DNA of 37,849 bases, from the IMG/VR virus record IMGVR_UViG_3300035187_003172, positions 1 through 37,849 of that record; one strand, given 5' to 3'. Below are positions 1 through 37,849 of this stretch, in pieces. This DNA is from a virus. Every line of letters starts with the position of its first letter. The first letter of the stretch is position 1. Under the pieces are notes generated by a model that searched no databases, was not told the DNA's origin, and was given only the letters and a program-made list of their open reading frames with translations. The position numbers and the translations under genes were made by a program.

Positions 1-468
1 CGTCTTCGCCATGTTGTCGAGCTTCTTCATCTCGATCTGGGCCATCGCTACTTCGTTGAGCACGGCGGCAGCATTCGGGTCGCCCATCTGAGCGTCCTGG
101 AACGCCGCCATCGCCGATTCCGACGTGCCGTCCCACAACTGGAACAACAGCTTCTTGCGGCGCTGCACGACCGGCTGCGGATGCTTCGCGTACAACTGCG
201 CGACCTGCGTGTTGATGTGCCTGTTCAGGATCGGCACGGTGTATTTCTTGGCGAGCACCCATTCCTTCGTCGCACCGTCGCGCGCCAACTGCATGCACTC
301 GCGCATGCGCTTGAAGTCCGGGTCGAACTTGAGCTTTGAGCGCTTGATCTTGTCGATCCACGAACTGACGAGCGCCTTGCGCGCCGGATCCACGTCCGGC
401 TGGCGCTCGGGTCCGGTTTCGGTCGGCGCCGCCTCTGGCGCTTCGGTTTCAACGATCTCGTCGGCCAT
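1..468 (-). CDS. Portal protein, N-terminal part (cut by window edge)
   Basis: The frame opens at ATG 468 and stays open for 156 codons to the window edge, so the C-terminus is missing. It starts 2 bases after the terminase stop, the usual TerL-portal order. An acidic Ala/Pro/Glu-rich head is followed by a helical, basic region (around KIKRSKLKFDPDFKRM, then AKKYTVPILNRHINTQ and KHPQPVVQRRKKLLF) that resembles portal N-termini of podovirus-like phages, where residues near this region line the head-tail vertex. A portal forms a dodecameric ring through which DNA is pumped and ejected. I infer this from position and general resemblance; no catalytic motif exists to confirm it. A scaffold or other head protein is the alternative. 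Confidence 0.6.
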   Translation of the reverse strand, partial: MADEIVETEAPEAAPTETGPERQPDVDPARKALVSSWIDKIKRSKLKFDPDFKRMRECMQLARDGATKEWVLAKKYTVPILNRHINTQVAQLYAKHPQPVVQRRKKLLFQLWDGTSESAMAAFQDAQMGDPNAAAVLNEVAMAQIEMKKLDNMAKT

Positions 469-470
469 TT

Positions 471-2090
471 CTACCACCCTGCGTTCGCGACCGCGCGCTT
501 GCCGGCCGATGCTTCACGTTTCGTCTTGTTGAGCATACCGATCAGCGTAGTCGCGCTCGGTGCCCGGTCGTCGTTTGCCGCCACCGGGGCGGCGATCATC
601 TTGTTGAGCCCCTGCCCGATGTGGCTGAGCCAGTCGACAAAGTCATCATGCGTGCCGAACGGGAACTTGAGCAATTGCCCCTTCGCGTCGGACCACCACG
701 GCGCATACCGCGGGAACTTCACCCGGCGCATGCTCATGCGGCCGCGGATCGACTGGGCTCGGGTCATCTTGTCCTTGGCCGGCGTAACCGGGTGGATGAA
801 CGTGTAGACGCGATCCTCAGACATGCGCTTCCGCAAGAACGGCCCGAACGACTTGGAGATCAGTTCGTTTTCCATCCACCAGGCGACAGGGTTGTGCCGT
901 TGCATCTGCGCCAGCAAATGTTCGACAGTCTTGTCGGTTTCGAAGCGGCCCCACACGAGGTCCGGCAGCACCCACACCGTGTCGTTGTCGTCGACGCCGA
1001 CGCAGCCGATCACCGATTTGTCGCTCATCTGCTTCGTGCTGACCGCGTGGTCGGACGCGCCGTATATTCGAAGGTTTTTCGGAAGCTCGCCCACGTCGTA
1101 GGTTTCGAGCATTTCCGACTTGAAGAATTCGCCGTCTTCGGGCGTCGGCTCGCCCATGTAGAGCGCACCGAAAATGCGGGCATCCTGGCGCTTCGCTTCG
1201 GCGAGCAGCGGCAGTGACTTGCGGCCCGGCCACAGGCTCGTCATGGGCTCGGCGCCGAACTGCTCGATCACTTCCGGATCCTGCGGCGGGGTGAGCGGCA
1301 GGCCGAGCGCGTGCGCCAGCTTGGCGTCCTTCACCACGGCCGGCAGGTTGATGTAGGTCCAGTTCTTGCTGATACCCTTGTACTTGCCGTCACGCTCGGG
1401 GTGGTCCGGGTCGCACAGGCGGCCGATCAGGTCGTCCTGGTGCCAGCGGGTGTGGACGATCACCACGGCGGTGCCATCGTGACCGCGGGAGAACACGACG
1501 CCGTTGAACCACTTCCACAGGCGCTCGCGGTAAGATTCGGACTGTGCGTCGTCGTCATTCCGGATCGGGTCGTCGATGAAGAAAATGTCTGCCGGCTTAC
1601 CCGTACCGGAACCGCCGACACCGACGAAGTTGAGCTGCCCGCCCACGGTCGTCTCGAGGTGGTCGACGCTCTTCACCTTCAGCGCATGCTCGGGGAAAAT
1701 CTGGCGGTGGAACGTGCTGTCGATCATATCACGCACGTTGCCGCCGAACTCGTTGGCGAAGTCCTGGTTATAGCTTCCAAGCATTATGTTGCGGTACGGG
1801 TCGCGACCGGAAAGCCAGGCCGGTGCGGCGCGGCTGAGAATGTCGGATTTGCCGAACTGCGGGCCGACCGAGATCGCCACGCGCTTCATCTTGCCTGAGT
1901 CGATCTTGTGGACGATCTCGGTCAATATCCGCGCCAGCGGCGTCACCTGGTAGCGGGACTGCGTGACATCCCACGGCGCGTTCGTGTTCGGCATGCGCAA
2001 GCGAAGGTAGGCCAGCAGGTCGTCCCTGGCCGTCTTGATCGCAAGCAGCCGTCGGGCGGCCTGCAGTTGTTTTTCGAGTTGGTCGGTCAT
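471..2090 (-). CDS. terL: Terminase large subunit (ATPase and nuclease)
   Basis: 539 residues, the normal size. It is the motor that packages DNA into the prohead and cuts the concatemer. Visible motifs: a Walker A variant GPQFGKS (about residues 76-82), Walker B FFIDD followed by P (about 170-175), a coupling-like segment TRWHQDD (about 214-220), and a C-terminal RNaseH-type nuclease with GASDHAVS (Asp about 347) and GTHDDFVDWL near the end. I chose ATG 2090 because its A is the last base of the upstream TGA (TGATG), indicating coupled translation; in-frame GTG codons at 2093 and 2102 are alternatives. It sits between the tail spike and portal genes. The central Q of the P-loop is less common but seen in this family. 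Confidence 0.95.
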   Translation of the reverse strand: MTDQLEKQLQAARRLLAIKTARDDLLAYLRLRMPNTNAPWDVTQSRYQVTPLARILTEIVHKIDSGKMKRVAISVGPQFGKSDILSRAAPAWLSGRDPYRNIMLGSYNQDFANEFGGNVRDMIDSTFHRQIFPEHALKVKSVDHLETTVGGQLNFVGVGGSGTGKPADIFFIDDPIRNDDDAQSESYRERLWKWFNGVVFSRGHDGTAVVIVHTRWHQDDLIGRLCDPDHPERDGKYKGISKNWTYINLPAVVKDAKLAHALGLPLTPPQDPEVIEQFGAEPMTSLWPGRKSLPLLAEAKRQDARIFGALYMGEPTPEDGEFFKSEMLETYDVGELPKNLRIYGASDHAVSTKQMSDKSVIGCVGVDDNDTVWVLPDLVWGRFETDKTVEHLLAQMQRHNPVAWWMENELISKSFGPFLRKRMSEDRVYTFIHPVTPAKDKMTRAQSIRGRMSMRRVKFPRYAPWWSDAKGQLLKFPFGTHDDFVDWLSHIGQGLNKMIAAPVAANDDRAPSATTLIGMLNKTKREASAGKRAVANAGW

Positions 2091-4717
2091 CACGCATCCC
2101 ACGACGCGGCGACAATAGCCTTGTTATTCGATGTTGCATTGGTCGTCGCCAATGTCATATCAAATGTTGAATTTGTTTCAGTGATTGATATGTCGCCCGC
2201 AGAAATGACCGCATTTGCTTCTAGAATGTTCGAAGGCCCATCAACGCGGGTATTTACCCCATCTGCGCCGCTCCAAGTGACGCTATATTGCGCCGTTTGT
2301 GGCGTATGGTATCCGCCCATCCAGATGACATATCCGCCCGACGCGACATCAAGGTCAGTCGCAATTGCGCTTGTTGCGCCGGCAGCGGACCCGGAAACAG
2401 CGTCTCGCGGCGTTGCGCTGCTTGGGTATATTGACCAAACAGCTATGCGCAGTCTGGCGATAAGGCTGCCCGATGTGTTGGACACGACGATGTCGCCGCT
2501 AGACCCCGATGATACCGCACGATACCAGATACTGAACCCGCCGCCCAAAAACGTGCCGGTGGCTTTGGTTGCTGCCGAGCCGCCAATATCTACGCCTGAG
2601 TGATCCTGTGACCCGGTAAACACCGCCACAACGATGACGCGGTTTGCATCAGCCGTACCAAAATTTACGCCTGCAAATGTCTTTGAACTGCCGCTGCTAA
2701 GGTTTGCTGTCTCATCTTGGAAGGTCAAATACGTATTAGTCGCCGCTGCCGCCGTGGTGAAATCAACAGAGACGGCGAAGCCATTTATTGTGAGCGTGCG
2801 GCTTAGCGTTGCGCCCGGAGTCGCTGACGCCGTTGTGCGGAACTGTATCCACTGCAAGCCGTTTATCGTGCCGCTTGAACTCGTCCAATCAGTATCAAGC
2901 GTTGTCCCATCCGACTCGTAAGAACGCCATTCAACGCCCGTCCCTGCCGAAACTGTCAAGTTCGTCCCTGCATTCAAAACGCGGCGCAACGGCAGCGTAA
3001 CTGTAGAACTCGCGGTAAGATTGATTTCGTTCGCCCAATCCACACCAGGCGGCAATTGACTCCACCGAATGACAGATGCAGGGTCGGTTGTTGACCAATT
3101 GATAACGTCCCGCGTAGCAACCGCACCGATGCCCGCAGCGTCGCCGGTCGTTGTCAAGGTTTCTTCTGTTTCCGCAACCGTGGTCGATGCCGACCAGTTC
3201 GACCAATTCGGGAATATCGTGGTGATCGGCGATGGGGCAGAAACAGACAATTCATAATTGCCGGATTCAAAAATTGTGCCAGTGTGTTCGTTTGTGATGC
3301 CGTAGGTAAGCGACTTTTCAACGTACGAATGCGTCGAAGCCTTGGGCCAAATCCGCATTGTGGAAACAGACGACGCGCCATCTGTCATGTTCATAATGGT
3401 CGCGCCATAAACGTAAAGGCCATCAACAGGCCCGCCGTTTGTCCCGTCTTCACCTACTGAAATTCCGTTTGTCGATCCGCCGATGAGCGTGTCACTGATT
3501 GACCACGCATTGTAAAAGCCGGTTGTCAGGTTGTTTGCATCCGACCAGAAATTACCTTGCGCAGTCACGCCAGAACGGATCGGTTGATACAGGACGCGGT
3601 TCCCTGCCGAATAGGTGTTATAGACCGTTTCCGACCCGGTCGTATTGTAAAGCTGGAACAAATCGCCGTGCGGGTCGCGTGCATCGCCATCCTCCGCTTC
3701 GGCAATGCCAGACCGTGCAAACGGTATTCGCATTGTGTTGCGCAAGACATAAATCTTGCTTGTTGATGTGTTTTCGCTGCCCATTGAAATGTTGTCTTGG
3801 TAAATTCTGTTAAGCGTATTGTTGAATATTATAACGTCTGAAGCATCCCCGTCTGAAGTGCCAAAAGCCTTAATGCCATTGTTCAAATCGGTAAAAGTGC
3901 AGTTTTTGATCGTGATATTTACAAACTTTGCGCCAGTTGCCGCAAAAGCGCTTGCAAGATATTGGCTAAACCCAATTTCCGACCGGGCATTCATTTCTGC
4001 CGTGCCGGAAGCGGTAATTGCCGCGACATGCGTTGGGCGGGCCGCAAATGTATAGTCTGACGACCTGGACCGCGCCGTTCCTGTTCCGTTGTTTGTCAAC
4101 AATGTGCTGCCTAACGTGGCCACAACGGAAGCATTTCCAAACTCGAAATAAACCGGCGTTGTTGTGCTGCGGTTAAATACTTCAAACCAATTGCTGACAT
4201 TATTCGTTGTGTCTTGGTACGACAGTGCAACCCGGCTTGATGTAGTTGTTGCCGTGATTACGTTGCTAATACGGTTGTATTCTGAATAAGCAAAGTCGGT
4301 ATCAAAATCGACTAGCGACACACCATAACCATGCCGGAACGTGCACCCATCAAAAGTAATGCCTGTATGCGTGCCACTGCTTGCCGTTACACAAGCGCTA
4401 TAGTTTCTAGGCCATCCCGTAACTTGGAAATTCACGTTTTTGAACGTAATATTCGTGCAAGTTCCCGACAGCGCAAAATTTGGCACTTTCGACGATGAAT
4501 TGTCGCAGCGGATGGTCAGTCCGGTTGCATAGGCTTTGCCGCTGATTGTCAGTGACGTGAAGTTCGTTCCTGATAGTTCGATGATGTCGCCATCCACCGC
4601 CGCAGCAATTGCAGTAGCCCATTCGCCATCAGTCGTGACAACAAAGTCGGCGGGAACGGCGCCTGGCCCGGAGCCGATCAGGGGCGCTGTCCACAAGCCG
4701 AGATGGGCGCCGAGCAC
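2090..4717 (-). CDS. Tail spike / receptor-binding protein with beta-helix
   Basis: 875 residues. The first half (about residues 20-450) is rich in short repeats of the form N-I-T-F-K-N and G-I-T-F-D-G-C-T-F, typical of right-handed parallel beta-helix (pectin-lyase-like) spikes that bind or cut surface polysaccharide. The last about 220 residues (from TNTYLTFQDETANLSSG) look like a compact beta-sandwich of the kind found at phage appendage C-termini. I see no obvious catalytic pair, so depolymerase activity is not claimed. GTG 4717 lies one base after the TAA of the upstream gene. The DNA is visibly richer in A and T than terL and the fibre genes, consistent with exchange of the host-recognition module. 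Confidence 0.75.
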   Translation of the reverse strand: MLGAHLGLWTAPLIGSGPGAVPADFVVTTDGEWATAIAAAVDGDIIELSGTNFTSLTISGKAYATGLTIRCDNSSSKVPNFALSGTCTNITFKNVNFQVTGWPRNYSACVTASSGTHTGITFDGCTFRHGYGVSLVDFDTDFAYSEYNRISNVITATTTSSRVALSYQDTTNNVSNWFEVFNRSTTTPVYFEFGNASVVATLGSTLLTNNGTGTARSRSSDYTFAARPTHVAAITASGTAEMNARSEIGFSQYLASAFAATGAKFVNITIKNCTFTDLNNGIKAFGTSDGDASDVIIFNNTLNRIYQDNISMGSENTSTSKIYVLRNTMRIPFARSGIAEAEDGDARDPHGDLFQLYNTTGSETVYNTYSAGNRVLYQPIRSGVTAQGNFWSDANNLTTGFYNAWSISDTLIGGSTNGISVGEDGTNGGPVDGLYVYGATIMNMTDGASSVSTMRIWPKASTHSYVEKSLTYGITNEHTGTIFESGNYELSVSAPSPITTIFPNWSNWSASTTVAETEETLTTTGDAAGIGAVATRDVINWSTTDPASVIRWSQLPPGVDWANEINLTASSTVTLPLRRVLNAGTNLTVSAGTGVEWRSYESDGTTLDTDWTSSSGTINGLQWIQFRTTASATPGATLSRTLTINGFAVSVDFTTAAAATNTYLTFQDETANLSSGSSKTFAGVNFGTADANRVIVVAVFTGSQDHSGVDIGGSAATKATGTFLGGGFSIWYRAVSSGSSGDIVVSNTSGSLIARLRIAVWSIYPSSATPRDAVSGSAAGATSAIATDLDVASGGYVIWMGGYHTPQTAQYSVTWSGADGVNTRVDGPSNILEANAVISAGDISITETNSTFDMTLATTNATSNNKAIVAASWDA

Positions 4718-4718
4718 G

Positions 4719-4982
4719 TTACGCCTGCCATTCCAAAGTCAGGCCGCCCAGGTTCGTCACTTGGATGCAGCGGAAGACGTTGATCCCCTTGACCACCTGC
4801 TTGCCGGTGAAGATCGTGCCGTCCTCGCGCATCACGTCGATCGTGCCGTCGGCGCTCGCTACGATCACCCGAGCGATGTATGTCCGACCGCCGTGTGTGA
4901 ACGGCGTGCTGACCGTCACGGCGTCGTAGACATTCGGCGGCTCGACGCTGCCAGCATAGTATGCGTTGAATTCGCCAGCCAT
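4719..4982 (-). CDS. Small beta-rich virion-associated protein
   Basis: 87 residues, beginning AGEFNAYYAGSVEPPNVYD. The rest is predicted beta-rich (alternating hydrophobic and polar, TYIARVIVASADGTIDVM, then a short hydrophobic C-terminus LTLEWQA). ATG 4982 has a GGAG nine bases upstream. Small proteins of this style (an N-terminal vYDaV segment then a barrel-like domain) often sit beside tail fibres or spikes and may form part of the appendage base. No enzyme motif. It lies between the 32-residue ORF and the spike gene in the same coupled operon. Function not recognised. Confidence 0.65.
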   Translation of the reverse strand: MAGEFNAYYAGSVEPPNVYDAVTVSTPFTHGGRTYIARVIVASADGTIDVMREDGTIFTGKQVVKGINVFRCIQVTNLGGLTLEWQA

Positions 4983-5036
4983 GAGAAAATACTCCTATTT
5001 GCTACTTGATACGCCTTTTGCGACCAAAAATCCAGC

Positions 5037-5135
5037 CTACTTGCGCGCTTCGTCGTCCAGGGCGGACGGATCGTGCTTGTAGGGCTTGCCGTCTGCCAGC
5101 GCCCACAGGATCAGTGCCTTGAGAAATGCGCGCAT
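5037..5135 (-). CDS. 32-residue hypothetical protein
   Basis: ATG 5135 overlaps the stop of the upstream gene as TGATG and the frame runs 32 codons to TAG at 5039-5037. It starts MRAFLKALILWALADG, a short amphipathic or membrane-active helix, then a charged tail ending EARK. Its opening RAFLK and the matching bases repeat the end of the preceding protein (RAFLKELM), so it may have arisen by a small local duplication. Translation is plausible from the coupling signal alone; function unknown. Confidence 0.45.
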   Translation of the reverse strand: MRAFLKALILWALADGKPYKHDPSALDDEARK

Positions 5136-5503
5136 CACATCAACTCCTTGAGGAATGCCCGAATGGCAGCGCCGGTCGTCAATGGCGCTTCGCCCTTCAA
5201 TGTGCGAATTTCATTGATTGCCCAAAGCAGCGCCTTGGTCTGCACTTCATCGGTCATGCGCTTGGCGTGCTGGCCCTTGTATGCGTCCAGAACAGCGGCG
5301 CGCTGCGGGCGAACGCGAGCATTGGCCAGCACTTCGCCCAATTCGGTTTCGTTAAGAATGCGAGTCGGCATCGTGCCGTCCGCACGCCATGCGAGATAGG
5401 TCGGATCTGTCGCCGGGACATAGTTGCCGGTCGCCGACGAAAAGACTTGCGCCTCATCGCCGCCGACAACCCAGTACCAATTCGCGGGATTGTAGTTTTT
5501 CAT
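5135..5503 (-). CDS. Hypothetical tail-fibre-linked protein (possible assembly factor)
   Basis: 122 residues beginning MKNYNPANWYWVVGGDEAQ, with a Trp-rich start and a helical second half (about 60-120). Proteins with this N-terminal pattern (a short segment describing a residue change at a 'W.VGGDE..V.SS..g.yvp..D..Y.aW' stretch) commonly follow tail fibre genes and are often annotated as fibre assembly or tail proteins; I recall this from other alphaproteobacterial phages and did not verify it. ATG 5503 lies 12 bases after the fibre stop, with GGAGCAAACGCA just upstream. It overlaps the 32-residue ORF by TGATG. Confidence 0.65.
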   Translation of the reverse strand: MKNYNPANWYWVVGGDEAQVFSSATGNYVPATDPTYLAWRADGTMPTRILNETELGEVLANARVRPQRAAVLDAYKGQHAKRMTDEVQTKALLWAINEIRTLKGEAPLTTGAAIRAFLKELM

Positions 5504-5515
5504 TGCGTTTGCTCC

Positions 5516-6718
5516 TTAAGAGTAGATGCCGCCCGATGCAGTCGATCCGATTGTACTGCCGGGGAAATACGAAGCCCCGCCGCCGCCGGTACTGATCAGG
5601 GAGTTATTGTCTACCTCATAACGTTTACCTGTCGCGGAGCCAGAAAAAGTTACGCTAAAGAAAACGACGTAAGACAGAGTCGTCGCCAGAACAAAGGCGT
5701 TCGTCCAAGCCGGTGTTCCTGAAACCGTAACGGTTATTCCTGCGACTTCCACTTGGCCGAATGCACTGGTGACAATGTGGAAAGTACAGCCGCCGCTTAT
5801 CGTGTAATTTGCAGTGGCGACTATTTCGCCTTTCGCAACAGCCATATGCTGTCCGGCGCAAGCGCCAAAAGTTATAGAGGCCCCCAATATCACCCGAGCA
5901 CTCTTTGCCGAAACATTAATGCAGTTCCCGGACGTTGTGGTTCTCAACGTTCCATTTGTGATCGTAAGACTGAACGGCGCGGATATTGTAACGGCAGAGG
6001 TGCCCGTCGGGTTTAGCGTGCTTCCGCCAAGGTCAAGCGTGACGTTCCCGCCGACTGGAGGAGAAGTGCAGACAAGCGCGTTCGTGATGGTCTGGCCGGA
6101 CGTGCCGTAGACAATGCTGGCAGTGTGACCCGCCAAGTCTAGTGTCAGGATCGTGTCATAGGCTTTTTGCAGCGTGGCAAACGCGCCGCCCGCCGAATTG
6201 GTCAGACCGTCATTGCTGTCGGAACCGCTGTTGAGGACATAATAGGTCCGGTTAGCAGCCAGCTTTTCGCGCACGCCAAGCACCGTCCGCGCCTGCGCTG
6301 GCGTCAGGTCTTCGGGATCGCCTGTGCCGGCGGTATTGCGACCCTTGATGGTCTGGGTCGCCATGTTCGCGAGCTTCGCGTTCGTCACCGCGTCGTTGTC
6401 GATCGTCCACGTAGCGCCCGATCCGGTGACTGTCACGTCGCCCTTGTCACCGTCGCTTACGCCTGCCGCCGTCCATGCAGTGTCGTAGTTTGTCGCGGAG
6501 AGCTTCGTCAGAACTGTGCCCGTGGCGCCGCCAACCGGCAGTCCAGTCGGAACGGCCGCACTGAAACCGAACGCCAGCGAATTCCACGCCGTCACACCGT
6601 TGCCGACCTTCGCCTCGCGCAAAGTCGTGTCGATACCGATCTCGCCTTCGGCCAGGACCGGGTTGCTTGCCGACCAGTTCGCCGTCGTGTCGCGCCGAAG
6701 TTGGAGTTTCACAGCCAT
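5516..6718 (-). CDS. Tail fibre/spike with Mtd-like N-terminal domain
   Basis: 400 residues. Residues 1-50 ([20 protein letters not shown], then GEIGIDT and [14 protein letters not shown]) match the N-terminal virion-attachment domain first described in the Bordetella phage major tropism determinant. A linker with [17 protein letters not shown] follows. From about residue 165 ([31 protein letters not shown]) the protein becomes a beta-helix of the pectin-lyase type and ends in a Gly/Ser-rich tail ([20 protein letters not shown]). It is a paralogue of the next upstream gene through its N-terminus only. ATG 6718 directly follows that gene's TAG. The C-terminal half is more A/T-rich than the N-terminal half, suggesting a swapped receptor-binding domain. 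Confidence 0.8.
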
Positions 6719-7765
6719 CTAGGTCATCCCCCACAGCGTCGCCACGGTGCGCTGGTCCGAGTTCGACCCTTCAAAGTTGCCGGTGTTCGCCCTGAAACGT
6801 ACCCGCGCAAACGCTTCGGTGTATGACGTGTATCCTCCGGTGCCCGCCTGTGAATCGATGCCCGTGGCGTTGAAACTCGTGGCGTTCGAAGATCGGTCCA
6901 GCGCAACCCCCTTGACCGCCGAATGGATGCAATTGGCCACTCGCAGGTTCGTGCCGTCGGCGTTGTTGACGTTGGTGACTTCGAGAAACCATGACGCAAC
7001 GTCGTCGGTCGTGGGCGTGGTCGGGCCAAGTCCTATCGTGCGCCACGTGGCCCCGTCCGGGCTGCACTCGAATATCGGGTACGTCGCCGATGTCATCTGC
7101 GCGATCAACTGTACCTTGACGCACTGGTAAGCCGAAATGCCCGCGCTGAAAGTGATCGTGCTAACGTCCGAAGTGGGTTCCTGCTTCTCGAGGAACACCC
7201 ACCGGCCCGTCTGCGACACCGTATCCCAGGCCGGGTTTGCCGCAGCGCCGTTCGTCTTGAGATATTGCCCGGACGTGCCCGGCGAGAGCTTCACGAAGTT
7301 CGTGCCGCTCCAGTACAGCACATCTCCTTGGGCCAAAGTCAGCCCGGCGATGTCCGTCAGCCGGGCATTGCTCGCCTGCTTGCCGGCCACCGTCGTCGTG
7401 AGCGCATCCAATCCGCCCTGCGTCGCGAAATCCACGCCACCTTCAGCATTAATCAACGCTTTCAGCGCCGCTTCGTTCGCCACGGCCAGTAGCGACCGTG
7501 CGTAGGCGCTCAAATCCGTCGTCGCTGCGGCCGACGCGCTTGTGTAGTAGGCCAGTTTGTCCGCCGCCACTGTCAGCGGCGTCAAAGCCGTCACCGCCGC
7601 ACCCGCGGCGCCCTGGTAGCTGAGCGAATTCCAAGCGGTCGCCCCGTCGCCGAGCTTGAATCGGTTCGTGTCCGTCTCAAAGCCGGGCTCGCCCTGCGCC
7701 AGAATCGGGTTCGCTGTCGTCCACTGGGCCGCCGTGCCGCGCCGAAGCTGAAGTTTCCGCGCCAT
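6719..7765 (-). CDS. Tail fibre with Mtd-like N-terminal domain (paralogue)
   Basis: 348 residues. The first about 50 residues (KLQLRRGTAAQWTTANPILA, GEPGFETDT, FKLGDGATAWNSLSY) repeat the Mtd-like attachment domain of its neighbour. The middle (DLSAYARSLLAVANEAALK and GDVLYWSGTNFVKLSPG) is a typical fibre shaft with repeated short modules. The C-terminal about 150 residues (from VFLEKQEPTSD) form a beta-rich domain. It is a structural appendage protein. The start ATG 7765 overlaps the upstream stop as TGATG, so translation is coupled. No reverse transcriptase or template repeat was seen, so there is no sign of a diversity-generating retroelement despite the Mtd-like domain. Confidence 0.8.
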   Translation of the reverse strand: MARKLQLRRGTAAQWTTANPILAQGEPGFETDTNRFKLGDGATAWNSLSYQGAAGAAVTALTPLTVAADKLAYYTSASAAATTDLSAYARSLLAVANEAALKALINAEGGVDFATQGGLDALTTTVAGKQASNARLTDIAGLTLAQGDVLYWSGTNFVKLSPGTSGQYLKTNGAAANPAWDTVSQTGRWVFLEKQEPTSDVSTITFSAGISAYQCVKVQLIAQMTSATYPIFECSPDGATWRTIGLGPTTPTTDDVASWFLEVTNVNNADGTNLRVANCIHSAVKGVALDRSSNATSFNATGIDSQAGTGGYTSYTEAFARVRFRANTGNFEGSNSDQRTVATLWGMT

Positions 7766-8307
7766 CAGACACCCCCGCCGTCGAACGGATCTGTCGAAGT
7801 GTAGACTGAATCAGCCCGGCCACCGTCGATCGCCGAAAGACCGGCGATAGCGTCGAGCGTGTCCTGCGCAACCACTTCCGCGGCTTCGCAAACCAGCCGG
7901 TCGGCCGTTGTCTGCGTCGCCTGCTCGCCGAAATTGAAGATGAAGCTCCACTTGCCGGCGGCCAGATCGTCGCCAAACGTGCCCGATGTGTGGTCTTCCT
8001 CGCAGAGATACATGCTGCCACCGAAAAGCACGTAGGCACTCTCGTTGTAGGCCAGCGCGGTTTCCCAGTTCGTCGGGGGCTGCAGCCCCGAAATGACCGC
8101 GGCGAGCTGGTCGTTGCCGACGGAGCCATTCGCGAGCCGGCCATCGTCGCGCTGGATGAGCGCAAGGCGAGCCCGAATCTCGTCCAGGGTCACTTTCGCG
8201 GCGTTGAATTCGTTGTCGACCTCGTCACCCGGCAATGGCGCAGTGGGCTGCAGCGCCTGGTAGTTCGTGAAGTTGTACTGCCGGTTGTATTCGACTGGTT
8301 GGGCCAT
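7765..8307 (-). CDS. Tail appendage base protein with carbohydrate-binding-like module
   Basis: 180 residues. The N-terminus (VEYNRQYNFTNYQALQPTAP, LPGDEVDNEFNAAKVTLDEI) resembles virion-proximal ends of tail fibres from podovirus-like phages. Around residues 80-125, W-x-x-x-x-A-Y-N-x-x-A-Y-V followed by GGSMYLCEEDHTSG and AAGKW is like the small chitin/carbohydrate-binding module (CBM5/12 type) used in fibres. The C-terminus ends in a Gly-rich DPFDGGGV. It is the first large gene of this tail operon and probably connects fibres to the tail. ATG 8307; no catalytic residues seen. Confidence 0.7.
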   Translation of the reverse strand: MAQPVEYNRQYNFTNYQALQPTAPLPGDEVDNEFNAAKVTLDEIRARLALIQRDDGRLANGSVGNDQLAAVISGLQPPTNWETALAYNESAYVLFGGSMYLCEEDHTSGTFGDDLAAGKWSFIFNFGEQATQTTADRLVCEAAEVVAQDTLDAIAGLSAIDGGRADSVYTSTDPFDGGGV

Positions 8308-8372
8308 CGCCGATCCCGAGAAGGCTGGCCGCTGGCGAGACGGGCGATACGCTCGGGCTGGAACCTACCGTG

Positions 8373-8441
8373 CTACGCGCGTTTTTGCAACAAATTTCGC
8401 TTTTTGCCATTGACAACGGGTGGTTGTTCGGGCGTGGTCAT
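8373..8441 (-). CDS. 22-residue leader ORF upstream of the tail operon
   Basis: ATG 8441 is preceded by a strong GGAAAGGAG nine bases away, one of the best ribosome sites in the window, followed by 22 codons to TAG 8375-8373. The peptide (MTTPEQPPVVNGKKRNLLQK, then RA) is basic with a Pro-rich start. It lies about 65 bases before the tail gene at 8307, so it could be a small virion or regulatory peptide or a leader peptide for the operon. The same frame is open upstream to 8687, but the strong ribosome site argues for the short form. Confidence 0.45.
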   Translation of the reverse strand: MTTPEQPPVVNGKKRNLLQKRA

Positions 8442-8483
8442 TGCGGGCTGTTCTCCTTTCCGGCCCTGGAGCGTCTCGCTCGG

Positions 8484-8523
8484 AACCCTCGGTGTTTGCG
8501 GAAGCGCCGGGGGTTTCTTTTTG
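8484..8523 (+). terminator. Rho-independent-terminator-like hairpin, plus strand
   Basis: AACCCTCGG (8484-8492) pairs with CCGGGGGTT (8507-8515) with one T-G wobble; the loop is 14 bases and TCTTTTTG follows. It reads as a terminator only on the plus strand, although the flanking genes are on the minus strand. It could stop antisense transcripts coming from the tail operon, or be a structured leader of the minus-strand late transcript. Confidence 0.5.
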
Positions 8524-8628
8524 TCCGGATTTATACACCCACAGTTGATAAAAACGCCGATCGGCAAACCGGTGGGTGGGCTCTTCGGCGGGGAGGCTCG
8601 TAGAACGCTTGTTCTGCGACGGAACGTA

Positions 8629-8644
8629 TGTTTCACGTGAAACT
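8629..8644. promoter_or_regulatory. parS: parS-like ParB-binding palindrome
   Basis: TGTTTCACGTGAAACT matches 15 of 16 bases of the chromosomal parS consensus TGTTTCACGTGAAACA; the central 14 bases are a perfect palindrome. ParB/Spo0J dimers bind this sequence, load onto DNA as CTP-dependent clamps and spread to form partition complexes. No ParA or ParB gene is visible in the window, so the site would have to use host ParB or a gene outside. It lies in the non-coding leader of the tail operon. Confidence 0.7.
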
Positions 8645-8817
8645 GGCACAGTCCTTGCATGGTTACAGGATTTCGCCGGAATCCCAAATTTAGTAGATCA
8701 GCCTTGACGGTGATCGCACCGCGACGGCGCGGGGCCTCCCCAGGGGTTGGGCGACCGGCCGCTCGAACGGGTCTGGCGCCAGCGCTACAGGCGCGCTTAG
8801 CCTAAGCTAGGCTGTAT

Positions 8818-9315
8818 TTATCCAAACTGAAACAAAGGATTAGCATCCTGATTGTCAGAGTTTTGCTGCGCGCCAGGCTCGATCGTTAGTGCCTTGTCCG
8901 CCTTAGCTTGCTCGAGTCGTTCGATCATTTCGGCTAGCTCATCGGCCGACATGGACTCAAGCGGCGCGCTGCCGCTGTTTACTGAATTTTGCGTAAGAGT
9001 TCCGCCAGATGGAACTGCCATTGAAAAAATGGAACGCGCTGCTGCTAGTCGAACCTTGGGGTCGCGCTCTGTTAGAAGCTCCGAAACCGTCGCCAATGCC
9101 TTAGGCAATAGATCGCCGGTAAGCTTGGCGGCAAGCGCCGAAAGCATTGCATCGGGAAACCGATTGTCCTGCAGCAAGTCTATCGCTTCACCAGGGCGCC
9201 CAACCGATTCGGCCGCCTTATCCGGGTGCATTCCGTCTAGTACGAGAGCTGCAAAAGGCTTCAAACCTTGCGTAATGCGCGGTAAAACCGGCATTTTTCG
9301 CTTTTTTTCCTTCAT
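8818..9315 (-). CDS. Putative terminase small subunit
   Basis: 165 residues. The N-terminus (ITQGLKPFAALVLDGMHPDK, then AAESVG) fits a small-terminase-type helix-turn-helix. A helical part with RDPKVRLAAARSIFS and a conserved-looking SADELAEMIERLEQA near the C-terminus follow the pattern of several TerS proteins, which recognise the packaging site and feed DNA to TerL. It is 6.7 kb upstream of terL on the same strand, which is unusual but seen in some phages. ATG 9315 has AGGA eight bases upstream. Alternative: another DNA-binding regulator, since no diagnostic catalytic residue exists. The coding bases look richer in A/T than the tail genes. Confidence 0.45.
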   Translation of the reverse strand: MKEKKRKMPVLPRITQGLKPFAALVLDGMHPDKAAESVGRPGEAIDLLQDNRFPDAMLSALAAKLTGDLLPKALATVSELLTERDPKVRLAAARSIFSMAVPSGGTLTQNSVNSGSAPLESMSADELAEMIERLEQAKADKALTIEPGAQQNSDNQDANPLFQFG

Positions 9316-9328
9316 TTGTAAATTCCTA

Positions 9329-9355
9329 TTGACTATTGCGACACAATGCTACACC
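9329..9355 (+). promoter_or_regulatory. Weak promoter candidate for the left plus-strand operon
   Basis: TTGACT at 9329-9334 is followed 15 bases later by TACACC (9350-9355). The spacing is short and the -10 poor, but it sits in the 60-base gap between divergent genes. If used, transcription would start near 9362, which favours the later start codons (9379 or 9391) of the first plus-strand gene. Confidence 0.3.
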
Positions 9356-9378
9356 GTGCGATTTCGAAACGCAAACCT

Positions 9379-9633
9379 ATGGAAATCCAGATGACAAGCC
9401 AAGCAGAGAGCCAAATCGAGTATATCGCATACGGCAGCATTCCAGCCATGGTCGCGGAATATGCCGCGCACGATATGGGCGCCGATTGGTTCAAAGCAAA
9501 CCAATACAAATACGCACTGCTGCCCATAGGCCCGAACCAATACACAACGGAATATTTCCGCACGAAAGCAGACGCGAAAGCGTGCGCGAAAGAATACGCA
9601 GCTTACGTTGGCTGCAAAGTAGTGTGCATTTAG
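9379..9633 (+). CDS. Hypothetical protein, first gene of left plus operon
   Basis: 84 residues from ATG 9379 (MEIQMTSQAESQIEYIAYGS); in-frame starts also exist at 9346 and 9391 and none has a clear ribosome site. Tyr- and Ala-rich, with FRTKADAKACAKEYAAYVGC near the C-terminus, which looks like a small alpha/beta fold. No motif that I recognise. It opens a block of small A/T-richer plus-strand genes that end at a terminator near 11830. Confidence 0.55.
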   Translation: MEIQMTSQAESQIEYIAYGSIPAMVAEYAAHDMGADWFKANQYKYALLPIGPNQYTTEYFRTKADAKACAKEYAAYVGCKVVCI

Positions 9634-9644
9634 TCGCAACAAAC

Positions 9645-9785
9645 GGAAAGAAAGGATCTCCGCGCAAAATGCTGATTGATCTCGCCCTAACCTTCACAAT
9701 AGCCGGTCTAACCATCGGCTTTCTTAATCTGGCGCATCGGTTGATTTTTCGCGCCTAATCTGTAGGAAAGAAAGGATTTCCGCGC
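9645..9785 (+). repeat. Duplicated ribosome-binding cassette (2 x 21 bases)
   Basis: The 21 bases at 9645-9665 (GGAAAGAAAGGAT then a C/T difference, then TCCGCGC) recur at 9765-9785 with one mismatch, exactly 120 bases apart. Each copy sits immediately before a start codon (9669 and 9786) and contains the GAAAGGA used throughout this genome. Confidence 0.8.
9669..9758 (+). CDS. 29-residue single-pass membrane peptide
   Basis: ATG 9669 follows the GAAAGGA cassette. The peptide is MLIDLALTFTIAGLTIGFLN followed by LAHRLIFRA: one hydrophobic helix with a short basic tail. It lies in an operon of small early genes and resembles tiny membrane proteins that phages express soon after infection. Function unknown. 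Confidence 0.55.
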   Translation: MLIDLALTFTIAGLTIGFLNLAHRLIFRA

Positions 9786-10505
9786 ATGCAAGCTTTCCTG
9801 TTTACTCGCAAATCATCGAACGAAAAAACCGGTCCGATTCCGGTTACCTCAAGCCCAGTGCAGACATGTCCGACAGCATGCCCGCTCCGGTCTGGCGGTT
9901 GCTATGCTTCAAATTCACATATGGGTATTATGTGGCGCAAGCTTAGCGGAAGTTTCGCTGGCGACTCGTTCTCGCACGGCAAGGCAAGCGTCAAGACCGT
10001 TTCCTGGCCGGATCTTTGCGACAATGTCGCGTCATTGCCCGACGGCCAATTGTGGCGGCATAATCAAATGGGAGATCTCCCACAAACCAAAACCGGCACG
10101 ATAGACCGCAAGGCGGTTTCCAAGCTTGTCAAGGCGAACAAGGGCAAGCGCGGTTTCACATATACGCATCACGTGCCGAGCGCGGCAAACCTGGAAACCA
10201 TCAAAGCCGCTAACACTGCCGGTTTCACGATCAATCTGTCCGGCAATTCGCCACGGCATGCCGATATGCTGGCCGATAAAAACGCTGGTCCGGTCGTGAC
10301 GATCCTGCCGGAAACCATAAGCGGTAATCAAAAGCTCGAGACTCCTGCAGGCCGCAAAATCGTTGTCTGCCCTGCCACGTATCGCGATGACATCACTTGC
10401 GCCTCTTGTGGCTTGTGCGCCGTACAAAACCGCAACGTCATTGTCGGCTTTCCGGCCCATGGCGCAACGAAAAAAGCCGCATCAAAAATTGCGGAAACCG
10501 TGTAG
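9786..10505 (+). CDS. Cys-rich phage protein (DUF7227-like)
   Basis: 239 residues; ATG 9786 is preceded by the second GAAAGGA cassette. The N-terminal third has TCPTACPLRSGGCYA (three Cys in CxxxCx5C), the centre has GQLWRHNQMGDLP and KGKRGFTYTHH, and the C-terminal part has NLSGNSPRHADMLAD, AGRKIVVCPATYRDD and CASCGLC followed by VIVGFPAHG. I recall a widespread phage family with exactly this order of motifs (called DUF7227 in domain databases), function unknown. The N-terminal three-Cys motif followed by Tyr is reminiscent of iron-sulphur radical-SAM-like proteins, and the C-terminal CxxCxxC is another possible metal site. That chemistry is inference. Left-operon position suggests an early function. 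Confidence 0.7.
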   Translation: MQAFLFTRKSSNEKTGPIPVTSSPVQTCPTACPLRSGGCYASNSHMGIMWRKLSGSFAGDSFSHGKASVKTVSWPDLCDNVASLPDGQLWRHNQMGDLPQTKTGTIDRKAVSKLVKANKGKRGFTYTHHVPSAANLETIKAANTAGFTINLSGNSPRHADMLADKNAGPVVTILPETISGNQKLETPAGRKIVVCPATYRDDITCASCGLCAVQNRNVIVGFPAHGATKKAASKIAETV

Positions 10506-10528
10506 CAAAAATCGAAAGGAATAGGACC

Positions 10529-10843
10529 ATGCAATTCAATTGTCCAGAAGAAATCAAGCCGCGAGTCCGTGCCGCCGGAAAGGCCGCGCTCGCAACGCAA
10601 GGCAAGCGGAAAGGCTTTCTGCTTTCCCGCATGCCGGTTTCGAATTCCGATGCCGGTCTATTCTGGCGCGCTGCGGTAATGACGTGGAATCCTTATAAGG
10701 CCAGCGTCGCCGGTCTGCTTTTCCTGCGCCCGGAGGAGAAGGAATTCCTGATCTATTGCGAGCGCTATTGCGAGGCCTTGAAGGTACAAGGAGTCTGCCT
10801 GGATTACGATAGGCACAGACTCTCGAGCTTGGGAGTCTGGTAG
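10529..10843 (+). CDS. Hypothetical protein
   Basis: 104 residues from ATG 10529, with GAAAGGA eight bases upstream. It begins MQFNCPEEIKPRVRAAGKAA and contains GFLLSRMPVSNSDAGLFWRA and WNPYKASVAGLLFL, then FLIYCERYCEALKVQGVCLD. It looks like a small alpha/beta protein with three Cys in the second half. I do not recognise the family. The next small ORF starts 2 bases after its stop. Confidence 0.65.
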   Translation: MQFNCPEEIKPRVRAAGKAALATQGKRKGFLLSRMPVSNSDAGLFWRAAVMTWNPYKASVAGLLFLRPEEKEFLIYCERYCEALKVQGVCLDYDRHRLSSLGVW

Positions 10844-10844
10844 C

Positions 10845-10925
10845 ATGATAATCCTACTCGCCAAACTTTTCCGCCTATCCTGCATGCTTTTCTTTCTGGC
10901 GATTGTGATTCACGTTTGCACCTAG
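10845..10925 (+). CDS. 26-residue hydrophobic membrane peptide
   Basis: ATG 10845 begins just after the preceding TAG (10841-10843), with GGGAG about 12 bases upstream. MIILLAKLFRLSCMLFFLAI followed by VIHVCT: essentially one transmembrane helix interrupted by a basic residue pair region. The close spacing suggests coupled translation. Function unknown; a second tiny membrane peptide in this operon after the one at 9669. Confidence 0.45.
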   Translation: MIILLAKLFRLSCMLFFLAIVIHVCT

Positions 10926-10957
10926 TCGCCAGGATCAATCAACGAAAGGAATCTGAT

Positions 10958-11158
10958 ATGAACAAATCCTATAAAGGTAGACGCACTGAAAACCTTGCGC
11001 GCCTAGACACCGAATTGCGGGGATACGCAAAACAGATAGGGCACCATGGTGTGCGCAATTTCATCGAGTCCATCCGGCAGCGTTGTCACTGTCAGATAAC
11101 AGAAGACTATGCCCGAGAATTGCTAGGGTTTGCAGGTTACACAAACCCAAAACCCTAA
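10958..11158 (+). CDS. Hypothetical small basic protein
   Basis: 66 residues from ATG 10958, with AACGAAAGGAATC upstream. MNKSYKGRRTENLARLDTEL starts a helical, basic protein; GHHGVRNFIESIRQRCHCQI and TEDYARELLGFAGY follow. Possibly a small nucleic-acid-binding protein judged by charge, but no recognisable domain. It is the last gene before the structured 260-base intergenic region. Confidence 0.55.
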   Translation: MNKSYKGRRTENLARLDTELRGYAKQIGHHGVRNFIESIRQRCHCQITEDYARELLGFAGYTNPKP

Positions 11159-11179
11159 ACGACGCCAAGCCCGACAAAC

Positions 11180-11213
11180 AAGCCGGCCGCCTGTACCATC
11201 GGGCGGCCAGCTT
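11180..11213 (+). other. 12-bp stem-loop after the 66-residue gene
   Basis: AAGC-c-GGCCGCC (11180-11191) pairs with GGCGGCC-a-GCTT (11202-11213), with a single C/A mismatch and a 10-base loop. No T-run follows on the plus strand, so it is a weak terminator at best. It could be a processing or attenuation signal at the head of the structured region. Confidence 0.5.
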
Positions 11214-11249
11214 GACAGTCACACAACCGCATGCAACCATCGAGTCGGT

Positions 11250-11420
11250 CTTTAGCGAGACTTGATTGCAAGCGGTTTGCCGATCCCCGAAAGTCGGCAA
11301 TCCTTATAGTCCGGATTGCGCGCGTGTATGTCCAAGGCGAAAGCCCAAAGACGCGCGCAGCTGTCTTGCACAGCTCGCTAAAGTCCGGACCCTTAACCTT
11401 TAGCGAAAGATGCAAGACCA
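11250..11420 (+). ncRNA. Candidate structured leader RNA with competing helices
   Basis: Plus-strand reading shows several nested inverted repeats. TTGCCGA/TCGGCAA (11277-11283 with 11294-11300, 10-base loop). TGCGCGCGT/ACGCGCGCA (11317-11325 with 11351-11359) enclosing GGC-GAAA-GCC (11336-11345), a GNRA-type tetraloop. GTCTTGCA/TGCAAGAC (11363-11370 with 11411-11418) continuing through an internal loop into CGCTAAAG/CTTTAGCG (11376-11383 with 11398-11405). The last stem ends 2 bases before ATG 11421 and buries its upstream region. A second CTTTAGCG...TGCAAG copy at 11250-11272 can pair with the same strand, so two alternative folds exist. This suggests a switch or attenuator for the next gene; protein-binding operator repeats are the alternative. 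Confidence 0.5.
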
Positions 11421-11780
11421 ATGACAAACCATCCTGAAATCCGGATCCCGCTTGCTGATCTGGCGCGCGCCTTGGTGCTCGATCCCCAAAAGCTGCAAAT
11501 GCGTGTCCTTGCAAAGTACAAAGCGCTAAAAGCATTGGGCGCCTTGCCGCACACGAAAGGCGCCACTAAGCAGGACAGACTGTTTTTGCTGAACGAAGTG
11601 CAAGCGTTGTACCTGGCGGAAGGGAAGCACCGAAAGCGTATTGTCCAGGCGTTCGCAAAGAAGAGACTGGCGCAAGCCCAATGGTTGAGAGTTTCGCCTT
11701 ACGAGGGTGATATGTGGGAGGTCATAGGCGTTGTACCAATGGGCGCCGCTATGGACTTTCTGAAACGCATTTATCCGTAA
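11421..11780 (+). CDS. Hypothetical protein downstream of structured leader
   Basis: 119 residues from ATG 11421, mostly helical and basic: IPLADLARALVLDPQKLQMR, VLAKYKALKALGALPH, FLLNEVQALYLAEGKHRKRI, then WLRVSPYEGDMWEV and a C-terminal AMDFLKRIYP. The basic helical centre could contact nucleic acid. No family recognised. Its ribosome site (GCGAAAGATG) lies in the internal loop of the preceding stem, so expression may depend on RNA folding. A strong terminator follows 25 bases after the stop. Confidence 0.6.
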   Translation: MTNHPEIRIPLADLARALVLDPQKLQMRVLAKYKALKALGALPHTKGATKQDRLFLLNEVQALYLAEGKHRKRIVQAFAKKRLAQAQWLRVSPYEGDMWEVIGVVPMGAAMDFLKRIYP

Positions 11781-11805
11781 CACGCCCAAACGCATCGCAA
11801 GTGGA

Positions 11806-11835
11806 GGCCGGCACCACAAGCCGGCCTTTTCTTTT
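11806..11835 (+). terminator. Rho-independent terminator of the left plus operon
   Basis: GGCCGGC (11806-11812) pairs with GCCGGCC (11820-11826), loop ACCACAA, followed by TTTTCTTTT. A classic terminator placed just before the convergent minus-strand operon ends at 11843. There is no T-run on the other strand, so it acts one way. Confidence 0.9.
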
Positions 11836-11842
11836 GCGCCCA

Positions 11843-11995
11843 CTAACCCCTGCGCCTGCGCGCCAGGTAAAGCTCGATCGCATATCCTATCATCGCGCTA
11901 AGTCCGAACGCCGTCACCGCCGAAATGATTTCGAACTCGCCGCGCGCCCATTGCATGGCAACGATCCCCAGCCCGATTGCCGCTCCGTACCGCAT
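11843..11995 (-). CDS. Small two-helix membrane protein
   Basis: 50 residues from ATG 11995, chosen because GGGGAGAAGG lies three bases upstream; the frame is open to 12028. MRYGAAIGLGIVAMQWARGE and IISAVTAFGLSAMIGYAIEL are two hydrophobic segments joined by a short charged turn, ending RRRRG. It resembles small phage holin-like or membrane-modifying proteins, but it ends the primase operon rather than the lysis cassette, so a membrane-associated early role is equally possible. Confidence 0.5.
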   Translation of the reverse strand: MRYGAAIGLGIVAMQWARGEFEIISAVTAFGLSAMIGYAIELYLARRRRG

Positions 11996-12012
11996 GACCT
12001 TCTCCCCAAAAT

Positions 12013-12059
12013 TTATTGGCGAGTCCATTAAGTCTGAAAATTATTGGCGAGTCCATTAA
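12013..12059. repeat. 19-base direct repeat, two copies
   Basis: TTATTGGCGAGTCCATTAA occurs at 12013-12031 and again at 12041-12059, 28 bases apart. Both lie in the gap between the 245-residue gene and the small membrane gene. In the transcript sense each reads TTAATGGACTCGCCAATAA and offers an ATG, so the second copy may be a small tandem duplication or a protein-binding pair. Confidence 0.85.
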
Positions 12060-12060
12060 A

Positions 12061-12798
12061 TCAGTCGATCGTGCGGTCACTGCGCCGCCTTGGGGCTTGC
12101 AGGAGTGCGTGTTCTCTCAACCTCGGTGGCGCCCACAGATCGTCCGCTTCATCGTAGCCAGCGGGCAACCTGGCCCACGGGGATGCCCTTTGCCAAGCCA
12201 CCAGCGGGTAGGCATGCGCCAACCAGCGCGGCAACAACTCGGAATTGTCAAGATCGTCGGCCTTCTTCCACTGCACGACGATCTGTGCCTTCTGGAAGCG
12301 CCACAGTCGATTGCGCCGGGCGACTTCCTGCCACTCCGCGGCTTCGGCAGTGAGCCACGCCACCGATCCGGTCCCGTGTCCTATCACGCGCCTGTCGCCC
12401 GTGCGAACCAGTCCGATCGTCCACATGTTCTGAAGTTCGAACCACATATCCGCAAGGTCGGACTTGGTCGCCCACTCGTGATACCGCTTGCACAACGTCG
12501 TGTACTGCAGTGCCTCGCCGATCTCCACGTCCTGCAGAATGATCTGCATCCATGGAACGCCGCGAGCATGCTGCTTGCGGGCCAGACTGGCCTCAAGCAC
12601 CTTTGAATATTTCCGGACCTTATGTGCGTAGCGCTCGACCACTTCGCGATGCTGCTCGCGCCGACGCTGCGCCTCGATCACCCGCTCCAGCATGCTCGCC
12701 TTTGGTTGCCTGACCTGGTTGATCCTGCGCGGCAGGCGGGTGAGGTTTTCAAGCGCCTCGCGTGCCAGGCGCGCTGCTTCGTTTTCTTCGTCTGCCAT
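12061..12798 (-). CDS. Hypothetical protein in the primase operon
   Basis: 245 residues from ATG 12798. The first about 90 residues are highly charged, helical and coiled-coil-like (LARKQHARGVPWMQIILQDV begins the next part). The centre is Trp-rich (MWFELQNMWTIGLVRTG, VAWLTAEAAEWQEV, WRFQKAQIVVQWKK) and the C-terminus is basic and Arg/Pro-rich. No recognisable domain. It follows the PrimPol-helicase gene and the repeat cluster, so a replication-accessory or origin-binding role is a reasonable guess but only that. GAGG lies about nine bases before the start. Confidence 0.6.
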   Translation of the reverse strand: MADEENEAARLAREALENLTRLPRRINQVRQPKASMLERVIEAQRRREQHREVVERYAHKVRKYSKVLEASLARKQHARGVPWMQIILQDVEIGEALQYTTLCKRYHEWATKSDLADMWFELQNMWTIGLVRTGDRRVIGHGTGSVAWLTAEAAEWQEVARRNRLWRFQKAQIVVQWKKADDLDNSELLPRWLAHAYPLVAWQRASPWARLPAGYDEADDLWAPPRLREHALLQAPRRRSDRTID

Positions 12799-12825
12799 CG
12801 CCCGCCTCTAAATAGCGACGCCCGT

Positions 12826-12881
12826 GGCGTATAGAGGGGCCGTACAGCCCCATATCTATACGCCCTCTAGGGCTAGATATG
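12826..12881 (-). other. Two mutually exclusive hairpins upstream of the 245-residue gene
   Basis: Fold A: GGCGTATA (12826-12833) with TATACGCC (12857-12864), plus inner GGGGC (12836-12840) with GCCCC (12847-12851). Fold B: CATATCTA (12851-12858) with TAGATATG (12874-12881), plus inner GCCC (12862-12865) with GGGC (12870-12873) around a TCTA loop. They share bases 12851-12864 and cannot coexist. They lie 28 to 83 bases upstream of the ATG at 12798 in the minus-strand transcript. Confidence 0.55.
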
Positions 12882-13144
12882 CCGTTTTGACGTATTGAAT
12901 TCATTTGTAAATCTGGTCTGACGCGATTCTGCCGCTAAGTGCCTTGAGCATTGATTCTAAATGGTTTTCCCACTCGGTACATTTTTTATACCCCCTCGTC
13001 ACGCCTGACGTCTGACTAATTTTTCTGACGAATTTCCTGATTTATGGCAAAAAATCCAATGATTTCAATGCACGCAGAAAATCACGTAATTAGTCAGGGA
13101 AATTAGTCACGCCTCGTCACGCTCGCTTTCTGACGAATTTCCAT
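12882..13144. other. A/T-rich repeat cluster, candidate replication origin
   Basis: A 260-base stretch without a gene between the primase and the 245-residue gene. It contains five copies of TGAC(T/G)AATT: plus orientation at 13013-13021, 13026-13037 and 13131-13142, minus orientation at 13088-13096 and 13098-13109. Three copies extend to TGAC(T/G)AATTTCC (13026, 13098, 13131). Two copies of CTCGTCACGC (12995-13004 and 13113-13122) add inverted TGACGAG relatives. The rest is A/T-rich with runs of T and A (ATTTTTTATA, GGCAAAAAATCC). Iterons plus easily melted DNA beside a primase-helicase suggest an origin; this is inference. Confidence 0.5.
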
Positions 13145-15235
13145 TTAATCCAGAAAATCTGCGCCTTTTTTCCGGATAAAAATTTCACGCTTTACAAGGC
13201 CCTCCGCACTATCGACGCCCTTCATTTCGAACAATTCCAGCGCCCTTTCGCCGGTCGCGATTTCGTTCAACCAACGACGCCACGACGCTTCGGAGCGGTA
13301 TCCAGACGCCAACAAGTGTGCCTCGACGGACGGCCATCCAACCCACAAAAGCCCCTCCCCCTCCATCGCCTTGACCACGGCGGCTATCTGCGACTCGTGC
13401 GATTTGGTCTTCTCGGCTTTCTGCAATTTCGACATTTCGATCGGATCCAGCACACCCACGACATCGCCCCCGATCTCGTCCTGCAGCGCGACGCTGGTGC
13501 GCCGGAACCAGATTGGCTCGCCGCCGACGAGCCCGAGATTGTTCTTGGCCTGGTCGAGCCGCAGGTACAGGTGCCGCTGGTCTTCGGAGACGCCCCATGC
13601 CGCGGCGTCCTTCTCGGCCATGCCGTACAACGTGAGGATCGCCCTGGTGACGCCTTGGAGCGACGAGGCGCCGCGCATGGCGTGCTGCGAGCCGGCGAAG
13701 CCCTGCGACGAAGCCGAATCTGGCTTCCGGTCGTGGTGAAGCATGAGCACGGCGACATCCGCCTCGACCGCGATCTGGCGCAACACGCCGGCCACGGCTG
13801 CCATTTCGACGTTCGAGTTTTCATCGCATGAGTGGAATTCGACGAGCGGATCGAGCACCAGCATGTCGGCGCGCATGTCCCGCAGCAGCGTTATCAGTTT
13901 GTCGGCGTGCTTGGTGGCCCGGACCACGCCGGACTTGTCCTTGCCGGCGATGATGAGCTTTCTGCTGACGCCGGAAGCGAAACGGATATGGTCGGTTAGC
14001 TTAGCCTGATCGATCCCGAAGTGGATGGCCGTGGCCAGCATGCGCCTGCGCAGCTCGTCGGCCTCGTCCTCGTTGTTCCAGTATGCGACGGTTTGCGGCC
14101 TGCGAGTAGCCGGCTTGAGCCCGGCTATGTTGCGCCCGATGGCTGCGCTCAATGCGAGTTGCACGGTGAACTGTGTCTTGCCGACGCCCGACGGCGCGTT
14201 GAGCGCGGCCAGTGTCTTCTTGGCGATCACCCCGTCGAATACGAACACGCGACGCGGAAGCGATCTCGGATCTATTGGGGAGAAGTTGGTGAACGCCGGG
14301 AATGGATCGTCCGGATCAATGTCGTGCGCAAGGTGATCGGCGGTCAGCGGTATGTCGACATGTTCGAACTCGAACGCCGCGCTGAGGTGCCCGAGTGGTG
14401 ATTCGGCGTAGCGGTAGGCGTTCCGCACTTTCACTTCGAGGTCGTCGGGTTGCCACGGTGGGCTGGCTTTGGTGTCGTTCCAGTATTCGAGAAGCAGGTC
14501 GAGGGCCAGGTCTTCCGGCACGCCGAAGTCCTTCATGCGCAGCGCGACAGAGTATGTGGTGGCGTCACCGCCAGCGCCTTCGATGGCTGTCGGTGCCTTG
14601 CGGAGTAGATAGTCGGTGGCGAGCTTGACAGCGTAGTCGATCGCGTCGTGGTCGGGTGCGGCCGAAAGGGGGACATCTTCTTTATTGGGCGCGCCCGGCT
14701 TCGACCACAGCCACTTCGGCGCGTCGGCCAGCGGTGCGTCGTTGATTACCTTGTACTCGACCACCTTGCCGTCGACGAGCAGGCTCGACCCCGGCGCCAG
14801 CACGTACCCGCCCTTGGATCTCACGTCGACGCCAGGGGCGATCTTCTCCGCCGAATTGCCGATCGGGCTGGAAGCCTTCAGGTACACGTGAAGCCCACCT
14901 GTCGGCGTTGTGACGGTCAGCGTGTCTTGCGGCAGTCCGTCGGCCAGCATCTGCTGGTAGGATTCAAGTCCTCTTTTTCCTCCCTTCACATCGTAGTCGA
15001 GAACGACTTCGTGCTCCGAGACGGCGATTCCGACATTGTACGGCTGCGGTTCGCCGAGTGCGTCGGTCCACAACTGTCGAATCACTTTCGGATCAATAGT
15101 GGCACGATTCGGCCAGTCGGATATCAATGGCACCTTGCCGAACGGCTCGACCGGGAACACGGGGAAGCCCTTGGCTGCGGCGGACAAGGCATGGTCCAGC
15201 ATGCTCAGCGCACGCGGGCGAACTGTGTCAAGCAC
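13145..15235 (-). CDS. Bifunctional primase-polymerase / RepA-type helicase
   Basis: 696 residues. The N-terminal prim-pol domain (about 1-200) has GFPVFPVEPFGKVPLISDW, the metal-binding pair LDYDVKGG (Asp about 80 and 82) and GGLHVYLK (His about 116). The C-terminal AAA (RepA-like) domain has Walker A APSGVGKT (about 347-354), Walker B MLVLDP (Asp about 462) and a LMLHHDRK sensor. Such proteins make primers and unwind DNA for phage replication. The start is GTG 15235 with AGAGAGGA about 11 bases upstream; ATG 15202 is an alternative. It opens a three-gene minus operon and is divergent from the RuvC-led plus operon. Length and domain order are normal for phage versions. Confidence 0.9.
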   Translation of the reverse strand: MLDTVRPRALSMLDHALSAAAKGFPVFPVEPFGKVPLISDWPNRATIDPKVIRQLWTDALGEPQPYNVGIAVSEHEVVLDYDVKGGKRGLESYQQMLADGLPQDTLTVTTPTGGLHVYLKASSPIGNSAEKIAPGVDVRSKGGYVLAPGSSLLVDGKVVEYKVINDAPLADAPKWLWSKPGAPNKEDVPLSAAPDHDAIDYAVKLATDYLLRKAPTAIEGAGGDATTYSVALRMKDFGVPEDLALDLLLEYWNDTKASPPWQPDDLEVKVRNAYRYAESPLGHLSAAFEFEHVDIPLTADHLAHDIDPDDPFPAFTNFSPIDPRSLPRRVFVFDGVIAKKTLAALNAPSGVGKTQFTVQLALSAAIGRNIAGLKPATRRPQTVAYWNNEDEADELRRRMLATAIHFGIDQAKLTDHIRFASGVSRKLIIAGKDKSGVVRATKHADKLITLLRDMRADMLVLDPLVEFHSCDENSNVEMAAVAGVLRQIAVEADVAVLMLHHDRKPDSASSQGFAGSQHAMRGASSLQGVTRAILTLYGMAEKDAAAWGVSEDQRHLYLRLDQAKNNLGLVGGEPIWFRRTSVALQDEIGGDVVGVLDPIEMSKLQKAEKTKSHESQIAAVVKAMEGEGLLWVGWPSVEAHLLASGYRSEASWRRWLNEIATGERALELFEMKGVDSAEGLVKREIFIRKKGADFLD

Positions 15236-15285
15236 TGCGGAATCCTCTCTCGGTAAATTTTTTGCGCAATTTGCTTTTATTACTA

Positions 15286-15378
15286 TTGACGCTGGTCAAC
15301 GGGGTGTGTCAAGCATGTGTCACTGTAAATTCTGAATTACCGAGTTGACGGTGTGTGGGACGTAGGAATAGGTTCCTA
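15286..15378. promoter_or_regulatory. Divergent promoter/operator region
   Basis: Between the divergent replication operons there are two TTGAC (15286-15290 and 15345-15349) and two GTCAA (15295-15299, 15308-15312) elements; TTGAC-GCTG-GTCAA forms a palindrome at 15286-15299. On the plus strand TTGACG (15345-15350) is 17 bases from ATAGGT. The perfect inverted repeat TAGGAA-TAGG-TTCCTA (15363-15378) overlaps this -10 and could be an operator. TTGACA on the minus strand at 15312-15307 could serve the primase operon, though its -10 is poor. Confidence 0.5.
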
Positions 15379-15409
15379 TGACTAAATTCCTAGAGAGGAA
15401 ATCCGCCAG

Positions 15410-15859
15410 ATGAAAATAGCAGCGTTCGATCTCGGCACCAAAGTCGGCTTTGCCGTGTCCGACGGGTCTACTCGCTACAGCGGGTCGCAGAACCTTGCGG
15501 CGAAGAAGCATGAAAACTGGGCCGCGCGGTTCGAGAAGTTCGTGGGGCTGCTTGACAGCATCGCGAAGGACGGTGTGCCTGACCGGGTCGTGTACGAAGA
15601 GGTCCGAGCCCACAAGGGAACCGACGCCGCGCACATCTACGGTGCGTTCATGGCCGATCTGCACAAATGGTGCAACGTCCGGAATGTGCCGGTGACTGGG
15701 GTGCCGGTCGGGACAATCAAGAAGTTCGCGACCGGGCATGGCAACGCTTCCAAGATGGAAGTTTTGATGGCCGTCGAAAAACGGTACGGCGTGCTCGCCC
15801 AGGACGACAACGAAGCAGACGCCGTGGCGCTGCTTGAATACGCAAGGAGCGAAATGTGA
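15410..15859 (+). CDS. RuvC-like Holliday junction resolvase
   Basis: 149 residues, typical of phage RuvC-type enzymes that cut branched DNA before packaging. Motifs of the RNase H fold: AAFDLGTKVGFA (Asp 7), VYEEVRAH (Glu about 63) and DDNEADAVALLEY (acidic residues about 136-142). ATG 15410 has GAGAGGAAAT upstream. It is the first gene of the long plus-strand replication operon, and its TGA overlaps the next GTG as GTGA. Confidence 0.85.
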   Translation: MKIAAFDLGTKVGFAVSDGSTRYSGSQNLAAKKHENWAARFEKFVGLLDSIAKDGVPDRVVYEEVRAHKGTDAAHIYGAFMADLHKWCNVRNVPVTGVPVGTIKKFATGHGNASKMEVLMAVEKRYGVLAQDDNEADAVALLEYARSEM

Positions 15860-16107
15860 GCAATGTTCCGACGGACAAGGTACTGCGCGCAATAGCGCAG
15901 AAGGGGTTTGAGAGCATAGCCGACGCGGTGGAAGACGCAGGCGGTGATATGCCGGACGTTTGCAGCGTCGTTCAGTTGATGTTGGTTGCTTGCATGCTTA
16001 GCCTTGCGGAAGGCGACCCGCGTCGTGCGGCGGAGATCAGTGAGCGGGTGGCGCTAGGCACGCTGGAGCAGCTTGCGGGGTACGATAAGGATGATACTCA
16101 TGTCTAG
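15856..16107 (+). CDS. Hypothetical small helical protein
   Basis: 83 residues from GTG 15856, overlapping the ruvC-like stop (GTGA). Helical, acidic, with SIADAVEDAGGDMPDVCSVV, LMLVACMLSLAEGDPRRAAE and ISERVALGTLEQLAGY. No motif recognised. It is tightly packed between the resolvase and a winged-helix gene, so it is likely translated as part of the operon. Confidence 0.65.
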   Translation: MSNVPTDKVLRAIAQKGFESIADAVEDAGGDMPDVCSVVQLMLVACMLSLAEGDPRRAAEISERVALGTLEQLAGYDKDDTHV

Positions 16108-16459
16108 TGTGTCGGAAAAAGAGCAAGAAATCGCAAGGCTGCGCGAACGCCTGCAACTGCTCGAGCAGCACAACTACGCGCTGCTGCGCGGCGTGCCGGA
16201 CTTCCCGCCCGCATGGAAGCTCACGGCCGGCGAAGCCCGGCTGCTGACCGCGCTGGCCATGACCGGCAAAGCCGACATGGAGACGCTGCTGAAAGCCGTG
16301 CGGCTCAACGACAACGCGAAGCCGGCGCTGGTGAAGACACTGGTGTCGAGCGCTCGTCGCAAGCTGCAGGCGAACGGCGTGGCGGTGGAAATCCACAACG
16401 ACCGCGGCGAAGGCTACATCATGCGGGGGCACCTGCCGACCTTGAGGAAAGACAGGTGA
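16100..16459 (+). CDS. Coiled-coil plus winged-helix DNA-binding protein
   Basis: 119 residues from ATG 16100, with AAGG nine bases upstream; ATG 16091 is an alternative. Residues 5-25 form a heptad coiled coil (EKEQEIARLRERLQLLEQ). Residues about 40-115 fit an OmpR/PhoB-type winged helix: LTAGEARLLTALAMTG, VSSARRKLQANGVAV and GEGYIMRG at the wing. There is no receiver domain. It probably binds DNA as a dimer and may regulate phage or host promoters. It resembles, in plan, the protein at 21342-21728. Confidence 0.7.
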   Translation: MSSVSEKEQEIARLRERLQLLEQHNYALLRGVPDFPPAWKLTAGEARLLTALAMTGKADMETLLKAVRLNDNAKPALVKTLVSSARRKLQANGVAVEIHNDRGEGYIMRGHLPTLRKDR

Positions 16460-17811
16460 ATGACCTCGATCCTGTCCTTCCGCTCCAGGACGAAGACGCA
16501 AGATGGCTTGCGGCGCGTGACGCTCGTTATCTCGCCCATGAAATGCGAGTTGGCAAGACACCTACCGCTATCCGAGCATGTGACCTGCTGGGGGTACAAT
16601 CTGTCCTTTGGCTCACGACGGGTGCGGCTCGGTTGGGACACCAATACGCTTGGCGAAGATTCAGTTATGTCGGTCGTGGTAGTCAGGTGATGATGGCCGG
16701 ATCCGAACAGCCGACTGCCGACGTGGTCATAAGCACGTATGACCTGGCAACCGGCGCCCTGTACGAAAAGTTGATGAAGAGGCAATTTGATGTGCTGGTC
16801 CTCGACGAAGCGCATAAGCTCAAGAACAAATCCACCAACCGGACCATCGGTGTTTTCGGTGAGGCAACTGACCGTCGTGACGGGCTCGCCTCCAAAGCGG
16901 CGCACGTCTATCCCCTCAGTGGGACGCCAGCCCCAAATCACCCCGGAGAACTCTGGCCCACGCTAAGGGCGCTTTTCCCGCAGGCGATCATGCGCGAGAA
17001 CGGGACGCCGATGCCGGCGAGCGCGTTCGTTGATCGGTACTGCAAGACGAAGTTCAGCCCGTTTGGCGGGATCCAGATCGTCGGCGCAAAGAACAAGGCC
17101 GAGCTGCGCGATCGACTGAAGCCGTACTTTCTGCGGCGCCGATTTGCCGACGTGTACCCCGACGCCGCGGGGATCGAAGTTCAGCAGCTTTTCGTCGATG
17201 CTCAGTCGAACCTGGACGATCTGCGCGAACTCGAGAAGAGCGACGTGTGCGCGGACTTGATGCGACTGGTGCAGCGGGAAGATGTAAGCGCCGAAGTGCG
17301 TCGCCAGGCGTTGAAAGAGATCGACGAGAAGATCGGCATGCGGCTGCGGCGTCTGACGGGGATGGCGAAAGCGCCGGGCGTGGTTGCGTGGGCGAAGGAA
17401 TATCTCGAGGACCGGAAGAAGCTGGTCTTGTTCGGCCACCACACCGAAGTTTTGGATGCGCTGTGCGACGGGCTGGCCAAGTACAAGCCGCTGCGTGTGA
17501 GCGGTGGGGTGAGCGGCAAGGCGCGTGCCGAGGCAGAACATCTGTTCCAGACGGATCCGAGCCGTCGGGTGTTCGTCGGCAACCTGATTTCGGCCGGCGA
17601 AGGCATTGACCTGAGCGTCGCCGACGACGTGGTGCTTGTGGAGTCAGATTGGGTACCGGGTACGAACGAGCAAGCGGTACGACGGATCGTGAATTTCGCG
17701 AAGAAGCGCGAGAACATCGCGTGGTTTGCCACGCTGGCGAAGAGCATAGATGAGCAGATCCAGCGGACGAATACGCAGAAGACCGCGGACCTGCTGGCGA
17801 TTTTCAACTGA
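16456..17811 (+). CDS. SNF2-family DNA helicase/ATPase
   Basis: 451 residues from GTG 16456 overlapping the previous stop (GTGA); the frame is open further upstream but that part is out-of-frame reading of the winged-helix gene. Superfamily 2 motifs: HEMRVGKTPTAIRA (motif I), DVVISTYDL (Ia/Ib region), VLVLDEAHKLKN (DEAH, motif II), PLSGTPAPN (III), FVGNLISAGEGIDLS (V) and TNEQAVRRIVNF (VI). Short, single-core phage SNF2 proteins of this type move on or remodel DNA during replication and recombination. The order next to a resolvase and Cas4-like nuclease supports that role. Confidence 0.85.
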   Translation: MNDLDPVLPLQDEDARWLAARDARYLAHEMRVGKTPTAIRACDLLGVQSVLWLTTGAARLGHQYAWRRFSYVGRGSQVMMAGSEQPTADVVISTYDLATGALYEKLMKRQFDVLVLDEAHKLKNKSTNRTIGVFGEATDRRDGLASKAAHVYPLSGTPAPNHPGELWPTLRALFPQAIMRENGTPMPASAFVDRYCKTKFSPFGGIQIVGAKNKAELRDRLKPYFLRRRFADVYPDAAGIEVQQLFVDAQSNLDDLRELEKSDVCADLMRLVQREDVSAEVRRQALKEIDEKIGMRLRRLTGMAKAPGVVAWAKEYLEDRKKLVLFGHHTEVLDALCDGLAKYKPLRVSGGVSGKARAEAEHLFQTDPSRRVFVGNLISAGEGIDLSVADDVVLVESDWVPGTNEQAVRRIVNFAKKRENIAWFATLAKSIDEQIQRTNTQKTADLLAIFN

Positions 17812-17813
17812 AA

Positions 17814-17889
17814 GGAAACCAGAATGCGCAGCTACGGCAAGAGCATGTTTCCAAACGACTACCTTGCGGCGCAAGAGGAAACCAGAATG
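17814..17889 (+). repeat. In-frame duplication of GGAAACCAGAATG
   Basis: The 13 bases GGAAACCAGAATG, ribosome site plus start codon, occur at 17814-17826 and 17877-17889, 63 bases (21 codons) apart, so the next protein has two equivalent in-frame starts. Confidence 0.85.
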
Positions 17890-18159
17890 ACTGACAAACA
17901 AATCCCGCTTCAAAAGCACCTGAACATTGTTTCAGATCTCAAGCTCAAGCTAGATGAACTGCGGTCGAAGTGGCTTTTTCCTTGTAATACCGAAGCGGCT
18001 GATTTGATTGAGCGCCTGATCCGCGAACGGGACGAAGCCCGCGCCAAGGCTATTGATGAGGCGGCTGCGGCATTCCGGCGGGTCGCTCCGGGCGCGATGC
18101 TGGCAGGCGACGTTGACCGCGTTGAATCCCATATCCTCGCACTAAAGGACAAGCCATGA
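17824..18159 (+). CDS. Hypothetical protein with two duplicated starts
   Basis: 111 residues from ATG 17824, or 90 from ATG 17887; both starts have the same GGAAACCAG upstream. The body is helical: LNIVSDLKLKLDELRSKWLF, EAADLIERLIRERDEARAKA, DEAAAAFRRVAPGAML and VDRVESHILALKDKP. It looks like the small Ead/Ea22-like early proteins of unknown function common in phages, which often carry such EADLIERL and RDEAR segments. Its TGA overlaps the next ATG as ATGA. Confidence 0.6.
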   Translation: MRSYGKSMFPNDYLAAQEETRMTDKQIPLQKHLNIVSDLKLKLDELRSKWLFPCNTEAADLIERLIRERDEARAKAIDEAAAAFRRVAPGAMLAGDVDRVESHILALKDKP

Positions 18160-18197
18160 CTGAATGGCTACACTACGACAAATTCCCCGTAGTGTAA
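18156..18197 (+). CDS. 13-residue mini-ORF over a hairpin
   Basis: ATG 18156 overlaps the previous stop (ATGA) and 13 codons (MTEWLHYDKFPVV) follow to TAA. The same bases form ACACTACG (18170-18177) with CGTAGTGT (18188-18195), a perfect 8-bp stem with a 10-base loop. The ORF may be real, a coupling device, or incidental to the hairpin. Confidence 0.25.
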   Translation: MTEWLHYDKFPVV

Positions 18198-18214
18198 GAA
18201 CGGAGACACAAGAC

Positions 18215-18412
18215 ATGATCGTGACTGAAAACGAAGCCCGCACCAAATGGTGCCCACATGCCCGCGACGCGGATCTCGGCGGCAACCGCGACAGCTCCGG
18301 TGAGCAGCCGCACGTCGCTACCTGCATCGGCAGCAACTGCATGGCCTGGCGGTGGCTGCAGTCCACCAAGCATTCCGGCCGTGGCTATTGCGGTCTGAGC
18401 GGCAGCGTATAG
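18215..18412 (+). CDS. Small Cys-rich (zinc-ribbon-like) phage protein
   Basis: 65 residues from ATG 18215, with CGGAGA about nine bases upstream. Cys residues occur in KWCPHARD, ATCIGSNCMAWRW and GRGYCGLSG. This KWCP...C...CMAWRW...GYCGL pattern is common in small proteins of phages and prophages; four Cys could hold a zinc ion. Function unknown. It lies in the plus replication operon just before a 60-base gap with possible operator sequences. Confidence 0.65.
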   Translation: MIVTENEARTKWCPHARDADLGGNRDSSGEQPHVATCIGSNCMAWRWLQSTKHSGRGYCGLSGSV

Positions 18413-18415
18413 CCG

Positions 18416-18453
18416 TACTAAATGTGTAGTAATAGTAGCAAATGTAGTTGACA
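18416..18453 (+). promoter_or_regulatory. Possible internal promoter/operator
   Basis: TACTA-AATGTG-TAGTA (18416-18431) is an inverted repeat similar in style to the CTACATGTAG palindrome at the repressor promoter. TAGTAGCAAATGTAG follows, then TTGACA at 18448-18453, a perfect -35 hexamer. No good -10 is seen (TAGCGT at 17-base spacing). Confidence 0.3.
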
Positions 18454-18465
18454 GTCGAAATTCCA

Positions 18466-18666
18466 GTGAGTAGCGTCGTGACATCGAAACTGATTCCCCC
18501 GCCCTGGTTCGACGAGGCACTGGAACTCAAAGCGAAAGGAATGACCGTCCGCGGTATTGCCTACGCGCTCCAAGGGCGGGGGTACAAGATCAGCCACCAG
18601 CAGGTCTGGTACTGGACCACCCCGCAGGGGTTTCGAAGATTGAAATTCATCAAGAGAGGCAAATGA
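18466..18666 (+). CDS. Small helix-turn-helix protein
   Basis: 66 residues from GTG 18466; the frame is open from TTG 18448 and GTG 18478 is also possible, none with a clear ribosome site. The core PPWFDEALELKAKGMTVRGI followed by AYALQGRGYKISHQQVWYW matches a recombinase/transposase-type HTH (long helix, turn, recognition helix starting at SHQQV). The C-terminus is basic. Probably a DNA-binding regulator or accessory protein; 3 bases separate it from the next gene. Confidence 0.55.
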   Translation: MSSVVTSKLIPPPWFDEALELKAKGMTVRGIAYALQGRGYKISHQQVWYWTTPQGFRRLKFIKRGK

Positions 18667-18669
18667 CCT

Positions 18670-19170
18670 ATGGCAATCGAAATCAGGATAACGGGCGAGA
18701 CGGCGGAGCAGGTTCTGGCCGATCTGGTGAAACTCGCTGGGCAGAACACAATCATCGAGTGGAAAGGGATCGACGCGGAAGATACGTCGCAGCCGGCACC
18801 GCAGCAGCCGAGCGAGAGCGAGCCAAAGGGCCGGCGTGGCCGCCCGCGGAAATCGGAGAGTGGCAAGACCGAGGAATCGCCTGTCGAGCCTGCGGAGGCT
18901 TCGTCACCCGTGCCGCCAACCGAGGCGCCCGCTTCCTCTGCACCTGCCGCTGAGCCAGTCGCCGAGCCAGTTGCCGAGCCGGTCGAAGACCTGAAGGCGC
19001 TGCAGAACGAGTGCCGCGTCATGTCTGCGGAGCTGGTCAGCAAGAAGATACTCGACGCCGGCTCGATCACGAAGATGATCCGCGAGGCTGGCGCCGAGAA
19101 GATCGGCGAGCTGACCGTCGACGGGCTCAAGGCGCTGAAGTTCAAGCTCGAGCGGGAACTGTCGAAGTGA
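18670..19170 (+). CDS. AT-hook protein with Pro/Ala-rich linker
   Basis: 166 residues from ATG 18670. The N-terminal about 40 residues (IEIRITGETAEQVLADLVKL) may form a small alpha/beta domain. A KGRRGRPRKSE segment (about 54-64) is a canonical AT-hook that fits the minor groove of A/T-rich DNA. A low-complexity Pro/Ala/Glu linker with repeated PVAEPVAEPVE leads to a helical C-terminal domain (ECRVMSAELVSKKILDAGSI, KIGELTVDGLKALKFKLE). It precedes the nuclease-SSB pair, so a replication or recombination scaffold role is plausible. The TGA overlaps the next GTG as GTGA. Confidence 0.65.
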   Translation: MAIEIRITGETAEQVLADLVKLAGQNTIIEWKGIDAEDTSQPAPQQPSESEPKGRRGRPRKSESGKTEESPVEPAEASSPVPPTEAPASSAPAAEPVAEPVAEPVEDLKALQNECRVMSAELVSKKILDAGSITKMIREAGAEKIGELTVDGLKALKFKLERELSK

Positions 19171-20333
19171 ACCACGCCGACCGTTTCCACAGCAAGCTGA
19201 GCCCATCCGGCGCGAAGCGCTTCATGGCGTGCCCTGGCAGCATTCGGCTGTCGGAAGGCATTCCCCGCCGTGACAGCGTCTTCAGCGCCGAAGGGACCGC
19301 AGCCCACGAGCTTGCGGAGAAGTGCCTGCGGACAGGCTTCGACGCGGCCAAGTATCTCGGCGAGAAGATCGGCGAGTTCGAAGTGACCGACGAAATGGCT
19401 GTGGCCGTGCAGTCCTACGTCGACTACGTGCGGTGGTTCATCGAGCGCGGGTGGACGGTGGTTCTCGAAGAACGGGTTGACCTATCGCACGTAGTCGACG
19501 GGATGTCTGGAATGGCGGATTGCTACGCCTACAAAGACGACCATGTCGCCATCATAGACTACAAGCACGGTCGTGGTGTTGCTGTCGAAGCGTACGAGAA
19601 TCCGCAGCCGATGTCCTATGCACTAGGGGTCCTAAAGAGGCTGAGCAATCAGCACAAATTCAATAAGGTCAGCCTCACGATCGTCCAGCCGCGGGCCTCG
19701 CACCCGCGCGGCGGGATCCGCACGTGGGAAACCACGCCGGAACGACTGGAGAGTTTTGCCGGCGAGCTTGCCGACGCGGCGTTTGCTACGCTTGATCCGG
19801 AAGCGCCGCTGGTGCCGGGGGATCACTGCCAGTTCTGCCCGGCCGCCGACGCGAATGTCTGCCCGGCGCTGAAAGAGCAGGCACTGGCGCTCGCTGCGGA
19901 AGAGTTCGAGGACGCCAGCTATGCCGGCCTGTCCAACGAAGAGCTCGGCGCGCTGCTCGGCAAGGTTTCGACTGTCGAAACGTGGTGCAAGAAGCTGCGC
20001 GAATACGCGAACGCCCAGGCGAAGGTCGGCCGCATGCCGACCGGCTACAAATGGGTGGAGAAGCGCGCCACGCGCAAGTGGAGCGATGAGGAATCGGTCG
20101 CAGACAACCTGCGGCTGGTGATGGACTTCAACGACGAGCAGATTTTCGAGCGGAAGCTGAAGAGCCCGCCGCAGATCGAGAAGCTCGTCGGGAAGAAGGA
20201 CTTCGGTGTGCTTCGGCCGCTGATAGTTCAGCAGTCGAGCGGGCTTGTGCTGGCACCGCTCGGAGATCCACGGCCCGAAGCTCAGCCAAATGCGGCAAGC
20301 GAATTCGAGGCCGTAAGCATGGATGATGAGTAG
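19167..20333 (+). CDS. PD-(D/E)XK nuclease, DUF2800/Cas4-RecB-like
   Basis: 388 residues from GTG 19167 overlapping the AT-hook stop; earlier in-frame sequence is a shadow of the neighbour. Motifs: KLSPSGAKRFMACPGS at the start, GTAAHELAEKCL (His), GMADCYAYKDD, then VAIIDYKHGRG with the D-x-K pair of the nuclease core, and a C-terminal CQFCPAADANVCPAL matching the Cys cluster of Cas4/AddB-like iron-sulphur nucleases. This family commonly sits next to the DUF2815 SSB, as here, and likely processes DNA ends during recombination. Catalysis is inferred from motifs. Confidence 0.85.
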   Translation: MNHADRFHSKLSPSGAKRFMACPGSIRLSEGIPRRDSVFSAEGTAAHELAEKCLRTGFDAAKYLGEKIGEFEVTDEMAVAVQSYVDYVRWFIERGWTVVLEERVDLSHVVDGMSGMADCYAYKDDHVAIIDYKHGRGVAVEAYENPQPMSYALGVLKRLSNQHKFNKVSLTIVQPRASHPRGGIRTWETTPERLESFAGELADAAFATLDPEAPLVPGDHCQFCPAADANVCPALKEQALALAAEEFEDASYAGLSNEELGALLGKVSTVETWCKKLREYANAQAKVGRMPTGYKWVEKRATRKWSDEESVADNLRLVMDFNDEQIFERKLKSPPQIEKLVGKKDFGVLRPLIVQQSSGLVLAPLGDPRPEAQPNAASEFEAVSMDDE

Positions 20334-20353
20334 CAAATAGAGGAAAATGTAGG

Positions 20354-20980
20354 ATGGCAAGAGATTTTAATGCGTTTGTGCCCGGCAAGAAAGAGGGCAC
20401 GATTCTCACCCCGAAGTGCCGCCTGATCTATCCGCAGCTTTTCGAAGCCGTGGACATGAAGGGCAACCCCAAGGGACCGGAAGAAAAGCTCCGGTATCGC
20501 CTGACGATACTGGTGCCGAAGAAGGCCGACCTGACGTTGCTCCGCGAGCGTGTCGAAGCGGTGATACAGGACGAAGCACCGGCCAAGGACCGCTCTACGG
20601 CCCGCAAGCCGTGGCTGAAGACGGCGGATTCGAAGGCACTGGAAAAGTACAGCGACGAATTCCCGGTCATGCTGCGCGTTCACAGCAAGTACGCGCCGCA
20701 GGTGGTCGGGCCGGATCCGACGCGGGCGCTCACCGAGGACGAAGTCTATTCAGGCCGGTGGGGCGTCGTGTCGCTCAACCCGTATTGGTACGGCTCGATC
20801 GACGGCGGCAAGCCGGGCGTGGCTCTCGGCATGGGCAACGTGCAGTTCCTCGATCATGCCGACAAGATCGGCGGGTCGCGTGTGACTGCCGAGGACGAGT
20901 TCGAACCGGCTGACGATGTCGAAGATTCGGCACCGCCCAGTGCACGGGGCAACAGCACTTCTGACGATCTCTTCGGCTGA
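20354..20980 (+). CDS. Single-stranded DNA-binding protein (DUF2815-like)
   Basis: 208 residues from ATG 20354, with AGAGGAAAATGTAGG upstream. An OB-fold-type body (RLIYPQLFEAVDMKGNPKGP, RYRLTILVPKKAD, then WGVVSLNPYWYGS and KPGVALGMGNVQFLDHADKI) and an acidic tail ending SDDLFG. The aromatic and acidic C-terminal tip is the partner-binding feature of SSBs. It follows its usual neighbour, the DUF2800-type nuclease. Confidence 0.85.
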   Translation: MARDFNAFVPGKKEGTILTPKCRLIYPQLFEAVDMKGNPKGPEEKLRYRLTILVPKKADLTLLRERVEAVIQDEAPAKDRSTARKPWLKTADSKALEKYSDEFPVMLRVHSKYAPQVVGPDPTRALTEDEVYSGRWGVVSLNPYWYGSIDGGKPGVALGMGNVQFLDHADKIGGSRVTAEDEFEPADDVEDSAPPSARGNSTSDDLFG

Positions 20981-21066
20981 AGGTACTGCGTCGGCCGACG
21001 CGGCGGGGGCTGGCCTCCCACAACTCCCGCCGCACCCCTTCATTGAAACGAAAGGATGCTATCACC

Positions 21067-21345
21067 ATGACCGAAGGTCACAACAGCCGCCAGCAGCTCC
21101 GCAGTTACGTCGAGCGCATCGAGCGACTTGAAGAAGAGAAGAAGGCGCTCGCCGAGGACATCAAGTCGATCTACGTCGAGGCCAAGAGCAACGGCTACGA
21201 CCGCAAGGCGCTCGCCCACATCGTGAAACTGCGCAAGCAGGACGCGACCGCCAGGGCGGAATTCGAGAGCATCGTCGACACCTACATGGCCGCGCTCGGC
21301 ATGCTGCCGGATGAAGCGCGCGAGATCGCCGAGGCACTGGGATGA
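21067..21345 (+). CDS. GapR-like nucleoid protein (DUF2312)
   Basis: 92 residues from ATG 21067, with GAAAGGATGC about nine bases upstream. The segment LRSYVERIERLEEEKKALAE, then DIKSIYVEAKSNGYDRKALA, closely follows the DUF2312/GapR pattern (coiled-coil dimer helix, then a basic helix region), and the end has TYMAALGMLPDEAREIAEAL. In Caulobacter GapR encircles overtwisted DNA ahead of forks and promotes topoisomerase action. A phage copy in the replication operon could do this for phage replication or compete with host GapR. Family call is by recognition; role is inference. Its stop overlaps the next ATG (ATGA). Confidence 0.85.
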   Translation: MTEGHNSRQQLRSYVERIERLEEEKKALAEDIKSIYVEAKSNGYDRKALAHIVKLRKQDATARAEFESIVDTYMAALGMLPDEAREIAEALG

Positions 21346-21728
21346 ACTACCACCGATCCGAAACGGCCATGCTGCGCGATCGCATCGAGCAGCTAGAGGA
21401 AGAGCTCCGCCAGCTTCGCGAGACATTCGTCGGCGCACAGGACGACGACCTGCGGTTCACGCTGAGCATCACGTACAAGCTGCCGCCGATGGAAGTCGCC
21501 GTGTTGCTGCTTCTGCTGCGCCGACGCTTCGTCACCCGCGAGCAAATGTACGCCGCTGTCTACGGCGCCGACTCCGAGGTCCAGGAGCGGATATTCGACG
21601 TTACGATCAGTCGGCTCCGCAAGAAGACCCGCATCCACATAGCCAACGCCTACAAGATCGGCTGGTGGATCCCGAACCGCGAGAAGGTGTTGGAAGCAGT
21701 TCTTGAAGGAAAGGAACTTCCGCTATGA
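21342..21728 (+). CDS. Coiled-coil plus winged-helix regulator
   Basis: 128 residues from ATG 21342. The N-terminal MLRDRIEQLEEELRQLRETF is a coiled coil. The rest resembles an OmpR-type winged helix: LPPMEVAVLLLLLRRRFVTR, EQMYAAVYG and FDVTISRLRKKTRIH, then a short wing YKIGWWIP. No receiver domain. Same architecture as the protein at 16100-16459, so the phage has two orphan winged-helix factors in one operon. Overlaps both neighbours by ATGA. Confidence 0.75.
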   Translation: MNYHRSETAMLRDRIEQLEEELRQLRETFVGAQDDDLRFTLSITYKLPPMEVAVLLLLLRRRFVTREQMYAAVYGADSEVQERIFDVTISRLRKKTRIHIANAYKIGWWIPNREKVLEAVLEGKELPL

Positions 21729-22276
21729 CCAAGATACTCACCTACAGCGGCGTCGTGTTCGATCTGATCGAGCCGAAGGCAGCAGACGTGCGCTTCGACG
21801 ACATCGTCGCGCCGCTGTCCCGTATCGGCCGCTTCAACGACCACCTTGCGGGGCGCGTCACGCTGCTGCAGCACAGCCTGTTGGTGACCGACCTGGTTGG
21901 CTACAAGGCCCGGCCGTATGCACTGCTGCACGACGCTCACGAAGCCTATATCGGCGACATCACGACGCCGGTTGTTCAGGCGCTCGACACCGCGAACTAC
22001 GGCACCGCCAACGCGGTCGCGGCACTGAAGTATCGGATCGACTGCGCGATCTACGGAGCGTTCGGGTTGTCGTTTCCCGACGTCGACATTCTCGACGAGA
22101 TCAAGGGCGCCGACCTCATGGCGCTGGCGATCGAGAAAGAGAACTTTGCCGATCCGGGGCCGGACGAATTGTGGGCCGACCTGCCAGAGCCGGTGTACGC
22201 CGCGATACCGTTCTCCGACAACCCGTCGCGCTTCCGCCACATGTTGACCTCGCTTTGCCCAAAGGTGCCGGCATGA
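21725..22276 (+). CDS. HD-domain phosphohydrolase (YfbR-like)
   Basis: 183 residues from ATG 21725. HD motifs: LLQHSLLVTDLV (first His), YALLHDAHEAYIGDI (His-Asp pair with conserved EAYIGD), and KGADLMALAIEKENF (distal Asp). Such phage proteins remove phosphate from deoxynucleoside monophosphates and tune the nucleotide pool. A dNMP kinase at 27545 is in the same operon. The TGA overlaps the next ATG. Confidence 0.85.
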   Translation: MTKILTYSGVVFDLIEPKAADVRFDDIVAPLSRIGRFNDHLAGRVTLLQHSLLVTDLVGYKARPYALLHDAHEAYIGDITTPVVQALDTANYGTANAVAALKYRIDCAIYGAFGLSFPDVDILDEIKGADLMALAIEKENFADPGPDELWADLPEPVYAAIPFSDNPSRFRHMLTSLCPKVPA

Positions 22277-23010
22277 AAAAGTGGCTTGATGCGCTGATTG
22301 TCGCAATTTTCGTAGCGTATTGCATTGTGTGGGCCGCAGCAGCAAAGGCGCAGCAGAAGGTCGACGTGGCACTGGTTCTCGCCATCGACCATTCGAGCAG
22401 CGTCGACGCGACCGAGTGGAAGCTTCAGCTTGAAGGCTACGCCGACGCATTCCGAAGCGATGCGGTGAAAGCTTCCATCACTTCCGGCTACCACCAGAAG
22501 ATCGCCGTCGCGGTGTTCCGGTGGTCCGACTACTCGATGCAAGAGACACTGATCGGCTGGACGGTCCTCGACGGCCCGGAAGCCGCCGACATGTTCGCCG
22601 CGCAGATCATGCAGTTTTCCAAGCTGCCGGCGCTCAACGGCACCTGCATCGCTGGCGCGCTGGTGTTTGCCGGCGACTTGCTGAAGGCCGCGCCGTGGGC
22701 CGAGCGCCAGGTGATCGACGTATCTGGCGACGAGGCCGAAAGCTGCGGCCCGAACGGCCCGTATGCAAGACAGGCTAGAGACGCGCTGGTCGACTTGGGC
22801 GTGCAGATAAACGGACTGCCGATCCTGCAGGCGGAAGTGCCTGTGGTCTACGGGATCCCGGCCGGTGGCGACACCAACAAAAACATCGAGCGCTTCTACA
22901 GCGAGAACGTCGTGGGCGGGCCGGGTGCCTTCATGGTCACGGCCAATGGCTTCGGCGGGTTCGCGATGGCGGTCCAGCGCAAGCTGTTGCTCGAAATCGC
23001 GGGGCTGTGA
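22273..23010 (+). CDS. Secreted DUF1194-like VWA-domain protein
   Basis: 245 residues from ATG 22273. A Sec-type signal peptide (KKW, hydrophobic DALIVAIFVAYCIVWAAAA, then KAQQ) is followed by VDVALVLAIDHSSSVDATEW, whose D-x-S-x-S is the metal-binding MIDAS of von Willebrand A domains. Further features: NGTCIAGALVFAGDLL, QVIDVSGDEAESCG and a C-terminal NGFGGFAMAVQRKL. The order matches the DUF1194 family found in alphaproteobacteria, where it is predicted to be periplasmic. Why a phage carries it in a replication operon is unclear: envelope modification, superinfection control or a moron are options. It overlaps the methyltransferase start (TGATG). Confidence 0.8.
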   Translation: MKKWLDALIVAIFVAYCIVWAAAAKAQQKVDVALVLAIDHSSSVDATEWKLQLEGYADAFRSDAVKASITSGYHQKIAVAVFRWSDYSMQETLIGWTVLDGPEAADMFAAQIMQFSKLPALNGTCIAGALVFAGDLLKAAPWAERQVIDVSGDEAESCGPNGPYARQARDALVDLGVQINGLPILQAEVPVVYGIPAGGDTNKNIERFYSENVVGGPGAFMVTANGFGGFAMAVQRKLLLEIAGL

Positions 23011-24026
23011 TGGCGGCCTACTACAACGAGCACGATCCGAAGGCGGCAGCGTGGCTGCGTGAACTCATCAAGGCGGGGCTGATAGCGCCCGGCGAAGTCG
23101 ACGAAAGGTCGATCGAGGATGTCGTACCAAACGAACTCAACGGGTTTACCCAGTGCCATTTCTTCGCAGGAATCGGCGTCTGGTCCTACGCGCTCCGACT
23201 TGCCGGATGGTCGGACGACCGTCCGATCTGGACGGGAAGCTGCCCTTGCCAGCCTTTCAGCGCGGCAGGCAAAAGAGGCGGGACTGCTGATGAGCGGCAC
23301 CTATGGCCGGCCTTCCAGTTCCTCATCGAGCAGTGCCGCCCTGCAATCGTCCTTGGAGAGCAGGTTGCGAGCAAGGACGGCCTCGCGTGGCTCGACACTG
23401 TACACGCTGACCTGGGAGCATCGGGCTACGCCGTCGGGGCTGCGGATATGTGCGCTGCGGGCATCGGTGCGCCGCATATCAGACAAAGACTCTGGTTCGT
23501 CGGAAAAAGGCTGGAATACGCCGAGGGCGACGGACGGGGAGAATGGCGGGCCGAACCAGGCGAACGGAGCATTGAGCGCGGACGCGGCGATGGCGGGGTG
23601 GCCGACGCCTGCGGCCAGGGACTACCGGAGCAATTCAGCGAGCGAGGAATTTCACGCCAGGCGGGCGGGAGAAGTGAGGGGCAAGCCGCTGTCGGAGGAG
23701 GTGGCGATGGCGGGGTGGCCGACACCACGAGCCAGCGAGAACGTGCAAACCAACTTGGACGAGATAGCGAGGACGGGGAGCAGTTGGCTGGGGCAGAACC
23801 GCGGCGCGACCGTAGCGACGATGGCGCAACTGACCGGCCCGGCCCGACTAACGGCCAATGGCGAGCTGCTGACTGGCTCCACTGCCGGGATGGAAAGTGG
23901 CAGCCAGTTGAACCCGGCACATTCCCGTTGGCTCATGGGGCTCCCGCCCGCGTGGGACGACTGCGGGGTTACGGCAATGCAATCGTTGCCCAGGCAGCGC
24001 AAGCCTTCATCGAAAGCGTGATGTGA
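23010..24026 (+). CDS. C5-cytosine DNA methyltransferase
   Basis: 338 residues from ATG 23010 (GTG 23007 also possible). Motifs: [14 protein letters not shown] (I, SAM binding), [18 protein letters not shown] (IV, Pro-Cys catalytic Cys), [11 protein letters not shown] (VI, with EQV in place of the usual ENV), [11 protein letters not shown] (VIII) and [16 protein letters not shown] (X). The region between VIII and X (about residues 175-300) is Gly/Arg/Glu-rich and unlike a normal target-recognition domain; it overlaps another coding frame at 23119-24021. No partner restriction enzyme is visible, so it is probably an orphan that protects phage DNA or adjusts regulation. Confidence 0.85.
23119..24021 (+). 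CDS. Overprinted ORF inside the methyltransferase gene
   Basis: 300 codons in the +1 frame relative to the methyltransferase, from ATG 23119 with GAAAGG ten bases upstream; ATG 23290 is another start. The product has [36 protein letters not shown], three GW(N/P)TPRA-type repeats ([29 protein letters not shown]) and a C-terminal [20 protein letters not shown], then [21 protein letters not shown] recall many phage proteins with these same segments, often overlapping or next to a dcm gene, which argues for a real gene. Function unknown; not verified by search. Confidence 0.6.
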
Positions 24027-24193
24027 TGGCCGGCATCCACTGCGTCAACTGCGGCTCGACGAAGACCAGCGTGGCCAACACGCGCCGGATCCCCGACATG
24101 GTGAAGCGTCGCCGGCTCTGCGAGGACTGCGGCTGCAAGTTCACGACGTATGAGAAGGTCGGCAAGGTGACGTTGCCGAAGGGCGACCAGTGA
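24026..24193 (+). CDS. NrdR-like zinc-ribbon protein
   Basis: 55 residues from ATG 24026, overlapping the methyltransferase stop (TGATG). Four Cys in HCVNCGSTKTS and LCEDCGCKF, with RRRLCEDCGCKFTTYEKV matching the zinc-ribbon of NrdR (RRREC..CGKRFTTYE). Full-length NrdR adds an ATP-cone and represses ribonucleotide reductase genes; only the zinc ribbon is present. It could bind DNA at NrdR boxes or act as an Ogr-like activator. Overlaps the polymerase GTG (GTGA). Confidence 0.75.
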   Translation: MAGIHCVNCGSTKTSVANTRRIPDMVKRRRLCEDCGCKFTTYEKVGKVTLPKGDQ

Positions 24194-27135
24194 GCTCACT
24201 TCATATTGACGTGGAATCGAGAAGCCCGGTCAACCTGAAAAAGACCGGCGCCTACGTCTATTTCGACCACCCGGACACCGACCTGTGGTGCGCTGCTTAC
24301 GCCTTCGACGACGAGCCGGTGCAGCTTTGGACACCCGGTGAGCCATGTCCGCCAGACCTTGAAGAGCACATCGCCTCCGGTGGCCGGTTGGTTGCCCACA
24401 ATGCCAGTTTCGAACGGCTCGCTTTCTCCAAGATACTCGGCCCGCGCTACGGCTGGCCGGTGCCGAAACTGCGCCAGTGGTACTGCACGATGGCGATGGC
24501 GCTGGCACAGGCGCTTCCGGCCGGTCTGGAAGACGCCTGCGCGGTCACGCAGACCGCCGTCCAGAAGGACGAAAAAGGCAGTCGCGTAATGAAGCAGATG
24601 GCGAAGCCGCGGCGCCCACGCAAGGACGAGCCCGGCGACAAGCTGCTCTGGTGGGACGACGCCGCCCGGCTCAACACGCTGTACGAGTATTGCAAGACCG
24701 ACGTTGAGGCTGAGCGGCTTCTGGAAAAGAAGCTCCGCCCGCTGTCGGATTTCGAGCAGCACATTTGGTGGCTCGACCAGGAGATCAATGATCGCGGCGT
24801 GGCAGTGGACGTGGAACTCTGCAACGCGGCGCTGAAGATCGTCGACGAGCAGCGCGAACGGCTCGACCGCGAAATGCGCGACATCACGAACGGCGAGATC
24901 GCCGGCACGGGCGCGGTCAACCAGATCAAGGCTTACCTGCGGGACTTCGAAAACCTCGACGTAGGCGAGAGCCTGGCGAAAGACACCGTGGTCGAACTGT
25001 TGATCCGGGCCGACCTGAGCCCGACTGCGCGCCGGATCCTCGAGCTTCGCCAGGAAGGCAGCAAGACATCCGTCGCCAAGATCGACGCACTGTTGAACGG
25101 CACGCAGGCCGACGGTCGCAGCCGTGGGTTGCTGCAGTACCACGCCGCGTCTACCGGCCGGTGGGGCGGGCGACGCTTCCAGCCGCAGAACATCAAGCGG
25201 CCGCAGATCGACGACGTGAACACGGCGATCGACATCGTGCGGACGGGGAACCTCGACCTGGTCGAATCTCTCTACGGCAACGCGCTCGGCGTCGTGGGCG
25301 ATTGCCTGCGAGGCACGGTGATCGCGCCTGAAGGCCGCAAGCTGCTGGCAGCCGATTATTCGAACATCGAAGGCCGGGTGCTCGCATGGCTGGCCGGCGA
25401 GCAGTGGAAGATCGACGCCTTCTCTGCCTACGACCGCAAGGAAGGGCCGGATCTTTACAAGCTCGCATACGCCAAGGCGTTCGGCATGTCGCCTGACGAT
25501 GTGGACAAGAACCAGCGGCAGGTGGGCAAGGTTATGGAGCTGAGCATGGGGTACCAGTCCGGCCCCGGAGCGTTTCAGGTCATGGCGACCGGCTACGGTG
25601 TTCGCATCGGCGAGCAATGGGACTACCTGAAATCATCCGCCTCAGCGAGCGTCCTAGACCGGGTGCAGCAGGCGTGGGAGAACCGCGGCAAGACGAGCGG
25701 CATGGACGGCCGGACATGGTGCGCCGCCGAGTTGTTGAAGACGCTGTGGCGCGACGCGCACCCCGCCACAGTCCGCTTCTGGCGCGAAATGGAAGACGCC
25801 GCCATCGCCACGGTGAAGACGGGCGAAGAGCACGAAGTCGGCAAGATCCGCTTCTACAAGAAAGGCAGCTTTCTGTTCATGGAACTGCCGAGCGGCCGGC
25901 CGCTGGCGTATGCCTTCCCGAAGATCGACAAGCTGGCGACGCCGTGGCGCAACGAAGACGACGAGATCGTCTACAAGGACACGCTCTACTTCAAGGGCAC
26001 CGACAGTGTCACGCGCCAATGGACCACTCAGACGACCTACGGTGGCAAGCTCTGCGTGTCGGCAGACACGGAAGTCCTCACCGATTCCGGCTGGCGCAAA
26101 ATCGTGGACATCACAGTCGACCAGCAGGTGTGGGACGGCGAAGCGTGGGTTAGCCACGCAGGCGTAGCGCACCAAGGCTTCAAAAAGACAATCTCCGTGG
26201 ACGGCGTTCGGATGACGCCCGACCACTTGGTCCTTACCGAGAAAGGATGGGTCTGTGCATCATCGTGCGAGGGACTACACCGGCCAGACGCTTGGTTACC
26301 TGACGGCACTGCGCTACGCGGGCTCGGATGGCCGGCGATCACTTTGGACGTTCCGGTGCGTGTGCGGAAACGAAGTTACGAAAGACGCGACAGATATAGC
26401 GAAGCACGCCAAGAAGGGCGGCATGCCGAGCTGCGGCTGTTTTCGTCACTCGTCTGTGCTGCGAACCACACACGGCATGTCGAAGCATCCGGCATTCGCG
26501 GTGTGGCGCTCAATGGTGGACCGCTGCACTTTGCCGACGCACCACGCCTGGCACAACTACGGCGGGCGTGGCATCACGGTGTGTGCCGAGTGGCGGAAAT
26601 CATTTCAGACGTTTTGGGCAGACATGGGCTCGGCCTACGCGCCGGGTTTGTCGATCGAAAGGATCGACGTGAACGGCAACTACGAGCCGACGAACTGCTG
26701 CTGGATACCGCGATACGAGCAGGCGAAGAACCGGCGCGACACGCTGCCAGTGGACCTGAAGTCGCTTTCGATGGTGACGGGGATCCCGCGCAGCACACTG
26801 CGGTACCGATGGCAACGGAAGCAGTCTTTGATCTCGTCAACGCCGGACCCCGATCGCGTTTCATGGTTCGGGGAGCCGAAGGATTTCTGATCGTACATAA
26901 TTGCGAGAACGCATGCCAGGCCGTCGCCCGCGACGTGATGGCGCAAGCTCTCATTGGGCTCGACGCATGGGGCTACGAAACCGTTCTGACGGTGCATGAC
27001 GAAATCGTTGCGGAGAGCACCGAGCGCGTCGGGACCGCCGAGCATTTCAGCGAGTTGATGACAGTGCTTCCGGACTGGGCGGATGGTCTGCCCTTGGTTG
27101 CGGAAGGCTTTGAGGACAGGAGATACCGGAAATGA
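24190..27135 (+). CDS. Family A DNA polymerase interrupted by an intein
   Basis: 981 codons from GTG 24190; removal of the 283-residue intein leaves 698, normal for phage PolA. Exonuclease motifs: LHIDVES (Asp7, Glu9), AHNASFE (71-75), YEYCKTD (Asp171), so 3'-5' proofreading looks intact. Polymerase motif A AADYSNIEGR (Asp389), motif B RQVGKVMELSMGY (443-455), motif C VHDEIV (936-940, after the intein). The intein follows GGKL and precedes CENACQAVARD, in the conserved segment between motifs B and C. It is the main replicative polymerase candidate. ATGA overlap with the next gene. Confidence 0.95.
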   Translation: MSSLHIDVESRSPVNLKKTGAYVYFDHPDTDLWCAAYAFDDEPVQLWTPGEPCPPDLEEHIASGGRLVAHNASFERLAFSKILGPRYGWPVPKLRQWYCTMAMALAQALPAGLEDACAVTQTAVQKDEKGSRVMKQMAKPRRPRKDEPGDKLLWWDDAARLNTLYEYCKTDVEAERLLEKKLRPLSDFEQHIWWLDQEINDRGVAVDVELCNAALKIVDEQRERLDREMRDITNGEIAGTGAVNQIKAYLRDFENLDVGESLAKDTVVELLIRADLSPTARRILELRQEGSKTSVAKIDALLNGTQADGRSRGLLQYHAASTGRWGGRRFQPQNIKRPQIDDVNTAIDIVRTGNLDLVESLYGNALGVVGDCLRGTVIAPEGRKLLAADYSNIEGRVLAWLAGEQWKIDAFSAYDRKEGPDLYKLAYAKAFGMSPDDVDKNQRQVGKVMELSMGYQSGPGAFQVMATGYGVRIGEQWDYLKSSASASVLDRVQQAWENRGKTSGMDGRTWCAAELLKTLWRDAHPATVRFWREMEDAAIATVKTGEEHEVGKIRFYKKGSFLFMELPSGRPLAYAFPKIDKLATPWRNEDDEIVYKDTLYFKGTDSVTRQWTTQTTYGGKLCVSADTEVLTDSGWRKIVDITVDQQVWDGEAWVSHAGVAHQGFKKTISVDGVRMTPDHLVLTEKGWVCASSCEGLHRPDAWLPDGTALRGLGWPAITLDVPVRVRKRSYERRDRYSEARQEGRHAELRLFSSLVCAANHTRHVEASGIRGVALNGGPLHFADAPRLAQLRRAWHHGVCRVAEIISDVLGRHGLGLRAGFVDRKDRRERQLRADELLLDTAIRAGEEPARHAASGPEVAFDGDGDPAQHTAVPMATEAVFDLVNAGPRSRFMVRGAEGFLIVHNCENACQAVARDVMAQALIGLDAWGYETVLTVHDEIVAESTERVGTAEHFSELMTVLPDWADGLPLVAEGFEDRRYRK
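26053..26901 (+). other. Intein within the DNA polymerase (residues 622-904)
   Basis: 283 codons, first residue Cys 622, last residues His-Asn 903-904, then Cys 905 of the extein. N-terminal splicing block: CVSADTEVLTDSGWRKI, then VRMTPDHLVLTEKGW with the block B Thr-x-x-His. C-terminal block: VFDLVNAGPRSRFMV and LIVHN before Cys. The middle (about residues 689-873) has no intein-endonuclease (LAGLIDADG) motif and reads like out-of-frame sequence. It coincides with the nested endonuclease gene. ATG at 26809 (MATEAVFDLVNAG) would be a natural start of a split C-intein, so both cis splicing and a split form are possible. Confidence 0.9.
26255..26890 (+). CDS. HNH homing endonuclease nested in the intein, +1 frame
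   Basis: 211 residues from GTG 26255, with GAGAAAGGA ending seven bases upstream, the same ribosome site used across this genome. N-terminal zinc-finger-like FRCVCGNEVTKDATD and MPSCGC; nuclease core HGMSKHPAFAVWRSMVDRC, YGGRGITVCAEW, FWADMGSAYAPGLSIERID, NGNYEPTNCCWIPRYEQAKN. This is a widely seen phage HNH pattern (W..M..RC, YGGRGI.VC..W, DMG..P...S.eRiD, Y.p.NC.W). A C-terminal HTH (MVTGIPRSTLRYRWQRK) probably recognises DNA. TGA 26888-26890 is 11 bases before the intein ends. Confidence 0.85.
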   Translation: MHHRARDYTGQTLGYLTALRYAGSDGRRSLWTFRCVCGNEVTKDATDIAKHAKKGGMPSCGCFRHSSVLRTTHGMSKHPAFAVWRSMVDRCTLPTHHAWHNYGGRGITVCAEWRKSFQTFWADMGSAYAPGLSIERIDVNGNYEPTNCCWIPRYEQAKNRRDTLPVDLKSLSMVTGIPRSTLRYRWQRKQSLISSTPDPDRVSWFGEPKDF

Positions 27136-27350
27136 GTGACGTAACCGACGCGGCCTTGGAAGGCCACAACACGATCGATCTGAATCAGGCCACGATGAAG
27201 AAGATCGTCCAGGAGTATTTCGACCGGCACGCGCCGAACCTGGGCTTGCAGATACAGGCCATCCGAAACAACCCGACTAACGGCACGGTCAGTTTCACGA
27301 TCGAAACCGTCCGCAAGGACATCGAGGGCATTTTCTAGGAGATACCGGAA
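27119..27350 (+). repeat. Duplicated translation-start leader GGAGATACCGGAA
   Basis: The 13 bases GGAGATACCGGAA are at 27119-27131 and 27338-27350, each immediately before a start codon (ATG 27132, GTG 27351). It is a third pair of duplicated ribosome sites in the window. Confidence 0.85.
27132..27338 (+). CDS. Hypothetical protein downstream of polymerase
   Basis: 68 residues from ATG 27132, overlapping the polymerase stop by ATGA. It begins MSDVTDAALEGHNTIDLNQA and continues with KKIVQEYFDRHAPNLGLQIQ and GTVSFTIETVRKDIEG. Small alpha/beta plan; function unknown. Operon position suggests a replication accessory or metabolic role. Confidence 0.6.
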   Translation: MSDVTDAALEGHNTIDLNQATMKKIVQEYFDRHAPNLGLQIQAIRNNPTNGTVSFTIETVRKDIEGIF

Positions 27351-27548
27351 GTGACGGCGATCGAGTACGCGATCACGAAAGGCGAAGGCACGCTTTTGGA
27401 CCATGGCGTAGCTATCGCCGTGGATTTCTACGACGGAGAGATCGAAATCATATCCCGCACCAACGAAGGCAACTTCGCTCGACAGTCCTACAAGGGCGCA
27501 ACGGTTGTCGCTCGTCCCTGCGAATACAACTGCGAGACTGGCAAATGA
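27351..27548 (+). CDS. Hypothetical protein
   Basis: 65 residues from GTG 27351, preceded by the repeated GGAGATACCGGAA. Beta-rich: VAIAVDFYDGEIEIISRTNE and RQSYKGATVVARPCEYNCE. The last 4 bases overlap the next start (ATGA). Not recognised. Confidence 0.6.
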   Translation: MTAIEYAITKGEGTLLDHGVAIAVDFYDGEIEIISRTNEGNFARQSYKGATVVARPCEYNCETGK

Positions 27549-28081
27549 ACACGATCATCGGCATAGGCGGCCCCAAGGGCAGCGGAAAGAGTTTTGCGGC
27601 TGACTGGCTTGTCGCAAATAGAGGCTACACGCGCATCAAGTTTGCGACGGCACTGAAGAACATGCTTCGGGTGTTGGGGCTGACCGACGAGCATATCGAG
27701 GGATATCTCAAAGAGCAGCCGTGCGACCTGCTCAACGGCCGGACGCCACGGCACGCGATGCAGACGCTCGGGTACGAGTGGGGGCGCAACCTGATCGACG
27801 ACGCACTGTGGGTGGACACGTGGCGGCGCCGGGTGCTCGCGACGGACGGGCCGGTGGTCGTGGACGACGTGCGGTTCGACAACGAAGCCGCAGCGGTGAA
27901 AAGCCTGGGCGGCATCATCGTCCTGATATCCAACTCGGGGGTATCGGGCGATGAGCACGCAAGCGAGCGGTTCGACTACGAGCCCGACTACCGCGTGTTC
28001 AACGCCAAGGACGAAACCTTCCTGCCGCATATCGACTTGCTGGCAGCGATGATGGCGACGCGAAACGTGACGAAACCTTAA
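27545..28081 (+). CDS. Deoxynucleoside monophosphate kinase-like protein
   Basis: 178 residues from ATG 27545. The Walker A GIGGPKGSGKSFAADWL starts the protein; a substrate part YTRIKFATALKNML, RTPRHAMQTLGYEWGRNLI and DDVRFDNEAAAVKSLGG fit phage dNMP kinases of the P-loop kinase fold (T4 gene 1-like group). They phosphorylate dNMPs for DNA synthesis, matching the HD phosphohydrolase in the same operon. It is the last gene of the long operon, about 85 bases before the next. Confidence 0.85.
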   Translation: MNTIIGIGGPKGSGKSFAADWLVANRGYTRIKFATALKNMLRVLGLTDEHIEGYLKEQPCDLLNGRTPRHAMQTLGYEWGRNLIDDALWVDTWRRRVLATDGPVVVDDVRFDNEAAAVKSLGGIIVLISNSGVSGDEHASERFDYEPDYRVFNAKDETFLPHIDLLAAMMATRNVTKP

Positions 28082-28112
28082 TTAGCCGTCTCTCCTATTC
28101 GATGCTACAAGC

Positions 28113-28144
28113 TGCGACAGTTCCTACAGCAAGGGACTGTCGCA
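28113..28144 (+). other. 12-bp hairpin in leader of virion-like gene
   Basis: TGCGACAGTTCC (28113-28124) pairs with GGGACTGTCGCA (28133-28144), one T-G wobble, loop TACAGCAA. No T-run follows, so terminator function is weak. It sits 23 bases before ATG 28167 and may stabilise the mRNA or separate this gene from the replication operon. Confidence 0.6.
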
Positions 28145-28166
28145 ATCGTTTCTGGAGAAACACCAC

Positions 28167-29060
28167 ATGGCACAACCTTTTGACATCATCGTCCACACGC
28201 TCGGCTCGGCCGTTGCGAACAGCGCCACCTTCACGGTCAACTACCCGTCCCTGAAAGACGCTGGCGCGTACCGTTCCGGCCTCGACCACAAGGCCGCAAC
28301 CAACGCCTACGGCATTCTGAGCACCGTGGACAACACGCTCGGCGTCAGCTTCGGCGCGTCGAACATCACCATCACCAACAAGTCTGGCGGCGCGCTCGCA
28401 GCCGGCACGACCCTCTGGATCCAGCTTGCGCAGGGCCAGGATGTCGATCCCGACAACGCCCGTGCCAACCTCGAACAGCTCGCGGCGACCAACCTGTTTG
28501 TCATCAACCTCGGAGCACCCGACGTTGCGGACGCCGACGGCGTCAGCACTTCGGCCTCGGTCACGGCAGGTGTTGCCGGCGTCATTACCGGCGCGCTCGC
28601 TTCTGGCGGCGTGGCGACCTTCGACGTACCGCGCAACGTAGTCGGCGCGTGGACCAACACGGCGGTCATGACCGTCACCGGCACCGACCAGTACGGCAGG
28701 GTGATGCGTGAATCGTCCGGCTCTGGCACCTCGATGGCCGGCAAGAAGGCGTTCAAGACCGTCACGGGCTTCACGGTCAGCGCGAACGTCACCGGCTGCA
28801 CGGTTGGCTCGGGTGACGTTCTTGGCCTGCCAGTGTTCCTCGCGGGCGCGGCTCGCGTTCTCGGCGAAATGCAGGACGGTGCGAAGGCAACCGCAGGCAC
28901 CACGGTCACAGGCGACGCCACCGTCCCGGCAACGGCGACGACCGGCGACGTTCGCGGCACCTACGATCCGAACGCTGCGGCGGACGGCGCCAAGGTGTTC
29001 GAACTAATCTGCGCGATCGACGACCCGTCGTTCCGTGGTGTTGCACAGTTCGCTGGCTGA
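28167..29060 (+). CDS. Putative virion structural/decoration protein
   Basis: 297 residues from ATG 28167, with TGGAGAAAC upstream. Starts AQPFDIIVHTLGSAVANSAT, beta-rich with Ala/Gly/Thr repeats. The second half has TGTDQYGRVMRESSGSGTSM and GKKAFKTVTGFTVSANVTGC, then VGSGDVLGLPV, a pattern I have seen in abundant structural or head-decoration proteins of diverse phages. It is on the plus strand, unlike the other structural genes, with its own leader hairpin and terminator, consistent with high expression. Not the classic HK97 capsid by any motif I can see; a capsid or decoration role is inference. Confidence 0.55.
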   Translation: MAQPFDIIVHTLGSAVANSATFTVNYPSLKDAGAYRSGLDHKAATNAYGILSTVDNTLGVSFGASNITITNKSGGALAAGTTLWIQLAQGQDVDPDNARANLEQLAATNLFVINLGAPDVADADGVSTSASVTAGVAGVITGALASGGVATFDVPRNVVGAWTNTAVMTVTGTDQYGRVMRESSGSGTSMAGKKAFKTVTGFTVSANVTGCTVGSGDVLGLPVFLAGAARVLGEMQDGAKATAGTTVTGDATVPATATTGDVRGTYDPNAAADGAKVFELICAIDDPSFRGVAQFAG

Positions 29061-29120
29061 CGTGAAACCTGAAGCGTAACGCTGCATTGCGGCGCGCAAA
29101 TGTCGCGATTTGTAGCAAGA

Positions 29121-29160
29121 AACCCCGGCTATCCTATTGGACGGCCGGGGTTTTTCTTTT
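29121..29160 (+). terminator. Strong rho-independent terminator
   Basis: AACCCCGGC (29121-29129) pairs with GCCGGGGTT (29144-29152), 14-base loop, followed by TTTTTCTTTTT. It ends the right plus operon just before attP. Confidence 0.9.
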
Positions 29161-29179
29161 TGCTACAGTGTACTTCTAT

Positions 29180-29226
29180 GCCCTTTCACGGCGGTAACAC
29201 GGGTTCGAGTCCCGTAGGGCGTACCA
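29180..29226 (+). other. attP: attP core: 3' part of tRNA-Glu(TTC)
   Basis: GCCCTTTCACGGCGG, then TAACACGGGTTCGAGTCCCG and TAGGGCGTACCA reproduce the anticodon loop (CTTTCAC, anticodon TTC), the GGCGG side of the anticodon stem, the T arm ACGGG-TTCGAGT-CCCGT and the 3' acceptor strand with CCA of bacterial tRNA-Glu. The 5' half of the tRNA is absent (bases before 29180 do not match), so it is not a working tRNA gene. This is what a phage attachment site does when integration restores the host tRNA. The tyrosine integrase is 0.45 kb away. Confidence 0.8.
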
Positions 29227-29295
29227 CTACTTATCTCTATTAAATCAATGCTTGTCGGGTTTGTCGGAATGCTTGCTACAGGGCTGGTTGCGGTG

Positions 29296-29667
29296 TTACC
29301 TGCCGCGTTTCAGACCCCACCTATCCCCGAATGCTTGGGCTAGGCACTTCATCGCTTGGCGCCCACGCTTGCTGTCGTAGAATTCCCAAAAGTCCTCGTA
29401 ATCGGTACGTGCGTTCGGGTGCGGCGGCCCGAGAAAGAACTCAAGCGAGAAGTCGCCTTCCCAAAAATGGGTTGGTTCGTCGTCGCCAAACATGCTCAGG
29501 TTTTTGCCGTTTGGCAGAGTGAGCGTGGGCCAGTACTCGTCTTTCTGGTGGTCAAATTCTAAATGCACCGGGTAATAGACTTTCCCGCTTTGCGTAGCGA
29601 TGGCGAAGATAGTGCCACGCCCCACTTGCCGCTGTGCTACTGCCTCGTCCAGTTTTTCCCACGACAT
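29296..29667 (-). CDS. Hypothetical protein between attP and integrase
   Basis: 123 residues from ATG 29667, one base after the integrase stop. Trp/Phe-rich: SGKVYYPVHLEFDHQKDEYW, THFWEGDFSLEFFLG and DYEDFWEFYDSKRG. Not recognised. Its location next to attP makes it the gene most exposed to lysogenic expression and a possible accessory (moron) gene. About 70 bases between its stop and attP hold nothing recognised. Confidence 0.6.
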   Translation of the reverse strand: MSWEKLDEAVAQRQVGRGTIFAIATQSGKVYYPVHLEFDHQKDEYWPTLTLPNGKNLSMFGDDEPTHFWEGDFSLEFFLGPPHPNARTDYEDFWEFYDSKRGRQAMKCLAQAFGDRWGLKRGR

Positions 29668-29668
29668 G

Positions 29669-30706
29669 TCAGTCGTCTCCGATGGCCAGCTTCAGGTGCG
29701 CCGGGCTGTGGTGGCCATAGGTCCGCAGCACGGTCGTTACGGTATCTCCGAGCAGCGCAGCCACGTCGTATGGTGCCTTACCCTTCTGGAGCAGATGGGT
29801 CGCCCTGGTGTGCCGCAGAATGTGCGGGTGCGACTTGTCTGCCAGACCGGCAGACTCGCAGAGCGATCGGAACGGCCGATAGAAATCGCGACCGCCAAAC
29901 AGGCTGTCCCCGTCGCCGTTGGCAATCAGCCACCGAATGTCGTCCTCGATCGACTTGAACAGCGGCACACGGGCCTTGCGCTTGTTCGTGACCACGGTGC
30001 CCTCTTCGTGCAGGTAGATCACGCCGGCATTCCAGTCGACCTGTGACGCGGTGAGATCCTGCACTGCCCGACGACGAGCCCCGGTGTAGTAGGCGAGCCG
30101 GATGAAGCGCAGCAGGTGCCCTTCCGCCAGCATGAGCAGCAGTTCGAGTTCTTCCGTCGTGAACCACGCGGTTTCCTGCGTCTCGACCTTCGGGTTTTCG
30201 ATGACCGGCAGTTCGGCCCGCGTCATGCGCTTCCACTTGACCGCATGGTTCGCGGCCGCTGCCAGCACGCCGAGCTCGCGCCTTACGGTCGAGTTGGCGC
30301 CGGCCCGGTTCTTCCGGCGATCGCCACCGCCGACCTCACCAGCGCGCCGCGCCGCCACATAGGCCCGGCACTTCGGCACGTCCACGTCCTTGACCAGCAT
30401 GCCCCGGAAGAACGCGCTCAGGTGCTTCGCTGCGTTGTGCTGGCGCACTGGATCCGCGACCTGGTTGGCGTGCTCCCGCAGGTACTGGTCGAGGCACACG
30501 GCCACGGTCAGTCCCTCGCTTCCGGTTTCGTACAGGCCGGGGCCTTCGAGCAGGAACTGGCCGAAGCGAGCCTTCGCTTCAATCGGATCTTTCGTATCCA
30601 GAGAGAGCTGGCGCGTTCGCCGGATGGAGGCGTCGTACCAGTAGACGTAGAACCTGCCGTTGCTCCTGCGGTCGAGCCACGGCGCTTCCGAGCGCTTGCG
30701 AGGCAT
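29669..30706 (-). CDS. int: Tyrosine recombinase / phage integrase
   Basis: 345 residues from ATG 30706, with AGAAGGGAAATAGA upstream. The C-terminal catalytic domain shows YYTGARRRAVQDL (first Arg, about 211), HILRHTRATHLL (His about 295 and Arg about 298) and TYGHHSPAHL (nucleophilic Tyr about 330). The N-terminus (GRFYVYWYDASIRRTRQLSL) is an arm-binding-type domain and about 65-160 a core-binding SAM-like domain. It inserts phage DNA at attP, here the tRNA-Glu fragment. The start overlaps a MerR-like HTH gene by almost 200 bases. Confidence 0.95.
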   Translation of the reverse strand: MPRKRSEAPWLDRRSNGRFYVYWYDASIRRTRQLSLDTKDPIEAKARFGQFLLEGPGLYETGSEGLTVAVCLDQYLREHANQVADPVRQHNAAKHLSAFFRGMLVKDVDVPKCRAYVAARRAGEVGGGDRRKNRAGANSTVRRELGVLAAAANHAVKWKRMTRAELPVIENPKVETQETAWFTTEELELLLMLAEGHLLRFIRLAYYTGARRRAVQDLTASQVDWNAGVIYLHEEGTVVTNKRKARVPLFKSIEDDIRWLIANGDGDSLFGGRDFYRPFRSLCESAGLADKSHPHILRHTRATHLLQKGKAPYDVAALLGDTVTTVLRTYGHHSPAHLKLAIGDD

Positions 30707-30849
30707 TCTATTTCCCTTCTGTCGTACCGAGCGTGACCGCCCGGAGTGCGGATTACGTCAAGTTGCCATTTTTGCGACATTCGCGCCAGCGTTTTGACGG
30801 ACACGCACAAGGTGCGCGCCGCCTTGCCGGCAGAGAGCCTAACTGACAC
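30508..30849 (-). CDS. MerR/Xis-type HTH protein overlapping integrase
   Basis: 113 codons from GTG 30849. The first about 48 residues (VRLSAGKAARTLCVSVKTLA and RTPGGHARYDRREIE) fit the HTH_17/MerR-type fold of excisionases and small regulators. After residue 49 the frame lies over the integrase gene (30706 downward) and reads as Arg/Ser-rich out-of-frame sequence. The overlap is 199 bases. It may be a real short protein with a long tail, or a relic whose frame once ran into int, or a frameshift fusion. The start overlaps the repressor end by 11 bases. Confidence 0.6.
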   Translation of the reverse strand: MSVRLSAGKAARTLCVSVKTLARMSQKWQLDVIRTPGGHARYDRREIECLASARKRRGSTAGATAGSTSTGTTPPSGERASSLWIRKIRLKRRLASASSCSKAPACTKPEARD

Positions 30850-31240
30850 TTTTCAGAATCTCCATGACCTTCAAAGCCACGTCGAACGGCACCGCCTGGT
30901 TGACGGTCAGCCACACCGTGCCATCCGAAAGTGATTCGAACTTCCGGCACGGCGCCCGTGGCGGCTCGGTGAACGCGACTGGCACGAAGTCGACCGGAAC
31001 GAGGTCACGTGGCTCGCAACCGAGCACCGTGGCGATGACCGAAAGCCGTTTTGGCGTCGGAAACGCAATGCCGCGAATGTAGCTGCTGATCGTATCACGT
31101 TCGAATCGAACGTCTGCGGGCGCGATATTTTTGCATGCCGCAGCCAGTTCAGTCTGGCTCAGCCCCTTCTTCATCATCATCGTCTGGAGGCGGCGCGAGA
31201 ATTCTCGCCTAGCCGCGATCTTGTCTTCTTTGGTACGCAT
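30839..31240 (-). CDS. XRE-family repressor (CI-like)
   Basis: 133 residues from ATG 31240. HTH_XRE: FSRRLQTMMMKKGLSQTELA, then DTISSYIRGIAFPTPKRLSV and IATVLGCEPRDLVP. The C-terminal half (VWLTVNQAVPFDVALKVMEI) is short, with no LexA-type cleavage site seen. It likely represses lytic promoters and itself. First gene of the int operon, so repressor, HTH and integrase are co-transcribed. Confidence 0.85.
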   Translation of the reverse strand: MRTKEDKIAARREFSRRLQTMMMKKGLSQTELAAACKNIAPADVRFERDTISSYIRGIAFPTPKRLSVIATVLGCEPRDLVPVDFVPVAFTEPPRAPCRKFESLSDGTVWLTVNQAVPFDVALKVMEILKSVS

Positions 31241-31283
31241 TTCGCCGTCCCTTCATGTCTCCCCGAACAGGCTCCCTGTCGTG

Positions 31284-31315
31284 CTACATGTAGTACGGTG
31301 ACGCACTATAGTCAA
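31284..31315 (-). promoter_or_regulatory. Repressor-operon promoter with palindromic operator
   Basis: On the minus strand TTGACT (31315-31310) is 17 bases from TACATG (31292-31287), which is a fair promoter for the XRE gene. The -10 lies in the perfect palindrome CTACATGTAG (31284-31293), a likely repressor site. A related repeat is at 18416-18431. Confidence 0.55.
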
Positions 31316-31326
31316 ACACTATTTAC

Positions 31327-32547
31327 TTATGAAATACCGATTTCCACCGTGCTGCGGAAGCCTCTTTCGACGTGGTAAACGTACCCCTTCATGCTTCGTC
31401 CGGAAAGGTAGCCGGCCGCCGCGTGATAGGCGTCAGACGGGATCGGCGCCCGGTGACTGTATACACAGACGCCTGATATCTCTTTCAAAGTTTCGTGATG
31501 GATGTGCCCGGTGTGCCAGTGCCGGGTCCGGGTGTCGGCCCACTCGCCAGGCCAGCGCGTCGCCATGAGGATCGGCAGATCTCCGGGCTTCGCCCGGTCG
31601 CCATGGACGCCGCCGATCAGATTTTTGCCAAAGCGCTTTACGAAAAATGGGCTCGGGGAATTCTCGACGTGCACGTTCTTCTCTTTGCGGTAGTACATGC
31701 GGAGTGATTGTCGCAGGCCGACGGTGCCGACCGGATCGTGGTTGCCTTCCTTCAAGGCTATCTCGATGTGCTTGTGTTTCGATCGCGCTATTTCGGCGCA
31801 CTCCGTCGCGATCTCGAGCGCCGTTTCAAAGCCCTTGGAGTAGCGGCTGTCGGAGTCCAGAGCGTTGCCGGACAGCGGCGTTGTGCCCTTGTAGTTGTCT
31901 ATGTGCATGAGGTCGCCAAGTCCGAGCAGCAGTGCGTGGCCGGCCCTCGGCATTTGCTCGACGGTTTCGGTGAACGCATTCACGATCACCTTCCGGGCGA
32001 TGGACAAGTCCCAGTCGGGACCGTCGGTTTCCTTGCCCCACGCCAGCATGCCGACGTGCCAGTCGGCCCACGGATAAACCGCCAGCCGGTCACTGTCGCA
32101 GTCCTTGGTGATGACGGACGGAGCGACTGGCTTGAAGTTGGACAGTGCGTCTTCGGCGATCTCGGCGATCTGCTCCATGCTGAGCGGTTCGCGGGTCGTC
32201 TTCACCCATTGCTGCGTGATCTCGCCGGCACTGTTGACCAGTGCGGAGACGCCCTTGACGAAGTGACCTTCTGGCGTGCGGAACTTCGGTCCAGCTTCCG
32301 GCTTCTGGACGACAGACCGGGTTTTCAGATTGCCGGCGCCGTCGGTCACTTCGCTCATGCGGGTGATTTCGAAGCCGGGCATGACGGGGGTTTCGTCGAG
32401 GAACATTCCCCTGCGAGAAGCGGCTTGCAGTGTCCGGCTAAGAACGGATTGGGTGACGCCGAGTGCGGCTGCGGCCTTGCGATGGGAGCCGTGTTCTCGA
32501 ACGGCCTCCATGTATGTCAAGGCGCGTTCGGGATTGAAATCGGGCAT
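31327..32547 (-). CDS. HTH-fused calcineurin-like metallophosphoesterase
   Basis: 406 residues from ATG 32547. The N-terminal ERALTYMEAVREHGSHRKAA followed by AALGVTQSVLSRTLQA is a LysR-type winged-helix-like HTH. The C-terminal 250 residues hold all calcineurin-type motifs: WADWHVGM (DxH), LLGLGDLMH (GD), KEGNHDPVG (GNHD), GGVHGDRAKPGD (His) and HTGHIHHET (GHxH). Domain fusion of this kind is found in tailed phages near structural genes, where it is of uncertain role: nuclease or phosphatase targeted to DNA. AAAGGG about 12 bases upstream. Confidence 0.85.
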   Translation of the reverse strand: MPDFNPERALTYMEAVREHGSHRKAAAALGVTQSVLSRTLQAASRRGMFLDETPVMPGFEITRMSEVTDGAGNLKTRSVVQKPEAGPKFRTPEGHFVKGVSALVNSAGEITQQWVKTTREPLSMEQIAEIAEDALSNFKPVAPSVITKDCDSDRLAVYPWADWHVGMLAWGKETDGPDWDLSIARKVIVNAFTETVEQMPRAGHALLLGLGDLMHIDNYKGTTPLSGNALDSDSRYSKGFETALEIATECAEIARSKHKHIEIALKEGNHDPVGTVGLRQSLRMYYRKEKNVHVENSPSPFFVKRFGKNLIGGVHGDRAKPGDLPILMATRWPGEWADTRTRHWHTGHIHHETLKEISGVCVYSHRAPIPSDAYHAAAGYLSGRSMKGYVYHVERGFRSTVEIGIS

Positions 32548-32553
32548 GCGGAA

Positions 32554-32790
32554 CTATCCCTTTATGGAATGCGGCACGTGCTGGAACAGCCACGCCAGCC
32601 AGACGCCGCCCTTGGCGGCGATGAACCCGACGGCACCCGCGATCCCGTACACCGCCCACTGCGCGCCACGGGCTCGCATCAGAAAATCGTGTACTTCATC
32701 CAGTTTGACACTCATTGCCTTGACCTCGTCGCGCACTGCGTTGAGCTCGGCCTTGGTCTGGATGGCGATGTCGCGGGTGTTGTCGGTCAT
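32554..32790 (-). CDS. Coiled-coil plus C-terminal TM protein (XhlA-like)
   Basis: 78 residues from ATG 32790. Residues 1-45 form a heptad coiled coil (TKAELNAVRDEVKAMSVKLD), then AQWAVYGIAGAVGFIAAKGG and WLAWLF form a membrane helix. The plan matches XhlA-type haemolysin/holin helpers or other phage membrane accessories. It follows the spanin genes. Confidence 0.6.
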   Translation of the reverse strand: MTDNTRDIAIQTKAELNAVRDEVKAMSVKLDEVHDFLMRARGAQWAVYGIAGAVGFIAAKGGVWLAWLFQHVPHSIKG

Positions 32791-32802
32791 TGCCTTCGGT
32801 CC

Positions 32803-33186
32803 TCAGAAGCTCGCTCGGTTGTCGAAAAGCACTTCGCCGACGCCCATCAAAGCCCGGACCTTGTCATTGACTTGGATCTCGGTGCTCTCGAGCCCGCTCA
32901 GCGGATTCTTGATGAGGCAGGTGTTGGCGAACAGGTGCAGGTAGGTGCCGCCATCCGTGAAGCTCACGTACAGCGCGTGATACTCGACGCCGTTCTCCGG
33001 GTTGAGGTCGACGTACTTGGCCACGGCCTCGACCTTGTTGGCCTTGGTGTACTTGTCGAGAATGACGACTAGGTCGGCCGCCTTCACGCAGGCCGGCGAA
33101 TTCGGGTCGGTCATTTCCTGGGCGCGCACATACTGTGCGACAAAAACCAGTGCGGTTACGAAAAATGCTACAGCGATGCCACGCAT
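32803..33186 (-). CDS. Predicted periplasmic protein
   Basis: 127 residues from ATG 33186, with GAAAGGA seven bases upstream. A signal peptide (RGIAVAFFVTALVFVAQY, then VRAQ) precedes two Cys in the mature part (SPACVKAADL and NTCLIKNP), which could form a disulphide. No family recognised. It lies in the lysis region and may act on the envelope. Confidence 0.65.
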   Translation of the reverse strand: MRGIAVAFFVTALVFVAQYVRAQEMTDPNSPACVKAADLVVILDKYTKANKVEAVAKYVDLNPENGVEYHALYVSFTDGGTYLHLFANTCLIKNPLSGLESTEIQVNDKVRALMGVGEVLFDNRASF

Positions 33187-33188
33187 GT

Positions 33189-33479
33189 TCAGTCCTTTCG
33201 GCAGGTCGCCCGGATCGCCGCATTCTGCTGGCGGATTTCCCGGATCGTTTCTGGTGTGTCGAACTCGTTCGCCGGATCTTCTGCTGCTTCCGTTTCTGCG
33301 GCCGAGTAGCTCAATGGTTTAACGTCCCTACAAGGGACGGCCGCGACGACGCCGGTTATCGGGATCGTCGACGATTTCTCGCCACGTGTCGTCGCGCACC
33401 CGGTCAGCAGCGTCAGCAGCAACATCGGAAACGCGATCCGCTTCGCGGCGTGCTTCCAGTTCTGCTTCGTTACGACCAT
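33189..33479 (-). CDS. Rz1-like outer-membrane spanin lipoprotein
   Basis: 96 residues from ATG 33479. KRIAFPMLLLTLLTGCAT carries a lipobox (LLTGC), after which acylation would anchor it in the outer membrane. The mature part is short, with Pro and charged residues. Overlaps the putative inner spanin gene by 152 bases in another frame, a typical Rz/Rz1 plan. Confidence 0.75.
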   Translation of the reverse strand: MVVTKQNWKHAAKRIAFPMLLLTLLTGCATTRGEKSSTIPITGVVAAVPCRDVKPLSYSAAETEAAEDPANEFDTPETIREIRQQNAAIRATCRKD

Positions 33480-33564
33480 CGGTCTTCGCCTCGTTGCGTT
33501 CGATGTGCCGGGCCAGCCAATTGAAGAAGCTGACCAGCCCGGCGATGATTTTGGCCCAAGTCAC
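33328..33564 (-). CDS. Rz-like inner-membrane spanin
   Basis: 78 residues from GTG 33564, overlapping the holin stop as GTGA; ATG 33597 in the same frame is an alternative. WAKIIAGLVSFFNWLARHIE is the membrane helix; a charged coiled-coil periplasmic part (EARREADRVSDVAADAADRV) follows. With Rz1 it would fuse inner and outer membranes during lysis. Confidence 0.65.
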   Translation of the reverse strand: MTWAKIIAGLVSFFNWLARHIERNEAKTDGRNEAELEARREADRVSDVAADAADRVRDDTWREIVDDPDNRRRRGRPL

Positions 33565-33734
33565 TCGACGCGCTTCTTGTTCCAGAACATCCACCATGCG
33601 ACGCCCGCGAGCGACATCAGCGCCCCGGTTGCGGTCACGGCCATTTCCTCGGTGAGAAGTCCGCGCTGGACCATGAAACCGGCTGCGAGCTGCAGCACGA
33701 TTCGGATGAACTGCTGAATGTTGTCCCAATTCAT
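33561..33734 (-). CDS. Small holin (Pam3_gp28-like)
   Basis: 57 residues from ATG 33734, overlapping the amidase stop (ATGA). Two hydrophobic segments: NIQQFIRIVLQLAAGFMVQR and ALMSLAGVAWWMFW, joined by GLLTEEMAVTATG, basic C-terminus NKKRVE. The pattern MNWDxIQQxIR... and TGALxxLxGVAWWxxW matches a small two-TM holin family seen near endolysins. It makes the pores that release the amidase. Confidence 0.8.
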   Translation of the reverse strand: MNWDNIQQFIRIVLQLAAGFMVQRGLLTEEMAVTATGALMSLAGVAWWMFWNKKRVE

Positions 33735-34231
33735 TTGACGCTCCTGGTTTGAATTGCCTTCGCAACGTCGTTGCGCAGTTTGTCACCGCACGCCTTCGCG
33801 CCCCGCAGCTCGGGGAACGGCGGCAGAACGGTGAAGTCCCATTTCTGTCTCTGCTTGATGCCGAGCGTGCCCTGCACTTCGGCGTGCGAAAGTATGGTCT
33901 GCGGCGTGACCGGGATCCGGTACTGGGCCGCCAGCGTGGCGACGAGCCGGCAGAATGCGTCCCACTGCTTGCGCTTCATCGGCCAGTGGCCGTAGGTCAG
34001 CGGGTGCTCTTTTGCCCCGCCCATGCACGCCATGCTGACGCCGATGGAGTCGGTGTTGCAGCCACGGGTGTGGATTGCGTAGCCGCGCTTCAGCGGCCGT
34101 GCGTTCGCCCAGACCTGGTACTTGCCGATGACGATCTTGCCGTCGCCCTCGACGACGAAATGGTAGTGTTGGATGTCGGTGCTGTTGGCCTTGTGCGCGC
34201 CGGCAGTCCAGTGGCAGATGATCCGCTTCAC
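33731..34231 (-). CDS. N-acetylmuramoyl-L-alanine amidase (endolysin)
   Basis: 166 residues from ATG 34231. Amidase_2 features: KRIICHWTAGAHKANSTDIQ and HYHFVVEGDG (zinc His), GCNTDSIGVSMACMGG, LSHAEVQGTLGIKQRQKWDF (second His and conserved K-W-D). It cuts the amide between MurNAc and the peptide stem. No signal peptide; the holin next door provides release. Overlaps both neighbours by ATGA. Confidence 0.9.
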   Translation of the reverse strand: MKRIICHWTAGAHKANSTDIQHYHFVVEGDGKIVIGKYQVWANARPLKRGYAIHTRGCNTDSIGVSMACMGGAKEHPLTYGHWPMKRKQWDAFCRLVATLAAQYRIPVTPQTILSHAEVQGTLGIKQRQKWDFTVLPPFPELRGAKACGDKLRNDVAKAIQTRSVK

Positions 34232-34689
34232 GACAGCCTCGCCAGTTCGTTGTTGACGAGGTTGCGCAGCGCCTGGCTGTCGTCGATCGTGGTGTGCGTG
34301 CCGTCGATCACGACGTTGCCCTGGACGTTCGCGCCGTAGACATCGAAGCGCCCTTGACGCGACGCGCGGATCGAGATCACACGCTTGAAGTTCGGCGCCA
34401 TTTCCATCGGGAACCAGGCGTCGACGCTTATTCCGAGGTCGATAGGCTTGCGATAGAGCCGGGCAAAGTTGTTGGCGAAGGATGCGCCTGCGGAGTGGAA
34501 GATCAGCGCGACCGGGTCGGTCAGGTCCGTCTCTTTCTCAACGGCCTTGACTGCGGTCGCTGCCTGCGTCCAGCGGTAGACCGGCGCGCGCCAGCCGACG
34601 AGCTGCACTTCCTTGGCGATGGCGCGCAGGCCGCCCGACCAGATCGGGCCTCCAAGGCCGTAACTGAAGACTGCGGTGCCTTTGGTCAT
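34228..34689 (-). CDS. Alpha/beta hydrolase in lysis cassette
   Basis: 153 residues from ATG 34689, selected because AAGGAAG lies eight bases upstream; the frame extends to 34788 without a ribosome site. TAVFSYGLGGPIWSGGLRAI begins the protein. A nucleophile elbow LIFHSAGASFANNF (Ser), then GISVDAWFP (Asp) and VIDGTHTTIDDS (His) make a complete Ser-Asp-His triad. Its place directly before the endolysin suggests an envelope esterase (like LysB-type lysins) but lipase or depolymerase roles are possible. Confidence 0.7.
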   Translation of the reverse strand: MTKGTAVFSYGLGGPIWSGGLRAIAKEVQLVGWRAPVYRWTQAATAVKAVEKETDLTDPVALIFHSAGASFANNFARLYRKPIDLGISVDAWFPMEMAPNFKRVISIRASRQGRFDVYGANVQGNVVIDGTHTTIDDSQALRNLVNNELARLS

Positions 34690-34726
34690 GGAGCGACTTC
34701 CTTGCGACAGTAAACGACTTTTACTA

Positions 34727-37700
34727 CTAATTTTCCGCGTTGTCACCCTCTGGCGCGGTGCTTTCTCTTGCCGCAGCCGCGACACCAAGTATCCGGTTGA
34801 GCTTGGCGTTCCAGTCCGGCGTGCCGACCTTCGACACGTCGCGCCGCAACAGGTGCATCGCCAGTTCCGGGTCGAACTGCATTTCCAGCAGAAGCTGGTC
34901 GACCGTGGTCGGGCCGCTCGCCAGGCTCTCCGACGCGATGCGCAAGCTGCGCATGATGCCGCCGCCTTTCAGCGCGCCGTAGCGCAGCTTCAGTGCTGCT
35001 TCCAGTGCGTTCTGTATCTTCTTCGACGTGCCGAACAGCCCGACGTTCTCCGCGGTAGCGGAGTTCGTGCCGGTGCGCGCCCGACGGTTGGCGTCAAGCG
35101 TGATGATCCGATTCATGGTCCGCAGCGCGTTCATTTCTTCCGGGTCGAACACTTCGGCCAGCGTCTTTTCGTGCTCGTCAAACAGATTGTTCGTCTTCGA
35201 GAAACTGGCCGAACGTCCGCCCTCGACTTCTAGTTCTGGTGCGGGGTTGGTGATCTTGCGGCTCATCCACTTGGCGACGGCTTTCTTCAAGCCATCGCGG
35301 GCGGCCTCGTCCGGCCCGGTGTCAAGTACGAGTTGCCGCATGGCGCGCTCAGGATCACCGGATCCCATAACCGCACTGACGGCTTTGAACGGGCTTTTGT
35401 CGGACGCCATCGCGATCGGCGATTTTTCGATTTCCTTGCGGCGCGACTTCACGTCCATGCCGATGCGGGTCTGCGCCACGCGGCTGTTCTGGTCCAGTTG
35501 GCGGACTTCGTCGGCGATGCGGCCGGTGATCTCCTGACCCTGCCGCGCTTCAGCCAGCATGCGGTCCACGTCCGCACGCATGCCCGGCACCGTATCAATG
35601 ACCTCCGCGTTCGCACGCTCCCACTCGCGCAAACGATTGGGGCGCAGCAAGTCGGTCTGCCGGTCGACCACGCTCGTTTGTGCCAGTTTGTCGAGCAGGT
35701 ACGTGCGTGCGTCTTGCGCACGTTCAGGCACTGCGTCCAGCACGGAGCGGTTCAGACTTTCGGCTTTTGACCGGCTGTTCCCGTCCAGGAACCTGCCGGC
35801 CACATCTTCAGGACGAATACGCTGCTCGTTGGGGTCCGCCCGCGTCTGCCGACGAAGCAAGCCGGATTCGCCTTCTCGGAAACGCGGTCTGACCGTATCC
35901 CGGTGGTAGTCCATCCCCTGTCGAACTCGCGTGCCGGCCGTGCCGCCCTGCGCCACGATGTCGTCCTCGTACTGAGCCAAGCCGTCCCGCAGTCGCCGCA
36001 GTCTTTCCACTAGGGGGCCGGCCTTGCCCGTTCCTGTTTTCTCCATCGCAGTATCTATGGCGGTAGATATGTCGGCGCGGAACTCCTGTACGTCGCCGAA
36101 CGTCATCGGCGGTGCTTCGCCGGTTTCCGGGTCCGGCGCAAAACTACGCATACGAGCCAACAGATCGGTCGGCACGTTAGCTTCGCTGGTGGACAGTCGT
36201 ACCGTGGCTTCGACTTCATCCGCTATGTCCAGCGCGCGCTGCGGGTCGACTGGTGCGTTGCGCACTTCAGGGTCGCTGAACAGCGCGTGTTGCTGCCGGG
36301 TAACGTCACGCTCCTGTGCACGCCAGTCCGCCGCTATGCGTCGGCTTGCTTCCGGTCCCTGCCCGCGAGCTGCGTCCACGCGGGCCGCGTCCGGGGACAC
36401 AGGACGCTGCGCCTCAAGCGCCTGACGGTCCCTGTCCGTCATCTGCGTTTCGATGGCCAGTGCGCGCTCACCCATGTCGTCGGCCGAACGCAGCCGTTCT
36501 TTCGTTGTACGATTGGCGAAATCGGTGAAGTCACGGCTTGATGCGTCGGCCGGCTGCGCCTTACTTGCCTGCTTCATCGCTTCGGTACGCATCTGCTCGT
36601 CGCGCTCCACGAACCGACGCTGCGTGTTCTGGTCGCCCATGCGGGCCTTTTTCTCTGTCATCGCCATGCCCGCGTCATCCGAGAGCGCGCCGGTCGTCGG
36701 CATGTTTTCGATCGGCACGCCAGCTTCGCGCAATGCGTTGACGTTGGCTTCAAGCGAATCGGCCGCGACGTTCGGGTCTTTGACGAAGCCCTGCGCGCGC
36801 CACGCCGCGAGGTCCATGTCGCGGGAAGTCGGGCGCGTGGCCGGGAGTGTCGGGATTTCCGAACCGATCTGGTAGTTGCCCTTGCCGAACGTGCGTGCAG
36901 CACGGTTGACCAGTCCTTCGGTGACGCCTTGGCCGATAGACTGCGCGCCGGCACCGCCGAAACCGCCCAGGATCACCGAGCCGAGAGGGCCTGCGACGCC
37001 GAGACTGTCTTTCACATCGTCCGGGACGTACTCTTCGTAGATTTGGTTTGCACCGCCTGCGCCAACGCCGCCTCCAACGTCGCCCGCGATGACACGGGCT
37101 GGATCCTGAGCGTAGGCAAGCGACTGCCGGTCGAGAAACCGCGTGGCGAAGTTGCCGCCCTTGTTAAAGCCGGTGGCTGCGTTCCTCGCGACTGCCGCAG
37201 GGGCACGCCGGGCAAGCATTGCGCCGCCAGCGAGCGCCTGTGTTCCGAAGTCGATCGCGCCACCAACAATGCGCTCTTTCGGGGTGAGCGTGGATTCGTC
37301 GATCACCGCACCTTCGCCAAGCAGAGATTTTGCGATCTCTGCCGACTGGTCGTTGATCCAGTCGCCGCCGCCAACAGGTTCGGTAACATAAGGGGTTTCT
37401 ATGCCGACGAGATTGCGCAGCCAGGAGCCTGCGTTCACCGCGAGGTTCGCGATGTCGATCGGGGCGCCTGCGATCTTGCCTAGGCCGGACGCCATTTTTT
37501 GCGCCGGGTACTGCAGGACGGCGTCGTTGCGCTCCAGGCCGGCGTTATCTGTCGCCGGCATTTCTGTCTGCGGGTCGTAGGGGAGCCCGAACAGGTTATC
37601 GTTCGGAGTCGTGCGAAAGTCGTCCGTCGGGGCGGCAGACATCGTGGCGCCGGTCGTATACCCGGTCAGTGCCGGGTCCGGCGCGTCGTCCAGCGGCACA

Positions 37701-37747
37701 AGGCGGCGCGGCATCGGAGCCTCGTCAATGGGTACGAGTTTCGCCAT
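34727..37747 (-). CDS. Large internal virion / ejection-type protein
   Basis: 1006 residues from ATG 37747. The N-terminus repeats KLVPIDEAPMPRRLVPLDDA, then a series of Gly/Ala-rich helices (IVGGAIDFGTQALAGGAMLA, GVAGPLGSVILGGFGGAGAQ) that look membrane-active, then a long charged helical region (about 320-960). Proteins like this are carried in the capsid or tail and enter the cell with DNA. No lysozyme or transglycosylase motif was clear to me. It is next upstream of the lysis genes; the preceding gene's TAA overlaps its ATG (TAATG). Confidence 0.7.
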   Translation of the reverse strand: MAKLVPIDEAPMPRRLVPLDDAPDPALTGYTTGATMSAAPTDDFRTTPNDNLFGLPYDPQTEMPATDNAGLERNDAVLQYPAQKMASGLGKIAGAPIDIANLAVNAGSWLRNLVGIETPYVTEPVGGGDWINDQSAEIAKSLLGEGAVIDESTLTPKERIVGGAIDFGTQALAGGAMLARRAPAAVARNAATGFNKGGNFATRFLDRQSLAYAQDPARVIAGDVGGGVGAGGANQIYEEYVPDDVKDSLGVAGPLGSVILGGFGGAGAQSIGQGVTEGLVNRAARTFGKGNYQIGSEIPTLPATRPTSRDMDLAAWRAQGFVKDPNVAADSLEANVNALREAGVPIENMPTTGALSDDAGMAMTEKKARMGDQNTQRRFVERDEQMRTEAMKQASKAQPADASSRDFTDFANRTTKERLRSADDMGERALAIETQMTDRDRQALEAQRPVSPDAARVDAARGQGPEASRRIAADWRAQERDVTRQQHALFSDPEVRNAPVDPQRALDIADEVEATVRLSTSEANVPTDLLARMRSFAPDPETGEAPPMTFGDVQEFRADISTAIDTAMEKTGTGKAGPLVERLRRLRDGLAQYEDDIVAQGGTAGTRVRQGMDYHRDTVRPRFREGESGLLRRQTRADPNEQRIRPEDVAGRFLDGNSRSKAESLNRSVLDAVPERAQDARTYLLDKLAQTSVVDRQTDLLRPNRLREWERANAEVIDTVPGMRADVDRMLAEARQGQEITGRIADEVRQLDQNSRVAQTRIGMDVKSRRKEIEKSPIAMASDKSPFKAVSAVMGSGDPERAMRQLVLDTGPDEAARDGLKKAVAKWMSRKITNPAPELEVEGGRSASFSKTNNLFDEHEKTLAEVFDPEEMNALRTMNRIITLDANRRARTGTNSATAENVGLFGTSKKIQNALEAALKLRYGALKGGGIMRSLRIASESLASGPTTVDQLLLEMQFDPELAMHLLRRDVSKVGTPDWNAKLNRILGVAAAARESTAPEGDNAEN

Positions 37748-37849
37748 TATTCTTCAACCTTGAACCGACGGCCGTTAAGGATGACAATGGTTCCGGGAGG
37801 CTGCGAAAGTGCCTCCTGTTCGCTGTTGACGGTGATAGCGCCGCCCGGC
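37747..37849 (-). CDS. Virion protein, C-terminal end only
   Basis: The frame from the window edge gives about 33 residues ending in TAA 37749-37747: PGGAITVNSEQEALSQPPGT, then IVILNGRRFKVEE. The 'V.S.eEA..lPpGT.v...GR..kV' ending is common in C-termini of phage structural proteins. The start is outside the window. Confidence 0.6.
   Translation of the reverse strand, partial: PGGAITVNSEQEALSQPPGTIVILNGRRFKVEE

Follow-up and report, generated by a model that had tools for sequence, protein, structure and literature searches.

A probable C4-type antisense RNA module in the leader of a temperate phage gene

The region upstream of gene 11421 in the window, by which we mean the whole analysed stretch of 37,849 bases from an IMG/VR virus, is best read as an antisense RNA module of the C4/CI type that is carried by a temperate phage and would silence gene 11421, with a probability of about 0.82. 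This reading is based on the structure of the RNA, its covariation, its complementarity to flanking sites, the layout of these elements and the genes with which they are associated. The RNA family is a previously uncatalogued branch of the antisense immunity RNAs known from P1 and P4, with which such phages exclude their relatives and maintain dormancy. The window phage encodes an integrase, an excisionase-like protein and an XRE repressor-like gene (30839-31240) and is therefore considered temperate.

Structure of the leader upstream of gene 11421

The original prediction described five inverted repeats in a row, and all five were located as hairpins in the leader (Table 1). RNA folding of positions 11155-11430 gave -114 kcal/mol, compared with -76.2 ± 5.0 kcal/mol for shuffled sequences (z -7.55). 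The GNRA tetraloop predicted in a 9-bp stem was likewise found, with GGC-GAAA-GCC at 11336-11345 lying within a GUC/GAC plus 6-bp stem. Alternative pairings had also been proposed for the strand 11363-11383, and both arms proved to be complementary: downstream, 17 of the 21 positions matched 11398-11418 (equalled by 0 of 200,000 shuffles), and upstream, 11374-11387 formed a 14-nt pairing with 11246-11259 (93%). Among folds of the full leader, the cis hairpin 11363-11418 was lowest in energy (-80.3 kcal/mol), and the conserved core reached -71.6 kcal/mol. The core would be transcribed before the downstream cis hairpin, and either fold could win.

With regard to a leader promoter, the TTGACA hexamer lies at -97/-101 from the core in the window and its close relative L020, and at -96/-99 in L089/L086. 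No good -10 element was found for this hexamer, and a strict sigma-70 promoter scan of the leader region returned nothing beyond chance. The hairpin 11179-11214 (plus strand; approximately 13-15 pairs) has the same loop in L020, is devoid of a T run and overlaps TTGACA; a terminator or a protein site may be considered as candidate roles. DNA similarity to positions 10800-12100 was not found in named phages.

Table 1. Features of the leader, the RNA core and the adjacent gene in the window
Feature	Position	Strand	Basis or remark
Five hairpins	11179-11214, 11225-11277, 11274-11303, 11317-11359, 11363-11418		
TTGACA, possible -35 element of leader promoter	11212-11217	+	Same distance in relative L020
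a1, first linker target, CTTTAGCGAG, in loop of hairpin 11225-11277	11250-11259	+	Complementary to 11374-11383; co-changed in L020
b1, first P3-loop target, TTGCAAG	11266-11272	+	Direct reading; complementary to CTTGCA of P3 loop
C4-like RNA core	11309-11390	+	Covariance model R1 and pair counts
P1 closing stem	11309-11316/11383-11390	+	Part of RNA core
P2 with UGUAUGUCC...AAAGAC motif and GAAA loop	11318-11358	+	Part of RNA core
P3 hairpin	11359-11375	+	Part of RNA core
Antisense strand	11363-11383	+	Loop part GTCTTGCA (11363-11370), linker part CTCGCTAAAG (11374-11383)
Linker	11376-11381	+	Part of RNA core
a2, second linker target, CTTTAGCGA	11398-11406	+	Complementarity
b2, second loop target, TGCAAGAC	11411-11418	+	Two bases 5' of start codon, ribosome-binding-site position
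Putative controlled gene, 119 aa	11421-11780	+	42-43% identical to L020 counterpart

A three-way junction with covarying stems

The core of the leader RNA has the shape of a three-way junction, composed of the closing stem P1, P2 with its conserved motif, P3 and a linker. A covariance model (R1) was built from L031, L033 and L035 only, leaving out the window. In searches with R1, positions 11309-11390 of the window scored 75.6 bits (E 1.2e-17), all 14 members were recovered, and no matches were obtained to phage P1, P4 and unrelated loci in the searched set. Covariation, the analysis that had been suggested together with the original prediction, was strongly positive: standard pairs occupied 98.9% of the pair cells in the 14 sequences, both partners had changed in 18 of the 26 pairs and the covariation score was 0.765, against 0.06-0.16 with slid structures, the pair counts being inflated by the fitting of this alignment to the structure. 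The P1 and P2 stems were visible also in a plain MAFFT alignment.

The conserved stretch GTGTATGTCCAAG...AAAGAC was taken as a search pattern, which added two phages (L024 and L028) and ten bacterial loci, each from a genome whose title places it in the Alphaproteobacteria. The pattern matches L023, L025-L027, L034, L036, L038-L044, L047-L049 and L051 were set aside, as no stems were seen in them by inspection; L034, L036, L038, L039 and L041 were also tried with R1 and gave no match.

Complementarity of the antisense letters with flanking target words

The sites are named after those of P1, a being the target of the linker and b that of the P3 loop. The antisense strand of the window scored best with its own downstream flank when compared with the flanks of 58 other members. 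On the upstream side, complementarity of loop plus linker in 59 members averaged 15.6 with the own flank versus 10.9 ± 1.5 with those of others, and the own flank beat all 58 others in 40 of the 59. Upstream pairing is nearly universal among the members, whereas downstream pairing is not. A downstream match before the start codon was clearly own-specific in the window, L045, L081, L083, L086 and L108, and ranked near the top in L020, L024, L028, L031, L085 and L089; duplex energies agreed with this word ranking for most of them, L083 and L085 not being distinctive. As for the phylum set, the downstream duplex was own-specific or nearly so in L110, L111, L114, L115, L117 and L118 and not own-specific in L109, L112, L113 and L116, and visual reading of L109 and L112-L114 showed word matches before the start codon. 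Many members carry no downstream a2 b2; in its place, ahead of unrelated genes, there is often a hairpin, which in some cases has a T run. Because of these members, the a1 b1 pairing may be purely intramolecular in role.

One close relative, L020, was found by a search with the primase-polymerase (13145-15235). Its flanking DNA is 88-95% identical to that of the window and the nearest flanking proteins 83-97%; in the leader, 185 bases align at 76% identity, with loops and internal loops constant and stems changed. The first target, the antisense and the second target all differ in letters between the window (CTTTAGCGAG...TTGCAAG / GTCTTGCA...CTCGCTAAAG / CTTTAGCGA...TGCAAGAC) and L020 (CCCTTAGAACG...GAAGCGA / ATCGCTTC...TTTTCTAACG / CTCTTAGAAACG...GAAGCGA), and complementarity is kept, the b1 of L020 (CGAAGCGA) being matched to its own loop. 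The predicted duplex of the window RNA on its own downstream target amounted to -24.0 kcal/mol, compared with -8.6 kcal/mol on the target of L020, and the flanks of 57 other members were all poorer. Judged from the letters, such a swap with the pairing kept is what two immunity types would show. A 26-residue hydrophobic ORF at 10847-10927 (plus strand; MIILLAKLFRLSCMLFFLAIVIHVCT) is conserved in L020, where the RNA module follows it directly and gene 10958-11158 has no counterpart.

Resemblance to C4 and CI RNAs

C4 RNA controls an antirepressor and the heteroimmunity of phages P1 and P7, acting in trans (PMC12197685). C4 of P1/P7 and CI of satellite P4 (RF01695; targets c4-a1b1, RF03163) share their topology with the window RNA, the closing stem, the tetraloop hairpin, the hairpin with antisense loop and the antisense linker being common to P1 C4, P4 CI and the window. 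As in C4, the closing stem of the window RNA surrounds two hairpins, the second of which has the antisense loop and is followed by the antisense linker, and words a and b occur twice, once upstream and once where the next gene starts. The annotated order in immI of P1 (a1, b1, C4, a2, b2, icd) is that of the window. The order of the two target words is the same in C4/CI and in the window family, with a length of 87 against 83 positions, and both are associated with antirepressor control, in the window family via relatives; the ant antirepressor gene of phage P22 is likewise controlled by an antisense RNA, sar (PMC12197685). The window family differs in its P2, in which a bulge plus internal-loop motif (UGUAUGUCCAAG...YAAAGAC) is conserved whereas the hairpin of C4 is simple, and in that, unlike C4, many members are without a downstream target.

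RF01695 matched both P1 C4 and P4 CI. It gave no match in the window, whether at the gathering score, at E ≤ 5 over the region or at E ≤ 10 over the genome, 18 relatives were also unmatched at gathering, and RF01695 and the new models did not match in either direction. More broadly, no Rfam family reached its gathering score on the leader and none was plausible at E ≤ 5, a weak snoU25 match to the leader region being rejected as chance. The riboswitch models of Rfam 15 did not match the leader at either threshold, in agreement with the original statement that no known riboswitch class fits.

Gene 11421 and the genes following the RNA in relatives

The gene at 11421 has a weak Shine-Dalgarno sequence, and Pfam, PHROG and NCBIfam gave no match to its product. 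Its only relative in viral and bacterial contigs was that of L020, with none in 240 Alphaproteobacteria genomes or in named phages, and among DUF7227 relatives neither the leader nor the neighbouring genes were matched. A profile comparison by hhalign gave a weak match (E 0.0021, probability 14%) to the Ant/Rha-like protein of L083; the AF2 model was poor (pLDDT 51) and was not carried on to a fold search. In relatives, the next gene after the target sites encodes AntA in L024 (E 2.6e-28), Rha in L028 (1e-25) and ORF6N in L086 (1.3e-18), with a weak Rha/Ant match in L083. In the phylum set, AntA was found in L109 and L116 and P22_AR_N in L113, the product of the latter sharing 54% identity with P22 Ant over 121 residues. 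None of the next genes of ten members without a clear downstream target was an antirepressor (0 of 10). By analogy with the relatives, from which the antirepressor association comes, gene 11421 would encode an early protein that promotes lytic growth, for example an antirepressor.

Proposed mechanism and alternative explanations

From the precedent of C4 and CI, we infer transcription of the module, release or processing of the RNA, repression in trans, immunity specificity and the role of gene 11421. A single transcript would contain the first target a1 b1, the three-way-junction RNA of approximately 82 nt and, covering the start of 11421, the second target a2 b2. Once freed from the leader, the RNA would bind the b sites with its P3 loop and the a sites with its linker; pairing at a2 b2 would hide the start region of 11421 and stop its translation, and pairing at a1 b1 on the nascent leader would probably lead to early termination. 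A resident prophage could in this manner keep 11421 silent both in itself and in an incoming phage that shares its letters, and a relative with other letters, such as L020, would escape, the letters thus constituting an immunity specificity code. If this code holds, the immunity groups of temperate phages could be read from their letters.

The original prediction had interpreted the leader as a switch. Its structured leader and conserved, mutually exclusive pairings before 11421 were borne out, but a stand-alone switch of riboswitch type, outside every known class, was not, since layout, junction and the antirepressors of relatives match C4/CI. A purely cis-acting switch or attenuator, in which the antisense strand pairs either upstream (start open) or downstream (start closed) on the cue of a ligand, a protein or transcription speed, and no separate RNA is made, is improbable but deserves consideration: both cis pairings are possible, the closed form has the lowest energy, and upstream pairing is the near-universal one. 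However, the C4/CI precedent with exactly the same layout acts in trans (PMC12197685), and the P2 motif is conserved, yet no riboswitch class matches. In addition, close relatives differ in letters and yet stay complementary; this pattern is predicted by an immunity code, whereas an aptamer switch has no need of it. Alongside a C4-type action, a cis contribution of hairpin 11363-11418 is possible on the folding model, because the full leader reaches its lowest energy with this hairpin formed.

That the repeats are DNA operators or a replication or recombination site, and not RNA, is very unlikely. The inverted repeats do fold on the opposite strand too (z -6.1), but the conserved stems use G-U pairs, the unpaired bases of P2 are the most conserved part, with the small loop of P2 kept in position, and the module keeps one orientation with respect to the gene that follows. 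Chance folding of GC-rich intergenic DNA, which has nothing but the GC content in its favour, is refuted, to near certainty, by the folding z score, the independent model match, the covariation and the count of 0 in 397 genomes of two other phyla.

Distribution of the family and connection with sRNA-Xcc1

Using model R2 at E ≤ 1e-5, the RNA was detected in 48 of 385 Alphaproteobacteria genomes, with up to nine copies each, and in 44 of 398 genomes across Pseudomonadota; the phyla of a Listeria and an Actinomycetota genome gave 0 of 199 and 0 of 198, respectively. This widespread, uncatalogued branch, found in approximately one eighth of the sampled Alphaproteobacteria species, joins a small number of phage immunity RNAs. 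Among the chromosomal copies, many have no downstream target; each of these has its own matched letters, and they precede prepilin-like, lipoprotein or other genes. Tentatively, they might represent a distinct regulatory system descended from phage immunity RNAs, with orthogonal antisense codes, one per locus, that would control surface genes of the host or of mobile elements, perhaps via RNA-triggered transcription termination. L030, L050, L071 and L076 represent several copies within one MAG, each before a prepilin-like gene (MNKTNKNYKRSQKGRSMVEMLGVL...) and with differing antisense letters. A weak R2 match (29 bits) was located beside attP and before gene p053 in Rhizobium phage 16-3 (L122:30202-30296, minus strand), a well-studied temperate phage that could serve as a genetic test system. 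A type II hammerhead ribozyme (66 bits) lies at L112:2889-2953 (minus strand), and a family member is situated approximately 1.3 kb away.

A similar three-way junction, including an AUACAA stretch in P2, is present in sRNA-Xcc1 (Rfam RF02221), a Xanthomonas sRNA whose targets are predicted only (PMC2996969, PMC12444791). The P2 motif is AUACAA...GGGGAAU in sRNA-Xcc1 versus GUAUGUCC...AAAGAC in the window family. RF02221 did not match the window even at E ≤ 5, and its scores for some R2 members, 34-36 bits, lie below the cut-off of 53. In Bordetella phage IFTN1 (L119:511-597), an RF02221 RNA precedes an antirepressor gene with the a1 b1 / a2 b2 layout; it scores 68 bits with RF02221 and 31 bits with R2 at the same place, and its upstream and downstream complementarity is own-specific, in a small comparison. 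No mention of sRNA-Xcc1 together with antirepressors was found in the literature searched, an absence that is no proof of novelty. The case of IFTN1 suggests antirepressor-type control as a hypothesis for sRNA-Xcc1, a link that makes its function directly testable.

Additional features in the window

The DNA polymerase ORF at 24190-27135 (plus strand) contains an intein-like stretch (CVSADTEVLTDSGW ... VHNC), and an HNH-like ORF (26255-26890, plus strand) lies inside it in another reading frame. Finally, a direct repeat (TTATTGGCGAGTCCATTAA) is present in two copies at 12010-12062, at the start of the small ORF 11843-12028 (minus strand).
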